From the NCBI GenBank assembly GCA_011365055.1, contig RDOG01000010.1, forward strand, positions 62,001-126,000: a DNA stretch of 64,000 bases. Reading direction: 5' to 3'. Below, piece after piece: positions 1-64,000 of the stretch (its first letter is position 1; every line of letters starts with the position of its first letter). The DNA comes from Promethearchaeota archaeon (lineage in GTDB: Archaea; Asgardarchaeota; Lokiarchaeia; Helarchaeales; RDOG01). The notes beneath the pieces are model-generated. The model was given only the letters and a program-made list of their open reading frames with translations. It ran no database searches and had not been told where the DNA came from. The position numbers and the translations under genes were made by a program.

Positions 1-2639
1 TATGCAACAGCAACTTCAACACCAAAAGCAAGACCTTTACCTGAAGTTGGTGCTCTAGTTTCTGCATCACAAAACGCTGGTGAATATTCCTTTTCAATGA
101 CTTGTACTAAGTTCTCAGATCCGACCGGTACAACTGTGTCTGTTGGAGGTGCTAAATATTTCTCGGAAATAAAAGATTGATACAATGCATTCATTTGTTC
201 CTCGTCAAGTTCACTAGGTTCAAATAATTCGAGGCTGCTTGATCCTCCTAAAGAATCATTAGCCTTATTTAAAATCTCGTTAATTTTTTCTTTATTTAAA
301 TTAATAAAACTTCTTTTTAATGCAGTTTCGAGACTTTTTGTACCTGAATTAGTCATTAGTTCTTTTAATGAACCTGTTGTAATTGATGCAGGACATTTGG
401 GAAGCAAACTTAATTCATCATAAAACGTTTTAATTTCTTTAGCTTTTAATTCATTAATAGGTACATCTTTTATCGATTTATATCCCAAAGTATCTGCTGC
501 TTCTGAAATAATTTGGTCATGAGTTTTTTTACCTATTCCTGTGAAATGTTCTTTATGTAATTTCTTTAAGTTTATATCTTTGTATTCTTTGCTTTTAAAT
601 AATTTTATATAATCTACTTCTGTGATTTCAATACTATTTGGTTTATACATATTAAACTTTTCAAAGACTGCAGAAATCTCAGTTTTCTTTAGATCTTTTA
701 ATGGAATTTCATCAAGTATCTTATTTCCTAATTTTTCATCAACTTCTGCAATAATTTTATTTAAGGCTCGTGTATCTATAGAACAGAATTCTGAATTAAT
801 CCAATCATTTAACGTGTGATTATCTTCACTCGAAATTGATTTGAATTTAGCAAAACTAATTGAATAGGGACAAAGAACATTATCCCTCAAGATATCTTGT
901 AAATTTTTTATGTCATCCTTTGTAAAATCACTTAATTTCTTTTTCTTGATATCTATTTTATTGGAGATCCGTTTTAAATCTTCTTTAGTTAGATCATTAA
1001 AATTCTTTAATAAAAATTCCTCAATATTTTTTTCTGGGAATTTTTCAAAAATTTTCTCTAAAGCGTCAGGTGAGCTTCGTTGAAAACAATTCGTGGTTTC
1101 AGTAATACTTTTATGAAGTGCACGAATCTGTCTATCATCAAGTTTTGTTGGATCTGATGAAAATATGTTAATTGTTCCACCAAGAAGTTTATTAGCATTT
1201 TCAATTATTGCCTTTGCTTTATTTCTACTCATCCTAACATAGGATTTTTCAAAAAGTGATGTAATATCTTTTTCTTTTGAATTTCGCAATAATTCTTGGA
1301 AGTCTCCAATAGACACGCTTGATGGGTGTGGTTGAGCATAATTAGGTTCTGAAGGAAAATTTAGGACTTTTCTCTGATAAATGGTGGTTGTACCATACGG
1401 ATCTATGTAAATTACATTCATGTGTCCATTTAATAAAGCAGTCTGCCGGATATACTCATCAGCATATCCTCTAATATACCGCACATTTTGGTAAAACAGT
1501 CTAACATATGTTCCGTGCTGAAATTTTGTTCTAAATTCTTCAGGCTCTAGTTCATATTTCTTTTCATTTTTAGCTGTCGTGTAAAATGCTGAAATTGTTG
1601 CTGCTTGTTGACTATCGTGTCGCGTGATAACAACAACGGGTTTTGCACTTGTATTTTGAGCATCTGAAAATGCTGATGATGCACCAAAACCTTGTGAACC
1701 ACGAGTTTGCTTTAAATTTTTTGATTTAGAAGAAGCCAAATACAATCCAAATTTTTCCAAATCTTCCTTAATCATTCCTACTCCATTATCAAAAATTTCA
1801 AAACAAAAGAGTCGTGCATCTTTCGTTTCATCACCTGTATCAACTTTTTCAATTTCTCGGAGTCGAACGATTACATAAGGTTCCTTATCCAAATTATGAA
1901 TAACGGGTGCAATAAAATTATGAAATTGATTTATTAATGTCTTTTTGGAAAAATCAAACAAATTAAAATCTTCTAAAACTGCTAATGCTTCTGATTGTTC
2001 GTCTCCTTGTTCTTGAATTACCCAAACATTTTCAGGAAATCCTTTATTTATTTTAAAGTCTTTATTTTTCCAATTAAATGTCTCGATTGCATCTAAGGAA
2101 TTATCTATAAATTCTACCACATATTGCGTGTGTTTATGGAATCCAAAATCAAAACCAACTAATTGAGTCCTCTTTCGCATAAATTCAGCGATGCCACCTT
2201 GTCTAATTACGCCTTTTTTCGGTTTAGCTTCTTTCGAAGCTTCATCTTCTTCAACTTTTTTTGGTTGTTTTTCTTCAAGTTTTACTGTTTTTTTACGTCT
2301 CGTTTTTTTTGTGGTTTCAGCTTTTGGCTTTGATTTTTTAACTATTTCAGGTTCTGGGGCAGGTTTTGCTTCTTCTATTTTTTCTGGAGGCGTTTCTTCT
2401 ATTATTTCTTCAAGGCTTTTTTGTTTAACTTTTTTCTGGAGACTTTCGCCAATATTTAGAGCATATTTTCTTCCTTGTGTTATAATTTTTCCTTCTTTAA
2501 TTAATTCATTTATTAATCTTTTAACATAACGAATTGATTTTTCATCCTTAGCTTCTAATTTATTGCATACCATTGCAAGGGAAGCCAATTCCTCTGAAAG
2601 AGCATTCAGAATATCTTGTTTTGAAATTTCAAGGCTCAT
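1..2639 (-). CDS. top6B: DNA topoisomerase VI subunit B, 3' end outside the window
   Basis: ATPase subunit of the type IIB topoisomerase that relaxes and decatenates DNA together with subunit A. It starts at ATG 2639 and runs off the left edge after 879 codons. Residues 1-60 look like a small helical/winged domain. Residues about 60-140 form a Lys/Glu/Pro-rich linker not usual in this family. The GHKL ATPase follows: N-box EFIDNSLDA near residue 175, FDNGVGM near 280, and a GSQGFGASSAFSDAQ lid. The H2TH region, normally one copy of about 75 residues, spans about 390 residues here and appears repeated five times. The last visible residues (APPTD, then ITR-like ETRAPTSGK) match the start of the transducer domain. 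A typical subunit is about 530 residues; this one already exceeds 879. Family assignment is firm; the repeat count is read by eye. Confidence 0.93.
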   Translation of the reverse strand, partial: MSLEISKQDILNALSEELASLAMVCNKLEAKDEKSIRYVKRLINELIKEGKIITQGRKYALNIGESLQKKVKQKSLEEIIEETPPEKIEEAKPAPEPEIVKKSKPKAETTKKTRRKKTVKLEEKQPKKVEEDEASKEAKPKKGVIRQGGIAEFMRKRTQLVGFDFGFHKHTQYVVEFIDNSLDAIETFNWKNKDFKINKGFPENVWVIQEQGDEQSEALAVLEDFNLFDFSKKTLINQFHNFIAPVIHNLDKEPYVIVRLREIEKVDTGDETKDARLFCFEIFDNGVGMIKEDLEKFGLYLASSKSKNLKQTRGSQGFGASSAFSDAQNTSAKPVVVITRHDSQQAATISAFYTTAKNEKKYELEPEEFRTKFQHGTYVRLFYQNVRYIRGYADEYIRQTALLNGHMNVIYIDPYGTTTIYQRKVLNFPSEPNYAQPHPSSVSIGDFQELLRNSKEKDITSLFEKSYVRMSRNKAKAIIENANKLLGGTINIFSSDPTKLDDRQIRALHKSITETTNCFQRSSPDALEKIFEKFPEKNIEEFLLKNFNDLTKEDLKRISNKIDIKKKKLSDFTKDDIKNLQDILRDNVLCPYSISFAKFKSISSEDNHTLNDWINSEFCSIDTRALNKIIAEVDEKLGNKILDEIPLKDLKKTEISAVFEKFNMYKPNSIEITEVDYIKLFKSKEYKDINLKKLHKEHFTGIGKKTHDQIISEAADTLGYKSIKDVPINELKAKEIKTFYDELSLLPKCPASITTGSLKELMTNSGTKSLETALKRSFINLNKEKINEILNKANDSLGGSSSLELFEPSELDEEQMNALYQSFISEKYLAPPTDTVVPVGSENLVQVIEKEYSPAFCDAETRAPTSGKGLAFGVEVAVA
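165..1330 (-). repeat. five tandem H2TH-like units inside topoisomerase VI B
   Basis: Protein-level repeat of about 75-80 residues. Approximate unit boundaries on the minus strand are 1330-1105, 1105-875, 873-652, 645-398 and 396-165. Most units open with a P-x-S-I-like segment (PSSVSIG, CPYSISF, KPNSIEI, CPASITT). A helix-turn-helix stretch follows with a shared pattern (RNKAKAIIENANKLLGG, DTRALNKIIAEVDEKLG, GKKTHDQIISEAADTLG, NKEKINEILNKANDSLGG). Each unit ends in a helix such as LDDRQIRALHKSI, LKKTEISAVFEKF or LDEEQMNALYQSF. Unit 2 is the most divergent. The repeats are seen directly in the translation; their structure is inferred. Confidence 0.7.
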
Positions 2640-3008
2640 ATAATACCAAATCCTCTAGAATTCTCTCAAACACATTAGCCAAGCCTAAAAATCCGCATTA
2701 TTGAAAGAATTATTCTCTATCATGATTCTAAATTCAATATTTATTCTTTTATTATTCTAATGAACCAAATAATTTAAATTTATATTGCATATCTTCAAAT
2801 TCTAATTTACATTTTTTAGTTCATTACTTCGAAATGAATAAACATTAATCTAATGAAAATAAATTCTATATAATTATTTCATATTTTAACCAATAAATGA
2901 AAAAAATTTTTGTAATTTTTTTTTTAAAAAAATATAATAACCTAAAAATTTCTTCAAATATTGATTGAACGCTTTTTTATCGCAAAGTTATTATTGTATT
3001 TTATGAAG

Positions 3009-3018
3009 CTTTATATGG
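3009..3018 (+). promoter_or_regulatory. probable TATA element for coaBC in the 440-bp divergent gap
   Basis: CTTTATATGG lies about 62 nt before the coaBC ATG, in the AT-rich stretch 2640-3079 between the divergent topoisomerase gene and coaBC. A small inverted repeat (ATCCTT-CT-AAGGAT, 3054-3067) overlaps the only SD-like AAGGA before coaBC. Nothing else was recognised in this gap. Confidence 0.4.
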
Positions 3019-3079
3019 ATAAAAAATTGGAGTTGTTATTATTAACAGAGAACATCCTTCTAAGGATATAGTTAATAAA

Positions 3080-4336
3080 ATGGGTTTATTAGCTGGAAAG
3101 AGAATTTGCGTTGCATGTTCTGGCTCTGTCGCAATAATTCAATCCATTTACATTATTAGAGAATTGATGCGGCTTGGATGTGAAGTTTATTGTGTTGTGT
3201 CACATGCTGCTCAAGAACTCATTCATCCGAACCTTTTACATTGGGCAAGTGGTAATCCTGTTATTACAAAATTAACTGGTGGGGTCGAACACGTTTCATT
3301 AGCTGGTAATGTTGACAATAATGTCGATCTAGTTTTAGTTTGCCCCGCGACAGCTAATACAATTTCTAAAATTGCTTGCGGTATCGACGATACGCCCGTA
3401 ACGACTATTGTAACCACTGCTTTTGGGTCAAAAATTCCAATCGTTATCGTTCCTGCCATGCATTATTCTATGTTTGAACATCCGATTGTTAGACAAAATA
3501 TTAGGAAACTTCGAGATCATGGAGTTATTTTTTTAGGACCTCGTATTGAAGAAAATAAAGCAAAAATTGAACATGTAGATGAAATAGTCACTGCAGTCGT
3601 GAAAATATTAAAAACTCATCCTACACAAGATTTGGATGGGAAAAAAATTCTTATAACTGCTGGGCCTACAAGGGAATATATTGATGGTGTTCGTTTTATC
3701 ACTAATCCATCAACGGGAAGGATGGGCATTGCAATAGCGAGAGAAGCTGTATTACGTGGAGCTGATGAAGTCACAATTGTTTATGGTCCTGGTACTGCTG
3801 AGCTGCCACAAAATGAAAACGTTAAAATAATTCACGTCATTTCTGCAGAAGAAATGAATAATGCAGTTCGGAATGAACTTGAAAAAGACTTATATGATGC
3901 ATTCATTTGTTCTGCAGCTATTGCCGATTATACTCCTGTAGAGATGAAAAAATATAAAATTAGATCACAAGCACCTGATGGATTGACAGTTCAATTAAAG
4001 ACTACTGATAAGTGCATTGAAGTTGCTAGAAACGCTAATTCTGAAGTATCAATTTGTGCTTTCAAAGCTGAATATAACGTTCCTAAGGAAGATTTAATTG
4101 AACAAGCATTTAAAGGCTTACAAAAATATAAAGCTGATCTTATAATAGCCAACGATGTTGGGAAGGAAAAGACTGGATTTCAGTATGAGACAAATGAAGT
4201 ATATATAATCGATAAAGATAAAAACGTTGATTATGTTCCTCTTGAAGATAAAAACCTAATTGCCACAAAAATAATTGATCAAATTGTAAAAAAATTAAGA
4301 GAAAGAAAAAAAGGGCAATTAGATGATTTATTCTAA
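3080..4336 (+). CDS. coaBC: bifunctional phosphopantothenoylcysteine decarboxylase / phosphopantothenate-cysteine ligase
   Basis: Cytosolic enzyme making 4'-phosphopantetheine for coenzyme A. It ligates cysteine to phosphopantothenate (CoaB) and then decarboxylates the product (CoaC). Residues 1-185 are the FMN-binding CoaC flavoprotein: N-terminal CSGSVAI, the catalytic-His region GVEHVSL and the PAMHYSM substrate segment. Residues 190-418 are CoaB, with the family signature [32 protein letters not shown] and IANDVG. The 418-residue length is normal for archaeal fused CoaBC. It is a single gene facing away from the topoisomerase gene. The ATG at 3080 fits the family N-terminus. Confidence 0.96.
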
Positions 4337-4437
4337 TGCATCCTACAATCTCAAGGATGAGGGGTAGCTGATCAAGCAGTAGAAATAAGACAACGACTTT
4401 TTTTAAATAGAAATCATAATCTTAAAAAACTATACGT

Positions 4438-5106
4438 GTGATTTTTATGGTTAGGTTGTTGACAAAAGAAAAAGATGGTAAAACACTAAAAATTTTTATA
4501 ATTTTATCATTAATTGGTTGTATATTGTTCTTAATTCTAACTACTTTTATGATGTTTTTGTATCCTGGTGGATACTACTACATTAACTATTTTAGTGATT
4601 TGGGATTTCAAACTGCTCATTATTTTACACCCGAATTACGTCAACCAAATCCTTTATGTTCTAAAATATTCATAATAATTTTTACACTTACTGGCTTGTT
4701 GTTCTCTTTCTTCTGGATATCATTACCTGCCTTTTTCAAAGAAGAAAAAAGGAAAATATCATTCAGAAAAGGTGGATTGGTTTATGGCATATTATCTTCA
4801 ATATTCCTCATGTTAGTTGCTTTTTTTCCTACAGATATATTTGGTACATTTCACATCGCCTTAGCTTGGCTTTTTTTCTTATTCTTTATTGCTGCAATGG
4901 GATCTTATTCAATTCTAATTTTACTCGATAATTAGTTTCCTAAATTTTATGGAATCCTAGGAATCATTTTTTTTATTAATTCATTATTATTTATGTTTGG
5001 TGCCTTCCTCCCAATACATGCCATTCACCAAAAGATTGTTTTTTACTCTTTTATTCTATGGATTTTATTAATGAATTTCCAACAAAATAAAAAATTGGCG
5101 ATATAA
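4438..5106 (+). pseudogene. DUF998-like membrane protein interrupted by an in-frame TAG
   Basis: An open frame beginning at GTG 4438 gives a 165-residue membrane protein with hydrophobic segments near residues 18-40, 76-98, 115-130 and 138-163. The motif YPGGYYYINYFSDLG between the first two helices resembles the DUF998 family. The frame meets TAG at 4933-4935. Without any shift it then continues 56 codons to TAA at 5104-5106, encoding two further hydrophobic segments (GILGIIFFINSLLFMFGAF and KIVFYSFILWILL). The two parts together (about 222 codons, six segments) look like one protein cut by a nonsense codon. Read-through or a sequence error is possible. TAG ends other genes here normally (padR at 11540, the gene ending 44556), so general recoding is unlikely. 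Confidence 0.6.
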
Positions 5107-5184
5107 TTGTTATATTTACAAATAATTTTTTTATAATAAGCAGATTTATTAGATTATTTAAAAATATTTAAAAAAATATGATGG

Positions 5185-5895
5185 TTGTGGGTATTTATGG
5201 TCATATATCAAGTATTTCTGGTATTATCTATTGCAGTAACTTTAGCATTAGTTGTTGTAAAATTTGTTTTTGCCTTCTTATCGTATAATAAATATAAAAA
5301 TAATAAAGAAATTCAAATGTTATTTGGTGCATTTCTGCTATTTATCTTTTTAGCAATAGGTAGAATTTTAATGATGATTTTTGACTATATTTTAACTCAA
5401 TTTGATCCTAATTTATTACAAACCTATTCCATTTTTTGGAAAATTGCCAACTTATTCACATGGTTTGGCTTTCTTTCATTTATTTATATATCTGAAAAAG
5501 CAATATTTGCAGGGAAAACCCGATACTTAATTACTATATTTTATATTGTTTTCATTATAATATCATTAATTCCGATTGATTTCCTCCTAGTTCAAGCTTT
5601 AGCCGGAATTCCAACTGGATCTGCTTTATTATTCATTCCGATCAGTTACTTATATTTAGCAAAAAAATCTGCAGGTTACCCTCGGAAAAAATCTATAATT
5701 ATCTTTACTGGGTTCGTAATATATCTCCTTATTGGTTATTTTTTACTTGCAGAAGGCGTTACAATATTTTTTGTAAATATCACTCATTTTAATACTCTTA
5801 TTATAAAGTATATAATTCATATTACTTCAGCGGCAATAAAAATTGGTGGAATTTACCTTTTATATTATGGATTTATCAAACAAGATAATCAATAA
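5185..5895 (+). CDS. seven-helix membrane protein of unknown function
   Basis: 236 residues and almost entirely hydrophobic. About seven transmembrane segments are visible, near residues 5-33, 45-68, 85-102, 113-135, 143-158, 170-190 and 205-230. No catalytic or ligand motif is recognised. The topology could suit a sensor or channel-like protein, but there is no sequence support for either. Start TTG 5185 is the longest choice; ATG 5197 is an alternative. The neighbours are the interrupted DUF998-like gene upstream and an acyl-CoA synthetase downstream, which give no functional hint. Confidence 0.7.
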   Translation: MWVFMVIYQVFLVLSIAVTLALVVVKFVFAFLSYNKYKNNKEIQMLFGAFLLFIFLAIGRILMMIFDYILTQFDPNLLQTYSIFWKIANLFTWFGFLSFIYISEKAIFAGKTRYLITIFYIVFIIISLIPIDFLLVQALAGIPTGSALLFIPISYLYLAKKSAGYPRKKSIIIFTGFVIYLLIGYFLLAEGVTIFFVNITHFNTLIIKYIIHITSAAIKIGGIYLLYYGFIKQDNQ

Positions 5896-6197
5896 AACAC
5901 ATTTATTTTGAATTTTTACTCATTTTTATTATATGTCGGTATTTGCATATTAAAAAAAAAGTCTTTTTTATTCAATTATTTAAAATCACTTTAAACAAAA
6001 TTAACTTACGATCTTCAATAAAAACTTCAATTTTTTTATTATATAATTTTTAAAATATAAGAGAAAGTATATTATCAGATATAGATGGAAATTAGTTTTC
6101 AGAAATTTATAAAAAAAAGAAAAATCTCTATCAATTTATCACAAAACTTATGGTTTAAGCTATATTTTTATTGATTTTCAAAATTTATATTAACCCT
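5896..6197. other. AT-rich gap without a recognisable gene
   Basis: About 300 bases of very AT-rich sequence with A and T runs. No ORF with coding character, RNA gene or repeat was seen. It probably holds the terminator of the upstream membrane-protein gene and the promoter of the acyl-CoA synthetase gene. Confidence 0.5.
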
Positions 6198-7658
6198 ATG
6201 AAGAATATGGATGCCCTTTTTAATGCTGAATCAGTCGCAATTTTTGGAGCTTCTGGAGAAGAAGGAAAAATTGGAAAAAATATAATGAATAATTTAAGAG
6301 CAAGTGATTATACTGGCAAGGTTTATCCAATTAATCCCAGTTCAAAATATGAAAATAAAAAAATTCTTGGATATGAAGTCTATAAAAGTTTAAATGATGT
6401 AAATTCAGGTGATGAAATTGATTTGGGGGTAATTGCTCTTCCCTCACATTACGTGAAAAATGCAATATTAGAGTGTGTTGATCACGGATTAAAATCGGCA
6501 ATTATTATAACTGCTGGTTTTGGAGAAATGGGGAAAGAGGGGAAGCTCCTCGAGGGCGAAATAATGGAAATAGCAGAAAAAGGTAATTTAAAATTAGTAG
6601 GGCCAAATACAATGGGTATTTGGAGCGAAGAAAAATCATTAAATATAAATATTACTTTTTTAACTCCTACACCAGGTGAAATTGCATTTATTTCTCAAAG
6701 TGGCTCATCTAGTATTGCAGTAACAACCATTTTACAATCCATGGGTGTAGGTTTACGTTATTTAGTAAGTACAGGGAATGAAGCATCTTTAACTTTTGAA
6801 GATTACTTAGAATTTTTTATTCAAGATAATGGCGTAAAGGAAATTATTGGAATACTAGAAGGATTGAGAAAGCCGAAAAAATTTCTTTCCATCTGTAAAA
6901 AAAACGCCGGTAAAAAACCAATAATTTTACTTAAAGTTGGTACAACAAAAGTAGGTACAAAAGCAGCCTCATCCCATACTGGTTCAATTACAGGATCAAC
7001 GGATATTTATAATTCATTATTTAAACAAGCAGGGATAATTAGTGCAAATAGTATAGAACAATTAGTTGATTTAACACGTGCGTTTTATTATTATGGAGAC
7101 ATTTTACCAAAAAATAATAACGTGGGGATTATTATGGGAGGTGGTGGCATGGGCATTCTAATGGCAGATTTAGCATTTCAAGCTGGACTTAATGTGGCAG
7201 ATTTATCTGAAGATTCAATAAATAAAATTAATGAAATCTTGCCATCATACTGGAATAAGATGAATCCCGTGGATACTGTTGGTATTCAAGACTTATCGGC
7301 CTATACACAAGTTGAAAAAATCTTACTTGAGTCAAAAAACTTTGATGCTGTTATTATGAATGTTCTTGAAATAAAATCAATACTTGAACAATCTGATCCA
7401 AAGCATGAGGAGGGCAAGGAAAATAAGAAAATGATGCTGGGAATTATGAATTCAATGGAAAAATCATTAGCAAGACAACAAATTAACGCGATGAAAAATT
7501 CGAATAAACCAGTGATATTTATTTCACATCTTTATCCATTTGCAAAGCTTTTTAGGATATTTGAGAAAAAAAGAACATTAATAGTAAGAAGACCAGATGA
7601 TGCTGCTTTTATTTTAAAAAATCTTTATGATTATTATAACTTTAAAAATAAAAAATGA
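6198..7658 (+). CDS. acetate/acyl-CoA ligase (ADP-forming), alpha subunit
   Basis: Catalyses acyl-CoA + ADP + Pi to acid + CoA + ATP, the substrate-level phosphorylation step of archaeal peptide and organic-acid fermentation. An N-terminal CoA-binding Rossmann domain (SVAIFGASGEEGKIG) is followed by the succinyl-CoA-synthetase-like flavodoxin domains. SQSGSSSIA and the phosphohistidine segment SSHTGSITGS are both present. At about 486 residues it matches a stand-alone alpha subunit and has no ATP-grasp beta domain, so a separate beta subunit is expected elsewhere. The frame opens at TTG 6171, but ATG 6198 (MKNMDALFNAESVAIFG) fits the family start better. Confidence 0.88.
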   Translation: MKNMDALFNAESVAIFGASGEEGKIGKNIMNNLRASDYTGKVYPINPSSKYENKKILGYEVYKSLNDVNSGDEIDLGVIALPSHYVKNAILECVDHGLKSAIIITAGFGEMGKEGKLLEGEIMEIAEKGNLKLVGPNTMGIWSEEKSLNINITFLTPTPGEIAFISQSGSSSIAVTTILQSMGVGLRYLVSTGNEASLTFEDYLEFFIQDNGVKEIIGILEGLRKPKKFLSICKKNAGKKPIILLKVGTTKVGTKAASSHTGSITGSTDIYNSLFKQAGIISANSIEQLVDLTRAFYYYGDILPKNNNVGIIMGGGGMGILMADLAFQAGLNVADLSEDSINKINEILPSYWNKMNPVDTVGIQDLSAYTQVEKILLESKNFDAVIMNVLEIKSILEQSDPKHEEGKENKKMMLGIMNSMEKSLARQQINAMKNSNKPVIFISHLYPFAKLFRIFEKKRTLIVRRPDDAAFILKNLYDYYNFKNKK

Positions 7659-7727
7659 AATTTTAATTACTAATAAAAATAAATTGAATAAAAATTAAAA
7701 ATCTTAAATTTATAAGAGGTGGAAGGA

Positions 7728-8777
7728 TTGGATTTGGAATTAGATGATTTTAAACCAAAATTTCAGGATCAAGAACAACGTTATAATGATTACTATTGTA
7801 CGATGCATTTCATCCATAACGGAAAAGAAAATTTTGCTAAATTCGCTTTTGTTGATGGTACATTAATGGGGGATGAAAAAGCACAATATCAACATACCGA
7901 TTCCCCATTAATTCTTAAAAATGAAGATGATATTCAAATTATTGAACCAGAGAGTAGCATTTTAATAGACAAGCTCCAAGCACCTAATTCTTTGAATTGG
8001 GACGAAAAGGACAATATAGTAACTTTAAAGATGGATCAATTAACTTTCTCCTGTAGTGAAAAAGAGATAAAAATTACATCCAATAATGAGACTCTTGGTG
8101 GAGATATAACCTTTACTCCACGTGGACGCGTTTTTCGATGGGGTTATAAGAAAGGGGAATTAGTAAAATTAACAAATGGAACCGAAATTAATGGTATTGA
8201 ACAATTATGTGATTTTCGAGGAAAACTGAGGATTAAAGGAGAAGAAATAGAAGTCGAAGGTAGGGGAATTTTTGAACATGTTTGGTTTAACAAGCTAAGC
8301 TTTTTAAAAATCCGAATGGTAGATTGGCTTTATATGAACTTTGATCAGATGACTTCATTCATCTGCCACGTAGAATCAATCTCGGAAGATGGAACTCCTT
8401 ATCATTTTGAAACAGGAACCATTCATTTACTCCAACAAAATGATTTCTTAATTACTAAAAAAATTGAATTTGAACCTAAGAATTGGGTGTTTTTAAAAGA
8501 ACTCTGGGCATTTATACCAAAGATTCAAAAAGTTCGTGTCAAAACAGATAAAGGAACGTTGAAATTAAAGATAGAACTTTCGCTATATCCCAAGCTTTCA
8601 AAAACGCTCAATAGAAGGATAGAATTTTTAACGCTACATAACTTGACCGGCTGGAGAGTTTTATTTTATGATGTAATTTTGAAGATCTCGGGAAAATTTA
8701 CATATAAGGATGGAAAAGTGATAAAATTGACCAATGGGACGGGTGTAAACGAACAAATTAGAGTATCACCCCTCTAA
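7728..8777 (+). CDS. AttH/CrtC-like (lipocalin-type beta-barrel) protein, tentative
   Basis: About 350 residues, soluble, rich in beta-strand pattern. The central GRGIFEHVWF and the following D-W-L-Y-M-N-F-D segment resemble the G-x-G-x-x-E-H-x-W core of the AttH/CrtC/Svf1-like double-lipocalin families. Some of these act on isoprenoids or bind lipids, so a lipid-related role is possible but not shown. The frame is open from GTG 7719. The SD GAGGTG (7716-7721) is 6 nt before TTG 7728, so TTG is the likely start. It follows the acyl-CoA ligase by about 70 nt on the same strand. No signal peptide. Confidence 0.5.
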   Translation: MDLELDDFKPKFQDQEQRYNDYYCTMHFIHNGKENFAKFAFVDGTLMGDEKAQYQHTDSPLILKNEDDIQIIEPESSILIDKLQAPNSLNWDEKDNIVTLKMDQLTFSCSEKEIKITSNNETLGGDITFTPRGRVFRWGYKKGELVKLTNGTEINGIEQLCDFRGKLRIKGEEIEVEGRGIFEHVWFNKLSFLKIRMVDWLYMNFDQMTSFICHVESISEDGTPYHFETGTIHLLQQNDFLITKKIEFEPKNWVFLKELWAFIPKIQKVRVKTDKGTLKLKIELSLYPKLSKTLNRRIEFLTLHNLTGWRVLFYDVILKISGKFTYKDGKVIKLTNGTGVNEQIRVSPL

Positions 8778-9182
8778 AATTCTAAGGAATGAAATATAGA
8801 AGCATAACTTGGATTATTGATTCTCGATGGAGTATGTGAAATTGAAATTTTTATTCTTTCCTTTGACATTTTTATTTTTTTAAAAGAAAGATTTTTTAAG
8901 AAAAATTCAAAGATAAGGCCTTCACATCTCCCGTAATTTTTTCTTAAATACTCTCTCTCGACTTCGTTAATAAAATATTAAACAGTTCACTTATTTCGGA
9001 TTTCTAACATTAAGAAAAGTAATTTTATTTTTTTTTCTATTATTGTCTATTCTTTATGAAATAATCATGTTTATGTTTATTATATGGAGCTCTGCCAATT
9101 TTAGGGCTTTTAAATTTCAGATGGTATAATGAAAATTTAATTCAAATTTAAAAAATAATTTAATTTATAAATAAAAATTAAA
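8778..9182. other. intergenic stretch between convergent genes, possible weak hairpin
   Basis: About 400 AT-rich bases between convergent genes. An imperfect inverted repeat (CTTTGACATTTTT at 8861-8873 with AAAAATTCAAAG at 8901-8912) and several T runs could serve transcription termination from both sides. No coding potential or RNA gene was recognised. Confidence 0.35.
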
Positions 9183-10106
9183 TTACATTTTAAGATTTTT
9201 ATGTGTTTTTTTCGCATTATTTAAATTCAAATTCAATACATCAGCTAATTCTCCTAACTTCGAGGCAGTAGCAGCAATCTCCTCCATTGAAGCTAGCTGC
9301 TCTTCTGTAGATCTGCTAATCTCCTCCAATGCAGTTGTATTCTCTTCTGATTTATGGACTGATTCTTCAATATCGCTATTTACTTTTAATATTAACCCAA
9401 CAGTATCATTTATTCGATTTATTATTCTAAATATTTCTTCATTACTAGTAACAACAGCACTCTTTGATTCTTCTGCCAATTTTCTAACTTCCTCTGCCAC
9501 AACTGCAAACCCTCGTCCATGCTCACCAGCTCGACCAGCTTCAATACTTGCATTTAATGCTAGTAAATTAGTTTGTTCTGAAAGATTTGTAATTAAATTC
9601 ATTATTTTTCTAATAATATCCGATGAAGATTGAACCTCTCCCGCTAAATTTTTAATTTTTTCGGAAGTATTATTGATATCAATGAGAGTCTCTAATTGTT
9701 TTTTAGAATTTTCAGTAATATGTTGAGTCGTTTCTGAAATTTCTTGAGCAGAAGCATTAATTTCACTTGCACTTGAGGCTAATTCTGTAGAAACATTTGC
9801 TATATTTATCGAGGCTTTTGATGAAGCATCAATAATTGTTACTATTGTTGTATCTTTTCTTCTTATCGATATTACCGTAAAATATATTGAATAAAGAAAA
9901 ATGCTAACACCAAAAGCGTATGTTAATATCATCAATAATATGTTATCGGGGAACATTTTAAAATTTAAAATCGACATTTCCAGAAAAATCATAATTGTTA
10001 CTCCAAAACATATTAATATTTTGAATTCTACAGAACGTATATACAATTTTAAAACAAATTTTATGCCAATTAATATTGCTATCATTAAAATAGGAAGATA
10101 TATCAT
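9183..10106 (-). CDS. membrane-anchored methyl-accepting chemotaxis-like signalling protein
   Basis: 307 residues from ATG 10106. Three N-terminal hydrophobic segments (about 1-22, 30-50, 58-80) anchor a cytoplasmic MCP signalling domain. The helical hairpin tip carries the highly conserved [20 protein letters not shown] / [18 protein letters not shown] sequence, which docks CheA and CheW in other organisms. There is no HAMP domain and no extracellular sensor domain. No che genes are nearby. An AGGAGG lies at 10151-10156, 45 nt before the ATG. It would fit an ATA start at 10142, adding 12 residues ([11 protein letters not shown] after the first Met) to the N-terminus. Confidence 0.9.
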
Positions 10107-10361
10107 TGATGTTATTCCCGAAATTAAAATGTCTTCAGATATTTCTTATTCCTCCTGAAATTTTTAATTTTAAATGATGTTAATAATAATTTTTTATCCC
10201 ATAAAAAATTTTGTAAATTCTAAATAAAGGTATTAGAGGTATCTAAATATTGAAATTTTTTATTATTTTATAATCATATTTTAAAATAATAATAAGGATA
10301 TTAAAAAAATCGGGTTGATTGCGCTTTTGGTATCAAAACTCGAAATATACTTGCTTATTTT

Positions 10362-10913
10362 TTAAAATTTAAAGCCCATTTTTTTAAGAATAATTTTTTT
10401 ACCTGTTTCATTTTGAACAATAAAATCATTTAATGTATGTAAAAATTCTAACGCTTCTTGCCTTTTTAAGTGTCCAGAATCCATGTAAATTTTGCCATCG
10501 GAATTTAAAATATTTTTAAATTCATCAAAAAGTGCTTCTTTATCTTTTATGAAGTGATATGTATCAAAGAAGATAATTGCATCTACCGATCCTTCTTGGA
10601 TACCTGTATGATATCCACTCATTAAAATTGGTCTAATATTACTGAGATTGTACTGTTTTGACTTTCGTTTAATCTGTTTAATAGCCAAAGGTTGGATATC
10701 AGCAGCAAAAACAATTCCTGTATTTCCAACAATCTCCGCAAGTGGGATTGTATAACTTCCTGATCCACATCCATAATCAAGTACAATTGATCCTTTCGTG
10801 ATAGGAATGTTATTTTCTAAAAATTTTTTAGGTTTGTTAAAAAAATCTCTAATTCTAAATAAAAATGACATCATTTTAAAATGAAAATCAGACATTTTTT
10901 CATTTTGGTTCAT
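10362..10913 (-). CDS. class I SAM-dependent methyltransferase
   Basis: 183-residue Rossmann-fold methyltransferase of the Methyltransf_11/UbiE-like group. The SAM-binding motif I is VLDYGCGSGSYT, followed by the acidic AADIQ end of strand 2 and an IIFFDTYHFIKD motif IV region. The substrate is unknown. ATG 10913 overlaps the stop of a 45-codon ORF upstream (shared ATGA), so the two are co-transcribed and probably translationally coupled. Confidence 0.85.
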   Translation of the reverse strand: MNQNEKMSDFHFKMMSFLFRIRDFFNKPKKFLENNIPITKGSIVLDYGCGSGSYTIPLAEIVGNTGIVFAADIQPLAIKQIKRKSKQYNLSNIRPILMSGYHTGIQEGSVDAIIFFDTYHFIKDKEALFDEFKNILNSDGKIYMDSGHLKRQEALEFLHTLNDFIVQNETGKKIILKKMGFKF

Positions 10914-11047
10914 GAAATCTCTTCCTCTTGTTTATAAAGAAATAGATTTTTTTTATCATCAATATAAAGAATTTTGTAACCTAATTTCAAAATATTTAAT
11001 AATTCACTTCGAGTTTTGTCCCTTTTTTCTTCATAATCCTTGATCAT
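10910..11047 (-). CDS. small conserved-looking ORF of 45 residues
   Basis: Starts at ATG 11047 with the strong SD GAGGAG (11055-11060) 7 nt upstream. It ends with TGA at 10912-10910, overlapping the ATG of the methyltransferase gene. The product is charged and probably helical (for example RSELLNILKLGYKILYIDDK). No family was recognised. The SD and the ATGA overlap argue that it is translated. It may be a small partner of the methyltransferase or a coupling leader peptide. Confidence 0.6.
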   Translation of the reverse strand: MIKDYEEKRDKTRSELLNILKLGYKILYIDDKKNLFLYKQEEEIS

Positions 11048-11075
11048 TTTTTTTCTCCTCAAAAAAAAAAAGAAA

Positions 11076-11531
11076 TTACTCGATATTTATTGAAATATCG
11101 GGTTTTTTCTTAAACAAGTATACAATTAGTTCTCCATTTTCTACTTTGGCTGTAGTTTTTTCGGGATCTACATCATCAGGAATCGGTAAATATCGACTTT
11201 TTGGTTTTTTATCCTCCTTTTGAAATACAATAACAAGTCTTTTATTGCTAACTTTCAGTTTAATTTGATCCTTTGTATATTTACGTAGAGGAATTCTTAT
11301 AACATATTTATCATCTTCATCTTTCACAAATGGCATCCAATGTTTCCAAACATGAAATGAAGCATGAGGACCACGATGGTATCTATGTATTCGGGGAGGG
11401 CCGCAATAAAAACCTTTAAAGAATTTTAATTCGTTCATATTTTCCATAAAATCTTGCATTTGATCTTTGAAATTTTCAAGATTTTCCTTCCATTCTTCAC
11501 CGAATTCTTCCCACCAATTTTCATCAACCAT
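11076..11531 (-). CDS. small heat shock protein, Hsp20/alpha-crystallin family
   Basis: 151-residue putative ATP-independent holdase chaperone. An acidic, aromatic, Met-rich N-terminal part (residues 1-60) precedes an alpha-crystallin-like domain. The domain shows IRIPLRKYTKDQIKLKVSNK, then RYLPIPDDVDPEKTTAK, then VENGELIVYLFKK in place of the usual A-x-x-x-n-G-v-L signature. The C-terminus is ISINIE, an I-x-I type oligomerisation motif. It starts 8 nt after the padR stop, with SD GGTGAT, so it is an operon partner and likely target of that regulator. Confidence 0.8.
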   Translation of the reverse strand: MVDENWWEEFGEEWKENLENFKDQMQDFMENMNELKFFKGFYCGPPRIHRYHRGPHASFHVWKHWMPFVKDEDDKYVIRIPLRKYTKDQIKLKVSNKRLVIVFQKEDKKPKSRYLPIPDDVDPEKTTAKVENGELIVYLFKKKPDISINIE

Positions 11532-11539
11532 TTTATCAC

Positions 11540-12022
11540 CTACTCTATATCAATATCATGGAAGACCTCTTTATATTGGTCATCCTCTTTTAATTCGTTT
11601 ATTTTTTCATCGATTCTTTTTAATTCGTTTATTAAATGCAACCTATATTTTTCCAATTGTTCAATCATAGTCTCAGGTTCGATGAATTTGTTCCAGAAAT
11701 TGAATTTCATAAAGGGCATTGATGGAGGTTTAAATCTAAATTTTGTAGCAAAAGGAAAAGGTCCGTGATGTGGTTTATGAAATCCTTTCAATTTACGTGC
11801 CCCTCTGTCAGTCAGTTCATAATAAGTTGTACTTGCGTCGGATTTTTCTTCATTTTCTTTAATCAAACCCTTAACTTTTAATCTCTTTAAAGAAGGATAT
11901 ACAGTTCCCGTTTTTGCTTGCCAAAAATATCCAAACTCAGTATTAAGTTCGTTAATTATTTCTTTACCGTTCTTTTCTCCATCCTTTAATGTTTCCAAGA
12001 TTAAATAATCAATTCTGGACAT
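11540..12022 (-). CDS. PadR-family transcriptional regulator
   Basis: 160 residues. The N-terminal winged helix is typical of PadR (YLILETLKDGEKNGKEII, then TGTVYPSLKRLKVKGLI, then TYYELTDRGARKL). A long C-terminal helical region (about 110-150) is the usual dimerisation arm. PadR proteins generally repress their own operon in response to stress or small molecules. This gene leads an operon with hsp20 and is preceded by four copies of the palindrome CTACGTAG, its likely binding site. The gene ends in TAG next to the SD of hsp20. Confidence 0.92.
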   Translation of the reverse strand: MSRIDYLILETLKDGEKNGKEIINELNTEFGYFWQAKTGTVYPSLKRLKVKGLIKENEEKSDASTTYYELTDRGARKLKGFHKPHHGPFPFATKFRFKPPSMPFMKFNFWNKFIEPETMIEQLEKYRLHLINELKRIDEKINELKEDDQYKEVFHDIDIE

Positions 12023-12040
12023 TTTTTACACCTTTTATTT

Positions 12041-12101
12041 CTACGTAGTTTGCTCTACGTAGATATTGATCTACGTAGTATTTAAATTTTTTCCTACGTA
12101 G
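12041..12101 (-). promoter_or_regulatory. padR-hsp20 promoter with four CTACGTAG operator palindromes
   Basis: Perfect 8-bp palindromes lie at 12041-12048, 12055-12062, 12071-12078 and 12094-12101. A minus-strand TATA-like AAATTTAAATA (about 12079-12089) sits between the third and fourth copies. The expected transcription start, about 25 nt downstream, falls at the second copy. Binding there would cover both the TATA box and the start site, the arrangement expected for an autorepressor. The palindromes are seen directly; PadR binding is inferred. Confidence 0.75.
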
Positions 12102-12128
12102 ACTTTTTAAAAATAAAAGTTAAATTAT

Positions 12129-12770
12129 TTATTTCTTAATTTTCGGAAAGAAACGTCCTGTTTTAGATGCATAATCACCATAAATTTCACCAAATTTTAC
12201 TCGTAATATCTTTTCTTCCTCTTTAGCTTGGTGGGGAAGTGCTATAAATCCAATCAAACCAAAAAATATAGTCCAAGCTCCCGTTGTTAAAAAAATGAAT
12301 AGATTTTCAAATACACCTGCAATGTATGCTGGATGACGAACATATTTATATGGACCACTAGTTGCGAGTACATAATTTATTTCTTTCATTTGGCTAGTAC
12401 AGGCAGTGTAATTGACATTATAAATAAAAGTTAATGTTACCCAAACGCCAAGAACCCACAATCCGATAAGACCTATCCAATTTACCCATATTGGAAGATT
12501 GATAATGAATAAATAAATCCAAAAACCAGATATATAACGAAAAGTCAAGTCAATTAATATGATATAAGAATAAAGTATCCCAAATCCGACTGCTAACTGT
12601 GACAATCTCCTTCCGACTATTTGTTTATTATTTTTTGGAGCATTTCCCGTTATTATAATAGATCCCTTAGGTAAATTATTCCCACGAATTCGTTTAATGA
12701 TTGGAGGGAGAATAAATTTAAGTGTCCATATGCTAAAAACAGTAAATAGAAATGTAAAAATATCTAACAT
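12129..12770 (-). CDS. ICMT/PEMT-like membrane methyltransferase
   Basis: Integral membrane protein of about 213 residues with several hydrophobic segments. The C-terminal signature of isoprenylcysteine carboxyl methyltransferase and phospholipid methyltransferase families is clear: GPYKYVRHPAYIAGV, a helix, then EEKILRVKFGEIYGDYASKTGRFFP. These enzymes methylate prenylated or lipid substrates with SAM at the membrane face; the substrate here is unknown. The frame is open from ATG 12785. A GGTGAT SD (about 12777-12782) favours ATG 12770. Confidence 0.8.
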   Translation of the reverse strand: MLDIFTFLFTVFSIWTLKFILPPIIKRIRGNNLPKGSIIITGNAPKNNKQIVGRRLSQLAVGFGILYSYIILIDLTFRYISGFWIYLFIINLPIWVNWIGLIGLWVLGVWVTLTFIYNVNYTACTSQMKEINYVLATSGPYKYVRHPAYIAGVFENLFIFLTTGAWTIFFGLIGFIALPHQAKEEEKILRVKFGEIYGDYASKTGRFFPKIKK

Positions 12771-12848
12771 AATAAAATCACCCATAAAGATTGAAAAAGC
12801 GTAATATAAATATATTTTCTATTAGTTAAAATTTTTATTAACATTCAA

Positions 12849-12934
12849 CTTTTGAATTAGGTGTTCCTTATTCTTCATCTTTTGAATTAGGTGTTCCTTA
12901 TTTTTCATCTTTTGAATTAGGTGTTCCTTATTCT
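12849..12934. repeat. 30-bp direct tandem repeat, nearly three copies
   Basis: The unit begins CTTTTGAATTAGGTGTTCCT and is 30 bp long. Copies begin at 12849, 12879 and 12909; the third is cut short near 12934. The first two differ by only one or two bases. There are no spacers, so this is not a CRISPR array. A 63-codon minus-strand frame across it would encode a three-fold KNKEHLIQKM repeat, but it has no SD or other coding support. Confidence 0.85.
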
Positions 12935-13171
12935 GTAAAGTAAACGCAAAATAAAAATAAAATCTTTTCCTACTTTTAACTAAAATAAAGAAAGAATTCA
13001 AAAATCTAGTCATAATTTTTTAAGAAAAAATCCTTTTTAAGTAAAAATATGCATTTTTTTTTTTAATTGAATAGTTTATATATTTTTGTATGGTCCTATA
13101 AAAATTAACTTTTTGTATGAATATAATATTGATATTAAATAGAAAACTAAACAATAAAAAATTGGATATTA

Positions 13172-13840
13172 TTAAGGTAATTGAAAAAATAGGGATAATA
13201 AACTAGTAGAATGCCATTGAAATAAAATTTCAAAGAATATTATAAGACTAAATGTTAATAATAGAAATCTATTATTGACCAAGTTCCATATTTTTGATTT
13301 ATCCCATAACTGTTCATTCCATTCAGCGTGTCTTGGTTTTAGAAGTTTAAAATAGATTAACATCCCCACACCTATAGCAACCATTACTGTTATGAGAAAA
13401 GGTATTAAGAGTATATAATTTATATATGTAATATGAACTCCAAAAACTACGTCTGGACCTATTAAAGCAATGAAGAAAGGTATTAGTGCTCCAAATGTAG
13501 AAATAAGAACGCCAATTCCAAGAGATACAAGATAATTTTTTGTTGGATTTTTAAATGAATCTGAAAGAAAGATTCCTGAAGATATAAACAGTAAGATTGT
13601 TGGGAATAGATTCCTATAATCAATAATTTGAACTGAAAAAGCAATTTGTGTAATTGCAAATAATCCATTTATTCCCATTATGATACAACTTGAACCAAAG
13701 ATAAAGTTCCAAACCTTTGCTATTTGTTGAGAAAATAGTTGATCATCCTCAAAATATTTGAAACGATCTACGAACTTGATCATCATAAATATAAACACTC
13801 CAATAAGAAAGTAATGTAAATTTGCGACTCCCAAGCTCAT
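13172..13840 (-). CDS. polytopic membrane protein of unknown function
   Basis: About 222 residues with six or so hydrophobic segments (for example FLIGVFIFMMIKFV, NYLVSLGIGVLISTFGALI, LLIPFLITVMVAIGVGMLIY). No family was recognised. The frame extends to 13876. ATG 13840 has the SD GAGGTG 5 nt upstream and lies 4 nt after the phosphatase stop, so this is the second gene of an operon with that extracytoplasmic phosphatase. Confidence 0.7.
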   Translation of the reverse strand: MSLGVANLHYFLIGVFIFMMIKFVDRFKYFEDDQLFSQQIAKVWNFIFGSSCIIMGINGLFAITQIAFSVQIIDYRNLFPTILLFISSGIFLSDSFKNPTKNYLVSLGIGVLISTFGALIPFFIALIGPDVVFGVHITYINYILLIPFLITVMVAIGVGMLIYFKLLKPRHAEWNEQLWDKSKIWNLVNNRFLLLTFSLIIFFEILFQWHSTSLLSLFFQLP

Positions 13841-13844
13841 AATG

Positions 13845-15041
13845 TCACCTCTTACTCTCCAAATAGATTTGATCAAAAATTAAACCATCTGACCGAATGG
13901 CTTGTAAGTGTAGATAATCTCCGTTAATGTCAATTATGAGATAATGATAACAAAGTAACTTTATTTGACTCCATGTTCGTGAACCATACCAAGGCATAAA
14001 AAAATCTAAAGCACCACCTCCACCACCATTTACGAAATAATATATTTCATCGACATAACTTCGTTCATATTGATGATCATGACCTGTAAAGACAATATCA
14101 ACGTGATATTCTTTAAATATTTGAACATAATCCTCAATTATATGTTGATTACAGCCATGTCCTCCACTACTATAAGGAGGAACGTGAAAATACACGAATA
14201 TCCAGTCAATATATGGACTGCTATTAGCTCTTGTTAGAGTGTTTATTAACCAAGCTCGTTCTGCAAGCGTGATCCTATGCTCATTAACTGAAATATTTAA
14301 TGCTATAAAACATGCATTGCTATAATTAAAAGAATAATAAACTTCTTCATGAGGAAAATTATAGAGTTCTTTGAAGTGTTTTCCATAATCTGGATTTGTA
14401 CCTTCTATTTGTTCATGATTTCCTATTGATATCATATAGGGTTTATATGAAATCAGATTTCTAACTTCATAGAAAAATCTATCCCAATTATGCATCTCTG
14501 AAGACGATACAGTATCGCCTGTATTTATCACAAAATCTGGATTATGTGTTATTACTCTATCTACGATGCGTTGATGTTCACTTGTCCCAAAGGTGCCTAC
14601 TTGATTATCTCCATAAACAGCAAATTTGAATGCTCCAGGATTGGTTTGGTTGAAACCCGTCTTGAATGAATAAAATTTATTCATGTAACGAGTTGTGATT
14701 TGTGAAGAATTTATTTTATAATAGTATAAGGTGTTTGGTTCTAAATTTGTTAAATTATGCGCGTGAAGTGCAATATTTGTAGTAGTTCTAATATTAAGAT
14801 TGTTCATATTAGTTCCCCAATATAGCGTTGTCGAAACGTTCTGGGGCGTCTCATAAGATATAACGATGTTTGTTGATGCATCACTACCAAAACTTAAATA
14901 TGGACCATTTTCATGTGGCATCTGAATCCAAGGTCCTATATAATTAAATAGAAGCGGTAAAGTAAACATAAAAACGACGATTCCAATGAAAATTCCTGCT
15001 CGAATGAAATCTTTCTTAGCCTTTTGTTTGTTTATTTTCAA
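13845..15041 (-). CDS. membrane-anchored purple-acid-phosphatase-like metallophosphoesterase
   Basis: 398 residues. A basic start and hydrophobic segment (about 14-36) form a signal anchor that places the rest outside. Residues about 45-125 resemble the fibronectin-III-like N-terminal domain of purple acid phosphatases (SFGSDASTNIVISYETPQN). The metallophosphoesterase motifs follow in order: FAVYGDN, NTGDTV, SIGNHEQ, YFHVPPYSSGGHG and FTGHDHQYERS. Together they provide the two-metal site. Likely role is extracytoplasmic phosphate-ester hydrolysis. The start is TTG 15041, and the gene is co-transcribed with the membrane protein at 13172. Confidence 0.88.
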   Translation of the reverse strand: MKINKQKAKKDFIRAGIFIGIVVFMFTLPLLFNYIGPWIQMPHENGPYLSFGSDASTNIVISYETPQNVSTTLYWGTNMNNLNIRTTTNIALHAHNLTNLEPNTLYYYKINSSQITTRYMNKFYSFKTGFNQTNPGAFKFAVYGDNQVGTFGTSEHQRIVDRVITHNPDFVINTGDTVSSSEMHNWDRFFYEVRNLISYKPYMISIGNHEQIEGTNPDYGKHFKELYNFPHEEVYYSFNYSNACFIALNISVNEHRITLAERAWLINTLTRANSSPYIDWIFVYFHVPPYSSGGHGCNQHIIEDYVQIFKEYHVDIVFTGHDHQYERSYVDEIYYFVNGGGGGALDFFMPWYGSRTWSQIKLLCYHYLIIDINGDYLHLQAIRSDGLIFDQIYLESKR

Positions 15042-15195
15042 ATTAAACCAATCTTCAAGATTAATTTTATTAATATAATTTTGAATTGAAATCGTTGATT
15101 AAATACCATTTGTTTCAATTTTTTAAATAATATTTGTTTTAAAATGGAACGTTTTTAATAAAGAACTTTAAAAATTAAATTTCATATTAACATTC

Positions 15196-15720
15196 GTGAA
15201 TGATATTTCAGTTACAAAGGAGTTCTTAGTACCACAAGTGTTAAGTGGCATTAGAATAGTACTTGCAATAATGATATTGTTGCTAATTTTTACTAATCTA
15301 TTTATTATTGCATTTATTCTTTTGTTAATTGCAGGTTTTAGTGATATTATTGATGGTATTGTTGCAAGAAAGCTTAACGTTGCATCAAATTTTGGAGCAT
15401 ATTTTGATGCATGTACTGATTTTTCCTTGATTATAATTGTGTTTATAGGATTTGTTATCATCCAAGTTTATCCATTTTGGATCTTAATTTTAATTTGTTT
15501 TATGTTTTTCCAATTCTTAATAACTTCGAGGCAAAAAAAACCTGTTTATGATCCTGTGGGAAAACATCTAGGAACTATTCATTTTATTATAATTGGAATT
15601 ACTTTAATTTTTATGATTATTTTTTCTCATTGGGTTCCATATCTAGTAATGCTTATCATTCTCGTTATATTCGATACAATATCCTTAGTTACTCGGTTTA
15701 GATCTCTTTATAAATCATAA
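15196..15720 (+). CDS. CDP-alcohol phosphatidyltransferase
   Basis: 174-residue membrane enzyme that transfers a phosphatidyl-type group from a CDP-lipid to an alcohol. The complete family signature D-x2-D-G-x2-A-R-x8-G-x3-D-x3-D is present within residues 49-74 (SDIIDGIVARK, then FGAYFDACTD). Hydrophobic segments lie on both sides. In archaea such enzymes make archaetidylinositol- or archaetidylglycerol-type lipids, but the alcohol cannot be told here. The start GTG 15196 is in frame; no strong SD is seen. Confidence 0.9.
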   Translation: MNDISVTKEFLVPQVLSGIRIVLAIMILLLIFTNLFIIAFILLLIAGFSDIIDGIVARKLNVASNFGAYFDACTDFSLIIIVFIGFVIIQVYPFWILILICFMFFQFLITSRQKKPVYDPVGKHLGTIHFIIIGITLIFMIIFSHWVPYLVMLIILVIFDTISLVTRFRSLYKS

Positions 15721-15735
15721 AAAAAAGTGAGGAAT

Positions 15736-16680
15736 TTATAAATTTAAAATTCTTAAAGCATTATTCCGTAAAATTAAGTCCTTATCTGCATCATCTATAT
15801 TAGGAAGCCCAAATGGTTTCAAGACGAGAGAAGTCTTCATCTTTTTTACTTCCTTTGCCCATGCTGCAATTGGTGCTTTTATTTGATACCATGGCCAGTC
15901 GCTACCAAATAATAGTTTATCTGATCCGAAGGCTTCTTTTATCATAATAACTGACTGGCTTTTAAACATACCAGGCATGCTATTTCCGACCATTTGATCT
16001 GAAGCATTAAATGCTGAGATATCTGCCATGAGGTGATCTCTATGACGAATTCCCACTCTAACTAGATCCATATCCATCTGTGTGAAGGGACAGAAAACAA
16101 ACAACTGTTTTTCATATTTTATGAAGATTTCATCTATTTGCATGAAGCCTTTTATTAACCTGAGAGGCCGTGGTACCAATCCTATATCATGGAAGACTAT
16201 TGGAACCTTGAATTCTCCTGCTTTAGCAATCATTTTATCAAGAATTGGATCTTCTAGTGAAAAACCTGTTGTTGGCGAAATGAGGAGGCCCTTAAATCCG
16301 CAATCATTTATCATATGCTCCATGATTTCTAATGCTTTTTCTCCATGGCGAGGATCTGGTCCAACTAATGAACAGAAAATATCCTTATATTCATCGCATT
16401 TATTGACAATATATTCTAAATATTTTTCATAAGATATGGTAAATTTTAATTTCGTAAAGGAATAATCAACTGGAAAAATAACAGCTTTATCAATCTTATA
16501 TTTTTCTATTTCTTTTTCCTTTTCTTGTTCAATATCAATTAAATATTTTTCTGGTGTATAATCTATGTTTGGAAATTCATCAATATTCGCCATGTATGCA
16601 AAACTCTTCAAAAATTCCTCGAAACCAGGTGAAACGTGTTCTTTTTTCCATATTTGAATGTGAAAATCTATAATATCTAC
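15736..16680 (-). CDS. amidohydrolase-2 family TIM-barrel enzyme, start uncertain
   Basis: About 315 residues of a metal-dependent hydrolase/decarboxylase-like barrel. Visible motifs are KGLLISP, the FHD region, and the C-terminal FGSDWPWYQ with its catalytic-type Asp. The first usual start codon is TTG 16611. The expected N-terminal strand (IIDFHIQIW, equivalent to D-x-H-x-H) lies upstream in the same frame. Before the in-frame TAG at 16695-16693 there is no ATG, GTG or TTG. SD AGGAG (16690-16694) sits 9 nt before GTA 16680, used here as a provisional start. A one-base frameshift just after GTG 16690 is the alternative. The substrate is unknown. Confidence 0.75.
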   Translation of the reverse strand, partial: VDIIDFHIQIWKKEHVSPGFEEFLKSFAYMANIDEFPNIDYTPEKYLIDIEQEKEKEIEKYKIDKAVIFPVDYSFTKLKFTISYEKYLEYIVNKCDEYKDIFCSLVGPDPRHGEKALEIMEHMINDCGFKGLLISPTTGFSLEDPILDKMIAKAGEFKVPIVFHDIGLVPRPLRLIKGFMQIDEIFIKYEKQLFVFCPFTQMDMDLVRVGIRHRDHLMADISAFNASDQMVGNSMPGMFKSQSVIMIKEAFGSDKLLFGSDWPWYQIKAPIAAWAKEVKKMKTSLVLKPFGLPNIDDADKDLILRNNALRILNL

Positions 16681-16835
16681 TGTCGACCACTCCTAGTATT
16701 TAATTATTCTAATATTTCAATGAAATTACTCGTTTAAAATTAATGGAATCTGTGAGAAGCGTGATATATCTCACTTGCAAAACATTAATTTTAAATCAAA
16801 AACATTATTTTTCTTACATCATTTCATCTTAGAGA

Positions 16836-18128
16836 GTGATCGATCTGAGTGACCTTGATTTTATCATTGTTGGTGGCGGTATTTCAGGCTTGACAATTGC
16901 CGCTTTGCTAGCAAACAAAGGAAAAAAAGTTTTGGTTCTTGAAAAAGAAAAAAGAGTTGGTGGGCGTTCAAAACTTTGGAAAAAGAATGGATTTGAGGTT
17001 GATTATGGCATTCATCTTAGTAGAGGTGCTGCTTCTAGTGTTTTTAAAAAACTTGGTTTGAAACTTAGAAGGAAAAAGCATGATTTGAGTGGAGGTTTTA
17101 TCATAGTTGATAAAAAAACACCTTATAATATATTGAAACATGCTAGATTTCTTATAAAAAATAAAGTGATCAAATTTTCTGAATTAAATAAAAGCATTCG
17201 ATTTTTAATTGCTATCATGTTAAAAAAATATACCAAATTTTTTGGACTTTCTGTTGGAAAATGGTTAAATAAGGTCAATGCAACAAAAAATATGAAGAAT
17301 CTGTTTCAATTAGTCACATCCATTCTATTAATTTGTCCATATCTAGATCGGATTTCATTAGGAGAACTTGTTCACGTGATAAAAACGATGAATATACGGG
17401 GGCTTGCACGAGGGACTTTCAAGGAAATCCTTAGTGGGTTAATAATTACTATTAAAAAGAACAAAGGTGAAATTAATTGTCTTGCAAAGGTGGATAAAAT
17501 TCTAATTGATGAAATTCAAAAAAAAGTAATTGGTGTTTCTGTTAATAACAAGAATCTTAATGCTAATTATATTATTATTGCTACAACTCCTGAACAAATT
17601 ACGAAATTAATTGATGATAAATTTATTAATGCTTCATTTCTGAACAAAATTACTAACATTAAACCTACTGCAGGAATTTCCATAGATTATGGATTAAAAA
17701 AGATAATTACAAATAATATGGGATTTTTTAGTCGAATGCCGCCTATTATGGGTTTCTTTGAAAACGAGATAGGCGTACCACAAGGTAAACAATTGCTTTC
17801 TTATTATCTGATCCTAAATTCTGAGGCGTTTGAAGACAAGAATCTTATCAAGCAAAAAACAGATTTGATGGAAAGATTCGTTAAAAAATTGTATCCTAAC
17901 TTAGAAGAAAATATAGAATGGCGGCGTGTACTCAATTTACGAAGAATTGATGGAGTGGAATTAAACATTCACCAAACTATCAATAAACGTATTAATAATA
18001 TATTTCCAAATGTAAAAAATCTATTTTTAGTAGGAGATTATACGAACGCTCCCGGCACAGGGGGTGATATTGGATTTAATTCGGCCTTAAAATGCTATAA
18101 AAAATTAAACAAATTTAAATTTCTTTAA
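16836..18128 (+). CDS. FAD-dependent oxidoreductase, phytoene desaturase/NAD(P)-binding family
   Basis: 430 residues. The N-terminal dinucleotide-binding motif is FIIVGGGISGLTIAALLANKGKKVLVLEK with the following GGRS, and the C-terminal FAD motif is NLFLVGDYTNAPGTGGDIGFNSA, as in phytoene desaturase-like and amine-oxidase-like flavoproteins. Likely acts on an isoprenoid or other hydrophobic substrate; the specific reaction is unknown. A flavin-reductase-like gene follows 50 nt downstream, suggesting a redox pair. The start GTG 16836 places the Rossmann motif at residue 9. Confidence 0.85.
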   Translation: MIDLSDLDFIIVGGGISGLTIAALLANKGKKVLVLEKEKRVGGRSKLWKKNGFEVDYGIHLSRGAASSVFKKLGLKLRRKKHDLSGGFIIVDKKTPYNILKHARFLIKNKVIKFSELNKSIRFLIAIMLKKYTKFFGLSVGKWLNKVNATKNMKNLFQLVTSILLICPYLDRISLGELVHVIKTMNIRGLARGTFKEILSGLIITIKKNKGEINCLAKVDKILIDEIQKKVIGVSVNNKNLNANYIIIATTPEQITKLIDDKFINASFLNKITNIKPTAGISIDYGLKKIITNNMGFFSRMPPIMGFFENEIGVPQGKQLLSYYLILNSEAFEDKNLIKQKTDLMERFVKKLYPNLEENIEWRRVLNLRRIDGVELNIHQTINKRINNIFPNVKNLFLVGDYTNAPGTGGDIGFNSALKCYKKLNKFKFL

Positions 18129-18178
18129 TAATATTTTTTAATTAATAAAAATCTTTAATTTAAGAGAGTGATTTTAGA

Positions 18179-18736
18179 ATGGAATTTGAAAGTAGAAAAG
18201 TACAGCCTCATCGTGTGATTTATCCTCGACAAGTTATTTTGGTCACCTCAATTAGTAATGAAGGGAAAGCAAATATTATTACACTTGCTTGGTCGTCGTT
18301 CATTTCAATAAAACCTCCAATCATGGCAATTTGTATCGCTAATAAAGGGAGGTATTCGAAAAAATTGATTGAAGAAACTTATGAATTTATCATTAATGTA
18401 CCAACTGCTGAAATTGCTAAAGAAGTATATTTTTGTGGTAGTAATTCAGGGAAATTAATTAATAAATTTATTGAAACAGGCTTAACACCAGTACCTGCAA
18501 AAAAAGTGAAACCGCCTATTATAGGAGAATGTGTCGGTTTTATGGAGTGCAGGGTAATTAAGAGCGTAATGATAGGTGATCATACTGTTTATTTCGGAGA
18601 GATATTAGATGATTATGTAAAAGCAGAATTTACTACAAAAGATGGATATGACTTAAAGAAGGTAAAATTACTATATCATCTTGGTGGGAATAAATTCACA
18701 ACCAATGCTGAAGAAAAAATTATTATTAAAATATAA
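18179..18736 (+). CDS. flavin reductase-like (FMN-binding split barrel) protein
   Basis: 185 residues of the flavin reductase-like/flavoredoxin group. Supporting segments are the N-terminal YPRQVILVTSISNEGKANI, then TLAWSSFISIKPP, then FCGSNSGKLINKFIETGLTP with its cysteine. The family binds FMN non-covalently and reduces or carries flavin with NAD(P)H or ferredoxin. It lies just behind the phytoene-desaturase-like gene and may supply reduced flavin to it. Confidence 0.85.
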   Translation: MEFESRKVQPHRVIYPRQVILVTSISNEGKANIITLAWSSFISIKPPIMAICIANKGRYSKKLIEETYEFIINVPTAEIAKEVYFCGSNSGKLINKFIETGLTPVPAKKVKPPIIGECVGFMECRVIKSVMIGDHTVYFGEILDDYVKAEFTTKDGYDLKKVKLLYHLGGNKFTTNAEEKIIIKI

Positions 18737-18759
18737 AAAAGAAAAAAAAGAAAAAATCC

Positions 18760-19182
18760 CTAGGATTTAAGCCTTAAAACACCGCCAATTGTTCCAAGAA
18801 TGCTTGCAATCAAGAATATTGTAAAAGTTGAAGCAAATGCGATGATGGGGATATCCACTCCAGTTTCTATTATCAAAGGCATATTTAATACTGTAATAAT
18901 TGTGGTGTAGATTAAAATGGTTGCATTTATACCAATGTTTAATCCTGCAAATATTTTGTTATATCCTTCCTTAAAACTTATTATCGCAATCACGAGCCCA
19001 ATGATTCCTAATGTGAGGTAGATATAAAAGAAAGGTAATGCGCTATTAATTACGGCGTCAACTCCAGGATCAGGAATGAGATCTCCAAGTATCAACCCAA
19101 TTAATAAACCAAAACAAGCCATAACAATGATTATAATGGCGCCAATTAATGATAAAATGGATCCTACTTTACTTACATTCAT
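18760..19182 (-). CDS. small four-helix membrane protein, unknown
   Basis: 140 residues with four hydrophobic segments (about 8-34, 50-68, 80-100, 112-135). It is Gly/Ile-rich and resembles DUF4064-type small membrane proteins, without a recognised motif. SD GGAG lies 8 nt before ATG 19182. It stands alone, convergent with the flavin reductase gene. Confidence 0.65.
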   Translation of the reverse strand: MNVSKVGSILSLIGAIIIIVMACFGLLIGLILGDLIPDPGVDAVINSALPFFYIYLTLGIIGLVIAIISFKEGYNKIFAGLNIGINATILIYTTIITVLNMPLIIETGVDIPIIAFASTFTIFLIASILGTIGGVLRLKS

Positions 19183-19515
19183 AAAATTAACTCCTTTTCT
19201 TAAATTTTTATTTATGAGTAAGAATCACCAATAAATTTTAATAAATAAAAATTATCAAACCATTTAAAATTATTGAATCTCTTAAGGGAAAACTAAATTT
19301 TCTCATAATTTAAAACTTCGACCTTATTTTTATTTTATAGTAATTTGAATAGAAGAAGATAAGTTTATTATTCTTATTTATTGAAAATAATCTAATATAT
19401 TCTAAATGAAAAATTATTTTAAATAAATTATAACGATTTTAATAAGAAAATAAGGAATGTTTAATTATTTATTAATTCTTAAAATATTATTATTCAAAAA
19501 CAAAGAGAAAAAAAT
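19183..19515. other. AT-rich gap
   Basis: About 330 bases between two genes on the minus strand. Nothing is recognised beyond A/T runs that could act as terminator and promoter. Confidence 0.5.
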
Positions 19516-20049
19516 TTAGAATTTATGTGTAACTTTTTCATTCACTATTTCTTCTGCCTCAAGTTCTCGGATTATTCCGTTGATAGCTTCAATGGCTTGA
19601 GGGATGATTTTCATATAAGGAGTTACTCCACTTCCACTGAAATTGCCTGGATTAGTAACTACTGTTGGTAAACCAGGTGCGAAGACTGCTTGTCTAGTTC
19701 TGACCAAACCATCACGGTATTGGTTTAACCATTCGATTTTTTCGGGGATGGTTTTTTTACTTTCTAATATTTTTTCTACTTGGGTTGTATCAAATCCTGG
19801 AACTCGTTTTAAATCTTTTCCACCTTTCAACCATCCAAGATTTTTTCTTTTTCTCATGCATTTGCTATGATATTGATTGAAAGAATCAACTAATGCATCT
19901 TCTAAACGTGAATTTAAAGCATCTTCCAATTCTATGTCATTTTCTTCACAAATTTCAGTAAATAACTTTAAATATTTTTTATTTAATTTTATTTTTATTA
20001 TTTCTTCTTCTTTTTCCTTATCTACTACAACTTTTTCTGAAATTACCAT
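19516..20049 (-). CDS. hypothetical soluble protein
   Basis: 177 residues. A basic/acidic N-terminal half (IIKIKLNKKYLKLFTEICEEN, then LEDALVDSFNQYHSKC) has a ribbon-helix-helix-like look. A C-terminal half follows with GLVRTRQAVFAPGLPTVV and a helical end. No family was recognised. SD GGTGAT lies about 9 nt before ATG 20049. It is divergent from the HTH-HdrA gene and shares its 365-bp control region. Confidence 0.65.
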   Translation of the reverse strand: MVISEKVVVDKEKEEEIIKIKLNKKYLKLFTEICEENDIELEDALNSRLEDALVDSFNQYHSKCMRKRKNLGWLKGGKDLKRVPGFDTTQVEKILESKKTIPEKIEWLNQYRDGLVRTRQAVFAPGLPTVVTNPGNFSGSGVTPYMKIIPQAIEAINGIIRELEAEEIVNEKVTHKF

Positions 20050-20414
20050 TTTTTTTCATCACCTTTATTTTTATTTCCATATTTTTTATCCTGATCTTAT
20101 ATACACATTAAAAAAATAAAAAAATCTTGAAAAGGTAGCGTGTCAATAAAATTATTACTTTTGTTGTCAAAAGTAGATCCAAGACAATTAGTGATCTATT
20201 GTTTTTCGACAATTTCATTAGTCATATTTTGACAAATGTAGAAGTCATAGTTTTTATATTAACAAATATTGTTATTAGATCTTGAATGACAAAAAAATTT
20301 ATCAAGAATTTAAAATCAATTTATAACAATTATTTTGATAGTTTTAATCTATTCATATAATCATTTAACATATAAGCATTCTAATATGAAGCATCTTGAA
20401 TTGGAGTTTAAGAT
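20050..20414. promoter_or_regulatory. divergent control region upstream of HTH-HdrA with TTGTC/GACAA repeats
   Basis: The region contains the inverted repeat ACTTTTG-TTGT-CAAAAGT (20157-20174). Related elements follow: AAGACAATTAG (about 20191), TTGTTTTTCGACAA (about 20209-20222) and TTTTGACAAATG (about 20228-20239). The repeats are seen directly. Because the downstream protein begins with a winged-helix domain, autoregulation through these elements is a reasonable inference. Confidence 0.45.
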
Positions 20415-23006
20415 ATGGATTTATTGGAGATATATAACATTTTATCTCACCCAATTAGAAAACAAATTTTACTAATTTTAGAACATGAAGGTTACATTCA
20501 ATACACTGATTTATTAGATCAATTAAAACTCGAAACTACTGGACAATTAAATTTTCATTTAAAGAAACTTGGTCCTTTAATTCGAAAAGATAAAAAATCT
20601 TATTCATTAACTGCGGAAGGGAAACGCATCATTAAAATTATGAATATAAATGACATGTTATTATCTGGTGAAGATATTGAGCTCCTTGATTTATCTGCGC
20701 AAAAAAATAATGAATTGAATCGTGTTGGTGTGATAATATGTAATTGTAATACTGAAATTTCGAGCACCATTGATATTCAAGCGCTTGAAAATTACATTCA
20801 AAGAATCAGAAACGTGGTTTCAGTCAAAATTTTAGATAACTTTTGTCAACAAAAATATTTAAAAAACATTGAAGATTGGGTTAAAGAAAATTTTATCAGT
20901 AAGATCGTTATTGGAGCATGTTCACCAAGATCTCATCAACATGTTTTTGAACGCATTTTTGATGGTATTATTGACAAGCAAAACATAGAATATGCTAACA
21001 TTCGTGAGCAATGTGCATGGGTTCATTCCAAAAGAAAATTACGAGCACTCAAAAAAGCACAATTATTAATTGAAGCTGCTGTAGAAAGAGTCATTTTGCA
21101 ACAAAAAATTAGCCAAAAAAAAGTAGAAATTGTCAAAAAAGTTGCTATTTTAGGTGGCGGGATTGCAGGGATGACTCTCTCCTTAAATTTGTCAAGAGCT
21201 GGAATAAAAGTATATTTAATAGAAAAATCTCCAACCCTTGGTGGAAAAGTGGCTCGTTGGGATAGAATTTATGGTATGGGGGATTGTTCTATCTGTTTTT
21301 TATCGGAACTAATTGCTGAAGTTGTCAAAGAAGAAAACATAGAAATTTTTACCAATACTGAAATTGAAAAAGTTACGGGTGAAGTTGGAAATTTTAAAAT
21401 TGATTTAATTAAAAAACCTCGTTATGTGGATGTGAATCGTTGTACAGGGTGCAAACAGTGTGAAAAGATCTGTCCTCACGTTAAAAATGATGAATACGAA
21501 TTTGGGTTAAAAAAAAGAACATTGATTCATATTCCATTTGTTCATTCTTATCCATATGCTGCCGTAATTGACGAAGAAGATGCTAAGACTGTTTGTAAAG
21601 GATGTTTTATGTGTGAAGCGACTTGTATTAACAAGGCAATTGACTTGGATCAGAAAGAAGAACGACTTCAAATTAATGTCGGCGTTAAGGTCATTGCAAT
21701 TGGTGCTGATCTTAATGATGATCTAAGTGAATATGGGTATGAACCAAATAAAGATATTATAACTTCTGCTGAATTTGAACGAATTTTATCAAGCGATGGT
21801 CCAACTGGTGGAAACATCGTGAAACTAAGTGATGGTACAGTGCCGCGCTCCATTTCGATCCTTCAATGTATTAAACCTGATGAAACCATGCCAGATTTTT
21901 ACAATACGCTTGTTATGAAGTATAAATCGAGTATTAAGCTCCGAGTTCCAAGTTGTAAAGTTAACATCTTTTATCCTATACATAGATTAGACGAAAATAA
22001 ACCATTATTGAATCCAATGGATGATAAAAATCATTATATTCTCGGCTCAATTAAAGTAATTAAAGATGATAAAAAGAAATATGTCCTAGCTGATGGTTTA
22101 AGATACGAATCTGACATCATCGTGTTAAACACTAATTTCGTTCCCAACAAGGATTTAATAGATCTAAGACAATCTCTTGATTTTACGTTGAATCCAAATG
22201 GTTTTATGTCCGAAGATACCTTAGCTTCGGGGATCTTTGGATTAGGTACCATTATGGGACCACTGGATTATCACACGACTGTCTCGCAGGCTAATCAAAT
22301 TACTGTTCAAATTATATCAATGCTTTCCAAGGAATATCTAGTTACAGAGGCTACTGGTGTTGAAATTGACGAATTAAAGTGCGGTTTTTGTGGTCTTTGC
22401 ACGATTTCATGTCCATTTGCTGCCATAACCATAGAAAATGATAAAATCTCTTTAGATAGATTTAAGTGTAAAGGATGCGGTACGTGCGTGAGTGTTTGTC
22501 CTACGAATGCCATTCAGATGAACATCGATACGACTGATAAAATATCTAAGACGATTGAAATATTATCAAAATCAAAATCAGAGATAAAGATCATTGCGTT
22601 TTGTTGCCAATCATGTGGATATGCAGCTGCAGATGACGCTGGATTGAAAAAAATTACGTACGATCCAAATATTTTCATAGTGCGAGTTCCATGCACAGGT
22701 CGTATTGATGCAAATTTCCTGATCAAATCTTTTGAAATGGGATTTGATGGTGTAATGGTAATTGGATGCAAAAAAGATGCTTGCAAATATATAGATGGCG
22801 TTGAGAAAGCCCGCAAAAAAATAGAACTAGTCAAGGAAATATTAGGTGAAGATGTAGAACATAAGTTAATGTTTGAAACCTTAAATGTGGTTGAAGGTCA
22901 AAATTTTGCTGATTTAGTCAACAAATTTAAGTTAAATCTCTATAAAATAACTAAAGGAATTAATACAAAGAAAAAGTTAGAGGGGGAATTGATAACTGAA
23001 GCCTAA
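20415..23006 (+). CDS. winged-helix - HdrA - MvhD fusion, heterodisulfide-reductase-type flavoprotein
   Basis: 863 residues. Residues 1-78 are an ArsR-like winged helix (IYNILSHPIRKQILLILEHEG, then TTGQLNFHLKKLGPLI, then YSLTAEGKRIIK). Residues about 100-235 are the HdrA N-terminal domain (VGVIICNCNTEISSTIDI, ACSPRSHQHVFE, NIREQCAWVH). An FAD Rossmann motif GGGIAGMTL starts at about 247. Two 4Fe-4S motifs follow (CTGCKQCEKIC at 343 and CKGCFMCEATC at 394), then the second half of the flavin domain, and a 2x4Fe-4S ferredoxin from 656. From about 725 comes an MvhD/FlpD-like domain (FCCQSCGYAAADDAG, RVPCTGRID, VIGCKKDACKY). HdrA bifurcates electrons; MvhD links it to the hydrogenase whose subunits follow. 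The fused DNA-binding domain is unusual. Confidence 0.92.
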   Translation: MDLLEIYNILSHPIRKQILLILEHEGYIQYTDLLDQLKLETTGQLNFHLKKLGPLIRKDKKSYSLTAEGKRIIKIMNINDMLLSGEDIELLDLSAQKNNELNRVGVIICNCNTEISSTIDIQALENYIQRIRNVVSVKILDNFCQQKYLKNIEDWVKENFISKIVIGACSPRSHQHVFERIFDGIIDKQNIEYANIREQCAWVHSKRKLRALKKAQLLIEAAVERVILQQKISQKKVEIVKKVAILGGGIAGMTLSLNLSRAGIKVYLIEKSPTLGGKVARWDRIYGMGDCSICFLSELIAEVVKEENIEIFTNTEIEKVTGEVGNFKIDLIKKPRYVDVNRCTGCKQCEKICPHVKNDEYEFGLKKRTLIHIPFVHSYPYAAVIDEEDAKTVCKGCFMCEATCINKAIDLDQKEERLQINVGVKVIAIGADLNDDLSEYGYEPNKDIITSAEFERILSSDGPTGGNIVKLSDGTVPRSISILQCIKPDETMPDFYNTLVMKYKSSIKLRVPSCKVNIFYPIHRLDENKPLLNPMDDKNHYILGSIKVIKDDKKKYVLADGLRYESDIIVLNTNFVPNKDLIDLRQSLDFTLNPNGFMSEDTLASGIFGLGTIMGPLDYHTTVSQANQITVQIISMLSKEYLVTEATGVEIDELKCGFCGLCTISCPFAAITIENDKISLDRFKCKGCGTCVSVCPTNAIQMNIDTTDKISKTIEILSKSKSEIKIIAFCCQSCGYAAADDAGLKKITYDPNIFIVRVPCTGRIDANFLIKSFEMGFDGVMVIGCKKDACKYIDGVEKARKKIELVKEILGEDVEHKLMFETLNVVEGQNFADLVNKFKLNLYKITKGINTKKKLEGELITEA

Positions 23007-23766
23007 AATAACAATCATTACATTATCTTCTTGTAGTGGTTGTATTGGTTTGATGTTTACGTTAGATATGTTCAAGCAATTCATGCAAATGGCTGATATA
23101 ACGTTTTTTCCATTTCTTAGTGATACTGAAGAAATTGAAGATGCTGATATTGCAATTATTGAAGGATCCGTGTTAGAAGAAGATGAAGATCATCAAGTCA
23201 AAACCTTAAAAGAAATAAGAAAAAGATCTAAACGAGTGTATGCATTAGGAACATGTGCAGTTTTTGGTGGGATAGTAAATTTAAATAAAGATAAACAAGG
23301 AATCCCGGTTTCTAAATATATTGAAATCGATGGATCAATTCCTGGTTGTCCTCCTCCACCTAAGCTATTGGGAAATGCATTAATGAACATTTTAGAAAAT
23401 AAAGAAATTGTACTATCGAAAAAAAACTTGTGTAATAAATGTCCATTACGTTCCAGTCTTGATTATAACTTCCAGAATGAGATCAATACATTAATTCCAA
23501 TAAAGGATATGACAAAATCAGATACTCCAACTTGCTTTTTAAAAGATGGAATCTTGTGTTTGGGACCAATAACTAGAGAAGGATGCGAAAGTCAGTGCAT
23601 TAAACAAGGAGTTCCTTGTGAGGGATGTCTCGGTCCTATTAAAGCAGATTTTACATCCAATATTATTAACTTCTTAAGTTTGATTAATTTTTCAAAGGAT
23701 TTACAGGATTATACTGGTATATTCTTTAGATTTTCAAGACCCAAAATAAGGAGGATTACCAAATGA
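22996..23766 (+). CDS. mvhG: [NiFe]-hydrogenase small subunit, MvhG-like
   Basis: About 256 residues carrying the Fe-S clusters that pass electrons from the NiFe site towards HdrA/MvhD. The first usual start codon is TTG 23050, but that omits the essential proximal-cluster motif CSGC, which lies upstream in frame (LSSCSGCIGLMF). Starting at CTG 22996 restores it as Cys13/Cys16. That codon directly follows an in-frame TAA and has a GGGGG SD 9 nt upstream, overlapping the hdrA end. Further ligands are LGTCAVFGG, PGCPPPPK and a Cys-rich C-terminal part (CNKCPL, CLGPITREGCESQC, CEGCLGP). It overlaps mvhA by 4 nt. Confidence 0.88.
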   Translation: MKPKITIITLSSCSGCIGLMFTLDMFKQFMQMADITFFPFLSDTEEIEDADIAIIEGSVLEEDEDHQVKTLKEIRKRSKRVYALGTCAVFGGIVNLNKDKQGIPVSKYIEIDGSIPGCPPPPKLLGNALMNILENKEIVLSKKNLCNKCPLRSSLDYNFQNEINTLIPIKDMTKSDTPTCFLKDGILCLGPITREGCESQCIKQGVPCEGCLGPIKADFTSNIINFLSLINFSKDLQDYTGIFFRFSRPKIRRITK

Positions 23767-25070
23767 AAAAAACAATTAATCTTTGTACACGAGTCGAGGG
23801 TCATGGAGAGTTGCATTTTCTTATGAAGAAAGAAGAATTGCAAAATGTAAATTTTGAAGTAACAGGAATACGAGGATTTGAAAATATTTTATTAAATAAA
23901 AAATTAGAAGATGTACCTAGGATTTCCGGAAGAATTTGTGGACTATGTCACGTTTCGCAATCTGTAGCTAGTTTAAAAGCTATAGAAGACATATATGAAA
24001 TAGAAGTTTCAGATCAAGTTAAAAATTTGCGCCGACTTATGATGATCGGCGATCATATTAAATCACACATTACGCATTTTTTCTTCCAGATTTTTCCAGA
24101 TCTATTTTTTATAGTAAAAGGTCGCAAGGCTCCATTAAATCCCAATGAGTTAATCAAATTCAACCCTGAATTGACAGAATACATTTTTGATTTATTAAAG
24201 AATGCTGTTTCGATTATTAATATGTTGGGTGGTCGCTCTGTTCATCCTATTTCACTTGCTATTGGTGGCTCTTATTATACTCCTCAGAAAAAAGAACTTG
24301 ATTTTGTGAGACGAACGTATCAAAAATCATTTAACGATATAGAATTCGTGATAAATCTTTTTTTAGAATTATTTCTAAAAAATTCTCCTGCAGAACACTT
24401 TGCTTTAGGAAAAGCAAATTTTATGAGCATGGAAAATAAAGGAGAATTTGATATTTATGAAGGAAATTTAAAGATAATGGAAGAAGATGGCATGATTCAT
24501 GACATACCACTGGATAAAACTAATGAAATGTTGATTCGGCATGAAGCTCCTGGTATTTATCTTGATTATCATGGTGAAAAAAATTTATTAGCAGGACAAC
24601 TCGCTAGATATAATATCATTTCAGAAAGCTTTAAAGCTAATGAGATAAAGGAATTTTTAGGTGATTTTACAAAAACTTGGAAATCAAGCGTTATTTTTTC
24701 TGATTTTCTACAAATATTGGAGTTATATATGCTTATAAGCCAAGCTTTAAATATTTTAGATAATGATAATTTGGCACGTAAAATGGATTATCCATTAATT
24801 CCTCCAGCTCCTAAAAAGAAAGTTGGATTTGGATTGGTCGAAGCTCCTAGGGGGACGTTGATTCATAGATTTGAAATAGATGATCGTATATTGACAAAAG
24901 ATGTAATGTTAAAAATTCCAACCGAAGTAAATATTCCATCTCTTAATGAGATATTAACAAGGAATTGTAAAAATTTCTATGAAAAGGTTCAAAATTTGGA
25001 TGCAACCAAACAGATAGGTCAAATGATCTTGAGAAGTTTCGATCCGTGCATATCATGCGCAACGCATTAA
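23763..25070 (+). CDS. mvhA: [NiFe]-hydrogenase large subunit, MvhA-like (group 3)
   Basis: 435 residues with the NiFe active site that splits or forms H2. RVEGHGEL is at residues 10-17, the L1 motif RICGLC has Cys59 and Cys62, and the L2 motif DPCISCATH is at the extreme C-terminus. The protein ends exactly at that final His, so there is no C-terminal peptide for a maturation protease to remove. The position after L1 normally filled by His is Gln (HVSQS), as in some other NiFe families. Its ATG overlaps the mvhG stop. The expected complex is HdrA-MvhD plus MvhG plus MvhA. Confidence 0.93.
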   Translation: MKKTINLCTRVEGHGELHFLMKKEELQNVNFEVTGIRGFENILLNKKLEDVPRISGRICGLCHVSQSVASLKAIEDIYEIEVSDQVKNLRRLMMIGDHIKSHITHFFFQIFPDLFFIVKGRKAPLNPNELIKFNPELTEYIFDLLKNAVSIINMLGGRSVHPISLAIGGSYYTPQKKELDFVRRTYQKSFNDIEFVINLFLELFLKNSPAEHFALGKANFMSMENKGEFDIYEGNLKIMEEDGMIHDIPLDKTNEMLIRHEAPGIYLDYHGEKNLLAGQLARYNIISESFKANEIKEFLGDFTKTWKSSVIFSDFLQILELYMLISQALNILDNDNLARKMDYPLIPPAPKKKVGFGLVEAPRGTLIHRFEIDDRILTKDVMLKIPTEVNIPSLNEILTRNCKNFYEKVQNLDATKQIGQMILRSFDPCISCATH

Positions 25071-25084
25071 GGTACGTGTTGATA

Positions 25085-26041
25085 GTGAACGAAAAAAAAA
25101 CCGAATTAAAATTAAATGATGAAGAATTAATAACTCGAATAAAACAAATCACAAAAATGAAAAATTTAGATGAAAAATATATTGAAAATCTTAAAAATAC
25201 TGGTATACATCCTTGTTATTCTGAGACTGCACACTTCAAGGTTGCAAGAATTCACCTTCCTGTTGCTCCAAAATGCAATATTCAATGCAGATATTGTAAA
25301 AGAGATCTCAATAAAATTGAAAACCGTCCCGGTGTTGCATTTGGAATTCAAACTCCTGAAGAAGCACTTCACTTCTTAAAAAAAAGCATGGAAAAAATCC
25401 CTAATCTTAAAATAATTGGAATCGCGGGTCCTGGCGAACCTTTAGCTAATCCAGAAACCTTTGAAACCTTCAGATTAATCAATGTAACATATCCTGAGCT
25501 TGGAAAATGTATTGCTACAAATGGTCTGTTATTATCAAAATATGTAGATGAACTTGTTAATTTAGATGTAATTAATGTGACGGTTACAGTAAATGCAATT
25601 GATCCGGAAGTAGCGGCAAAAATTTATCCATTCATAATGTATGAGGGAAAAAGATATGAAAATGAAGAAGCAGGCAAAATCATTGTGGAAAATCAATTAA
25701 AAGGAATTGAAATGGCTGTTAATAAAGGTTTAATGATTAGAATAAATACTGTTCTTATTCCATCTATTAATTTCAATCAAATTGAAAAAATAGCAAAGGA
25801 GACTGCGGCTCGAGGTGCAGTTTTACATAATATTATGCCATTAATACCTATTTACGAGTTTAAAGGGGAAAGACCACCAACTCGAGAAGAAATGCACGAA
25901 GCAAGAATAAAATCTCAGAATTATTTACCACAATTCAAATTATGCAAACAATGTAGGGCAGATGCTGTAGGTATACCAGGCTTTGAAAAAATAGGAACTT
26001 GCAACAGCGAAGATTGCTCTCATATTCGATTTCATGGGTGA
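25085..26041 (+). CDS. NifB-family radical SAM protein
   Basis: About 319 residues. The radical SAM Cys motif CNIQCRYCKRDL is preceded by LPVAPK and followed by NRPGVAFGIQTPEEAL, then GIAGPGEPLANPETF and TNGLLLS, as in NifB, which builds the NifB-co 8Fe-9S-C cluster. The C-terminal half has CKQCRADAVGIPG and a Cys-rich tail (CNSEDCSH). Asgard and methanogen genomes can hold NifB-like proteins without nitrogenase, and no nif structural gene is here. The frame opens at GTG 25046 inside mvhA. Starts at 25055, 25079 or 25085 are all possible; 25085 is a guess. Its place directly behind mvhA suggests a role in cofactor maturation. Confidence 0.78.
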   Translation: MNEKKTELKLNDEELITRIKQITKMKNLDEKYIENLKNTGIHPCYSETAHFKVARIHLPVAPKCNIQCRYCKRDLNKIENRPGVAFGIQTPEEALHFLKKSMEKIPNLKIIGIAGPGEPLANPETFETFRLINVTYPELGKCIATNGLLLSKYVDELVNLDVINVTVTVNAIDPEVAAKIYPFIMYEGKRYENEEAGKIIVENQLKGIEMAVNKGLMIRINTVLIPSINFNQIEKIAKETAARGAVLHNIMPLIPIYEFKGERPPTREEMHEARIKSQNYLPQFKLCKQCRADAVGIPGFEKIGTCNSEDCSHIRFHG

Positions 26042-26111
26042 ATTTAAAAAAAAAAAAAAAATAGAATTTTTAAATAGATCATTTCCTAATAGATTTTTGG
26101 AGCGGTTTTGA

Positions 26112-26831
26112 TTGTGGTCAATAGATGATTTTAAAATAGGGACAGGCCCTTCTAGCGTGCAAATAAAACAAGAAATTAAACCTGTTTATTATCTCTGTAA
26201 ACAAAAAATTGATCAATATATTGCAAAAACGCGAATGGAAGCATTTCGTTTAAAAAGAGCAAAAACTGATTCCCAATCCAATGAAAAAGAAGATAAAATT
26301 GATTTGGAAATCTCATATACTCCATGTTTCATTTTAGAAGGGACTCACGAAATCAAACATTTACGAAAAAATGTTCTTCAAATTCCATTTCAAGATGATA
26401 TAATCGCTATAAATATCGATGAGACAATTATTTATAAAAAAGATTTAAAACAATCAAAAGATAAATCCTATGAGATTAATATAACAGAATTAGTTACTCA
26501 TAAAAATTCTAATAGATTGATTCTAGATGCGCAAGCTAAGTCAATTAAAGAAAAAGATATACCCGATTATGATTTATTAGATAAAAATACGGTTGAAGAA
26601 ATTTTAGATAAACAACAAATCCAAGCAGATATTAGTGAAGATTTGTTGATTGAAAATTTTAAAACCTCTATTTTAAAACCTTCTCAAAATAATATAAAAA
26701 CACTTGAAGAAAATCTCAATATAAATTTGAAAATTATATTACGAGCCAAATTTATTGGTAAAATTAGAGTAAATGACAAATTAAAAATGATGACTATTGA
26801 TTCAGTAACTGGCGAATCAAAAATTGAATAA
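26112..26831 (+). CDS. hypothetical protein
   Basis: 239 residues, highly charged and soluble. No family was recognised. An N-terminal helical part (residues 20-60) is followed by a predicted beta-rich region (ISYTPCFILEGTHEIKHLRK, DIIAINIDETIIYKK) and a Lys/Glu-rich C-terminal half. The start is TTG 26112. It follows the NifB-like gene by 70 nt on the same strand but beyond an A-run, so operon membership is uncertain. Confidence 0.6.
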   Translation: MWSIDDFKIGTGPSSVQIKQEIKPVYYLCKQKIDQYIAKTRMEAFRLKRAKTDSQSNEKEDKIDLEISYTPCFILEGTHEIKHLRKNVLQIPFQDDIIAINIDETIIYKKDLKQSKDKSYEINITELVTHKNSNRLILDAQAKSIKEKDIPDYDLLDKNTVEEILDKQQIQADISEDLLIENFKTSILKPSQNNIKTLEENLNINLKIILRAKFIGKIRVNDKLKMMTIDSVTGESKIE

Positions 26832-26850
26832 AAAAAAGAAAATTAATTTT

Positions 26851-28536
26851 TTATTGTTTTAATTTCTGAGGGACGGGCACTTTTTTTTTAAATAGCAATC
26901 CCTTCGCAATTTCAAAAGCTCGATTATAGTTGAATGTCTTTTTACCTGTTGTTTTAGCAGCTTCTTTGAGAATCATGCTCTCAGTGGTATATTTCACCCG
27001 ACCGACCGCTAATGCACCTGTGCCATGAATTCCTGGTGAGATTTCTTTATTATCGTGCGTGGGTTTTAATCCTTCAATTCCAAAGGGTGGAACTGCATTA
27101 ATGTCCAGAACTAATTTATTCTGAGGAAGCTTTTTTAATAATTCATTCGAAACAATCTGAATTCCAGCGGCAGCTACAGCCCAGATAATATCAGCTTCCT
27201 TTAAAATAATTTCTTTCTTATCATCTGTATTTGCAAACTCTCCTTTAACAGGAGTTGCACCTTCTCCTGCTTCTTCTTGTAATTGTGCGGCCAAATTCTT
27301 CACAAATTCCTCGCTCGCTCCATCCCAAGTTTCAACTAGGGTTGTTTTACAATTTAATTTTGCTGCTATTATGGTGGCAATTCTACCTACTGGACCCGTT
27401 CCTAATACTGCTACTTTTTTATCTTTTAAATCATCAATACCCTGATTGGAAGCCATTTCCATTGTTTTTGCTACGAGTGCGGCTGCAGTTGAATGCGAAC
27501 CTCTTGGATCAATTATTACGGGGGCTTCAAATGGGGGAAATAAGGATTTTTGTACTTTTTTTGCAATTACTTCTGCTTCTTTTACGTTTGATCCTCCAAT
27601 GAAAAATGTAGTTGGTGAATTAGGTGCTCTAGAAAATATCGCATCTTGAATTAATTTAGTAACATTATCTTGAGTTACGTTTGAGTATGGAATGACTGCA
27701 TCAAAACCCGCATCATAACCCATGTTTATATCGAAAGGTGATGCATAGTTATCAGTATCAAGCATGTATAATATTTTCTCTTGAACAGGCTTCTTTTTTA
27801 CCTTTACGGGCATAATGTCAAGAATGGAAGATTCTATCGATTCTTTGAGTGATCCTCTCTCTTCAAAATTAGGAACTTTTTTAATATTGATTAGTTCTAT
27901 ATCAATACCTAGTTCTCCTGCGAGCTTTCCAATTCCTTCAAAATGTTCTTTATTACATATAAATAAGATTTTTTGATTTTTCTCTTCCAACTGTCTGGCT
28001 AATTTTAAAATTCCCATTACCATCCAAGCTTCTCGAACTTCAAGCTTGATTTGTCTTTCTGATTCTTTATATTCTTCTTCTAGATAAGAGCTCCATCCGA
28101 ATAATTCATCTATGTATTGATCTTTCGTCTTTACGTTTTTTTTCAAATAATTTTCCATTTCTTTTTTGATGTCTTTTAGCAAATTCCTTTTAGGCTCAAT
28201 AGTTGAGGCGATATAATCCAGAGCATTAGGTGAAATATCAACCATTTTATATTGAACCTCATATTTTTTGAACAATTGGGTTAATGGATTGTCATACAAG
28301 AACTCCTCAAGAGTTCTATTTCCTTTTTCTTCTACAGCAAAGTTCGGAGGCTTCTCCTGAAGAAACTGCTCAACCACTTTAAGATATGGCTTAGAAATAA
28401 ACCTTACATTCGAAAAATGATCCAAAGCGTTGCCATCTTCCGGGAAAAGCGACCATTCTACTGGAAATTCACTTTCAAGTAGTATTAATTTTAATTTCTT
28501 ATTCTTTAATGGTTCAAGTTCAAGTGTTTCTAGCAT
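26851..28536 (-). CDS. methylene-tetrahydropterin dehydrogenase (MtdA/MtdB-like) with fused N-terminal domain
   Basis: 561 residues. From about residue 255 it matches NAD(P)-dependent methylene-H4MPT/H4F dehydrogenases: YASPFDINMGYDAGFDAVIPY, then FFIGGSNVKEAEVIA, IIDPRGSHSTAAALVA, the Rossmann motif VAVLGTGPVGR, DINAVPPFGIEG and GIHGTGALAVGRVK. It would interconvert methylene- and methenyl-tetrahydropterin in C1/Wood-Ljungdahl metabolism. Residues 1-250 are an added domain, weakly TraB-like (VREAWMVMGILKLARQLEEK, then ILFICNKEHFEGIGKLA). The upstream gene encodes the same domain alone. SD GGAGG precedes ATG 28536. Confidence 0.85.
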   Translation of the reverse strand: MLETLELEPLKNKKLKLILLESEFPVEWSLFPEDGNALDHFSNVRFISKPYLKVVEQFLQEKPPNFAVEEKGNRTLEEFLYDNPLTQLFKKYEVQYKMVDISPNALDYIASTIEPKRNLLKDIKKEMENYLKKNVKTKDQYIDELFGWSSYLEEEYKESERQIKLEVREAWMVMGILKLARQLEEKNQKILFICNKEHFEGIGKLAGELGIDIELINIKKVPNFEERGSLKESIESSILDIMPVKVKKKPVQEKILYMLDTDNYASPFDINMGYDAGFDAVIPYSNVTQDNVTKLIQDAIFSRAPNSPTTFFIGGSNVKEAEVIAKKVQKSLFPPFEAPVIIDPRGSHSTAAALVAKTMEMASNQGIDDLKDKKVAVLGTGPVGRIATIIAAKLNCKTTLVETWDGASEEFVKNLAAQLQEEAGEGATPVKGEFANTDDKKEIILKEADIIWAVAAAGIQIVSNELLKKLPQNKLVLDINAVPPFGIEGLKPTHDNKEISPGIHGTGALAVGRVKYTTESMILKEAAKTTGKKTFNYNRAFEIAKGLLFKKKVPVPQKLKQ

Positions 28537-28548
28537 TATTTAACCTCC

Positions 28549-29151
28549 TTAATTCATTATCTGAATGGGTGAAAGTATTTGTTTTGTAATATCAATAATT
28601 TCAACGGGGATATCCAAGTCGTCAAATATTTTTTTCAATCCAGGAATAAACTTCTTAGGTGTAAAATGCATTAAAACTTGATTTTCCTCATTGAAATTTT
28701 TGACGATATCTAATATTTTTTTAACAACCCATTGATTTCTTAAATGATAATTCAATTTTTTTTCTAATTCTTTAATTTCATCTTTAAGATAAGCTATCCA
28801 AGATTCTAAATTTTGACCTTTAAAAGAATTTTTGTCCGTATCCATTAATTCTTCTTCTAATTCCATAATTTGGTCTTTTCTTCTATCAATTTCCTCTTGC
28901 AAATATCCTTTTGCAAATAAAGGCATTCCCACTTCATATAACAAGGGAAGATTGCCTTCTAATGGTTTCATCAAAGAAATTGCATTTAATTCCGTTAAAT
29001 CTTTATCAACAGTTGCAAAGGTAACTTTTGCTTGCTCTAAAACAGACTTTAGATTATTAAGTTCAATTTCACTGAACTTTTCATTTGGTTTTGGAATTAA
29101 ATACATACATATCTTTTTATTTTTTTCAATTTCAAAATCTAATACTTCCGT
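28549..29151 (-). CDS. stand-alone paralogue of the N-terminal domain of the MtdB-like fusion
   Basis: About 200 residues. The sequence LNYHLRNQWVVKKILDIVKN with following VLMHFTPKKFIPGLKKIFDD and IPVEIIDITK parallels the fusion protein segment by segment, so the two domains are homologous. The first usual start is ATG 29106. The upstream in-frame residues TEVLDFEIEKNKKI align with the start of the partner (MLETLELEPLKNKKL), so the true start is upstream. SD GGAGG (29161-29165) lies 9 nt before ACG 29151, directly after an in-frame TAA. A frameshift after GTG in TTGTGTTAA is the alternative. It lies 12 nt from the mtdB-like gene, probably in one operon and as a subunit pair. Confidence 0.65.
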   Translation of the reverse strand, partial: TEVLDFEIEKNKKICMYLIPKPNEKFSEIELNNLKSVLEQAKVTFATVDKDLTELNAISLMKPLEGNLPLLYEVGMPLFAKGYLQEEIDRRKDQIMELEEELMDTDKNSFKGQNLESWIAYLKDEIKELEKKLNYHLRNQWVVKKILDIVKNFNEENQVLMHFTPKKFIPGLKKIFDDLDIPVEIIDITKQILSPIQIMN

Positions 29152-29165
29152 TTAACACAACCTCC

Positions 29166-29594
29166 TTTATTTTCAACAATTGTGTGTTTTAAAATTTTAA
29201 GTTCTATCATATTTTTCTATAAAATATAATCTCATCTAAAAATATAACAAAATTGAGAAGACAATTTTTTATCGATTAAACTATTTTTTTAGATATATTT
29301 TTTTTTAATCTATTTTTTTCTAGATACATTGAAAAAAAAGAGAAGATGAATTATATCCAATTAAACTATTTTTTTAGATTTTTTTTTAAAAAATCTAATC
29401 TTGTAGGGAAATTAAAAAAAAAAAGAGAAAAAAAATATTATCAAATTGACTACTATAATAGACAAAATTTTTTTTTATCTAATCTTGCTATGATTAATTG
29501 AAGAAAAAATTGTTAGTAGAAATAATGAATAGTATTTAATATATTATTAAAATAATTTGAAATTTAAGTGAAAATCTTAAAGGTGAATGGTCTA
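29166..29594. promoter_or_regulatory. AT-rich control region upstream of the second HTH-HdrA, with direct repeats
   Basis: A 20-nt sequence is repeated exactly at 29275-29294 and 29360-29379 (it reads ATTAAACTA, seven T, AGAT). ATCTAATCTTG occurs at 29393-29403 and again at 29477-29487. AGACAA occurs near 29260 and 29460, recalling the GACAA elements before the first paralogue. No gene is seen. The region lies between divergent genes and probably contains both promoters. Confidence 0.45.
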
Positions 29595-32126
29595 ATGGAT
29601 ATTTATTCAATTTTGGCACATCCATTGAGAAGAAAAATCCTACTTTTATTGGAAAAAGAAGGTTATATTCCGTTTTCTGATATTTTAGAACGCATCGGTA
29701 CTGAATCTACAGGTCATTTAAACTTTCATCTTAAAAAATTAGAGGGATTAATAAAAAAAGATAAAAAATCTTATTGTTTAACAAATGAAGGGAAAAAAAT
29801 TATAAAATTGATGAATTTAAGCCAAGTTTTACTCTCGGGGGAAGATATTGATTTTTTTTCAACTCAAAAAAGTGAAATTAGTCGTGTTGGAGTTATTATT
29901 TGTGATTGTAATACAGAAATTTCTAGCACTATAGATATTGAGGCACTTGAAAGATATTCAAAAAAAATTGGTAATGTTGTATCTGTTAAAATATTTGATA
30001 ATGTGTGTCAAGAAAAGAATCTAAAGGGAATCATAAATCTAGTGAAGGATAATTTTATCAATAAAATTGTGATTGCTGCATGCTCACCAAGAACCCATCA
30101 ATTTATTTTTGAAAGAATATTTGAAGAGATAATTGATAGATCGAATATTGAAATAGCAAATATAAGGGAACAGTGTTGTTGGGTTCATAAAAAAGATCCT
30201 AAACTTGCGTTAAAAAAAGCTAAAATTTTAATTGAAACTGCTGTAGAACGAGTTATTTTACAAAAAGAAGTGCAAGTTAAAAAAGTGAAAGTAGAAAAAA
30301 GCATAGCTATATTAGGAGGAGGAATTGCAGGAATGACTTTAGCTCTGAATATGGCTCATGCGGGAATTAAGACGTATTTGATCGAGAAATCTCCAACTAT
30401 CGGAGGCAAAGTTGCTCGTTGGGATAGAATATCTGGAATGGGGGATTGTTCTGTTTGTTTTTTATCTGATATGATTGGTGAGCTTGTTAAAGAAAAAAAT
30501 TTAACAATTTATACTAACACTGAAATTAAAAGAGTATCTGGGGAAGTCGGCAATTTTACAATCACATTAAAACGTAAACCTCGTTACGTTGATATTAGTA
30601 AGTGTACTGGTTGTAAAAGCTGTACTGAGATTTGTAAAATCGAAAAAAAAGATCAATTTGAATTTGGATTAGAAAATAGAAAGTTAATTTATTTACCTTA
30701 TAGTAATTCATATCCTTATGCTGCCGTGATTGACGAAGAAGATATTGACAAATGCATAGATTGTCGAATTTGTGAACGTGCTTGTATAAATAAAGCTATA
30801 AATCTTGAAGAAAAACCTGAGGAATTACAAATTAAAGTTGGTATCAAGGTCATTGCAATTGGTGCAGACCTTAATGATGATTTAAGTGAATATGGATATA
30901 ATCCCGATAATGATATTGTTACTGCTGCTGAATTCGAACGAATTTTATCCAGTGATGGTCCAACTGGTGGAAACATCGTTAAACTGAGTGATGATACAGT
31001 CCCGCGCTCAATTTCGATCATTCAATGTATTAAACCGGATGAAACCATGCCAGATTTTTACAATACTCTTGTTATGAAATATAAGTCGTGTATTAAACTT
31101 CGAGTTCCTTCATGTGAAGTTAATGTTTTTTTTCCCGTATATATACTAGATGAAAATAAACCATTATTAAATCCTATGGATGAAGATAATCATTACATTC
31201 TAGGCTCAATTAAAGTTATTGAAGAAGATAGTAAGAAATATGTAATGGCTGACGGCTTAAAATATGAGTCTGACATGATCTTATTAAATACTAATTTCGT
31301 CCCTAACAAGGATTTAATAGATCTACGAAAATCTCTTGATTTTACGTTGAATCCAAATGGTTTCATGTCCGAAGATACCTTAGCTTCGGGGATCTTTGGA
31401 TTAGGTACCATAATGGGACCGCTCGATTATCATACGACTGTCTCGCAGGCCAATCAAATTGCAATTCAAATTATTTCCATCCTCTCCAAGGAGTATTTAG
31501 TTACAGAGACTACTGGTGTTGAAATTGATGAATTAAAGTGCGGTTTATGCGGTCTTTGCAGGATTTCATGTCCTTTTGCTGCCATAACCATAGAAAATGA
31601 TAAAATCTCTTTAGATAGATTCAAGTGTAAGGGATGCGGTACGTGCGTGAGTGTTTGTCCCACGAATGCCATCCAGATGAATCTCGATACAACTGATAAA
31701 ATTTCTAAGACGATTGAAATTTTATCTAAATCGAAATCAGAAATAAAGATCATTGCGTTTTGTTGCCAATCATGTGGATATGCTGCCGCAGATGATGCTG
31801 GGCTTAAAAAAATTTACTATAATCCAAATATTTTCATAGTAAGAGTTCCATGCACGGGTCGTATTGATGCAAATTTCCTGATCAAATCTTTCGAAATGGG
31901 ATTTGATGGTGTCATGGTAATTGGGTGCAAGAAAGATGCTTGTAAGTATATAGATGGCGTTGAGAAAGCCCGCAAGAAGATAGAACTGGTTAAGGAAGTA
32001 CTAGGTGAAGAGATAGAGGATAGATTGATGTTTGAAACCTTAAATGCTGTTGAAGGATCAATATTTGCAAAAATAATCAATAGTTTTTATGAAAAATTAT
32101 CCAAAAAAATTAAATCTAACAATTAA
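29595..32126 (+). CDS. second winged-helix - HdrA - MvhD fusion paralogue
   Basis: About 843 residues with the same domain order as the protein at 20415. A winged helix (IYSILAHPLRRKILLLLEKEG) leads into the HdrA N-domain, FAD motif GGGIAGMTL, the clusters CTGCKSCTEIC and CIDCRICERAC, the C-terminal CGLCGLC and CKGCGTC ferredoxin, and an MvhD domain (FCCQSCGYAAADDAG). The N-terminal third differs clearly from the first copy, while the C-terminal half is almost identical even at DNA level. The frame opens at GTG 29568. ATG 29595 has SD GGTG 9 nt upstream and matches the start of the paralogue. No hydrogenase genes follow this copy. It ends in tandem hairpins. Confidence 0.92.
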   Translation: MDIYSILAHPLRRKILLLLEKEGYIPFSDILERIGTESTGHLNFHLKKLEGLIKKDKKSYCLTNEGKKIIKLMNLSQVLLSGEDIDFFSTQKSEISRVGVIICDCNTEISSTIDIEALERYSKKIGNVVSVKIFDNVCQEKNLKGIINLVKDNFINKIVIAACSPRTHQFIFERIFEEIIDRSNIEIANIREQCCWVHKKDPKLALKKAKILIETAVERVILQKEVQVKKVKVEKSIAILGGGIAGMTLALNMAHAGIKTYLIEKSPTIGGKVARWDRISGMGDCSVCFLSDMIGELVKEKNLTIYTNTEIKRVSGEVGNFTITLKRKPRYVDISKCTGCKSCTEICKIEKKDQFEFGLENRKLIYLPYSNSYPYAAVIDEEDIDKCIDCRICERACINKAINLEEKPEELQIKVGIKVIAIGADLNDDLSEYGYNPDNDIVTAAEFERILSSDGPTGGNIVKLSDDTVPRSISIIQCIKPDETMPDFYNTLVMKYKSCIKLRVPSCEVNVFFPVYILDENKPLLNPMDEDNHYILGSIKVIEEDSKKYVMADGLKYESDMILLNTNFVPNKDLIDLRKSLDFTLNPNGFMSEDTLASGIFGLGTIMGPLDYHTTVSQANQIAIQIISILSKEYLVTETTGVEIDELKCGLCGLCRISCPFAAITIENDKISLDRFKCKGCGTCVSVCPTNAIQMNLDTTDKISKTIEILSKSKSEIKIIAFCCQSCGYAAADDAGLKKIYYNPNIFIVRVPCTGRIDANFLIKSFEMGFDGVMVIGCKKDACKYIDGVEKARKKIELVKEVLGEEIEDRLMFETLNAVEGSIFAKIINSFYEKLSKKIKSNN

Positions 32127-32167
32127 AAAAATATATTTTTTTAATTAATCAAATCTTTAATTTGATT
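32121..32167 (+). terminator. two tandem hairpins after the second HTH-HdrA gene
   Basis: 32121-32146 is a perfect 26-nt palindrome of A and T (11-bp arms around TATA), starting at the stop codon. It is followed by AATCAAAT (32147-32154), CTTTA, ATTTGATT (32160-32167), a second perfect hairpin, and T-rich sequence. The placement suits transcription termination before aspS. Confidence 0.6.
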
Positions 32168-32232
32168 TTATCGTGAGTTTTATAAATACACTTTAAATTC
32201 ATATTTTAACTTAAAAATCTGGTGAATCAACT

Positions 32233-33570
32233 TTGGAAATCGAGAACTTAGGTGAATGGAGACGAACACACTATTCATATCAATTGAAAGATTTAAAAGA
32301 AGGAACCGAAGTTATAACTTTCGGGTGGGTTAATAATAAAAGAAAATTAGGTCAATTACGATTTATCGTATTACGGGATATGTTTGGAGTAATGCAAGTT
32401 ACGATTGTTAAAGAAGAACAATCTGAAATATTTACTTTATTTGGGCAAATGCCAAAGCAAAGTGCTATTGGAGTTAAAGGAGTAATTAAGTTGACTGACA
32501 AGGCTCCTGGTGGTGCAGAAATTATTCCATCAAAAATTAAATTGTTAAATAAATCCATTCAACCTCTTCCTTTGGATCCTACTGGAAAAGTAAATGCTGA
32601 GCTTGATACTAGACTTAACTTCAGGGTTATGGATTTAAGAAGACCACAAATTAATTCAATCTTTAAAATTAATCATGAGATTCTCAAATCCTTACGAGAA
32701 TTTTTTTGCAAGGAAAATTTCATCGAAATAAACACGCCAAAAATTATTTCTGCGGCATCGGAAGGTGGAACTGAATTATTTCCAATAGTTTATTTTGGAA
32801 GAGAAGCATTCTTGGCTCAAAGTCCTCAGCTATATAAAGAACAATTATGTTCTGTTTTTGAAAAAGTCTTTGAAATTGGACCTGTATTTAGAGCCGAACC
32901 TCACAGAACTACAAGGCATTTATGTGAACTAATGATGATTGATCTTGAAATGGCCTTTTCAGATGCTCGAGATGTAATGTCAACTTTAGATCGAATGATT
33001 TACCACGTTTTTAACGAAGTTGTTTCCAATCGTAAAGAAGAACTTGAAGTACTTGAGCGGGCTGATTTTAAAGTTCCTAAAATACCATTTCCGCGATTTA
33101 CCTATACTCAATGCATTGAAGAACTTCAAAACCAAGATTTTAAAATTCAATGGGGAGAAGATTTGGGTACAGAAGCATGTAAAAAATTGGCAGAATCTCA
33201 TCAAGGTCCATATTTTATTATTGATTGGCCCTCTGAAGATATAGAAGGAAAACTCACTAAACCATTTTATATCCATCCAAAACCAGAAAATCCTAAATTA
33301 TCGGATGCGTTTGACTTGATGTGGGATTGGTTAGAATTAAGTTCTGGTGGTACACGTGTACACGAAAAAGATTTATTAATAGAACGCCTGAAAAAGCAAG
33401 ATTTACATCCTGAAAATTTTGATTTTCATTTAAAAGCATTTGATTATGGTATGCCTCCACACGCGGGTGCAGGATTGGGTTTATCCCGGATTCTTATGAT
33501 TATTACTGGTGTTGAAAACGTAAGGGAATGTGTTATTTATCCTCGAGATATAGATCGTTTAACCCCATAA
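32233..33570 (+). CDS. aspS: aspartyl-tRNA synthetase, archaeal type
   Basis: 445-residue class IIb synthetase charging tRNA-Asp. It may be non-discriminating and also charge tRNA-Asn, which cannot be judged by eye. An N-terminal OB-fold anticodon-binding domain (EVITFGWVNNKRKLGQLRF) is followed by the catalytic core: motif 2 (FEIGPVFRAEPHRTTRHL), AFDLMWDWLELSSGGTRVH, and motif 3 (YGMPPHAGAGLGLSRI) ending in YPRDIDRLTP. SD GGTGA is 7 nt before TTG 32233. It stands as a single gene. Confidence 0.95.
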   Translation: MEIENLGEWRRTHYSYQLKDLKEGTEVITFGWVNNKRKLGQLRFIVLRDMFGVMQVTIVKEEQSEIFTLFGQMPKQSAIGVKGVIKLTDKAPGGAEIIPSKIKLLNKSIQPLPLDPTGKVNAELDTRLNFRVMDLRRPQINSIFKINHEILKSLREFFCKENFIEINTPKIISAASEGGTELFPIVYFGREAFLAQSPQLYKEQLCSVFEKVFEIGPVFRAEPHRTTRHLCELMMIDLEMAFSDARDVMSTLDRMIYHVFNEVVSNRKEELEVLERADFKVPKIPFPRFTYTQCIEELQNQDFKIQWGEDLGTEACKKLAESHQGPYFIIDWPSEDIEGKLTKPFYIHPKPENPKLSDAFDLMWDWLELSSGGTRVHEKDLLIERLKKQDLHPENFDFHLKAFDYGMPPHAGAGLGLSRILMIITGVENVRECVIYPRDIDRLTP

Positions 33571-33639
33571 TAGGAAAATAAAAACTTTATTTTAAGGATA
33601 AATTCAATCGAAATCATTTTACCACTTATTACAAAGTGA

Positions 33640-33795
33640 TTACCATCTTTTTATTTTATTTTCACATTCCGGGCAATATTTGGGAATAAAAAGAATTTGA
33701 TTTTTATATCTTGAATTATTTGGATAAAAGGTTCCAATTGAAGTCTTAGTAATACAATACTTTTCTGCTTTAAAATGATTATAAAAATCAAATAT
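33640..33795 (-). pseudogene. zinc-ribbon-like open frame without a start codon
   Basis: A 51-codon open frame ends with TAA at 33642-33640. Near its C-terminus it carries FIPKYCPECENKIKRW, and it has a further Cys upstream (EKYCITKT). No ATG, GTG or TTG follows the in-frame TAA just before it, and there is no clear SD. It may be the remnant of a small zinc-ribbon gene, or of the zinc-ribbon tail of the neighbouring subtilase, whose end resembles it (CIHCGTE). Weakly supported. Confidence 0.3.
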
Positions 33796-33802
33796 TTACA
33801 TT

Positions 33803-36800
33803 TCATTCTTTGTAGTCTTTATCTTTTTTCAAATCTGAAATAATATTATCCATTTTTGTTTTTTGCTCTACTTCTGTTCCACAATGGATGCAAAACTGGG
33901 CATCCATAAGAAGTTGTTGCCCACATAGAGTGCATAAATTTGTACCTTTTTTCTCAAGCATCCAATTTCGGTATCTTCTTCTCCTTAGATATATGAACCC
34001 CATAACAGCTCCAATAGATACAACACCTATCACGATTATTAGGATTAAAAACGTCCAATCAAATTGAGGAATAAATACTAATTGCATGTAAGTGTATGAA
34101 TCTGTATCCCAACCAAGGTCAGAATCCCTAATGAGTACTAACAAGACGTAATTGCCTGAAGCCAAATTATAAGATTCTCCTAAAATTGAGGTAATTCCAT
34201 TCGTAGGTATATAAATACTCCCTAAAAATTCATTAATTGACGGAACATACGGAATTTTATTTGCCTGAACTACTTGATATATTGCATATCCGTGCCCAGG
34301 TATGAGAAATAAAGAGCAAATTAATGCAAATGCATTCATATCCGCCAAGTTATCTTCTATATCTGTTCCTTTAACTTCGATAGAAGCGGTCATTCCAAAA
34401 CTTATCGATCCAATTGAAGTTGGTCCAACCGCATTTCCATTCATTAATGCTGTTGTTATAGTTGGGTATTGATTTGAAAGGAAATAATAAGCTATAGGTG
34501 TTTTATAATTAATATAACCATGCGAATCATTAACTAGAATGAAAACATTATATTTTCCGCTAGGAAAATTATTTTGTGGCGTAAATTCCAGGGTAAAATT
34601 TACTTCCGTGGCATTTAAATTAGATACATTTTGCATGAAATATTGACTTGATGAAATATTTTTACTTGTTCCCGTTAAAGATGTGATAATACAAGAAATA
34701 TTGACTCCATCTTCGGAAAGATTAACTATATCTTGTAAAGATACATTAATTTGAACGCTTCCTGTCCCTCTGACTATGGATGATTCTTCATCTAAAGTTG
34801 ATTGTCCATTTATTAATAATTGTGCAATTTCAGTTGTATGATTTACCACTTTAAAAGCTGATATTCCATTTCCGATATTTATAGAATCCACAAAAACACT
34901 TGCATTTATAATATGGGTTCCATTTTTAGATAGATTTAGCGTGAAATTATATGCTCCGTCGCCAATTTCATATAAATTTGATGAATTTGTTTCAAAAACA
35001 ATTTCCGATGTATCATTGTTATAAACTGTAATATTTAAATCCGTATCCAAGTTTAATCCTGTAATTCCAGTTAACGTAGTTTTATTAGTTATGAATATTA
35101 CAATTTCTGTCGAGTTGTAATTTTGTAAATCTATAATAGAATTATTAACAAGTACCTGGCAACTCACGTTATTTTGGTCAGAATGGGAAGAATTTTCCAT
35201 CAACCAAGAGATACTTTGATTGATAAATTTTTTGGTGCTTAAATCCTGAAAATAATCATTATATAAATGAAGCTCTGCACCTGATACTAAAATTTTGCCG
35301 CCTTTTGAATTATTTGATATTGCCATTACAGTTGAACCATCATATCTCATTAAAGATGTTGCTAAGTTTGAAATATTGAGACCTGAACCTGTTGTCCAAT
35401 TTATGTAAGTTACTCCATTTGTTATCGGATGCGCTGAAATATCGGTAATTTCTATTTTTAAATAACCTTTTAACAATCCTTCATCGATTGATTCTGATAT
35501 TTCACTTCTATTGAATAATATTGATGTATTTAATTGTGTCAAAAGATCATTTAACGAATCCAATTCAAAATATGGATAATAACTTCCAAGCACGTAAATT
35601 CTTCCTCCTTCCTCATAAAATTGTTGAATTGCATCTATCTCAACATCTAATAATGGAATTTCTGTGTCCGGTAGCATTAAAATATCATAATTTTTTAATT
35701 TGGGATACGAAATTAATTCTTTTACAAAATCTAAATCATAATTCAAATTCTTAACTAAAAATGATGAAAATAAATTATAATTAGAATATTTTGTATCCGC
35801 TCGATCATAATTATGAAAATAATCAAAATAAATTCGACCTACTGGACGGGTAATATTGAAATTAATGGGAATTGATCTATTTATATCTCCAGTTGAGTTG
35901 ATTTTTAAATCTAGGGTACCATTATAAAAGCCTAACTTAGCATTTATAGGAATATAAATGTTCAAATTAATAAAATTATATTCTGTTTCATTATTAATAT
36001 AACAAAAAGTTGAATTAATTATAGTTTCATCATTACTTGTATTTGAAAGCATTATAAAATCGCTTACGTTCCCTGATACTGTTAACGACAAATTATCTTG
36101 AATGGAATGAAGGACCATCAAGGAGAAAGTTTCCTCATCCCCTGGGAATTTAATTAAATCGAAAGGAGCTTGTGGAATTGAACTTGGATAAATTGCAGTC
36201 AAATTAAACTCTCCGGTACTATTATACTTTTCTAATAATAGAAAAGCTCTCGTTATATTGATAATTCCAGCACCTTTTTCATTTTGTGAATATGTTCCAT
36301 TTGGATCATTTGCAGTATCCATTAATGCCATTTTAATTATTGTTGGTGATAAGGCGGGAAATGCCTCCAATAATAATGCAATTGCGCCTGATGCTACAGG
36401 TGTTGCCATGCTTGTACCGCTAAGAGGATAGTATTTATATATACTTCCCACAGTTCCACCGGTTAAAAGAGAAAGACCCTCAATGAAACTATTGGATGCT
36501 AAAATTGAATAGACCTGTTGTCCTGGAGTTAGTATGTCTGGGTCCATATAATTGAAAATCGTGGGACCTCTGCTTGAAAAATTAGTAATTTGTTTATTTG
36601 AATCAATTGCACCTACTGAAATTACCGAACGCGCATTACCCGGAGATCTCATTGTTGAATAAAACCAACCTTCATTACCTGCGGCAACAACAATAATGGC
36701 ACCCTGCTTGGTTACATTATCTGCAGCTAAACTCACGATATAATCAGGCGAAATCTCTTCTTGATCTCCAAATCCTAAACTAACTGAAAGTATCTGTGCA

Positions 36801-37576
36801 CCATTCTCGATACTCCACTCCATCGCAGCAATAACGCTCGAAGTAGTTCCTGCGCCCCCCATATCCACGCATTTTGCTTCAAGGAGATTTGCATCTGGTG
36901 CAATTCCTGTCATATTATACCCTGCAGGTGAAGATAAACCCGAACCCGCAGCAATACCTGCCACATGGGTACCATGACCATTATCATCTCCAAAGGATTC
37001 ATCATTTAAGAGTCCATAAGTTGTGTTAGCAAATGATACACGTTTAATTACCCTACCTTGAAAATCAGGATGATCTGCTTGAATTCCTGAATCTAAGATA
37101 GAAATATTAACTTCTGCTCCTGTATATGGAATATTTCTTGAATCAATAATACTTGCAACTTCATTTAAATCAATATCAGCAGCTGATTGAAGAACATCAT
37201 TATCTATTTCAGGTAATTGATATTTTATATCAGGATAAGCTTGATAAATTTTAAAAAAGGAATTCATTTTACTATTATCAAGATTCACTTTTACTAAAGC
37301 ACCTGGAATGATATTATATCGGTGTAAAATCTCAACTTCTGTTCCATATAAATTTTCAATATTCGATAATTCTTGATTCATTTCATCGTGACTTTCAAAA
37401 AGTAAAATCACCCGTTCATCAAAATTATTTGCATATCTATGGTCTAAATCAATTAAGGGTAAGATTTCTGATGAATACTCAGCATTTTTTATAGGAATTA
37501 GTGGTAATATTAGACCAATTAATATTAAGCTAACTAATGATAAAGAAAATAATTTGATTTGCCCGATTTTCTTCAT
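33803..37576 (-). CDS. secreted subtilisin-like serine protease with C-terminal membrane anchor and zinc ribbon
   Basis: About 1257 residues. A signal peptide (KLFSLSLVSLILIGLILPL) is followed by a propeptide-like region and a peptidase S8 domain with the catalytic triad in ILDSGIQADHPDF (Asp), NGHGTHVAG (His) and GTSMATPVASGA (Ser). About 700 residues of Asn/Ser/Thr-rich beta-sandwich-like modules come next. A transmembrane helix (WTFLILIIVIGVVSIGAVMGFIYL), a basic stop-transfer RRRRYR, and a cytoplasmic zinc ribbon (CTLCGQQL, then FCIHCGTE) end the protein. Probably a cell-surface protease anchored in the membrane. The frame opens at TTG 37603; ATG 37576 gives the best signal peptide. Confidence 0.9.
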   Translation of the reverse strand: MKKIGQIKLFSLSLVSLILIGLILPLIPIKNAEYSSEILPLIDLDHRYANNFDERVILLFESHDEMNQELSNIENLYGTEVEILHRYNIIPGALVKVNLDNSKMNSFFKIYQAYPDIKYQLPEIDNDVLQSAADIDLNEVASIIDSRNIPYTGAEVNISILDSGIQADHPDFQGRVIKRVSFANTTYGLLNDESFGDDNGHGTHVAGIAAGSGLSSPAGYNMTGIAPDANLLEAKCVDMGGAGTTSSVIAAMEWSIENGAQILSVSLGFGDQEEISPDYIVSLAADNVTKQGAIIVVAAGNEGWFYSTMRSPGNARSVISVGAIDSNKQITNFSSRGPTIFNYMDPDILTPGQQVYSILASNSFIEGLSLLTGGTVGSIYKYYPLSGTSMATPVASGAIALLLEAFPALSPTIIKMALMDTANDPNGTYSQNEKGAGIINITRAFLLLEKYNSTGEFNLTAIYPSSIPQAPFDLIKFPGDEETFSLMVLHSIQDNLSLTVSGNVSDFIMLSNTSNDETIINSTFCYINNETEYNFINLNIYIPINAKLGFYNGTLDLKINSTGDINRSIPINFNITRPVGRIYFDYFHNYDRADTKYSNYNLFSSFLVKNLNYDLDFVKELISYPKLKNYDILMLPDTEIPLLDVEIDAIQQFYEEGGRIYVLGSYYPYFELDSLNDLLTQLNTSILFNRSEISESIDEGLLKGYLKIEITDISAHPITNGVTYINWTTGSGLNISNLATSLMRYDGSTVMAISNNSKGGKILVSGAELHLYNDYFQDLSTKKFINQSISWLMENSSHSDQNNVSCQVLVNNSIIDLQNYNSTEIVIFITNKTTLTGITGLNLDTDLNITVYNNDTSEIVFETNSSNLYEIGDGAYNFTLNLSKNGTHIINASVFVDSINIGNGISAFKVVNHTTEIAQLLINGQSTLDEESSIVRGTGSVQINVSLQDIVNLSEDGVNISCIITSLTGTSKNISSSQYFMQNVSNLNATEVNFTLEFTPQNNFPSGKYNVFILVNDSHGYINYKTPIAYYFLSNQYPTITTALMNGNAVGPTSIGSISFGMTASIEVKGTDIEDNLADMNAFALICSLFLIPGHGYAIYQVVQANKIPYVPSINEFLGSIYIPTNGITSILGESYNLASGNYVLLVLIRDSDLGWDTDSYTYMQLVFIPQFDWTFLILIIVIGVVSIGAVMGFIYLRRRRYRNWMLEKKGTNLCTLCGQQLLMDAQFCIHCGTEVEQKTKMDNIISDLKKDKDYKE

Positions 37577-38106
37577 TAAAATCACTATAGTAAAATTAAT
37601 CAATAGAATATTGAAGTTAACGTATATGAAATTTTAGATTATAGCATATTTTAATTAAAAATTTGGTGCTATTAATTTATTTAGAGTGAAATTCTAAAAA
37701 GCATTATTTTAATAAAAATTTAATTAAATACTCCTTTAAATTAATAATATGCAAATTTGCAATGTTTTTAAATAGTCACATTTTACGTTAATACTAATAT
37801 AATCATTTTTTAAACTCCAATTGATTAGTTTTATAACCCATAATGAAAAAGTTTATCTTTCCTTATCAAAATATCTCAGACCGTTTATCCACTAAAACTT
37901 ATAAGAAAGCGTTTAATATCAAAATTCAATAAATAGATGGAGATTTTGGGTCAAAAACCTTTTTATATTTGGAGATAGAGTTAATTCTAATTTGAAAATT
38001 TGTTTTTATGATGATTTACAACCATAAAATAAGGTTTTATGCGAAAAAACATGTTCAACATGTTGGTTAAAAAATTAAAATAAATTAAAATAGGTGATAA
38101 ATAAAT
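37577..38106. other. 530-bp divergent AT-rich intergenic region
   Basis: Lies between the divergent protease and Tes-like genes. Several TATA-like stretches occur (for example TTTTTAAATA near 37763 and CTTTTTATAT near 37961), which may be promoters. The SD GGTGAT for the downstream gene is at its right end. No ORF, RNA gene or repeat was recognised. Confidence 0.45.
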
Positions 38107-39804
38107 TTGAGTTATAATCATATAAGAAATACTACTTCTATCTGTCCAGAATGTAAACAACAAATTAATGCTGAAATATACGAAGATACTAGCGATTCAC
38201 AAATTTATATGAAAAAAACTTGTTCCCATCATGGTGATTTTAAGGATGTTATTGCTTCTAACAAGCATTATTATTTATGGCGAACGGATTATCACCACGA
38301 TTCACGTGAGGTTGTAGCAGATCCCGAAGTTGAATATGATTGTGGACCTTTTTCTCCCATGGGTGGAAAGCAAGGTTTGAAAGGTTGTCCTTATGACTGC
38401 GGAATTTGCGAAAATCACAAATCAGCAACCTGTATTTGTCTTATCGACATTACAAATCGTTGTAATCTAAAATGTCCAATTTGTTTTGCAAACGCTCAAG
38501 TAACAGGTTATGTTGTAGAACCAACAATAGAAGAATTACGCGCAATTATGGAACATTTTAGAGCAACAAAACCTTTGCCTCCAGTTGCTATTCAACTTTC
38601 TGGTGGGGAACCAACAGTAAGGAGAGATTTACCAGAAATTCTTGAAATGTCAAGAGAGTTAGGATTCGAACATAGAATGGTGACAACCAATGGTCTGCGA
38701 TTTACGAATATAGATTATCTTCAGGAAATAATTGATGCTGGAATGAATGCCATGTATTGGCAATTTGATTCAGCAACCGATCCCAGTGTATATTTAGAAA
38801 CAAGAGGTGTAGATCTACTCGATAAAAAAATGAAAATTGTTGAAAACTGTCGGGAACTAGGATTCAAGGATGTCGTACTTGTTCCTACGATTGCTAGAGG
38901 GATCAATGATCATCAAGTTGGTCCAATCCTCCAATTTGCAGCTGAAAATCAGGATGTTGTCTCTTGCGTCGTTTATCAACCAGTTTCTTTATGCGGAAGA
39001 ATTACACAACAAGAAGTATTAAAACTTCGCTATAATGCAACTGACTTATTTGATGAAATCAATAGATACATGCAACAAAAATGGGGCAACAATTTTGGGG
39101 AACGATACTATCCAATTCCTACTTTAACGAATTTCGTTAAATTAATTACATGGTTTGATAATGTCCCTGCCTTTGAATTGAGTTCTCATGAAGATTGTGG
39201 ATTTGCAACTATTGGAATTGTTGATACGGATAAAGATCCAAAAAACAATAAACTTCACATTATTGATGAATACTTTAGAATTCCTAATATTGTAAAAAAT
39301 GCTGATAGACTTTGGAACTTCGTGAAAGAAAATGATCTTGAGAATCCTGGTCTAATTCAGAAAACTTTAAGCAATATATCTCCACAACTTGGTGAAACTG
39401 TTGGGAAAGCACTATCTCAAGCTGGGCACTGGTTATTACGAAAAACTATGAAATATAGTTTCATCGGATCTTTAATTCCATCTGTAAAAATTGATGATCC
39501 AAAGAATTTAATAGAAACTTTAATAAAATTTTCTCGAATACTTTTACAACCAAGTTGGAATTCTGCAGCAAACTTTCTCAGACAAAATTCACTTTTAGTT
39601 TCATGTATGCATTTTCAAGATGCGTATAATATGCAAACTGACCGAGTAAGCCGTTGTCTGGTTCATTATGGCTATTACGATAGAGATCTTAAGAAAGTAT
39701 TTCGTGTTCCATTCTGCACAATGAATACTATCCATCGACCAGAGATCGAGAAGAAGAATTCCGAACGACAGAAGATTCTTGCAGAAGTTAGTATGGATTA
39801 TTAA
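38107..39804 (+). CDS. radical SAM protein of the tetraether synthase (Tes/MJ0619-like) family
   Basis: 565 residues. An N-terminal zinc/Fe-S-like part (CPECKQQI, then CSHHGDF) and a second Cys cluster (GCPYDCGICENH) precede the radical SAM motif CNLKCPICFANA. After it come LSGGEPTVRRDLPE and TNGLRF. This arrangement, with CP-x-DCG-x-C-x-x-H before TNRCNLKCP, is characteristic of the Tes family, which joins archaeol chains into tetraether lipids. Later cysteines (EDCGF, FRVPFCTMN) may bind auxiliary clusters. SD GGTGAT is 9 nt before TTG 38107. The family is recognised by motif layout, and the substrate is inferred. Confidence 0.72.
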   Translation: MSYNHIRNTTSICPECKQQINAEIYEDTSDSQIYMKKTCSHHGDFKDVIASNKHYYLWRTDYHHDSREVVADPEVEYDCGPFSPMGGKQGLKGCPYDCGICENHKSATCICLIDITNRCNLKCPICFANAQVTGYVVEPTIEELRAIMEHFRATKPLPPVAIQLSGGEPTVRRDLPEILEMSRELGFEHRMVTTNGLRFTNIDYLQEIIDAGMNAMYWQFDSATDPSVYLETRGVDLLDKKMKIVENCRELGFKDVVLVPTIARGINDHQVGPILQFAAENQDVVSCVVYQPVSLCGRITQQEVLKLRYNATDLFDEINRYMQQKWGNNFGERYYPIPTLTNFVKLITWFDNVPAFELSSHEDCGFATIGIVDTDKDPKNNKLHIIDEYFRIPNIVKNADRLWNFVKENDLENPGLIQKTLSNISPQLGETVGKALSQAGHWLLRKTMKYSFIGSLIPSVKIDDPKNLIETLIKFSRILLQPSWNSAANFLRQNSLLVSCMHFQDAYNMQTDRVSRCLVHYGYYDRDLKKVFRVPFCTMNTIHRPEIEKKNSERQKILAEVSMDY

Positions 39805-39832
39805 TTTTTTTATATTCTTTTTTTTTATAAAA

Positions 39833-41782
39833 TTAAGAAGGTCCTAAACTTATTGCGTTTAATTTCGTAATTTTTGATTTATATGCTTTAAAAGCATAAT
39901 CTGATGTTGTTTTAGAACTTACTTGAACGATTGATGAAATAACGTTATTTAAAACCAAGCTTGCTTCATCAAAAAGATCAACAAATTTAAGATTTGAAAA
40001 ATCCGTTAAAATTCTTGCTGAACCCAAAACTTTTAAGTTTAAAACAATTGAATTATCCTTTATTATTATTTCTGCGTGTTCCATTGCTAAAATCAAAGGA
40101 TCAATTCCTATATTTGTCGAATTAATTATCGTAATTTTCGCATAATTTGATGCCTTAATCTTATTAAATGTTGAATTTTCTAAAGTAACCCTTGCATAAT
40201 CAATTGCTATTAATTCAAATTCATTTTCTAGATCTTCAATGTTTAACTCAGTTGATCCGTTTGTTTCAACAGAATAAATAGTTCTATTTAAAATAATATT
40301 ATTTATTAATGTAGTTTTATTGAAATATATGCCTGAACCTGTAATACCACTCAAATTCCATGTCAATTTTCCGGAAGTACAATAAATACCCTCGTTTAAA
40401 TTGGATATAGAACAGTTTTCAATGTGTATCGTGCTAGATCCAAGGCAAATGGCGTTTGAAATTGAGCAATTTATTAGAGTAATATTGTTAATAGACAAAT
40501 CAACTAATCGTCCAAGTGGTTGTAAAGTATTAATCGATGAATTAAATGCATAAGTATCACCCGAAGAAGCAACAAGTAAGTTTATCCCTGAAGAATTCAG
40601 TAATACATTTACTGAAGATTGATTGAAAGAATTTATTGTTAAATAATTTAAAGCATTAGCTGCGGTTTTTTTAACCGTTAAAAAACTTGAATCGTACAAT
40701 TCATGTAATAAAAAACCAGTTGACAAGGTGACGTTACTGAAAGTAACATTTGCTTGATTATACAATGTCAATTGACATAAAGTGTTATTGATTTCGACAT
40801 TTGCAGAATTATTTACAGTTACAGCTCCCAATTGACACGATGTAACTGTTGAGTTAATTATCTCGGTTGTATTAATGAAATTTGATCCAGATATGGTTCC
40901 ATTATCAATTGAAATATCGCCATATACAATGATACTTTTTGATAGTAAATCAATTTTGGATTGATTAAGGATGAGTCGACCTAAGTCAAATGTTGAAATA
41001 GAAGAAATATTTGATTGAATACAATTTAATGACGAAATTCCACCAATTTTTGCATCTGAGATGACTGAATTCAAAACAATACCAGAAATTTCTCGCTTAC
41101 CAAACATTGAAATATAAGTGTATGTGGTAGGGCTTGAGCTTCCAAGCAATAACTTTACTATCGTGGAATTATCAATTTCTAGATTTCCTCCCTGAACCAA
41201 CTCTATTTCATTAACGATTGAATTATTTTTGATTGAAAGATAAACATTCTGAGATGAATATGACTTCATGGTCTGATTTAAAGCTTGGAATCTGTCAAGA
41301 ACGTATGATACAGACGAATTATTAATGTTTGCTCGTGAATGTTCGAATATATAAATAGATTTGATGTTAGAATTTTGAATATTTAAAATACTATTACCCA
41401 GACAAACAATGGTTAAATCTTTATTTGAAATATTATTTAGTGTAAGCTTAACATTTCCATATAAACAAACATATCCAAGTTTTGTTTCAATTGAGGTCGA
41501 ATTATTTATAACCGTTGAATTTATTACATTATAACCATTTAGACTTCCCGCCGATGGTTTCAAAGAGTTGTGAATTACCAAATCCCCACTTGTAAACGCA
41601 ACAGAATATGTAATATTATTAAAATTAGAGTTTTCTATATAACTATTTGATGATATTCCTATGATATTGTTTGATTTTTGAGGTGTTAACATAAAATTTA
41701 GCATATTACCAAAAGTTAAAGTACAAATTAATCCAAATACGCATAATAAAGAAGCAAGAATGTGTCTGTTTTCATTTCCCAA
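39833..41782 (-). CDS. secreted repetitive beta-helix-like protein
   Basis: 649 residues with an N-terminal signal sequence (ILASLLCVFGLICTLTFG). A long region rich in Asn, Ser and Ile with short repeating units of the type I-x-N-S-x-I or L-x-N-S-x-I follows. This pattern suits a right-handed parallel beta-helix like pectin-lyase-fold surface proteins. No catalytic motif, no C-terminal anchor and no sorting signal are seen. Likely exported or surface-associated; function unknown. Confidence 0.7.
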   Translation of the reverse strand: MGNENRHILASLLCVFGLICTLTFGNMLNFMLTPQKSNNIIGISSNSYIENSNFNNITYSVAFTSGDLVIHNSLKPSAGSLNGYNVINSTVINNSTSIETKLGYVCLYGNVKLTLNNISNKDLTIVCLGNSILNIQNSNIKSIYIFEHSRANINNSSVSYVLDRFQALNQTMKSYSSQNVYLSIKNNSIVNEIELVQGGNLEIDNSTIVKLLLGSSSPTTYTYISMFGKREISGIVLNSVISDAKIGGISSLNCIQSNISSISTFDLGRLILNQSKIDLLSKSIIVYGDISIDNGTISGSNFINTTEIINSTVTSCQLGAVTVNNSANVEINNTLCQLTLYNQANVTFSNVTLSTGFLLHELYDSSFLTVKKTAANALNYLTINSFNQSSVNVLLNSSGINLLVASSGDTYAFNSSINTLQPLGRLVDLSINNITLINCSISNAICLGSSTIHIENCSISNLNEGIYCTSGKLTWNLSGITGSGIYFNKTTLINNIILNRTIYSVETNGSTELNIEDLENEFELIAIDYARVTLENSTFNKIKASNYAKITIINSTNIGIDPLILAMEHAEIIIKDNSIVLNLKVLGSARILTDFSNLKFVDLFDEASLVLNNVISSIVQVSSKTTSDYAFKAYKSKITKLNAISLGPS

Positions 41783-41879
41783 TTAATATACTCCCGTTTA
41801 ATATATTTAATATTATATTCATATCAGACATTTTACAATCTAGTTTATATAATTTTTCAAAAGGGTATTTTAAAATTAT

Positions 41880-42407
41880 TCATTTAAGAATACCTTCTGT
41901 TAACCTTTTAAATGACTCATTTACTGAAGTTCCATCTAATGCGGAGGTTTCAAGATATTCTATAGCATTTATTTGTTTTTTAATTTCTAAAGCTTTTTTA
42001 ATATCAACCATTCTTTTATCCGTTAAGTCTAATTTATTCCCTATTAAAATTAAAGGGATATTTTGTTTTACTGTTTGTCTAAAGTTTTTTACATACTCAA
42101 TAACCATCAATAACGTTGATGGTCGAGTCAAATCAAATACAATTATTGCTCCTTTAGCTCCACTATAATATGTTTCTCTTACTAAATCCCATTTAGCTTG
42201 TCCTCCAACATCCCATATAGATAGCCTAACATTATTTTCCCCTAAGGGACCAAGCTTGATAGCCTTCATCATAATATTAACGCCAAGCGTTGGAATGTAA
42301 TTTTCTTCATATTGATCTGTTATAAATCTGCTTACAAGCGTAGTTTTACCGACGCCAGGGCTACCAATTAAGATAATCTTAAAATTAAAAATTTGTTGTT
42401 TTGACAT
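41880..42407 (-). CDS. Ras-superfamily small GTPase (Rab/Arf-like)
   Basis: About 176 residues, a typical single-domain small GTPase. Motifs: G1/P-loop GSPGVGKTT, G2 region YIPTLGVN, G3 WDVGGQ, G4 GNKLD, G5 ETSALDG. The G3 form WDVGGQ is Arf-like, whereas the rest is nearer to Rab/Ras. There is no C-terminal Cys for prenylation and no obvious N-terminal myristoylation signal. Such GTPases are abundant in Asgard genomes. The frame opens upstream (ATG 42470 or TTG 42476); ATG 42407 (MSKQQIFNFKIILIG) is the compact start. The partners could be longin or roadblock proteins encoded nearby. Confidence 0.92.
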   Translation of the reverse strand: MSKQQIFNFKIILIGSPGVGKTTLVSRFITDQYEENYIPTLGVNIMMKAIKLGPLGENNVRLSIWDVGGQAKWDLVRETYYSGAKGAIIVFDLTRPSTLLMVIEYVKNFRQTVKQNIPLILIGNKLDLTDKRMVDIKKALEIKKQINAIEYLETSALDGTSVNESFKRLTEGILK

Positions 42408-42589
42408 AACAATCTCGTAAAATAAGATATTATTACTATTAAAATCGTATTCTAGGTTACTTTTGGACATAATCAAAAATAAATTTTCTGCACTTTACTT
42501 AAAAAATTCATATCTCGAAATCTCACTATTATTTATTTCTGAGTTTTGAAATTGAATAATGAAAAAATAAAAAAGAATAATAAAATAGA

Positions 42590-43072
42590 TTATGATCCTA
42601 TTATTTCAATAGCTTTTGACATGCAAAAGTGTTCACAAACATCACAAGCCATTCTCGGGGGAACAACTCGACGACAAATATCCAAATTACAGATTTTCAC
42701 TTTACCATCTACTACACGGAAAATGATTTTCTCATCATCATCATCGTCAGGAGCTTGCCCTCTTGCTATTTCGGGATCATTACTTACTTCCACAGGGCAC
42801 GATATCACGCAATTTCCACATCCTGTGCATAAATCTTCGTTTATTGTTATTCCTGATTTATGTATTTTTCCCATTGGATCAAAAATTTTGTGCAATTTCT
42901 CTTTGTTTCCTTTAAATTTCGGATCTTTCAATGGGGGACAATCGTCAACTTTTTTAGCTTGCCTCAATAACGCAACTGCAAATGCCATGCAAGTTGCTTC
43001 TCCACATTCCTTGCAATTTGTTTTAGGTAAAAGATTATAAATTTCAAATGCATTGATTTTTGCTTTTCCCAT
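42590..43072 (-). CDS. Fe-S protein: CODH/ACS-type Fe-S domain plus ferredoxin domain
   Basis: About 160 residues. The N-terminal domain (LLPKTNCKECGEATCMAFAVA, then DDCPPL) resembles the 4Fe-4S domain at the start of corrinoid Fe-S protein and related C1 enzymes. A ferredoxin-like part follows (CTGCGNCVISCPVE), then a Cys-rich end (CNLDICRR, ACDVCEHFCMSKAI) that would complete a second cluster. An acidic DDDDDE stretch lies between them. Probable small electron carrier, perhaps for C1 metabolism. ATG 43072 is favoured over the TTG at 43087. Confidence 0.8.
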   Translation of the reverse strand: MGKAKINAFEIYNLLPKTNCKECGEATCMAFAVALLRQAKKVDDCPPLKDPKFKGNKEKLHKIFDPMGKIHKSGITINEDLCTGCGNCVISCPVEVSNDPEIARGQAPDDDDDEKIIFRVVDGKVKICNLDICRRVVPPRMACDVCEHFCMSKAIEIIGS

Positions 43073-43311
43073 GTTAAAACATCTCAAGAAAATATATTAA
43101 AATTTAATCCATTTACTATCATCCAAGTATAAAAGCATAAGATTATAATAAAAAGAATAAGGTTTCCATTCAAAAAGTAACTTTAATTTTTAATATTTTA
43201 AAAATTAATTAAGAAATGATGATAATTTAGCATTTTAAAAAACATTTATTATTTAAAATCATTTAATATTTTGAATAAAGTATTTAGAAATTTAAATCAA
43301 GTTGAGATTTC

Positions 43312-44556
43312 ATGGAAGACAAAACTCCACAAGGAGAATTGAACATAAATAATGTTCCGATAAAATATTTGTTGATGAATAAATCCCATACTTTAGAAAT
43401 AAGTATAAAAAACAAAACCCCAAATTCGGAAGAATTTACGGATTTTTATTTAAAGTATAGGGCGAATGGGTGTAAATTATTAAACATTCCTGAAAGTTTA
43501 GATAATAATGTTCGCTTTTCTATGAGTCCTAATCAAATTTTCAATTTTCAAATTGAAATCATACCGACAATTGAAGGTCCATTACAGATAGAAATTCAAT
43601 TTGTAGGAATAAAGAAAGAAATAATAGAAAAACCCGTTGAATATGAGATTGAAGTAGAAGAAGAAGTATTAGAGGAAATTAAAGATGAAAACTCCATTTT
43701 CCTAAATGAACAGGCTGCTAAAATTACTAAAACGTGTAATAATTGTTCCAACTTCCAAAAAATTTCCAAATTCTGCACACATTTAAATGAATTTAAAACC
43801 AATGAAAATACATGTGAATCATTCACTAATTTACGTGATAATCAAATTCCTCCTCAAATAAAAACGAATAAACAATTTATAAAAAGAATTGAAAAGAAAA
43901 TTCAAAAACAAATAAAAATTGAACATGAAATAATTGAATATGAAATTAATGTGGATTCAAAAATGGTTTATATGGAATCTATTAATGCTGGCGATTCAGA
44001 AAATCTTGAGACCATATTAAATCAAGGTGATATTGCAACTCATATTGAAGATGTTAATCTCAATGTTGTAGTTTTTCATTTTCCCAAAGTTGGACTTCTT
44101 AAAAATCCCAATTTATTACGCGAAATTAATACATATATGGATTTGAGTTTAGGAAAATCTTTTCTTTATGTCAGTTTTCCTATTCAAAACTTTTCTACAA
44201 AGGAACAAGGAATAATTAATGAAGCTATAAATAAGTTCTTACCAAAATTATCGACTAACAAACCAATCATAATATTCAATTTGGAATTTCTTCCTAAGCT
44301 TGGAATACCTACAATAATTTTAGGGCAAGATGATTCAATTAAATATGTAAATGAAATATATACTGTTTTGAATTCTCAGTTAAAACCTAATTATGTAATT
44401 AAATTAGATTCAAATATTATTTGTGGTGGAAGTATTCTTGAAAAGTTAAAGGAATTATGTTATCCCTATAGTGCAGAAGTAATCAATCTAGCTGTTTCAG
44501 GAGAATTTCAAGAATCAGTTGAGAATTTCGCTAATTTTATGAATGTTTTTAATTAG
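43312..44556 (+). CDS. unknown protein with a four-Cys cluster, first gene of a three-gene operon
   Basis: 414 residues, not recognised. Residues about 10-110 look like an immunoglobulin- or arrestin-type beta-sandwich (LEISIKNKTPN, FQIEIIPTIEGPLQIEI). Residues 143-175 carry CNNCSNFQKISKFC followed by C-E-S-F, a probable zinc or Fe-S site. A Lys/Glu-rich helix links to a C-terminal region of about 190 residues with alternating strands and helices (VVVFHFPKVGLL, KPIIIFNLEFLPKLGIPTII). ATG 43312. The stop (TAG) is 11 nt from the next gene, so it is co-transcribed with the GCS2-like ligase. Confidence 0.7.
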   Translation: MEDKTPQGELNINNVPIKYLLMNKSHTLEISIKNKTPNSEEFTDFYLKYRANGCKLLNIPESLDNNVRFSMSPNQIFNFQIEIIPTIEGPLQIEIQFVGIKKEIIEKPVEYEIEVEEEVLEEIKDENSIFLNEQAAKITKTCNNCSNFQKISKFCTHLNEFKTNENTCESFTNLRDNQIPPQIKTNKQFIKRIEKKIQKQIKIEHEIIEYEINVDSKMVYMESINAGDSENLETILNQGDIATHIEDVNLNVVVFHFPKVGLLKNPNLLREINTYMDLSLGKSFLYVSFPIQNFSTKEQGIINEAINKFLPKLSTNKPIIIFNLEFLPKLGIPTIILGQDDSIKYVNEIYTVLNSQLKPNYVIKLDSNIICGGSILEKLKELCYPYSAEVINLAVSGEFQESVENFANFMNVFN

Positions 44557-44567
44557 AGGAATTAAAA

Positions 44568-46076
44568 ATGGTAAAAGAGAAAGAAAAGAAATTAGAATGG
44601 GAATTTGATGAAAAAAATTTAATCAAACTTCCATTCACTCACGGTATGGAATGTGAAATCGCAATCTTAGATGGGGAAGGAAACCTTCCCTCCGGAGATT
44701 CAATGTTATTTTTGTTCAAAAAAATTATTGAAGAATCATTAGTAATGCTTCAGAATCTAGTTCAATCAGATACTTGTCCAAAATTAATCAAAAATAAATT
44801 GGTTGATCTTCCCTATCAAGATTATAATGAAGAGAAAGGAGATGTAATTAAACAAAAATATAAATTACCTAATAAAGATGTTGTAGATATTGAAATATTT
44901 GGTCGTGATGGGAATGTTGCAGCCATCACTTATATTTTAGAATGCGTCACGCCTCCTGCAGAATATTTAGATGAATTAATTTGGTGGCTTAAAGCCTTAA
45001 TTTCTGTTGGTAATGAAGTATGTGTAAGAAACAACTTATTTTTATGCTCAACAGGTTTACCTCCTTTAATTCCACAATATTTACGAGGATTAACATATTC
45101 TGATCATCATCATATGGGCAACTTCAAGAATGACGCTGAGAAAAAGCGAATTTACAATATGTTTAGAGCATTTATTCCTCACATAATCGCAATGACTGCA
45201 AATAGCCCTTTTATTAATGGTGCTCCCACAGATGAGGTTAAAACAATAGGTAAAGATACAAAATTAAGATATGCTGCCCCAGGTTGTGTACGTTCAATAC
45301 GATTACAAAATAACACTTCTATGTTGTCTCAAAATGATCCAAAAGTATACATTCCTCATTTATATGCTGATTCTAGTTACAGTGCAGATTATTTTTGTAA
45401 AGTTATACAAAAAGCTTCATTAGAAGATGCTAAATTTCAAGATATTTTTCCCTATTCTGATTGGAAAACGATTGAATTTAGGGTCTGTGATGCTCCTATA
45501 ACAATCAATAAACGAATTGGTATGGTTCTTCTACTTCAAGCTCTTGCTCTAAAGGCTAGAGATATGGAAATTCCAGATGTAGGCTCAAAATCCATAGTAA
45601 CGAATCGAGCCTCAGCTATTCATAGGGGAATTTTTGGGAGTTTTCGAACTGATGAGATACCTGATTTGTCTTCAAATAAAGAATTTAAAGAAACTTATAT
45701 TGGAGATAAAGAGAGTATAAAATATTTGTATTTGGGTGTTCAAAATCTTCTAAAATTCTGTATGGAACCATGGAAAAAGATGGGAATCGTCGATAAAAAA
45801 GCTTATAAGGAATTCGGAAAAACAGATTATTTGGGTCCTTATTTAACTCCGTTATTTATTAGCGTATTTGGAGATTTGAAGCTTGCAGATATTCCATTTC
45901 AAGAAGCTGAATTTCAACTTCTTCTATATTCCGCAATTAAAGAAAAAACACCCTATCCTGGTCCTCAATTATTGAGTAGGTTAATTAAATATTCCTTTCA
46001 AGGAACTAATAATCCTTTTTTTTCTGTCATTACAGGTGAATTTAATCCAAAAGATCATAAGTGGTTTAAAGTTTAA
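44568..46076 (+). CDS. glutamate-cysteine-ligase-2-like carboxylate-amine ligase
   Basis: 502 residues. The GCS2-type signatures are the opening THGMECEIAILDGEGN, HHHMGNF, FRAFIPHIIAMTANSPFINGA and the C-terminal TIEFRVCDAP. The family forms amide bonds between a carboxylate and an amine with ATP (gamma-glutamyl-cysteine and related dipeptides). Substrates here are unknown. A length of about 500 residues is longer than bacterial YbdK-type members. SD GAGG lies before ATG 44568. It is the middle gene of a tight operon. Confidence 0.8.
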   Translation: MVKEKEKKLEWEFDEKNLIKLPFTHGMECEIAILDGEGNLPSGDSMLFLFKKIIEESLVMLQNLVQSDTCPKLIKNKLVDLPYQDYNEEKGDVIKQKYKLPNKDVVDIEIFGRDGNVAAITYILECVTPPAEYLDELIWWLKALISVGNEVCVRNNLFLCSTGLPPLIPQYLRGLTYSDHHHMGNFKNDAEKKRIYNMFRAFIPHIIAMTANSPFINGAPTDEVKTIGKDTKLRYAAPGCVRSIRLQNNTSMLSQNDPKVYIPHLYADSSYSADYFCKVIQKASLEDAKFQDIFPYSDWKTIEFRVCDAPITINKRIGMVLLLQALALKARDMEIPDVGSKSIVTNRASAIHRGIFGSFRTDEIPDLSSNKEFKETYIGDKESIKYLYLGVQNLLKFCMEPWKKMGIVDKKAYKEFGKTDYLGPYLTPLFISVFGDLKLADIPFQEAEFQLLLYSAIKEKTPYPGPQLLSRLIKYSFQGTNNPFFSVITGEFNPKDHKWFKV

Positions 46077-46086
46077 GGTTACAATT

Positions 46087-47613
46087 ATGATTGTTATTGA
46101 AGTATTAAACGAAAAAACCAATGAAATAAGTAAAACAAACGTTTTACTAGTAGATGCTCATAGCCATTTAGGTTCGGACGAAGATGGAGTAAAAAACATG
46201 AACCCACTGGCTCCTGGAGGAACATTCGACTTTTACGCACGTCTAACAACTAAAATGAAAGAAAAAATGGGTGGCGAATATGCTTTTGAGATGGATAAAA
46301 ATGGTACCAAATTAATTTATAATTTTAGAATTTCTCCACTACCCACTATCTTTGAATTATATCGAAAAACTTCTGAACTTAATAAATCTTTTAAGAATAC
46401 TGATTTATTTACTAAATCTCAAAATAGTTGGATTATTGACCAAGGTGTGGTATTTCCTTTTCAAGATACTTTTAGGTTTAATAAACCAGATGCTGCGTAC
46501 CGTGCTTCAAACATTAACATTTCTAGAAATACAACCACATTCCCCCTCTCCTGTCGACTCATTGGGTATGGTAGATGTGATCCTCAAGAAAAAATTAAAG
46601 CTATTAACGAAGTTAAGTTTGCAATAGAGCAATTAGGCTTACGAGGATTAAAATTACATCCAAGAAGTGAACAATGGCTGGATAATATTAAAGAATCTTA
46701 TGTAATGGACGTTTTATTGGAATGTGTTAAATATTCAATTCCTGTTGTATTTGATACAAGAGGAAAAAAATCAATCTTGGATATAAAAGAATTAATTGAA
46801 CTAACTAGAAATATATTGATTAAAAAAGATCCAAAATTAATTCATCACCTGAAAATTCAAATTGCTCATGCTCCTGCAGGAAATATTGGTGATGACGAAG
46901 TTTACGAAGCCATCGCAGATCCTAATTCCATTTGTGATATTTCAATGTTACATGGGGGTGCATGTATTAAATTTTACCTTGGTTTTAAAAAATGGTACGA
47001 TGAAACACATAAGAATGGAAAACGCTGGAGTGAACATATTGCATTTGGTTCTGATTATCCCTATTTTTTTGAAAAACACGGTTCAGATAATATTTTTGCT
47101 CTGATGTCCGAGCAATTTTTTGAAAATGGAGGTAATATTGAAGATTTCCAAAATATTATGGGATTAAATATATTAAAATGGATGCCTGAATATGCCTTTC
47201 CTCCTAAACAAGAAACATCAACGAAAAGTATGGGTATATATCTCTATACCAATAATAATGAGAACATAAATGAGATTGAAGGAGAAATTCTTGCAGCTTT
47301 ATCTGAATTTCAAGTTATTAATATTAATAAAATTCTTTTTATGTGGGATAAAAAATGGGGTCATTTAAATAATGAATTTTTATTGGAAGTAAGTCCCCTG
47401 AATAATCCAACAGAAAAGATATTGATGGCTTCAATAAATATAACTAATGGTATAAAATATCTAAAGATATTTCAAAAAGACGATATTTTCAGACCATTTG
47501 GTGGTTATAAATTGTATAACGCAAATGATAAATTGTTTCTATTAAAAAATCAAGTATTTGATTCCACTAATAATCCTGCTCAAGCTTTTAACGTGTTAAA
47601 AGAAGCCTTTTAA
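46087..47613 (+). CDS. amidohydrolase-2 family hydrolase with a C-terminal extension
   Basis: About 508 residues. The metal-dependent TIM barrel begins with LLVDAHSHLG (D-x-H-x-H metal motif). It continues with GLRGLKLHPRSEQWL (possible metal-binding Lys/His), IQIAHAPAG, and FGSDYPYFF. Residues beyond about 375 form an extra domain of about 130 residues (GIYLYTNNNENI to the end) not recognised. The frame opens at 46036 inside the ligase gene; ATG 46087, 10 nt after its stop, is the likely start. Genetic linkage suggests that it hydrolyses or edits the amide made by the ligase, which is inference only. Confidence 0.8.
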   Translation: MIVIEVLNEKTNEISKTNVLLVDAHSHLGSDEDGVKNMNPLAPGGTFDFYARLTTKMKEKMGGEYAFEMDKNGTKLIYNFRISPLPTIFELYRKTSELNKSFKNTDLFTKSQNSWIIDQGVVFPFQDTFRFNKPDAAYRASNINISRNTTTFPLSCRLIGYGRCDPQEKIKAINEVKFAIEQLGLRGLKLHPRSEQWLDNIKESYVMDVLLECVKYSIPVVFDTRGKKSILDIKELIELTRNILIKKDPKLIHHLKIQIAHAPAGNIGDDEVYEAIADPNSICDISMLHGGACIKFYLGFKKWYDETHKNGKRWSEHIAFGSDYPYFFEKHGSDNIFALMSEQFFENGGNIEDFQNIMGLNILKWMPEYAFPPKQETSTKSMGIYLYTNNNENINEIEGEILAALSEFQVININKILFMWDKKWGHLNNEFLLEVSPLNNPTEKILMASINITNGIKYLKIFQKDDIFRPFGGYKLYNANDKLFLLKNQVFDSTNNPAQAFNVLKEAF

Positions 47614-47642
47614 AAAATATGATTAGATTTTTTGAGTAAAAA

Positions 47643-48350
47643 TCAAAACAGGAAAAAACCACTGAAATCAATATTAAAAAAGAATTGTGTAGTTCCAAGA
47701 AAGATAAATTTAAATGCAAAATAAAAAAACAAACTACTACAAACGATTAATAAGATTCGATATATTTTATCGTTAATTAATTTTTTTCCGTAATGAACCG
47801 AAAAGGAAATGATATCGTACCATAGAAAATCGCTTGATACATGTCCGAGAAAATATATGAGTGCTCCCAATACACCAAAAAGGAATACATTCAAACTTAT
47901 TATATTACTTAATCCCGCTGTGCCCCACCAAATCAAGAAAAAAGGATTCGAAACACTCAAAATGATCCCTTGAATTATGGGGTGCTTTAATTTTGTTGTA
48001 TCAAATTCAGATACCTCAAGTTGTTTTTCTAACGAATATTCATTAATATTTTTAATATTTACATAACCTAGGTAAAATAATATTACTCCTCCTATTGTAC
48101 AAAAAATGAAATATACTGTTGGGATTGATAATACTGTTGCTAAGTTATAAAATATTGCAATGATGACAATTATTTCTAATATTGAATGACCTAAAATAAA
48201 TAAAAATCCTGTAAATTTTCCATATTTTGGAGTTGTTTCTATAACTGCTACTAAAACAGGTCCTGGGGATAATGCACCACTAAAACCAAAGATAAAAGCA
48301 GCGATAAATATTTGAAATAACATCTTGAATAAACAAATAAATAAAAACAT
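47643..48350 (-). CDS. LysE/RhtB-family exporter
   Basis: 235 residues with about six transmembrane helices. The N-terminal family motif FGFSGALSPGPVLVAVIETTPKYG is typical of LysE-type amino-acid exporters. ATG 48323 (MLFQIFIAAF) is an equally good start, and the longer start at 48350 is kept only as the open frame. It converges on the amidohydrolase gene and is divergent from DUF362. The substrate is unknown. Confidence 0.88.
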   Translation of the reverse strand: MFLFICLFKMLFQIFIAAFIFGFSGALSPGPVLVAVIETTPKYGKFTGFLFILGHSILEIIVIIAIFYNLATVLSIPTVYFIFCTIGGVILFYLGYVNIKNINEYSLEKQLEVSEFDTTKLKHPIIQGIILSVSNPFFLIWWGTAGLSNIISLNVFLFGVLGALIYFLGHVSSDFLWYDIISFSVHYGKKLINDKIYRILLIVCSSLFFYFAFKFIFLGTTQFFFNIDFSGFFLF

Positions 48351-48409
48351 AAATAGTTTCTTTTTATTTATTAAAAAGAGAATATCAATTATGATATGGT
48401 TGTATTAGA

Positions 48410-49546
48410 TTGGTAGTTGGGATATTAAGATCGACCGATAAAAATATTAAAGAAAATCTGACTAAATTATTAGACTTGCTTAATTATTACCCAAAAAAGA
48501 AAAAAGCTTTTATTAAACCAAATATCGTTGACGCTTTATCACCTAGGTCTGCAGTAATAGTTGATCCAAAAGTTGTTAAATCTTTATATGAGTGTCTAAA
48601 AGAACGTGGTATCAAGGAAATTGTCATAGGAGAGGGTACAGGATTTTTTACAAAACCTGAGCATTTTGCTAAAGTCATCAAAGCGACTAAATATGATAAA
48701 ATAGAAAAAGAATTCGGAATCAAGGTATTAAATTTGGAACAAGAAGAAAGAATTAAAGTGCCTTGGAAATATGGTGAATTAAAACTACCTAAAATTATTT
48801 TCGATGAAGAATTCGAATATATAAACTTACCGAAGATGAAAACCCATACTTTAACCACCGTTACATTGGCATTAAAAAACCAAAAAGGATTACTTGACTT
48901 AGGATCGAAGAGAAAATTTCATAAAGAAAATCTTCACGATATGATCCTTGAGCTAGGAAAGTTAGTAAAACCCGATCTGGTAATTTTAGACGCTATAACA
49001 GCATTAGAGGGTTCTGGTCCAACTGAAAATCCTCAAACACTTGTAAAAAAAATGAATCTTATACTAGGTGCAGTGGGTGAAAATGCTAATTTTGAGATGG
49101 ATAATGTTGCTGCAAAAATAATGGGTTTTAATCCTCAAAAAATAAAACATATAGTACCTGTTAACTATCAATTAGTAGGATTACCAATTGATGAAGTCAA
49201 ATCAGAATTTATAAAACCGAAAAAGATGGTTGAATACGGTAATTTAATCCATCATATGAATGAGAAAACTTGCACGCTTTGCCAAATTGCTTTAAGCCAA
49301 ACTTTAAGAAAAATAAATTTCAAAGAAGAACTTAGATTAAAATTTGAAAAAATTCGAGATAAATATCCTCGAATAGATGTTATTCAAGGCGGGGGCTGGG
49401 AATCATTACCTGAAGGATGCGTTAAAGAATTTTGTTTAGGTAATTGTACTAAAGAATTTGCTGATCGATACGGTTTAATTTTTTGTAAAGGTTGTCCCCC
49501 TCATTATAATGAAATAATTAATTTTATGCTTGAAGAGGAAAACTGA
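48410..49546 (+). CDS. DUF362 domain protein
   Basis: 378 residues. The DUF362 core is recognisable (KKAFIKPNIVDALSPRSA, VIGEGTGFF, INLPKMKTHTLTTVTLALKN, GLLDLGSKRKFH). Cysteines near the end (CTLC, CVKEFCLGNC, FCKGCPPH) suggest an Fe-S or zinc site. The family is often annotated as Fe-S or tRNA-associated, but its reaction is unknown. The start is TTG 48410. It leads a tight run with the longin-like membrane protein (1-nt gap) and the LMW phosphatase. Confidence 0.82.
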   Translation: MVVGILRSTDKNIKENLTKLLDLLNYYPKKKKAFIKPNIVDALSPRSAVIVDPKVVKSLYECLKERGIKEIVIGEGTGFFTKPEHFAKVIKATKYDKIEKEFGIKVLNLEQEERIKVPWKYGELKLPKIIFDEEFEYINLPKMKTHTLTTVTLALKNQKGLLDLGSKRKFHKENLHDMILELGKLVKPDLVILDAITALEGSGPTENPQTLVKKMNLILGAVGENANFEMDNVAAKIMGFNPQKIKHIVPVNYQLVGLPIDEVKSEFIKPKKMVEYGNLIHHMNEKTCTLCQIALSQTLRKINFKEELRLKFEKIRDKYPRIDVIQGGGWESLPEGCVKEFCLGNCTKEFADRYGLIFCKGCPPHYNEIINFMLEEEN

Positions 49547-49547
49547 G

Positions 49548-50423
49548 TTGCTTCATCGATTATATATTATTATGGAAAATGGTACTGCCGTATTTGAGAA
49601 AATTTGGTTTCAGATTAAAAATACTGAAACTCAACTTCTTTCAGGTTTTCTAACTGCATTAACATCATTTGCAATCGAATCTTTAGGTAGTGGAGGATTG
49701 CAATCATTACAATTAGCTAATAACGAACGTCTTGCATTTTACACTCACGAACATAATTTTTTAACAGTGATAATTGCAGATGATCGAGATAATCAAGCGT
49801 TATTAAATAAAATAATGGTGGAAATTGCAAATTCTTTTTATTTTAAATATAAAGAATACTTCAATAAAGCAAATTTATTAAGTAAAACAAAAGATTTTGA
49901 AAATGTAGTTGAAAATATAATAAAAAATAAGGTTTCAAACCGAAATATAAAGAAATTAATTTACGGAACTATTTTAAGTTTTATCATTTTGGCATCTACC
50001 TTTGTCTTAACTCTTTTTGGAATTCTAAATTGGAGTGATTACTTTCAACTTGCTGAAACATTAGATCTTTATTCATTAGGTGAACATTTTGCTGTTCTAT
50101 CAATGTATATCACAACTTTATTTTTTATTCCTTCAATAATAACAGGATATATTTCAGGAAATAGAAAATGGGGTGTAATATCAGCATCCTCTCTTATGAT
50201 CATTTCTTTTATTCTCATTTTATTATTGCCATATTTAAGACCTTTTTATTTAACTGTTAGACATTTCGATATTACTCCTTGGATAATTTCATTTTCACCG
50301 TTAATTTTCGGTATCACAGTAATAATGGGATATATTGGTGCATGGATAAAGGAACGTACAAAACTATATCAATTAGATCCAGACCGAATTATAATAAATC
50401 AAAGAAAAAGAGATAAAAAATAA
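49548..50423 (+). CDS. longin-like domain fused to a four-helix membrane domain
   Basis: About 292 residues. Residues 1-105 follow the beta-beta-alpha-beta-beta-alpha order of longin/roadblock-type folds: LHRLYIIMENGTAVFEKIWF, QLLSGFLTALTSFAIESLG, LAFYTHEHNFLTVIIADD, then a helix. Residues 145-280 hold four hydrophobic segments. The C-terminus is basic. TTG 49548 follows SD AGAGGA and keeps the first beta-strand; ATG 49572 would cut it. A membrane-anchored longin domain next to GTPase genes suggests a GTPase scaffold or trafficking-like role, which is inference. TAA overlaps the ATG of the next gene. Confidence 0.72.
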   Translation: MLHRLYIIMENGTAVFEKIWFQIKNTETQLLSGFLTALTSFAIESLGSGGLQSLQLANNERLAFYTHEHNFLTVIIADDRDNQALLNKIMVEIANSFYFKYKEYFNKANLLSKTKDFENVVENIIKNKVSNRNIKKLIYGTILSFIILASTFVLTLFGILNWSDYFQLAETLDLYSLGEHFAVLSMYITTLFFIPSIITGYISGNRKWGVISASSLMIISFILILLLPYLRPFYLTVRHFDITPWIISFSPLIFGITVIMGYIGAWIKERTKLYQLDPDRIIINQRKRDKK

Positions 50424-50935
50424 TGAATAAAGAAGAATTTTTAGAAAATTTAAAGAAAAAAGATCAAATTCGCATACTATTTATCTGTTCAGGAAATATT
50501 ATGAGAAGTGCTTATGCAGAAATGATTTTTGAAAAAATGTTGTTTGATAAATTTGGAAAAACCAAAATAATTTCAGAATCTGGAGCTGTAGAATACGTTA
50601 ATGATTCAATTGCCTATCAAACCAAGAAAATATTAATGGAACAAGGTGTTTCTAAGAATCGAATAAATCAATTTCATCCAAGACATATCAATTATTATCC
50701 TGAAGCATTTCAAAATGCTGACTTAATTTTGGTTATGACTCGGAACCACCTTTACGAGCTACAAGATGAAATATATAAGGATAAAACATTCTTGCTTACA
50801 GATTTTGCTTTTGGAGAACAAATAGACATCGCTGATCCTTTTTTTGATGGTAATATTAACCAAAGTTTCGCCGAAGTAAAGGAAGGGCTTGAGGAAATCA
50901 TTCGAATATTTAAAAAAAGAGGAATTTTGTCGTAA
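50423..50935 (+). CDS. low-molecular-weight protein tyrosine phosphatase-like
   Basis: 170 residues. The P-loop C-x5-R-S is CSGNIMRSA near residue 22, and the catalytic acid loop is ADPFFDG near residue 137. The fold and length fit LMW-PTP/arsenate-reductase-like enzymes. The lack of further conserved cysteines favours phosphatase over arsenate reductase. Its ATG overlaps the stop of the longin-like gene, so both are made together. Confidence 0.87.
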   Translation: MNKEEFLENLKKKDQIRILFICSGNIMRSAYAEMIFEKMLFDKFGKTKIISESGAVEYVNDSIAYQTKKILMEQGVSKNRINQFHPRHINYYPEAFQNADLILVMTRNHLYELQDEIYKDKTFLLTDFAFGEQIDIADPFFDGNINQSFAEVKEGLEEIIRIFKKRGILS

Positions 50936-50999
50936 ACGCATTATTTTTAAGGTATTTTAACTTTAATTATTTTCAAAGAATAAATAGAGGAATGATATA

Positions 51000-51227
51000 T
51001 TGGTTAAAACACTTGAAAAATGTATTAAATTTGAAGATGTTATTAAAAAATTCAAATTTCCTTTGACCGGAAGTCAAGAATTTGAATTTCAAGAATGGAA
51101 AAAATTAGCTATAAAAATGATTGAGCAATATAATCAAAATTCTAACCAATTTATAAATTATTTAGAAAAAAATCCACCAATGTTGAGTGAAGCATTTTCT
51201 ATTCTTAACTCATGTGAAAAACTTTAA
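51000..51227 (+). CDS. small hypothetical protein, 75 residues
   Basis: Starts at TTG 51000 with SD AGAGGA about 9 nt upstream. Soluble, helical and charged (FEFQEWKKLAIKMIEQYNQN). No family was recognised. Its last codons overlap the convergent longin-like gene by 4 nt. The good SD supports translation. Confidence 0.6.
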   Translation: MVKTLEKCIKFEDVIKKFKFPLTGSQEFEFQEWKKLAIKMIEQYNQNSNQFINYLEKNPPMLSEAFSILNSCEKL

Positions 51228-52108
51228 AAATGTATGTATTCCGAAAAAGATTCAAACACGATGTCTATTGCATCTTTAAAATAATCAAGACAACCATCAA
51301 ATCTTGGTAATAGACATCCAATATGCTGCTTTTCAAATTTTTCCAAGAACTCTTTTAGTAGTCTTTTTGCCTCTTTTGATTCTTTATTAATCAATGCTAC
51401 TCCGATTAAATTCCAACCAATTCTTTCTGGATCCTCAGGTGCTAAATTTACTTTACCATATTCAAAAATTAGTTCTTTGTCTGTCACGTCGATAGAATCA
51501 AGTTTCGTACCTTTTGTTATCTCCTTGATAAGATGGCTAATTGCATTGAGAGCACTCGTAATCATTGAAGAATCACCAACTGGAATGGCTTCTAAATTAT
51601 ATGAAAATAAAGCTCGTCCATCAGGGTACATGACAAATATGTTATATATTCTCAATCTTTCTAGGTCGTCTTCAACGGCTTCTTCAATAATAGTCTTAAT
51701 TTTTCGCTTTTTCTTACAAGATAAATGCTTGATAATCATTCCTATTAAATGATTTTTATTTTTATTTGCTGTATCTAACCCTAATCCATTGCAAATATCT
51801 CGCAACTCAAATACTTCCCATAAGATATTTGCCATTTCATCTAATCCAATGGTTGATTCATATAGCAATTTATCTGCAAGACTTTCTTTTGATTCATCCA
51901 CTTTATAGGAAAGATTTGAAAGATCCACGAGATAAAATAATTTATCTTTTCTAGTAAAACTTGAAAATAATAGGTCATCAAACGTTTCAAATTCTAACTT
52001 GGAACTATTTTTTATTGTTGTTTTTTGAATTTGTGTGGTTTCAATGTATTCAGAATTTTTAATTTCCGTTTTTTTATCAATTTTTTTTGCTTTTTTTCCT
52101 TTAGACAC
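51224..52108 (-). CDS. SAP-like plus longin-like domain protein
   Basis: 294 residues. A Lys-rich disordered N-terminus (1-50) is followed by a helical region containing LRDICNGLGLDTANKNKNHLI, close to the SAP/HeH pattern (LkdickeLGLdtsGkk). From about residue 150 a longin/roadblock-like domain follows: RIYNIFVMYPDGRALFSYNL, SSMITSALNAISHLIKEIT, KELIFEYGK, NLIGVALINKES, KRLLKEFLEKFEKQ. Domain calls rest on secondary-structure pattern. Such proteins in Asgards are thought to work with small GTPases. It is the second longin-like protein within 3 kb. Confidence 0.65.
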   Translation of the reverse strand: MSKGKKAKKIDKKTEIKNSEYIETTQIQKTTIKNSSKLEFETFDDLLFSSFTRKDKLFYLVDLSNLSYKVDESKESLADKLLYESTIGLDEMANILWEVFELRDICNGLGLDTANKNKNHLIGMIIKHLSCKKKRKIKTIIEEAVEDDLERLRIYNIFVMYPDGRALFSYNLEAIPVGDSSMITSALNAISHLIKEITKGTKLDSIDVTDKELIFEYGKVNLAPEDPERIGWNLIGVALINKESKEAKRLLKEFLEKFEKQHIGCLLPRFDGCLDYFKDAIDIVFESFSEYIHF

Positions 52109-52141
52109 TAATTGAACCTTCTTATTTTCATACTTAAAATA

Positions 52142-53404
52142 TTATAATCCCATGCTCTTGTAAATTTCTCGTTGTAATAAAAATTTTAATATTTGAACGG
52201 TTCCGGCTGATATTTGTGAAATTTTTGAATCCCTCATGTACTGTTCAACTGGAAAATCTTTTGTATATCCAATTCCTCCACATATTTGTACTGCATCAAG
52301 GACTATTTCCATATTAAAATTAGCTGCTAATATTTTAGCTGCCGATACTTCTTTAGTAGCGTTTAATCCTGCATCTAACATCCTTGCAGCCCGTAAGATC
52401 ATCAATCTCATTGCCTCAATTTTAGCATACATATCGCTAATCTTGAAATTTATGCCTTCAAAATCTCTCAATCGCTTGCCAAATTGTTTTCTAAGATTTG
52501 CATATTTTGTTGCCACTTCAAATGCTGATCTAGCAATGCCAATATATTGAGATGCTGCAAAACAACGCTCCCCGTCCAACCCCGTCATCATAATTTGGAC
52601 ACCTTTATTTTCCATTTCGGGTCCTCCGACCAATTCATCAGCATTGGCTTCATAATTTTCAAATTTTAAGTGGGAATTAATACTACCATAACGACCACAC
52701 AAATCATAATCTCTAATTCGTTTGAAACCTGGCCTCGAAGTATCTATAATAAAAGCACTAATTCCTTGATGTTTTTTTGGAGCATTAGGATTTGTTAAAG
52801 CATATAATAACAGATAATTTGCACGACTACCGTTGGTAATAAAACGTTTTTCTCCATTAATAATATATTTATCTCCTTTTTTAATAGCTACAGTATTCAT
52901 ACCTCCTACTGCATCAGAACCTGCCGTAGGCTCAGTTATTGCGATTCCACCTAGTTTCTCTCCATTCATAATGGGTGTAAGAAACTTTTTTTGCTGGTTA
53001 CTTGTTCCATAATGAATTATAGGTGCTGCATATAAATTTGCAGAAGCACCATATGTTACAACAACTGCTGAATTAATTGCTGCAAGCTCTTCGCCAAAAA
53101 TTGTACGATATACAAATCCCTTACCTTGCCCTCCTAATTCTTTCGGAAAAGCCAATTTTAATAATCCTTTCTTCCCTAATCTCCGATAAGCTTCAAGACA
53201 TAATTCAAATGCTTTATTAAGATTTCCAGCTTTTTCAATTTGAGGTGCTAAAGGTAATATCTCTTCTCTTGCAAATTGTCTTATTTCTTTTCTAAATTTA
53301 TTTTCTTCATCAGTATAAGAGAATGAAGTTCCTTCAAAAAATGATTCACCAAATTCCAATTTTAAATCTTCAAACTTCACGATTTCATCCGACAATTCAA
53401 CCAC
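52142..53404 (-). CDS. acyl-CoA dehydrogenase
   Basis: 420-residue FAD enzyme oxidising acyl-CoA to enoyl-CoA. Signatures: FAREEILPLAPQIEK, LGGQGKGFVYRTIFGEELA, GIAITEPTAGSDAVGG (FAD and substrate loop), INGEKRFITNG, RKQFGKRLRDFEGINF and the C-terminal QICGGIGYTKDFPVEQYMRDSKI. A catalytic Glu residue is not assigned with certainty. No electron-transfer flavoprotein genes are near. Confidence 0.95.
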   Translation of the reverse strand: MVELSDEIVKFEDLKLEFGESFFEGTSFSYTDEENKFRKEIRQFAREEILPLAPQIEKAGNLNKAFELCLEAYRRLGKKGLLKLAFPKELGGQGKGFVYRTIFGEELAAINSAVVVTYGASANLYAAPIIHYGTSNQQKKFLTPIMNGEKLGGIAITEPTAGSDAVGGMNTVAIKKGDKYIINGEKRFITNGSRANYLLLYALTNPNAPKKHQGISAFIIDTSRPGFKRIRDYDLCGRYGSINSHLKFENYEANADELVGGPEMENKGVQIMMTGLDGERCFAASQYIGIARSAFEVATKYANLRKQFGKRLRDFEGINFKISDMYAKIEAMRLMILRAARMLDAGLNATKEVSAAKILAANFNMEIVLDAVQICGGIGYTKDFPVEQYMRDSKISQISAGTVQILKFLLQREIYKSMGL

Positions 53405-53595
53405 ACTTTAAAAAATTGATTTTTTAATTCTTACTATTCATTTTATTTAAATAATTGTTTCGTAAAAAAAATAAAAAATAGAGTAATTCAATTTATTTAA
53501 TTGAAATTGAATCGATTAAAAATATGAAGGACAAGTAAAAAAGAAAAAAATAAGAATAAAAAGGAAAATTTTTTAAATTTTTTTCATTAGATCAT

Positions 53596-54129
53596 TTAAT
53601 ATTTTCTTCTTCCGCCGCCGCCGCCGCCGCCTCGTCTATCTCGAGGATTTCTTCTTCTATAACCTCCACCATAATCTCTATCTCCGCCGCCGGATGGACC
53701 TCTATATCCGCCTCCGCCGCCTCCTCTTTGAAAACTTCTTCGTGGAGCTTGATATACTTTTTCAGAAAGATTATTTTCTGTATTTATTTCGGAAATTTCT
53801 TCTTCTGAATCTTCTAATTCACCATATTTACCTAAATTTAAACGAAGCGACCCCCTAAAAATTGATGTATAACTGTTTTTAATCATATAAGATTTTCCAA
53901 TTTCAACACGATCAATTGTATCATCCCAGAGAGTTAATAAGATTGAGCCGGTTTCATCTCCTACTAGTGCTTCTGTTACTTTATGATTAGCACCATCATT
54001 TTTTGATGCAACTTCTCTAATTTCGTTTAAACTTTCACATTTTACTTTTAAATTCATTCTCCGCATCCTAGGACCTAAATCCGATACGACTGAGAATTCT
54101 AATGGTTTATCTAATTGTTCTTCATCCAT
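53596..54129 (-). CDS. SOSS-B/RPA-like single-stranded DNA-binding protein with RGG tail
   Basis: 177 residues. One OB-fold covers residues 15-110. It shows MRRMNLKVKCE, then NHKVTEALVGDETGSILLTLWDD, then YTSIFRGSLRLNLGKYGEL, close to eukaryotic SOSS-B and archaeal RPA-like SSBs. An acidic linker (LEDSEEEISE) precedes a Gly/Arg-rich tail (from about 130: RRSFQRGGGGGGYRGPSG and on to RGGGGGGGRRKY). The tail may bind nucleic acid or promote condensate-like assembly. It is a single gene. Confidence 0.9.
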   Translation of the reverse strand: MDEEQLDKPLEFSVVSDLGPRMRRMNLKVKCESLNEIREVASKNDGANHKVTEALVGDETGSILLTLWDDTIDRVEIGKSYMIKNSYTSIFRGSLRLNLGKYGELEDSEEEISEINTENNLSEKVYQAPRRSFQRGGGGGGYRGPSGGGDRDYGGGYRRRNPRDRRGGGGGGGRRKY

Positions 54130-54556
54130 TTTTACTACATCTCATGTAAAATATATATTTTTTAAATTTTGTTTAGCTCTTTTTTCATTTTTATGTGATT
54201 ACTCACTCTCTTAGACTAAAATTCAAAAATAAATTAAATATTCTATATTTATCTCATTGAAATTTTGATCTAATTGATATTTACATCAAATTTTTATTTT
54301 TAAATTTTACTTAAAAATAAAGTATTCCAAAGTTGCTTTACAACGATTAGAAGTATAATATAACAAAATTATGGAATTTATAAACTATATTTTTGGTTTT
54401 TCTTTCTGAAAATTGCTAGTAGTACTTTAATATCTTTTTTTATACACAGTTTTTAATTTTATTTTCAAATTTTTATTTTAATTGAGTTTTCTATCTTTAA
54501 ATACATATATTTTTTAAATTTTCAATAATATAATTTATCATTCAAAAAAATCAAAA
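54130..54556. other. 427-bp AT-rich divergent gap
   Basis: Lies between the SSB gene and the flavoprotein gene. A/T runs and TATA-like stretches are present (for example AAATACATATATTTTTTAAA near 54499) but no ORF or structured RNA was recognised. Probably the two promoters. Confidence 0.45.
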
Positions 54557-55147
54557 GTGGAGTGTGAAGATTTGAAAGTTTTAGCTCTTAATTCGAGCCC
54601 TCGGCCTAATGGAAATACATCTCAACTAATTGAAATTGTATTCAATGCCATTAAAGAAGATTTACAAACAGTTGAAACTGAATCAATTCAATTAAATGAT
54701 AAAATAATAAATTCTTGTAAAGGTTGTTTTATATGTAGTAAGCAGAAAGATGGAAAATGCATTCAAAATGACGATCTCAATCCAATCATTGAAAAAATGA
54801 GAAATGCAGATTGCATATTATTCGGCTCTCCTGTTTATTGGGGTGCGATTACTGGAAAAATGAAATGCTTGCTTGAAAGAACTGGAATGGTTGCCATGTT
54901 CAATAAACATTTTTTAAAACGAAAAATCGGAGCTCCAATTATTGCAGTCAGGAGACAAGGAGCACTTCCATCATTTTCAACAATAACATATTTTATCCAT
55001 GGAATGCAAATGCTAATGACTGGTGCAAGTTATTGGAATTTGGGGATCGGATTAGCACCTGGTGATGTGCAAAAAGATTCAGAGGGGATGGAAAATATGA
55101 AAAATCTTGGAAAAAACATTGCTTGGCTCTTAGAAAAAATAAAATAA
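54557..55147 (+). CDS. NADPH-dependent FMN reductase / iron-sulfur flavoprotein-like
   Basis: 196 residues. The flavodoxin-like FMN-binding start is VLALNSSPRPNGNTSQLI. A compact Cys cluster CKGCFICSKQKDGKC is as in iron-sulfur flavoproteins, and FGSPVYWGAITGKMKCLLER is the second flavin loop. Probable redox or O2-detoxification role. GTG 54557 and TTG 54572 are both possible starts. Followed 33 nt later by a nitroreductase gene. Confidence 0.88.
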   Translation: MECEDLKVLALNSSPRPNGNTSQLIEIVFNAIKEDLQTVETESIQLNDKIINSCKGCFICSKQKDGKCIQNDDLNPIIEKMRNADCILFGSPVYWGAITGKMKCLLERTGMVAMFNKHFLKRKIGAPIIAVRRQGALPSFSTITYFIHGMQMLMTGASYWNLGIGLAPGDVQKDSEGMENMKNLGKNIAWLLEKIK

Positions 55148-55180
55148 AATTTTAAATCTTACTCTTTTTCTTTATAATTT

Positions 55181-55807
55181 ATGGAAGTCCTTAACTCAAT
55201 TTTAAACCGGAGAAGCGTAAGAAAATTTAAGCAAGATCCAATAAAGAAAGATGATTTGATAAAGATTATTGAAGCAGCTCGTTGGGCGCCTAGTGCAACA
55301 AATAGGCAAGTTTGCAGGTTTGTTGTAATTGATAATGAGGAATTATTAAAAAAAATCGCTTCAGAAACCAAAATAGTATTTTTCAAGCAAAGACATGCGG
55401 CTCAGTGTCCCGCTATGATTGTCGTCTGTTGTAAAGGTGACTCTTGGATTGAAGAAATTGGAGCCGCAATCCAAAACATGTTGCTCACAGCTAATTCTTT
55501 AGAAATTGGATCTTGTTGGATTGGAGCTTTTAGTAGATCATTAGTTCGTGAATTATTAAAAATACCCCAAAATTATAAAATCTATGCATTAATTTTACTT
55601 GGGTATCCTGATGAAACTCCCGACGTGCCTCCTCGATTAAGCTTAGGTGAGATTTGCTATTTAAATGAATGGAAAAAACCAATTGTTAAACCAGATAAAA
55701 CCCTTCTTCCTTTATCTGGGGTAGGAAGTCTCGTTCTCAGAAGATTATCAAATAGAGGTGAACGAGATTTAAAATCTTCGCCATTAAAAATTGAAAAAGA
55801 AAAGTGA
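55181..55807 (+). CDS. nitroreductase-family flavoprotein
   Basis: 208 residues. The FMN-binding N-terminus is LNRRSVRKFKQDPI with AARWAPSATNRQ, and AIQNMLLTANSLEIGSCWIGAF is the second signature. The C-terminal tail (LLPLSGVGSLVLRRLSNRG) is an extra. The electron acceptor is unknown. Likely an operon with the preceding flavoprotein. Confidence 0.9.
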   Translation: MEVLNSILNRRSVRKFKQDPIKKDDLIKIIEAARWAPSATNRQVCRFVVIDNEELLKKIASETKIVFFKQRHAAQCPAMIVVCCKGDSWIEEIGAAIQNMLLTANSLEIGSCWIGAFSRSLVRELLKIPQNYKIYALILLGYPDETPDVPPRLSLGEICYLNEWKKPIVKPDKTLLPLSGVGSLVLRRLSNRGERDLKSSPLKIEKEK

Positions 55808-56042
55808 ATTTTGGAACTCCCATAATTTCATCAAAAATTGATAATACCACTTTAATTGCATCTTTTAGATTTTTTTTTTTTTGCTAGAATAACATTTAAT
55901 ATAATAATTAGCTCTAAAAATATCTGAAGATATTTTAAATCTTTTTTTTTATGAATTCCTTCAAAAAAGATCATTACATTTTTATTTATCCTTTCAATTC
56001 TACCTTCCAGATTAAATTCAAGATATATTTTGAGGTAAAAAT

Positions 56043-57533
56043 ATGGGTACGGATTGGGATTATTATTTTGCTATTCCTCTAAAAAAATTAGATGAATTAA
56101 AAAGAAAGGCTCTTGAAACGTGGTTTGATATTCATAATGTAATACAAGATAAGTTATTATTGCCAAATGCGGTGTGCCTTAGTTTCTGGCATGTGGAGGA
56201 AGGTGAAATTGCACCCGTGGATGATATGAATAAGCATTATTTAATGAAAGATACTTTTAATCAGATATTAGCTCTAAAAAAAGATTTAGAATTACAAAAT
56301 GAACCCTTATTCTATGTTGGAATTGAAGGGGAATTAGATCCACAAATAATTGTAACGTTAGGTTTGCTTTATCCATTAAAAAAAGGGATTAAAAAACAAA
56401 TCCTCCTAAATGCAATCGAAAGTATTCCTATATCGAAGAAACAATTGCCAACTAGTCCCCTAAAAGGAGAGCAAGTTGGGTTAGAAATAAATTTAACTCC
56501 CCTAATGCTAATTGGAACGATTGGGCTTTATTGGGGTCATTTGGAACCTCTTTATGAACATGTGGAAATTAAAGAAGGGAATTATATAGGTGCTTTCTAT
56601 GTTACATCAACAGGAATCCTTGCGGAGGATTTTGTACAAAAGCTGGACGAGATTTGGGCGCTAATAGAAGAAGTGATAGGTAAAATTGGGGAAAACTGGT
56701 CAAAACGGAAGATCATACCAGTACGATGGCTTTCGTCCAAATTTAATGGAATGCTTCCCTATCACGGTCCATTATTACTGAATATTCGAAAAAATGTCAA
56801 CGGCTTACGGCAACTTGACTTGGAAAAAGAACTTCCCCTTTATGAGGGTGACCGTTCAACAATAAATGAAATTGAACAAAGTCTTGGAATAATTCTCCAA
56901 CGCCAGACGACTCCTCCACACAAGAATTGGAACTATGGGTACATGATAGAGGGAGATCGAGTAATAGGGTTAGGATTGAATCATTGTGGGCTTACTGAAT
57001 TACCTAAGGCAATACAGCATCTTAGCGCGTTAGAAATCTTGGATTTATCTTGGAATGAAATTGCAGAAATACCAACTTGGATTAGTAAGCTTAGATCATT
57101 AAAAACAATCTATTTAGTAAAAAATAGATTAAAATCACTTCCCAAAGATTTCAACCTTCTAGTTAACTTGGAAACTCTTTGGCTTCAATCAAATCAAATT
57201 AAAAAAATTCCTTCTTCTATTCTTCAATTACCTTCATTAAAAACACTATCTTTATCAAATAATTTATTAATCTCATTACCTGAAACTCTTCAAGGTTTAG
57301 TATCCTTGGAAACTTTAGATTTATGGAAAAATAGAATTCAGAAAATTCCCCCAATTCTTGGAAATTTAAAAAAACTAAGAATCTTGAAGTTAAATGATAA
57401 TCCCATAAATATTCTCCCAGATTCACTCGAGAATCTTAGTAACTTAGAAGAGCTTGATATTTTCGGATGTCATATTAAACAAAATCCCCTCTGGATAAGC
57501 AAACTACCTAAATTAAAGAAATTTAGGCGTTAA
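56043..57533 (+). CDS. leucine-rich repeat protein with an N-terminal unknown domain
   Basis: 496 residues. Residues 1-300 are a soluble domain not recognised, with conserved-looking WGHLEPLYEHV and YHGPLLLNIRKN. From about 305 at least seven LRRs of 23 residues follow, of the type LxxLxxLxLxxNxIxxIPxxI (for example LEILDLSWNEIAEIPTWI, LKTIYLVKNRLKSLPKDF). This is close to plant-type intracellular Ras-group LRRs. Probably a protein-interaction scaffold. It has no signal peptide. It converges on the TPR gene. Confidence 0.85.
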   Translation: MGTDWDYYFAIPLKKLDELKRKALETWFDIHNVIQDKLLLPNAVCLSFWHVEEGEIAPVDDMNKHYLMKDTFNQILALKKDLELQNEPLFYVGIEGELDPQIIVTLGLLYPLKKGIKKQILLNAIESIPISKKQLPTSPLKGEQVGLEINLTPLMLIGTIGLYWGHLEPLYEHVEIKEGNYIGAFYVTSTGILAEDFVQKLDEIWALIEEVIGKIGENWSKRKIIPVRWLSSKFNGMLPYHGPLLLNIRKNVNGLRQLDLEKELPLYEGDRSTINEIEQSLGIILQRQTTPPHKNWNYGYMIEGDRVIGLGLNHCGLTELPKAIQHLSALEILDLSWNEIAEIPTWISKLRSLKTIYLVKNRLKSLPKDFNLLVNLETLWLQSNQIKKIPSSILQLPSLKTLSLSNNLLISLPETLQGLVSLETLDLWKNRIQKIPPILGNLKKLRILKLNDNPINILPDSLENLSNLEELDIFGCHIKQNPLWISKLPKLKKFRR

Positions 57534-57597
57534 CGGATCGAAGTATAATTCTTATAAACCAAAATTTCTTTGTAAAATGTAATTAGATTATTCAATT

Positions 57598-59085
57598 TTA
57601 AGTGCTCTTCTTCATATTCAGGATAGTCATCATTTCCATGACTTCTTCTATACCATTTAGATCCCAATAACACATCAATAGATTCTGGATCGTAGTGAAA
57701 TGTTTTTCAACTTCATCTTTAGATAATTTTATTTTTCCTTGTATGATGTTTTTCCAATCATTTTGAGTCATTGCCATCAAAAATAATGCTAAGCTTGGCA
57801 ATAGCTCCTTCGATAAATCACGTAATATTCGGTTATGTTGATCACAGATCCCTTTCATCAAACCTGGTCCACTAGAACCTATGACAATCCGGCTCGGTGC
57901 AATAAGATTTTGCAAATATTCTAATTTGATGCGAGCCATCACGATACGTAGAGAAATAATATCGCCTGTTGTGACTGCTTGATTCCAGATTTCCCTATTG
58001 GGAATTTCTTTTAAAAGACCTTCTTTAATGATCATGTTAGTTTCAAAATACTTGAGATATTTATCCTTATTTGTATTAATAATTCCTGTTAATTCTCCAA
58101 ATTCACGATTATAAGATTCTTGATTACCTTGGATGATGGAAACCTTATCAAGCATTTCGAACCAATTATAAGGTTTGTTTTTCAAAAAATCTGGTTCAAG
58201 CATTATAAGATCGTCCGCTTTATTGCGTGCGGTTTGGCGTTTCTGCTCATCACCTTCAAACCGAGAGAACCAAAGCCAACAATAAGCAGCTTCATTTTTT
58301 CTCCCGAGTGCATCATATCCCTTTGCAAGATCATGCCAAAATATTCCTGATGAAGGATAATTAATTATGGCTTTTTCAAAAAATTCAACAGATTCTTGAA
58401 TTTTATCCTGTTTAAATAAAACTTCCCCAATATTATATAGAATGGACGATTCTTGAGGACTTATTTGTAACGCTTTTTTATATGCTTGTTCTGCTCCTTC
58501 CAGATCGTTCGCATAATATTTTAAGATACCAAAGCGATTCCATAGATCTTCATTCTCAGGATCGAGATCCAGCGCTTTTCTAAATAAAATGTTTGCTTTC
58601 ACAAAGTCTTTCTCTTCAATGCAAGCAGTCCCTAATAGTTTTAATGCATTGATGTTTTTTGGATTTTTCTTAAGGATATATTCAAGCACTTTAATAGCTT
58701 TAGTATAGTTCTTTAGTTTGAGCAATAAAGAAGCATAATTATAAGCACAGTCGATATTATCAGGGTTCAATTTTCGAGCATGTTCATAAGCGTTTTCAGC
58801 ATATTTAAAATTATTTAAAGCCGAATAGCAATAAGCTAAGTTCTCCCAAGATTCAAAATCTTCAGAATTAATTTTAACTGCTTTTTCAAAGGAAGGGATG
58901 GCAAGAATTAAATTATCCATTTCGAGATATGCCATGCCTATCCCCTTTTCCGCCCAGAACTGATATTTTTCTCCCTTTTCCCAGCCTTCTCGAAAATATT
59001 CCAAAGCATCTCGAGGAGATTCTTCGTCTAATATATCCAAGCCTTTTTCAAACCATTTTTCGTATTTATCCTTTTTATCTGTCAT
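57598..59085 (-). CDS. TPR repeat protein
   Basis: About 495 residues. Roughly eight tandem 34-residue TPRs cover residues 1-290, with the usual W/L-G-x-A-x-Y and A-x-x-x-P pattern (for example YEHARKLNPDNIDCAYNYA, FRKALDLDPENEDLWNRFG, YKKALQISPQESSILYNIG). A helical C-terminal region of about 200 residues is not recognised. The frame extends to 59175, but ATG 59085 with SD GGAAG 7 nt upstream gives the cytosolic form. A probable interaction adaptor. Confidence 0.88.
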   Translation of the reverse strand: MTDKKDKYEKWFEKGLDILDEESPRDALEYFREGWEKGEKYQFWAEKGIGMAYLEMDNLILAIPSFEKAVKINSEDFESWENLAYCYSALNNFKYAENAYEHARKLNPDNIDCAYNYASLLLKLKNYTKAIKVLEYILKKNPKNINALKLLGTACIEEKDFVKANILFRKALDLDPENEDLWNRFGILKYYANDLEGAEQAYKKALQISPQESSILYNIGEVLFKQDKIQESVEFFEKAIINYPSSGIFWHDLAKGYDALGRKNEAAYCWLWFSRFEGDEQKRQTARNKADDLIMLEPDFLKNKPYNWFEMLDKVSIIQGNQESYNREFGELTGIINTNKDKYLKYFETNMIIKEGLLKEIPNREIWNQAVTTGDIISLRIVMARIKLEYLQNLIAPSRIVIGSSGPGLMKGICDQHNRILRDLSKELLPSLALFLMAMTQNDWKNIIQGKIKLSKDEVEKHFTTIQNLLMCYWDLNGIEEVMEMMTILNMKKST

Positions 59086-59188
59086 AAAAATACTTCCTAA
59101 CTTGCTTGATCTATATTTAATCAAAAATTTATTTATCAAGGAAAGATTAAGAAATTGGTAAAAAAAAATAATCATGAGTAAATATAAT

Positions 59189-60466
59189 TTATTTTACTAA
59201 GATCTTTTCTTTTCCATTCATATAAATCCTTAACGCTTTTGGAATATTAATCGAACCATCTTCATTCTGGTGATTTTCAAGTAAACAGCATATAGTCCGC
59301 TCCGTGGCAATTGCTGTTGAATTAAGCGTGTGAATAATGAATCGTTCTTTACCCGCAGTTCCATATTTTATATTTAACTTACGTGCTTGATAATCTGTGC
59401 AATTACTACAAGAAACTAATTCTCTATATGTCCCTTGGGCTGGAAACCAACCTTCCAAATCGTACTTTTTTGCTGCATTGTCATTCATTTCCCCACTAGC
59501 GATATTTACGATTCGATATGGGAGTTCCAATTGTTGATAGATTTCCTCTGAAGCTTTTATCATTTCATCATGCATTTTCCATGAATCATCAGGGTGACAA
59601 TAAACATACTGTTCGACCTTATCGAATTGATGAATTCTAAAAATACCTTTTGTATCCTTTCCATGAGCACCTGCTTCTCTCCTAAAGCATGCTGAATACG
59701 CTGTATATTTTAAAGGAAGCTCCTTTTCATCAATTAATTTATTCATATGAAGTGCAGCAAGAGTCTGTTCTGATGTTGCTATAAGATATAGGTCTTTACC
59801 TTCGATTTTATACAACTGTTCTTCAAAGTCCGCTAACTCTGCAGCTTTTTCCATAACTTCATGCTTAATAAAATATGGTGTCCAATACGGCACATAACCC
59901 TTTGAGATTAAATGATTCAGTGCAAAACTAATTAGAGCTAAATTAAGCAAAACTAAATCATTTTTTAAATAATATGCTCTAGAACCTGCAATAACAGATG
60001 CTGTTTCTAGATCTACTCCATCAATGATTTCAACTAAATCTATATGACTTTTCGGCGTAAAACCAAAATCAACTATTTTACCCCAATTCCGTTCAACTTT
60101 ATTTAACTCCTCCGTCTTTCCTATAGGCACTGATTTATGTAAAAGATTTCCAATTATATATCTATATTTTTCTCTTTTTTCGTGTAATTCCTTTACCAGG
60201 GCTTCTTTTTTGGGTATCTCTATATTTTTTATCTCGTTAATTTTTTTTATTTCATCTTCGAATTCTTTTTTTTGTTTTTTCAATTCGTTTATATGTTTGG
60301 CAGTAACATTTATTTGATGTCTCAATTCTTCTAATGCTTTTTTCTCTTTTCTCCAATTATTATCATATTCAATAACTTTATATATATTAGATGGATCCTT
60401 GAATCTATTCTTTTCTGATTGTATTATTATATCTGGATTTTCTCTAAATACCTTAATATCTATCAT
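59189..60466 (-). CDS. serS: seryl-tRNA synthetase
   Basis: 425-residue class II synthetase of the common (non-methanogenic) type. An N-terminal coiled-coil arm (residues 30-110, RHQINVTAKHINELKKQKKEF) binds tRNA-Ser. The core has motif 2 (CFRREAGAHGKDTKGIFRIHQF) and motif 3 (TLNSTAIATERTICCLLENHQ). Length and order are standard. It is a single gene starting at ATG 60466. Confidence 0.97.
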   Translation of the reverse strand: MIDIKVFRENPDIIIQSEKNRFKDPSNIYKVIEYDNNWRKEKKALEELRHQINVTAKHINELKKQKKEFEDEIKKINEIKNIEIPKKEALVKELHEKREKYRYIIGNLLHKSVPIGKTEELNKVERNWGKIVDFGFTPKSHIDLVEIIDGVDLETASVIAGSRAYYLKNDLVLLNLALISFALNHLISKGYVPYWTPYFIKHEVMEKAAELADFEEQLYKIEGKDLYLIATSEQTLAALHMNKLIDEKELPLKYTAYSACFRREAGAHGKDTKGIFRIHQFDKVEQYVYCHPDDSWKMHDEMIKASEEIYQQLELPYRIVNIASGEMNDNAAKKYDLEGWFPAQGTYRELVSCSNCTDYQARKLNIKYGTAGKERFIIHTLNSTAIATERTICCLLENHQNEDGSINIPKALRIYMNGKEKILVK

Positions 60467-60561
60467 ACTGACTTTTTCCCAAATTTTTTAATAGATAGTA
60501 TAAATTCGTTTATTAATTTGAAGTGAAAATATGACTAAATATTTTTTTGGTGAATTTTAAT

Positions 60562-61728
60562 ATGCCTGATTATAGATATGCAGACATCCCTGATGATATC
60601 CGAACCAAGCCTTATCTGCCTTTAAGTGAAAATTTATATCGAGCATATAGGGCATTAGGTTGGGAACAGTATTATGAATATGGCATCCAGAAGCTAAATG
60701 AAGAGAGTTTTGTCTATGATATGTTAAAGATAAGAATGGAAGAGTCAATAATGTCAGCTCAAGATTTGATTAAAGGTGGTATGCAAAATCCCGAAAGATA
60801 TATTTCATACTTGACATTTCCTCCCGCATTAATTACTAGAGTCGATTTACAGCAAGGTGCAATGAAATTAATCCTAGGTGATTCTGTAGATACTACCTTT
60901 GTAGTAGTTAATGATGCAACGTCAGAATCTATGTTATTTCTTAACGCGCACCTTGAAGACGGGATACCAGTTGATTGGTGGCTTTCGGACATGCACGATG
61001 AAATCATAGAACGCAGACATAGAAAATTAGGTGTAAAATTGAAAGAAATCCCTAATAAAACCAAAAATTTATCCGATGCTGGTCTCCGAAGTTTAGATAT
61101 TCTCTATGATATTAGAAACGAAAGAGCTCCTCAATTTTCATCTTCTACTTATCATACTGCAATTGCATATCTCTCGTTTGCTCTTGATGTTTTAGTACAA
61201 ATGACGAATTATGAACGGCAATACGATTTTTGGAATGCTGTAAATGCAAAAAATTTGGGATTAGATGATTTTATCGCTGGCTTTTTACCATGGCCCAACA
61301 TGCTAAAAATGTTCTTTATGATGAAACGCAGGGACTTTATTTTAAGAATGCTTGGACTGATTGTTCAGCACAAACAATTTTTAACTGGCATCGAGCCTGA
61401 ACCGCTCGAATTCGTGAAAACCGAGTTACCAGAAATATTTAAAACCGTAATCCAAGAACAATGGGAACGTGGATTGCCGTTACCAGAACAAACACTTAGT
61501 TCCGAATTACCGAACGTAAAAGATCCGACGACTTACGAGAAAGAAGATTTCTATAGGCGTTACAAAGGTGACAATCGAATAACTTTGGATGGTTTAGGAA
61601 TTGATCTTGACAAAGCATTAGAAGGCCTTTTATTAGATGTTGATCATTTAACTGACCTTAATACTAAAATAACAGAAGATAATATCTTATCATTTGGTTT
61701 GGGTAGAGAAACAAAATATATAAAATAA
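60562..61728 (+). CDS. conserved-looking hypothetical protein
   Basis: About 388 residues, not recognised. Soluble and mostly helical, with aromatic-rich stretches (YRAYRALGWEQYYEYG, FLPWPNMLKMFFMMKRRDF). GTG 60550 and TTG 60547 also open the frame. ATG 60562 has GGTGA 8 nt upstream. Convergent with the coiled-coil gene, and 1.3 kb upstream of the ubiquitin-like gene; no functional link can be claimed. Confidence 0.65.
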   Translation: MPDYRYADIPDDIRTKPYLPLSENLYRAYRALGWEQYYEYGIQKLNEESFVYDMLKIRMEESIMSAQDLIKGGMQNPERYISYLTFPPALITRVDLQQGAMKLILGDSVDTTFVVVNDATSESMLFLNAHLEDGIPVDWWLSDMHDEIIERRHRKLGVKLKEIPNKTKNLSDAGLRSLDILYDIRNERAPQFSSSTYHTAIAYLSFALDVLVQMTNYERQYDFWNAVNAKNLGLDDFIAGFLPWPNMLKMFFMMKRRDFILRMLGLIVQHKQFLTGIEPEPLEFVKTELPEIFKTVIQEQWERGLPLPEQTLSSELPNVKDPTTYEKEDFYRRYKGDNRITLDGLGIDLDKALEGLLLDVDHLTDLNTKITEDNILSFGLGRETKYIK

Positions 61729-61734
61729 TTTTTT

Positions 61735-62868
61735 TTATTTGTAAGGTGTTTTTGTTTTAATATAATCTTTCGGAATCTTAGACTTCCTAATTTCATTATC
61801 TAATTTTTTACGATCTTCAATTAAGCGATTCTTTTCATTTTCTATTTTTTTTCTTTCACTTTTAATATTTTCTTTTTCAGATTGAATTATGTCTCTTTCT
61901 CGTCGAGCATCTCTCATATCATTATCCAAACGTTTCTTTTCATTTTTTAAATTATCAAGTTCTTTCTTTAAATCATTCACTTTATCTTGCATTAAATTTT
62001 TTTCTCGCTCCAATTTATTGACATTTTTTTTGAGTTCATTTACTTTTATTTCCTCTTTTTCTCTGTTTTTCCTAAGATTTCGCTCTTCTTCTTCTATATC
62101 GTTTTTTAAATTTCTAAGCTCTTTTGTTCTTTTTTCAAATTCTCGTAACTTTTTATTCAAATCACTCTGTTTTTGGTCTAAATCGCTATTAGCTTTTTCT
62201 ATTTCTCGTTTTTCATTTGAAAGTCTAGTACTTTCATCAAAATTTTCTTTTTTTAATTTATCTCGCTCCCGTTCTAAAAGATTTTTTTCATCCTCTAATT
62301 TATGCTTTTTAAATTCCAAATCATTTACTTTACTTTCAAGATCGTGATTTTTTTTCTCTAACTGATCTGCTAAATTCTTTAATTCTTTCTTTCTGATCTC
62401 TTCTTTTTCGGTATCTTTTCGTAATTCCCGTTTTTGATTATCGATTTCATCAATATGTTTTCGCATATCTTTCTTTTGTTTTTCAATTTCTCTCGCTTTT
62501 TTATCTAATTCAACATCTTTATCCGAAATTTTTGTCTTTATTTCATTAATCTGTACCTTTTCTTTGGATAAACGATTTTTTTCTTCAAAAATTTGTTTTT
62601 GAATTTCTACTAATTCATTCATTAATGATTGTCTTTTCTCAACAAGATTTTTTACTTCATTCTCTCGTTCTCTTCTTTTATTTTCCAATTCTTCTATTGC
62701 TTGTTCAAAATTTTTTAATTTATCAACATATTTTTTCCATTTTTTTCGTTCATTCTCAAGCTTTAACCTTTCTTCTTTTATTTTTTCTAATAATTCCTTG
62801 CTTGGAGGAATCTTGGTTTCAGGAGTTTTGCTATCTATTTGATACTTTCGTGGTCCATTTTCGCTCAT
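61735..62868 (-). CDS. long coiled-coil protein
   Basis: 377 residues. About 330 of them form a nearly unbroken, highly charged heptad-type coiled coil (repeated patterns such as KEKVQINEIKTKISDKDVEL and LKKELDNLKNEKKRLDND). There is no head domain, so it is not an SMC or Rad50 protein. The short tails (start PRKYQIDSKTPETK, end PKDYIKTKTPYK) are basic. Such a rod could be a tether or cytoskeletal-type element. Low-complexity composition prevents a family call. It is divergent from the ubiquitin-like gene. Confidence 0.85.
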   Translation of the reverse strand: MSENGPRKYQIDSKTPETKIPPSKELLEKIKEERLKLENERKKWKKYVDKLKNFEQAIEELENKRRERENEVKNLVEKRQSLMNELVEIQKQIFEEKNRLSKEKVQINEIKTKISDKDVELDKKAREIEKQKKDMRKHIDEIDNQKRELRKDTEKEEIRKKELKNLADQLEKKNHDLESKVNDLEFKKHKLEDEKNLLERERDKLKKENFDESTRLSNEKREIEKANSDLDQKQSDLNKKLREFEKRTKELRNLKNDIEEEERNLRKNREKEEIKVNELKKNVNKLEREKNLMQDKVNDLKKELDNLKNEKKRLDNDMRDARRERDIIQSEKENIKSERKKIENEKNRLIEDRKKLDNEIRKSKIPKDYIKTKTPYK

Positions 62869-62955
62869 TTAATTCACGCATATAGTTTTTTTATTGAAAA
62901 AAATATTAGCAATATATATTAACATGCGAATTTTTTATATTTACCTAAAATCAAA

Positions 62956-62964
62956 ATATTTATA
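62956..62964 (+). promoter_or_regulatory. probable TATA box for the Ubl-E1 operon
   Basis: ATATTTATA lies 34-42 nt before TTG 62998, at the right distance for a transcription start near 62987. A purine-rich AAAATC precedes it as a possible BRE. Confidence 0.45.
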
Positions 62965-62997
62965 CTCAAATCTTATTAAAAATAAAAGGTGAAAATT

Positions 62998-63339
62998 TTG
63001 CAAGACGAATTTGATGAAAATTTAGATGACCTTGAAGAAAAAGCACCAGAACCAGAGATCGCTTCCAAAACTCCAAAAGAAGGAGGTGGAGGTGCAAAAA
63101 TTAATTTATATTTCACATCTACTATCGGTCCTGGAGAAAAAAAGGAGAAGTTATTAGTAGATACCGCTAATTCAGTTGGAGCTATTAAACAAACCGTGGG
63201 AAATATTTTTGGTCTAAATCCATCAGACTTTCATCTTTCTCATGGTGGCGTTACACTCGATGAAGCAAGTCCATTAAGCAATTATAATGTTACTAATGGC
63301 GAAACTATCCTTTTAATTCCCGCAAGTCAAGCTGGTTAA
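62998..63339 (+). CDS. ubiquitin-like modifier protein
   Basis: About 113 residues. An acidic disordered N-terminus (1-33) and a GGGG hinge precede a ubiquitin-like beta-grasp domain: KINLYFTSTI, then EKLLVDTANSVGAIKQTVGN (strand 2 and helix), then DFHLSHGGVTLDEASPLSNY and ETILLIPASQAG. It ends in Ala-Gly with no di-Gly and no tail beyond, so it could be activated without processing. SD AAAGGTG is 7 nt before TTG 62998 (GTG 62989 also opens the frame). It is followed 64 nt later by an E1-like gene, the expected activating enzyme. Confidence 0.82.
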   Translation: MQDEFDENLDDLEEKAPEPEIASKTPKEGGGGAKINLYFTSTIGPGEKKEKLLVDTANSVGAIKQTVGNIFGLNPSDFHLSHGGVTLDEASPLSNYNVTNGETILLIPASQAG

Positions 63340-63403
63340 ATGCTTTTTTTTTAATACTTTCACTTTTTTTTATAATTACCTAATCAATTTACGGTGTAAA
63401 AAT

Positions 63404-64000
63404 TTGAATGAATCCGATTTTTTTTCTGAAAAATTAACTGCAGAAGAAAGAAGTTTATATGATCGACAATTTCGATTCGAGGGTTGGGATCAAAAAATAA
63501 TAAAAAATTCAAGAGTATTGATTGCAGGCGTTGGTGGGCTTGGTTGCGAAATTGCTAAAAATCTGGCAATGGTTGGGATTGGTCATATTGATCTCGTTGA
63601 TTTAGATATCATCGAACACTCAAATCTAAATCGTCAAATATTATTTATTGATAGTGAAGTTGGAACTCCAAAAGCCATTGCTGCAGCAAAGAAATTAAGG
63701 CAAGTAAATCCAAATATCATTGTCAATGGGTATTATACTTCCCTAGAACGATTACATCCTGAGATTTATAAAGATGCAGATGTCATCGTTGGCGGATTAG
63801 ATTCAATGAATGCGCGTTTTAATTTGAATGCTCAATGCGTGAGATTTAGAAAACCTTTTGTGGATGGGGGTACAAGAGGATATCATGGTCATGTTTACAC
63901 TATTCTCCCTTTTGAAAATGGTTGTTGGAGTTGTGATCCAATTCCTGCTACAGAGACTGATGAAATGGCAGCTTGTACCGTGGTAGGGAAACCAAGAAAA
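63404..64000 (+). CDS. E1-like ubiquitin-activating enzyme (ThiF/UBA3-like), 3' end outside the window
   Basis: The first 199 codons of an E1-type adenylation domain. LYDRQFRFEGWDQ is the E1 opening. AGVGGLGCEIAKNL is the ATP-binding Gly-rich loop. DLDIIEHSNLNRQ carries the adenylation Asp and Arg. VVGGLDSMNARFNLN and FVDGGTRGYHG follow. CWSC begins a zinc site, and Cys191 (63974-63976) in AACTVVGKPRK aligns with the catalytic Cys of UBA2/UBA3 (CTI-x-x-x-P). SD GGTG is 7 nt before TTG 63404; the nearby ATG 63409 is out of frame. Together with the upstream Ubl it forms the start of a ubiquitin-type conjugation operon. Confidence 0.92.
   Translation, partial: MNESDFFSEKLTAEERSLYDRQFRFEGWDQKIIKNSRVLIAGVGGLGCEIAKNLAMVGIGHIDLVDLDIIEHSNLNRQILFIDSEVGTPKAIAAAKKLRQVNPNIIVNGYYTSLERLHPEIYKDADVIVGGLDSMNARFNLNAQCVRFRKPFVDGGTRGYHGHVYTILPFENGCWSCDPIPATETDEMAACTVVGKPRK

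Follow-up and report, generated by a model that had tools for sequence, protein, structure and literature searches.

The HdrA proteins described as type Ia (HdrA2) combine an HdrA core with a C-terminal MvhD fusion and carry two residues, E356 and K409, that are key for bifurcation; the main text of the paper that describes this type names MvhD and GltD as additions to HdrA, and the words 'winged' and 'Asgard' do not occur in it (PMC12054007). In the MvhAGD-HdrABC complex of methanogens (5odc), MvhG and MvhA are likewise found together with HdrA and MvhD. For the cultured strain MK-D1, MvhADG-HdrABC is the sole hydrogenase reported (PMC7015854).

We analyzed a 64-kb stretch of DNA (hereafter 'the window') that encodes two proteins related to these systems. 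Both resemble HdrA type Ia in their HdrA core, their C-terminal MvhD fusion and their equivalents of E356 and K409, but differ from it by an N-terminal winged helix (wHTH) and by the loss of the FAD-proximal C..CC motif. The new findings described here are a palindrome in the operon promoter, a near-invariant recognition helix and the lost cysteine motif beside the flavin. Taken across relatives, they suggest that proteins of the Asgard wHTH-HdrA family probably have a second role as gene regulators that sense redox state or hydrogen.

Two wHTH-HdrA-MvhD genes in the window

The two genes are located as follows.

20415..23006, plus strand: copy 1, whole (winged helix, linker, HdrA N-terminal, FAD and ferredoxin domains, MvhD)
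29595..32126, plus strand: copy 2, wHTH-HdrA-MvhD (the frame of the ORF as given runs from 29568)

Both reading frames are intact and their products share 77% amino-acid identity. The true start of copy 2 is probably the ATG at 29595, which opens the family start 'MDIYSIL', rather than the GTG at 29568. Profile matches place the HdrA core from approximately residue 103 and FlpD/MvhD at the C-terminal end, which is the HdrA core with fused MvhD that characterizes type Ia. The Pfam family DUF7347 matches residues 5–75 of copy 1 (E 2e-11, 44.4 bits) and residues 11–80 of copy 2 (E 2.6e-11, 44.1 bits), in both cases against a gathering cut-off of 27.6 bits. The first-pass annotation of this DNA, which had read HdrA, a winged helix and MvhD as one protein occurring in two copies with the same layout, is thereby borne out. 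Its description of repeat-rich upstream regions holds loosely at best, with A/T-rich repeats upstream of copy 2 and no direct repeat of 14 nt or longer upstream of copy 1; repeats as such, being A/T-rich or absent, were set aside. The relevant element upstream of copy 1 is a palindrome (see below), which repeat finding does not see. Searches of the whole 64-kb window returned no Rfam matches and no tRNAs.

The fusion recurs across Asgard archaea

A search of a database of 5.8 billion proteins with copy 1 recovered 86 matches (a few of them partial) in which the winged-helix part lies within an HdrA-type protein, and the copy 2 query recovered an overlapping set of 90 proteins; all matches labeled with an organism came from Asgard archaea. 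A contig search yielded 49 loci, comprising 46 from Asgards (L001–L046; Lokiarchaeota/Lokiarchaeia, Helarchaeota, Jordarchaeia and Sigynarchaeota) and three others (L047–L049) for which only the winged helix was matched. Of 227 genomes from the Asgard phylum, 52 encode an ortholog at E 1e-200 or better. Every one of the 53 orthologous matches begins at query residue 2–4 and thus includes the winged helix, while three end early, at residues 525, 700 and 763. Among the best four candidates per genome, one ortholog was found in 51 of the 52 genomes and two in the remaining one; two copies in a genome are therefore unusual. Eight genomes for which all candidates were considered have one ortholog each, 54–64% identical to the query, and the next full-length HdrA among the matches listed is at most 36% identical and starts at residue 57 or later (in most cases 83 or later). 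The presence of the domain in 53 of 53 matches, together with the distance to the next HdrA proteins, points to one old fusion that has since been retained.

This recurrence across proteins, loci and genomes rules out a chance fusion or an assembly error, as the first-pass annotation had argued from the two copies. An internal start codon behind the winged helix, which the first-pass annotation had named as evidence against its reading, is similarly ruled out as a general explanation, since all 53 matches retain the domain. It is possible at four of the 45 evaluable loci (L012, L021, L026 and L031), where the frame is open and no ATG, GTG or TTG precedes the domain; in eight of the 86 database proteins the annotated start is an internal methionine.

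The N-terminal domain and its recognition helix

Five lines of evidence (Pfam, AlphaFold2, Foldseek, a PDB profile search and conservation) support the N-terminal domain of copy 1.

20427..20639, plus strand: winged-helix (DUF7347/ArsR-like) domain of copy 1, residues 5–75
Residues 41–52 of copy 1: recognition helix, TTGQLNFHLKKL

The AlphaFold2 model of the isolated domain (mean pLDDT 83.6, and about 96–98 over residues 11–70) contains the helices and beta wing expected of a winged-helix fold. The top Foldseek matches of this model are mostly regulators of the ArsR, DUF24 and MarR families (best E 2.3e-3, with none at or below 0.001), and a profile search of the PDB with the domain returned the ArsR protein 1y0u (E 1e-4) and PagR (E 7e-4). 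Repressors of the ArsR/DUF24 type (1y0u, PagR, YodB, CadC, QsrR) thus share with wHTH-HdrA the predicted fold and a palindromic site of the kind bound by dimers, whereas the head described here is fused to a large redox enzyme and matches them weakly in sequence (best E 1e-4). At E 1e-4, no second copy of the winged helix was found in genomes G001 and G005, and in G175 it was found just in the two HdrA fusions.

Mean conservation across 36 aligned sequences is 0.97 for the recognition helix, above the average of every domain, as compared to 0.83 for the whole winged helix, 0.75–0.82 for the enzyme domains and 0.66 for the linker; the helix is matched in its invariance by short cysteine motifs in the enzyme part. 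The core of the helix, TGQLNFHL, recurs in the three non-Asgard winged helices (L047–L049), so that its conservation is in part that of the wider domain family. Linker residues 85–100 have pLDDT values below 50 in the full-length model (this model is mediocre, with a pTM of 0.49, and was used for the linker alone).

The winged helix might instead be a protein–protein or dimerization module of a working bifurcating hydrogenase that does not bind DNA, an idea that draws on the retention of the E356 and K409 equivalents and of the other cluster motifs (see below). The linker's poor prediction, and its conservation below that of every other stretch measured, are more in keeping with a tethered head than with a packed interface, and a module of this kind would leave unexplained both the promoter palindrome and the strong conservation of the helix predicted to read DNA. 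We consider this explanation improbable, and favor a winged helix that would act as a DNA-binding head.

A palindrome in the promoter of the wHTH-HdrA operon

The promoter of the wHTH-HdrA operon contains an 18-bp palindrome, TGAYAA-N6-TTRTCA. Of 23 non-redundant regions upstream of the start, 18 contained TGACAA/TTGTCA in a count of words, as compared to an expectation of 4.2. A set of 26 non-redundant upstream regions, kept from 48 and each at most 350 bp in length (470 bp for copy 2), contained the inverted pair TGAYAA/TTRTCA 16 times at a spacing of 6 and once each at spacings of 5 and 11; none of 200 dinucleotide shuffles produced the pair at a spacing of 6. A perfect site is present in 15 of the 26 regions (maximum of 1 in 60 shuffles), and a site with no more than one mismatch in 21 of 26 (maximum of 4 in 60 shuffles); the palindrome was discovered and first tested on these same regions, the shuffle test is uncorrected for the choice of motif, and the loci are related, so that the counts are not independent events. 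The locus L131 (in genome G154), which lies outside the discovery set, also has a perfect site.

The five regions lacking a site with at most one mismatch are those of L001, L007, L008, L018 and copy 2 of the window. In the first three, an FrhB-like gene leads the operon and perfect sites precede that gene, outside the 350 bp searched; counting these raises the total from 21 to 24 of 26. An FrhB-like gene lies within approximately 150 bp before HdrA in eight loci, and a perfect site precedes it in all seven loci for which promoter sequence is available (L001, L004, L007, L008, L011, L013 and L023). At L032, the FrhB-like gene is located 507 bp upstream and has no perfect site before it, and sites matching at 11 of 12 positions lie between it and HdrA. 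The region of L018 (Helarchaeota) contains half-sites and no palindrome, and that of copy 2 has no palindrome matching at 11 or more of the 12 positions.

The sites upstream of copy 1 are the following (palindromes, given without strand).

20287..20304: perfect palindrome TGACAA-AAAAAT-TTATCA, the sole perfect match in the 64-kb window
20260..20277: imperfect site TAACAAATATTGTTATTA, matching at 10 of 12 positions, which immediately follows a TATA-like stretch at about 20250–20259
20207–20224 and 20230–20247: two more imperfect sites, 10 of 12 each

The arrangement of the site at 20260..20277 and its TATA-like stretch resembles that found in relatives. At 11 of 25 promoter-proximal sites, the first base of a TATA-like hexamer, TTWAWA, is located at exactly −11 relative to the palindrome, and a start at −27 and one at −7 occur once each; these 25 include the related loci L011, L013 and L023, some 10-of-12 sites and the 10-of-12 site of the window. 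The usual archaeal distance from TATA box to transcription start would place the palindrome over the initiation region. A palindrome positioned directly behind a TATA-like box would therefore cover that region, as is expected for a repressor. A second cluster of sites is found on the side of the divergent gene, and could possibly serve in activation or looping.

Six distant members of the family (in G159, G160, G175, which has two, G177 and G178) have no upstream site of 11 of 12 or better, and the palindrome is thus not a family-wide rule. At the three non-Asgard winged-helix loci (L047–L049), too, no palindrome reaches 11 of 12 matching positions. A TGACAAGCCGTTTTGT-like block is common to the upstream regions of G159, G160 and L045.

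Concentration of sites at a small set of promoters

The 725,645 bp of sequence that make up the loci contain 53 perfect sites, 32 of which fall within 450 bp upstream of HdrA (20,700 bp in all). Eighteen of the other 21 are upstream of FrhB-like or Mtd-like genes: 16 in the seven loci listed above as having a perfect site before the FrhB-like gene, and one each before the Mtd-like genes of L014 (with a small ORF between) and L032. The last three, in L029, L033 and L043, are at no target promoter.

Eight genomes (∼33 Mb) contain 31 perfect sites, as compared to 13 for a control pattern read backwards, with one to seven sites per genome. Ten of the 31 are at wHTH-HdrA or linked operons, 15 are inside ORFs and six are intergenic. 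The stricter pattern TGACAA-N6-TTRTCA occurs at 37 distinct places in 18 genomes (counted by strand, 48 matches versus 18 for the control), and at 20 of these places the site lies in the promoter of a wHTH-HdrA, FrhB-like or Mtd-like gene (the figures of 10, 15 and 20 were tallied by hand from listed coordinates, and context was inspected for five of the remaining 17 places). They include sites before Mtd-like genes on other contigs in G140 and G153 and a site before an FrhB-like gene approximately 10 kb from HdrA in G137; in G114, G115, G123 and G128 the FrhB-like promoter was assigned from its distance to HdrA. In G003 and G100 (L078 and L172), sites close to the start of the FrhB-like gene fall within its first codons and were set aside as coding, and a site in G114 (L168), inside an ORF approximately 1.5 kb from an ArsR-like gene, was set aside as chance.

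These distributions bear on two other explanations. A separate transcription factor of the Fur, FNR, Lrp or ArsR type could bind the palindrome, with the winged helix of HdrA serving a structural or docking role. The three perfect sites away from target promoters and the distant members without a site would fit such a factor, and the half-site resembles those of Fur and FNR. The N6 spacing, however, differs from Fur and FNR boxes, and a global regulator should have many sites rather than one to seven per genome concentrated at the operon; a Fur- or FNR-like box was rejected on the spacing and on the small number of sites per genome. We regard a separate factor as unlikely, on these grounds and on others given in the two sections below. 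The second explanation, that the winged helix anchors or co-localizes the enzyme on DNA and regulates no gene, had been raised in part by the first-pass annotation and is formally compatible with a conserved site. The frequent placement of sites at a fixed position behind TATA-like boxes (11 of 25) and their small number per genome argue for promoter control, and leave mere anchoring with very little probability.

Gene neighborhood

The genes around the two copies in the window are as follows.

19516..20049, minus strand: gene divergent to copy 1, with a 177-aa product of unknown family
22996..23766, plus strand: MvhG-like hydrogenase small subunit (the frame opens at 22996, with no ATG, GTG or TTG before 23050)
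23763..25070, plus strand: MvhA-like [NiFe] large subunit (RICGLC and DPCISCATH; its last residue is the final His)
25046..26041, plus strand: NifB-like radical SAM protein (match below the NifB cut-off)
26851..28536, minus strand: Mtd-like pair, second gene (Mpt_N domain and Rossmann region)
28549..29106, minus strand: Mtd-like pair, first gene, divergent (no Pfam family above cut-off)

The CSGC motif of the MvhG-like protein is intact and is encoded upstream of 23050. MvhG and MvhA genes follow HdrA in 41 of the 46 Asgard loci, and the contigs of the other five stop at HdrA or shortly after it. Upstream, the closest gene is a divergent Mtd-like gene, homologous to the first gene of the window's pair, in 29 of the 46 loci; an FrhB-like gene in the same direction in nine (Pfam confirms the FrhB domain in L007, L008 and L023); the divergent 177-aa gene in two (the Helarchaeota loci L002 and L018); a piece of another HdrA in two; and an Lrp/AsnC-type regulator in one (L014). 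Three loci have no upstream gene in the available sequence. The window contains both layouts, with copy 1 accompanied by the 177-aa gene and MvhGA, and copy 2 by the Mtd-like pair in the absence of MvhGA.

The first Mtd-like gene is present in 50 of the 227 Asgard genomes. It co-occurs with wHTH-HdrA in 45, wHTH-HdrA is found alone in 7 and the Mtd-like gene alone in 5, and 170 have neither (Fisher p 3e-34, kinship ignored). In G124, the palindrome and the Mtd-like gene are present and wHTH-HdrA is missing; this is likely an assembly gap, because the Mtd-like gene starts only 2.6 kb from the end of its contig, and in G128 HdrA starts approximately 4 kb from that gene. For a separate transcription factor, the Lrp/AsnC-type gene that adjoins HdrA in L014 is a point in favor, set against its being the nearest upstream gene in just one of 46 loci; the co-occurrence of the Mtd-like gene with wHTH-HdrA itself also argues against such a factor.

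Residue 44 of the recognition helix and the palindrome

The first-pass annotation had named loss of DNA-contacting residues across homologs as evidence that would count against DNA binding. Such loss is not general, given the conservation of the helix. In copy 2 of the window, which lacks the palindrome, Q44 is replaced by H, and in the six distant members without a palindrome it is replaced by I, I, K, R, K and K; L131, with its perfect palindrome, keeps Q44. Exceptions are found in L018, which keeps Q44 and has half-sites only, and in L045, which combines K44 with an 11-of-12 site. The link between Q44 and the palindrome is suggestive, given these exceptions, and is confounded by kinship. 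Within one lineage, that of the window, the Q44 copy has a palindrome and the copy in which Q44 has changed does not, which again speaks against recognition by a separate factor and for recognition by wHTH-HdrA itself.

The enzyme core and its hydrogenase partner

Alignment of the HdrA core with methanogen HdrA (5odc_A) indicated that all cluster-type cysteine motifs are kept with the exception of one segment, QCVGSR...YCSNVCC (positions 386, 399, 403 and 404 of 5odc_A), the cysteines of which we take to hold the FAD-proximal cluster. This FAD-proximal cysteine motif is the exit towards HdrBC. The C..CC motif is missing from 111 of 112 full-length family members, some of them nearly identical (the exception is P0117), and all 18 of the other HdrA-type ORFs in these loci have it; position 386 is a cysteine in 16 of 36 aligned sequences. 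The FAD-proximal cluster motif of HdrA type Ia is lost in nearly the whole family.

The equivalents of E356 and K409 (aligned residues 455 and 502) are invariant in all 36 aligned sequences. This statement rests on the alignment columns; a regular-expression scan found E356 in 103 and K409 in 101 of 112 sequences, and the eight misses printed include short gene calls and failures of the pattern. No HdrB- or HdrC-type protein was found among 29 proteins of the window run against Pfam (62 ORFs of at least 100 aa are present there), a difference from the MvhAGD-HdrABC system as far as these proteins go. In published work on HdrA, the high-potential electron leaves the flavin through HA4 (PMC12350162). 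The loss of C..CC, the retained E356 and K409 equivalents and the lack of HdrB and HdrC among the proteins scanned together suggest a flavin that would still be reducible and whose normal high-potential exit is gone. With its invariant FAD residues and its other cluster motifs intact, the protein may also still be a working enzyme.

The cysteine motifs of the hydrogenase partner are conserved as in 5odc: the L1 and L2 motifs of the [NiFe] large subunit are present in the window (RICGLC and DPCISCATH) and, by pattern, in 37 of 40 (L1) and 40 of 40 (L2) MvhA proteins of relatives. MvhA ends at the last ligand-motif His in 37 of 40 loci, unlike 5odc_F, the sequence of which has 25 more residues. 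The large subunit of the regulatory hydrogenases HupUV and HoxBC also lacks a C-terminal extension, and those proteins signal through a kinase. By analogy, wHTH-HdrA and its partner could share with them the sensing of H2, but differ in that the predicted DNA-binding head sits on the electron-transfer partner itself.

Discussion

We consider it likely that a hydrogenase-linked HdrA-MvhD flavoprotein has become an autoregulatory, redox-responsive repressor that binds the palindrome, and that the protein is either bifunctional or mainly regulatory. The suggestion in the first-pass annotation that the redox enzyme might also be a transcription factor has strong comparative support from the promoter palindrome, its recurrence at the promoters of linked genes and the near-invariant recognition helix; binding of DNA by the protein is what these features predict, and the sensing of flavin or Fe-S state that was part of the same suggestion is a further prediction.

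In the mechanism that we propose, a flexible linker joins the ArsR-like winged helix to an HdrA core with fused MvhD, and the protein is encoded together with an MvhG-MvhA [NiFe] hydrogenase. A wHTH-HdrA dimer would bind TGAYAA-N6-TTRTCA at a position immediately following the TATA-like box in the promoter of its own operon, blocking initiation and thereby repressing its own synthesis, with further target sites before Mtd-like and FrhB-like genes. The redox state of the HdrA flavin would depend on electrons that arrive from H2 via MvhAG and MvhD, or on the balance of the ferredoxin pool, and this state (or that of a cluster) would in turn alter DNA binding. A more specific version, which we offer tentatively and would not back at even odds, is that a bifurcating HdrA exchanged its HdrBC-ward cluster for a winged helix, such that H2 or ferredoxin state, as read by the flavin, would set repressor binding at the hydrogenase, FrhB-like and Mtd-like promoters of Lokiarchaeia-type Asgards.

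PutA and BirA are metabolic enzymes with a DNA-binding part that control their own genes. They offer an analogy for the way in which wHTH-HdrA might work, and differ from it in their unrelated combination of enzyme and fold and in the hydrogenase link found here. In the literature on HdrA, on Asgard regulators and on hydrogenase, judged mostly by titles, we found no published regulator of Asgard H2 metabolism.

Asgard archaea are the closest known relatives of eukaryotes, and the adjustment of H2 to partner organisms is central to syntrophy models of eukaryote origin. The wHTH-HdrA protein is a candidate regulator of H2 metabolism in these organisms, with a named DNA site, a small predicted set of targets and a chemistry that can be tested. 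An electron-bifurcating flavoprotein may have become a sensor by dropping one cluster; if so, wHTH-HdrA would be a transcription factor derived from an electron-bifurcating enzyme, one that responds to hydrogen or redox state within a single complex and wires a hydrogenase to DNA.

Sequence relationships and reading frames of the wHTH-HdrA genes

The following features of the window are considered here:
20415-23006, wHTH-HdrA (HdrA-MvhD fusion with an N-terminal winged helix), copy 1
22996-23766, + strand, MvhG
23763-25070, + strand, MvhA
25046-26041, + strand, NifB-like radical SAM gene
26851-28536 and 28549-29106, - strand, Mtd-like pair
29595-32126, wHTH-HdrA, copy 2

The DNA of the two wHTH-HdrA copies is 81–94% identical across residues 451–800, but just 65–75% across residues 1–450 and 71% across residues 801–850. 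This pattern resembles that of gene conversion, as if the enzyme half had been evened out while the winged-helix half diverged.

In MvhG, a conserved open frame (22996-23050) lacks ATG, GTG or TTG where the start is expected. The same holds for the winged-helix frame of wHTH-HdrA, likewise open and conserved, at four homologous Asgard loci (L012, L021, L026 and L031), hinting at unusual start codons.

Among the non-fused HdrA matches listed for Asgard-phylum genomes G001–G008, many contain in-frame TGA, as would be expected for selenocysteine.

Neighboring genes and palindromes

The radical SAM gene overlaps the end of MvhA and scores 295 bits against the NifB profile, below the cut-off of 344. 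The Mtd-like pair carries a conserved N-terminal module, assigned to no Pfam family, which either stands by itself or is joined to a methylene-H4MPT-dehydrogenase-like domain; the pair's counterparts in relatives are often three separate genes. Judging by sequence, look-alikes of formylmethanofuran dehydrogenase subunits D and B replace the Mtd-like genes upstream in three distant members (L121, L123 and L124). At one locus only (L014, 871-1296), an Lrp/AsnC-type regulator gene is placed between wHTH-HdrA and the Mtd-like genes.

Perfect palindromes (TGAYAA-N6-TTRTCA) at L029 (4676) and L033 (4769) are each flanked by two gene 3′ ends, and adjoin a gene whose sequence resembles an AAA ATPase, co-directional with the Mtd-like genes.
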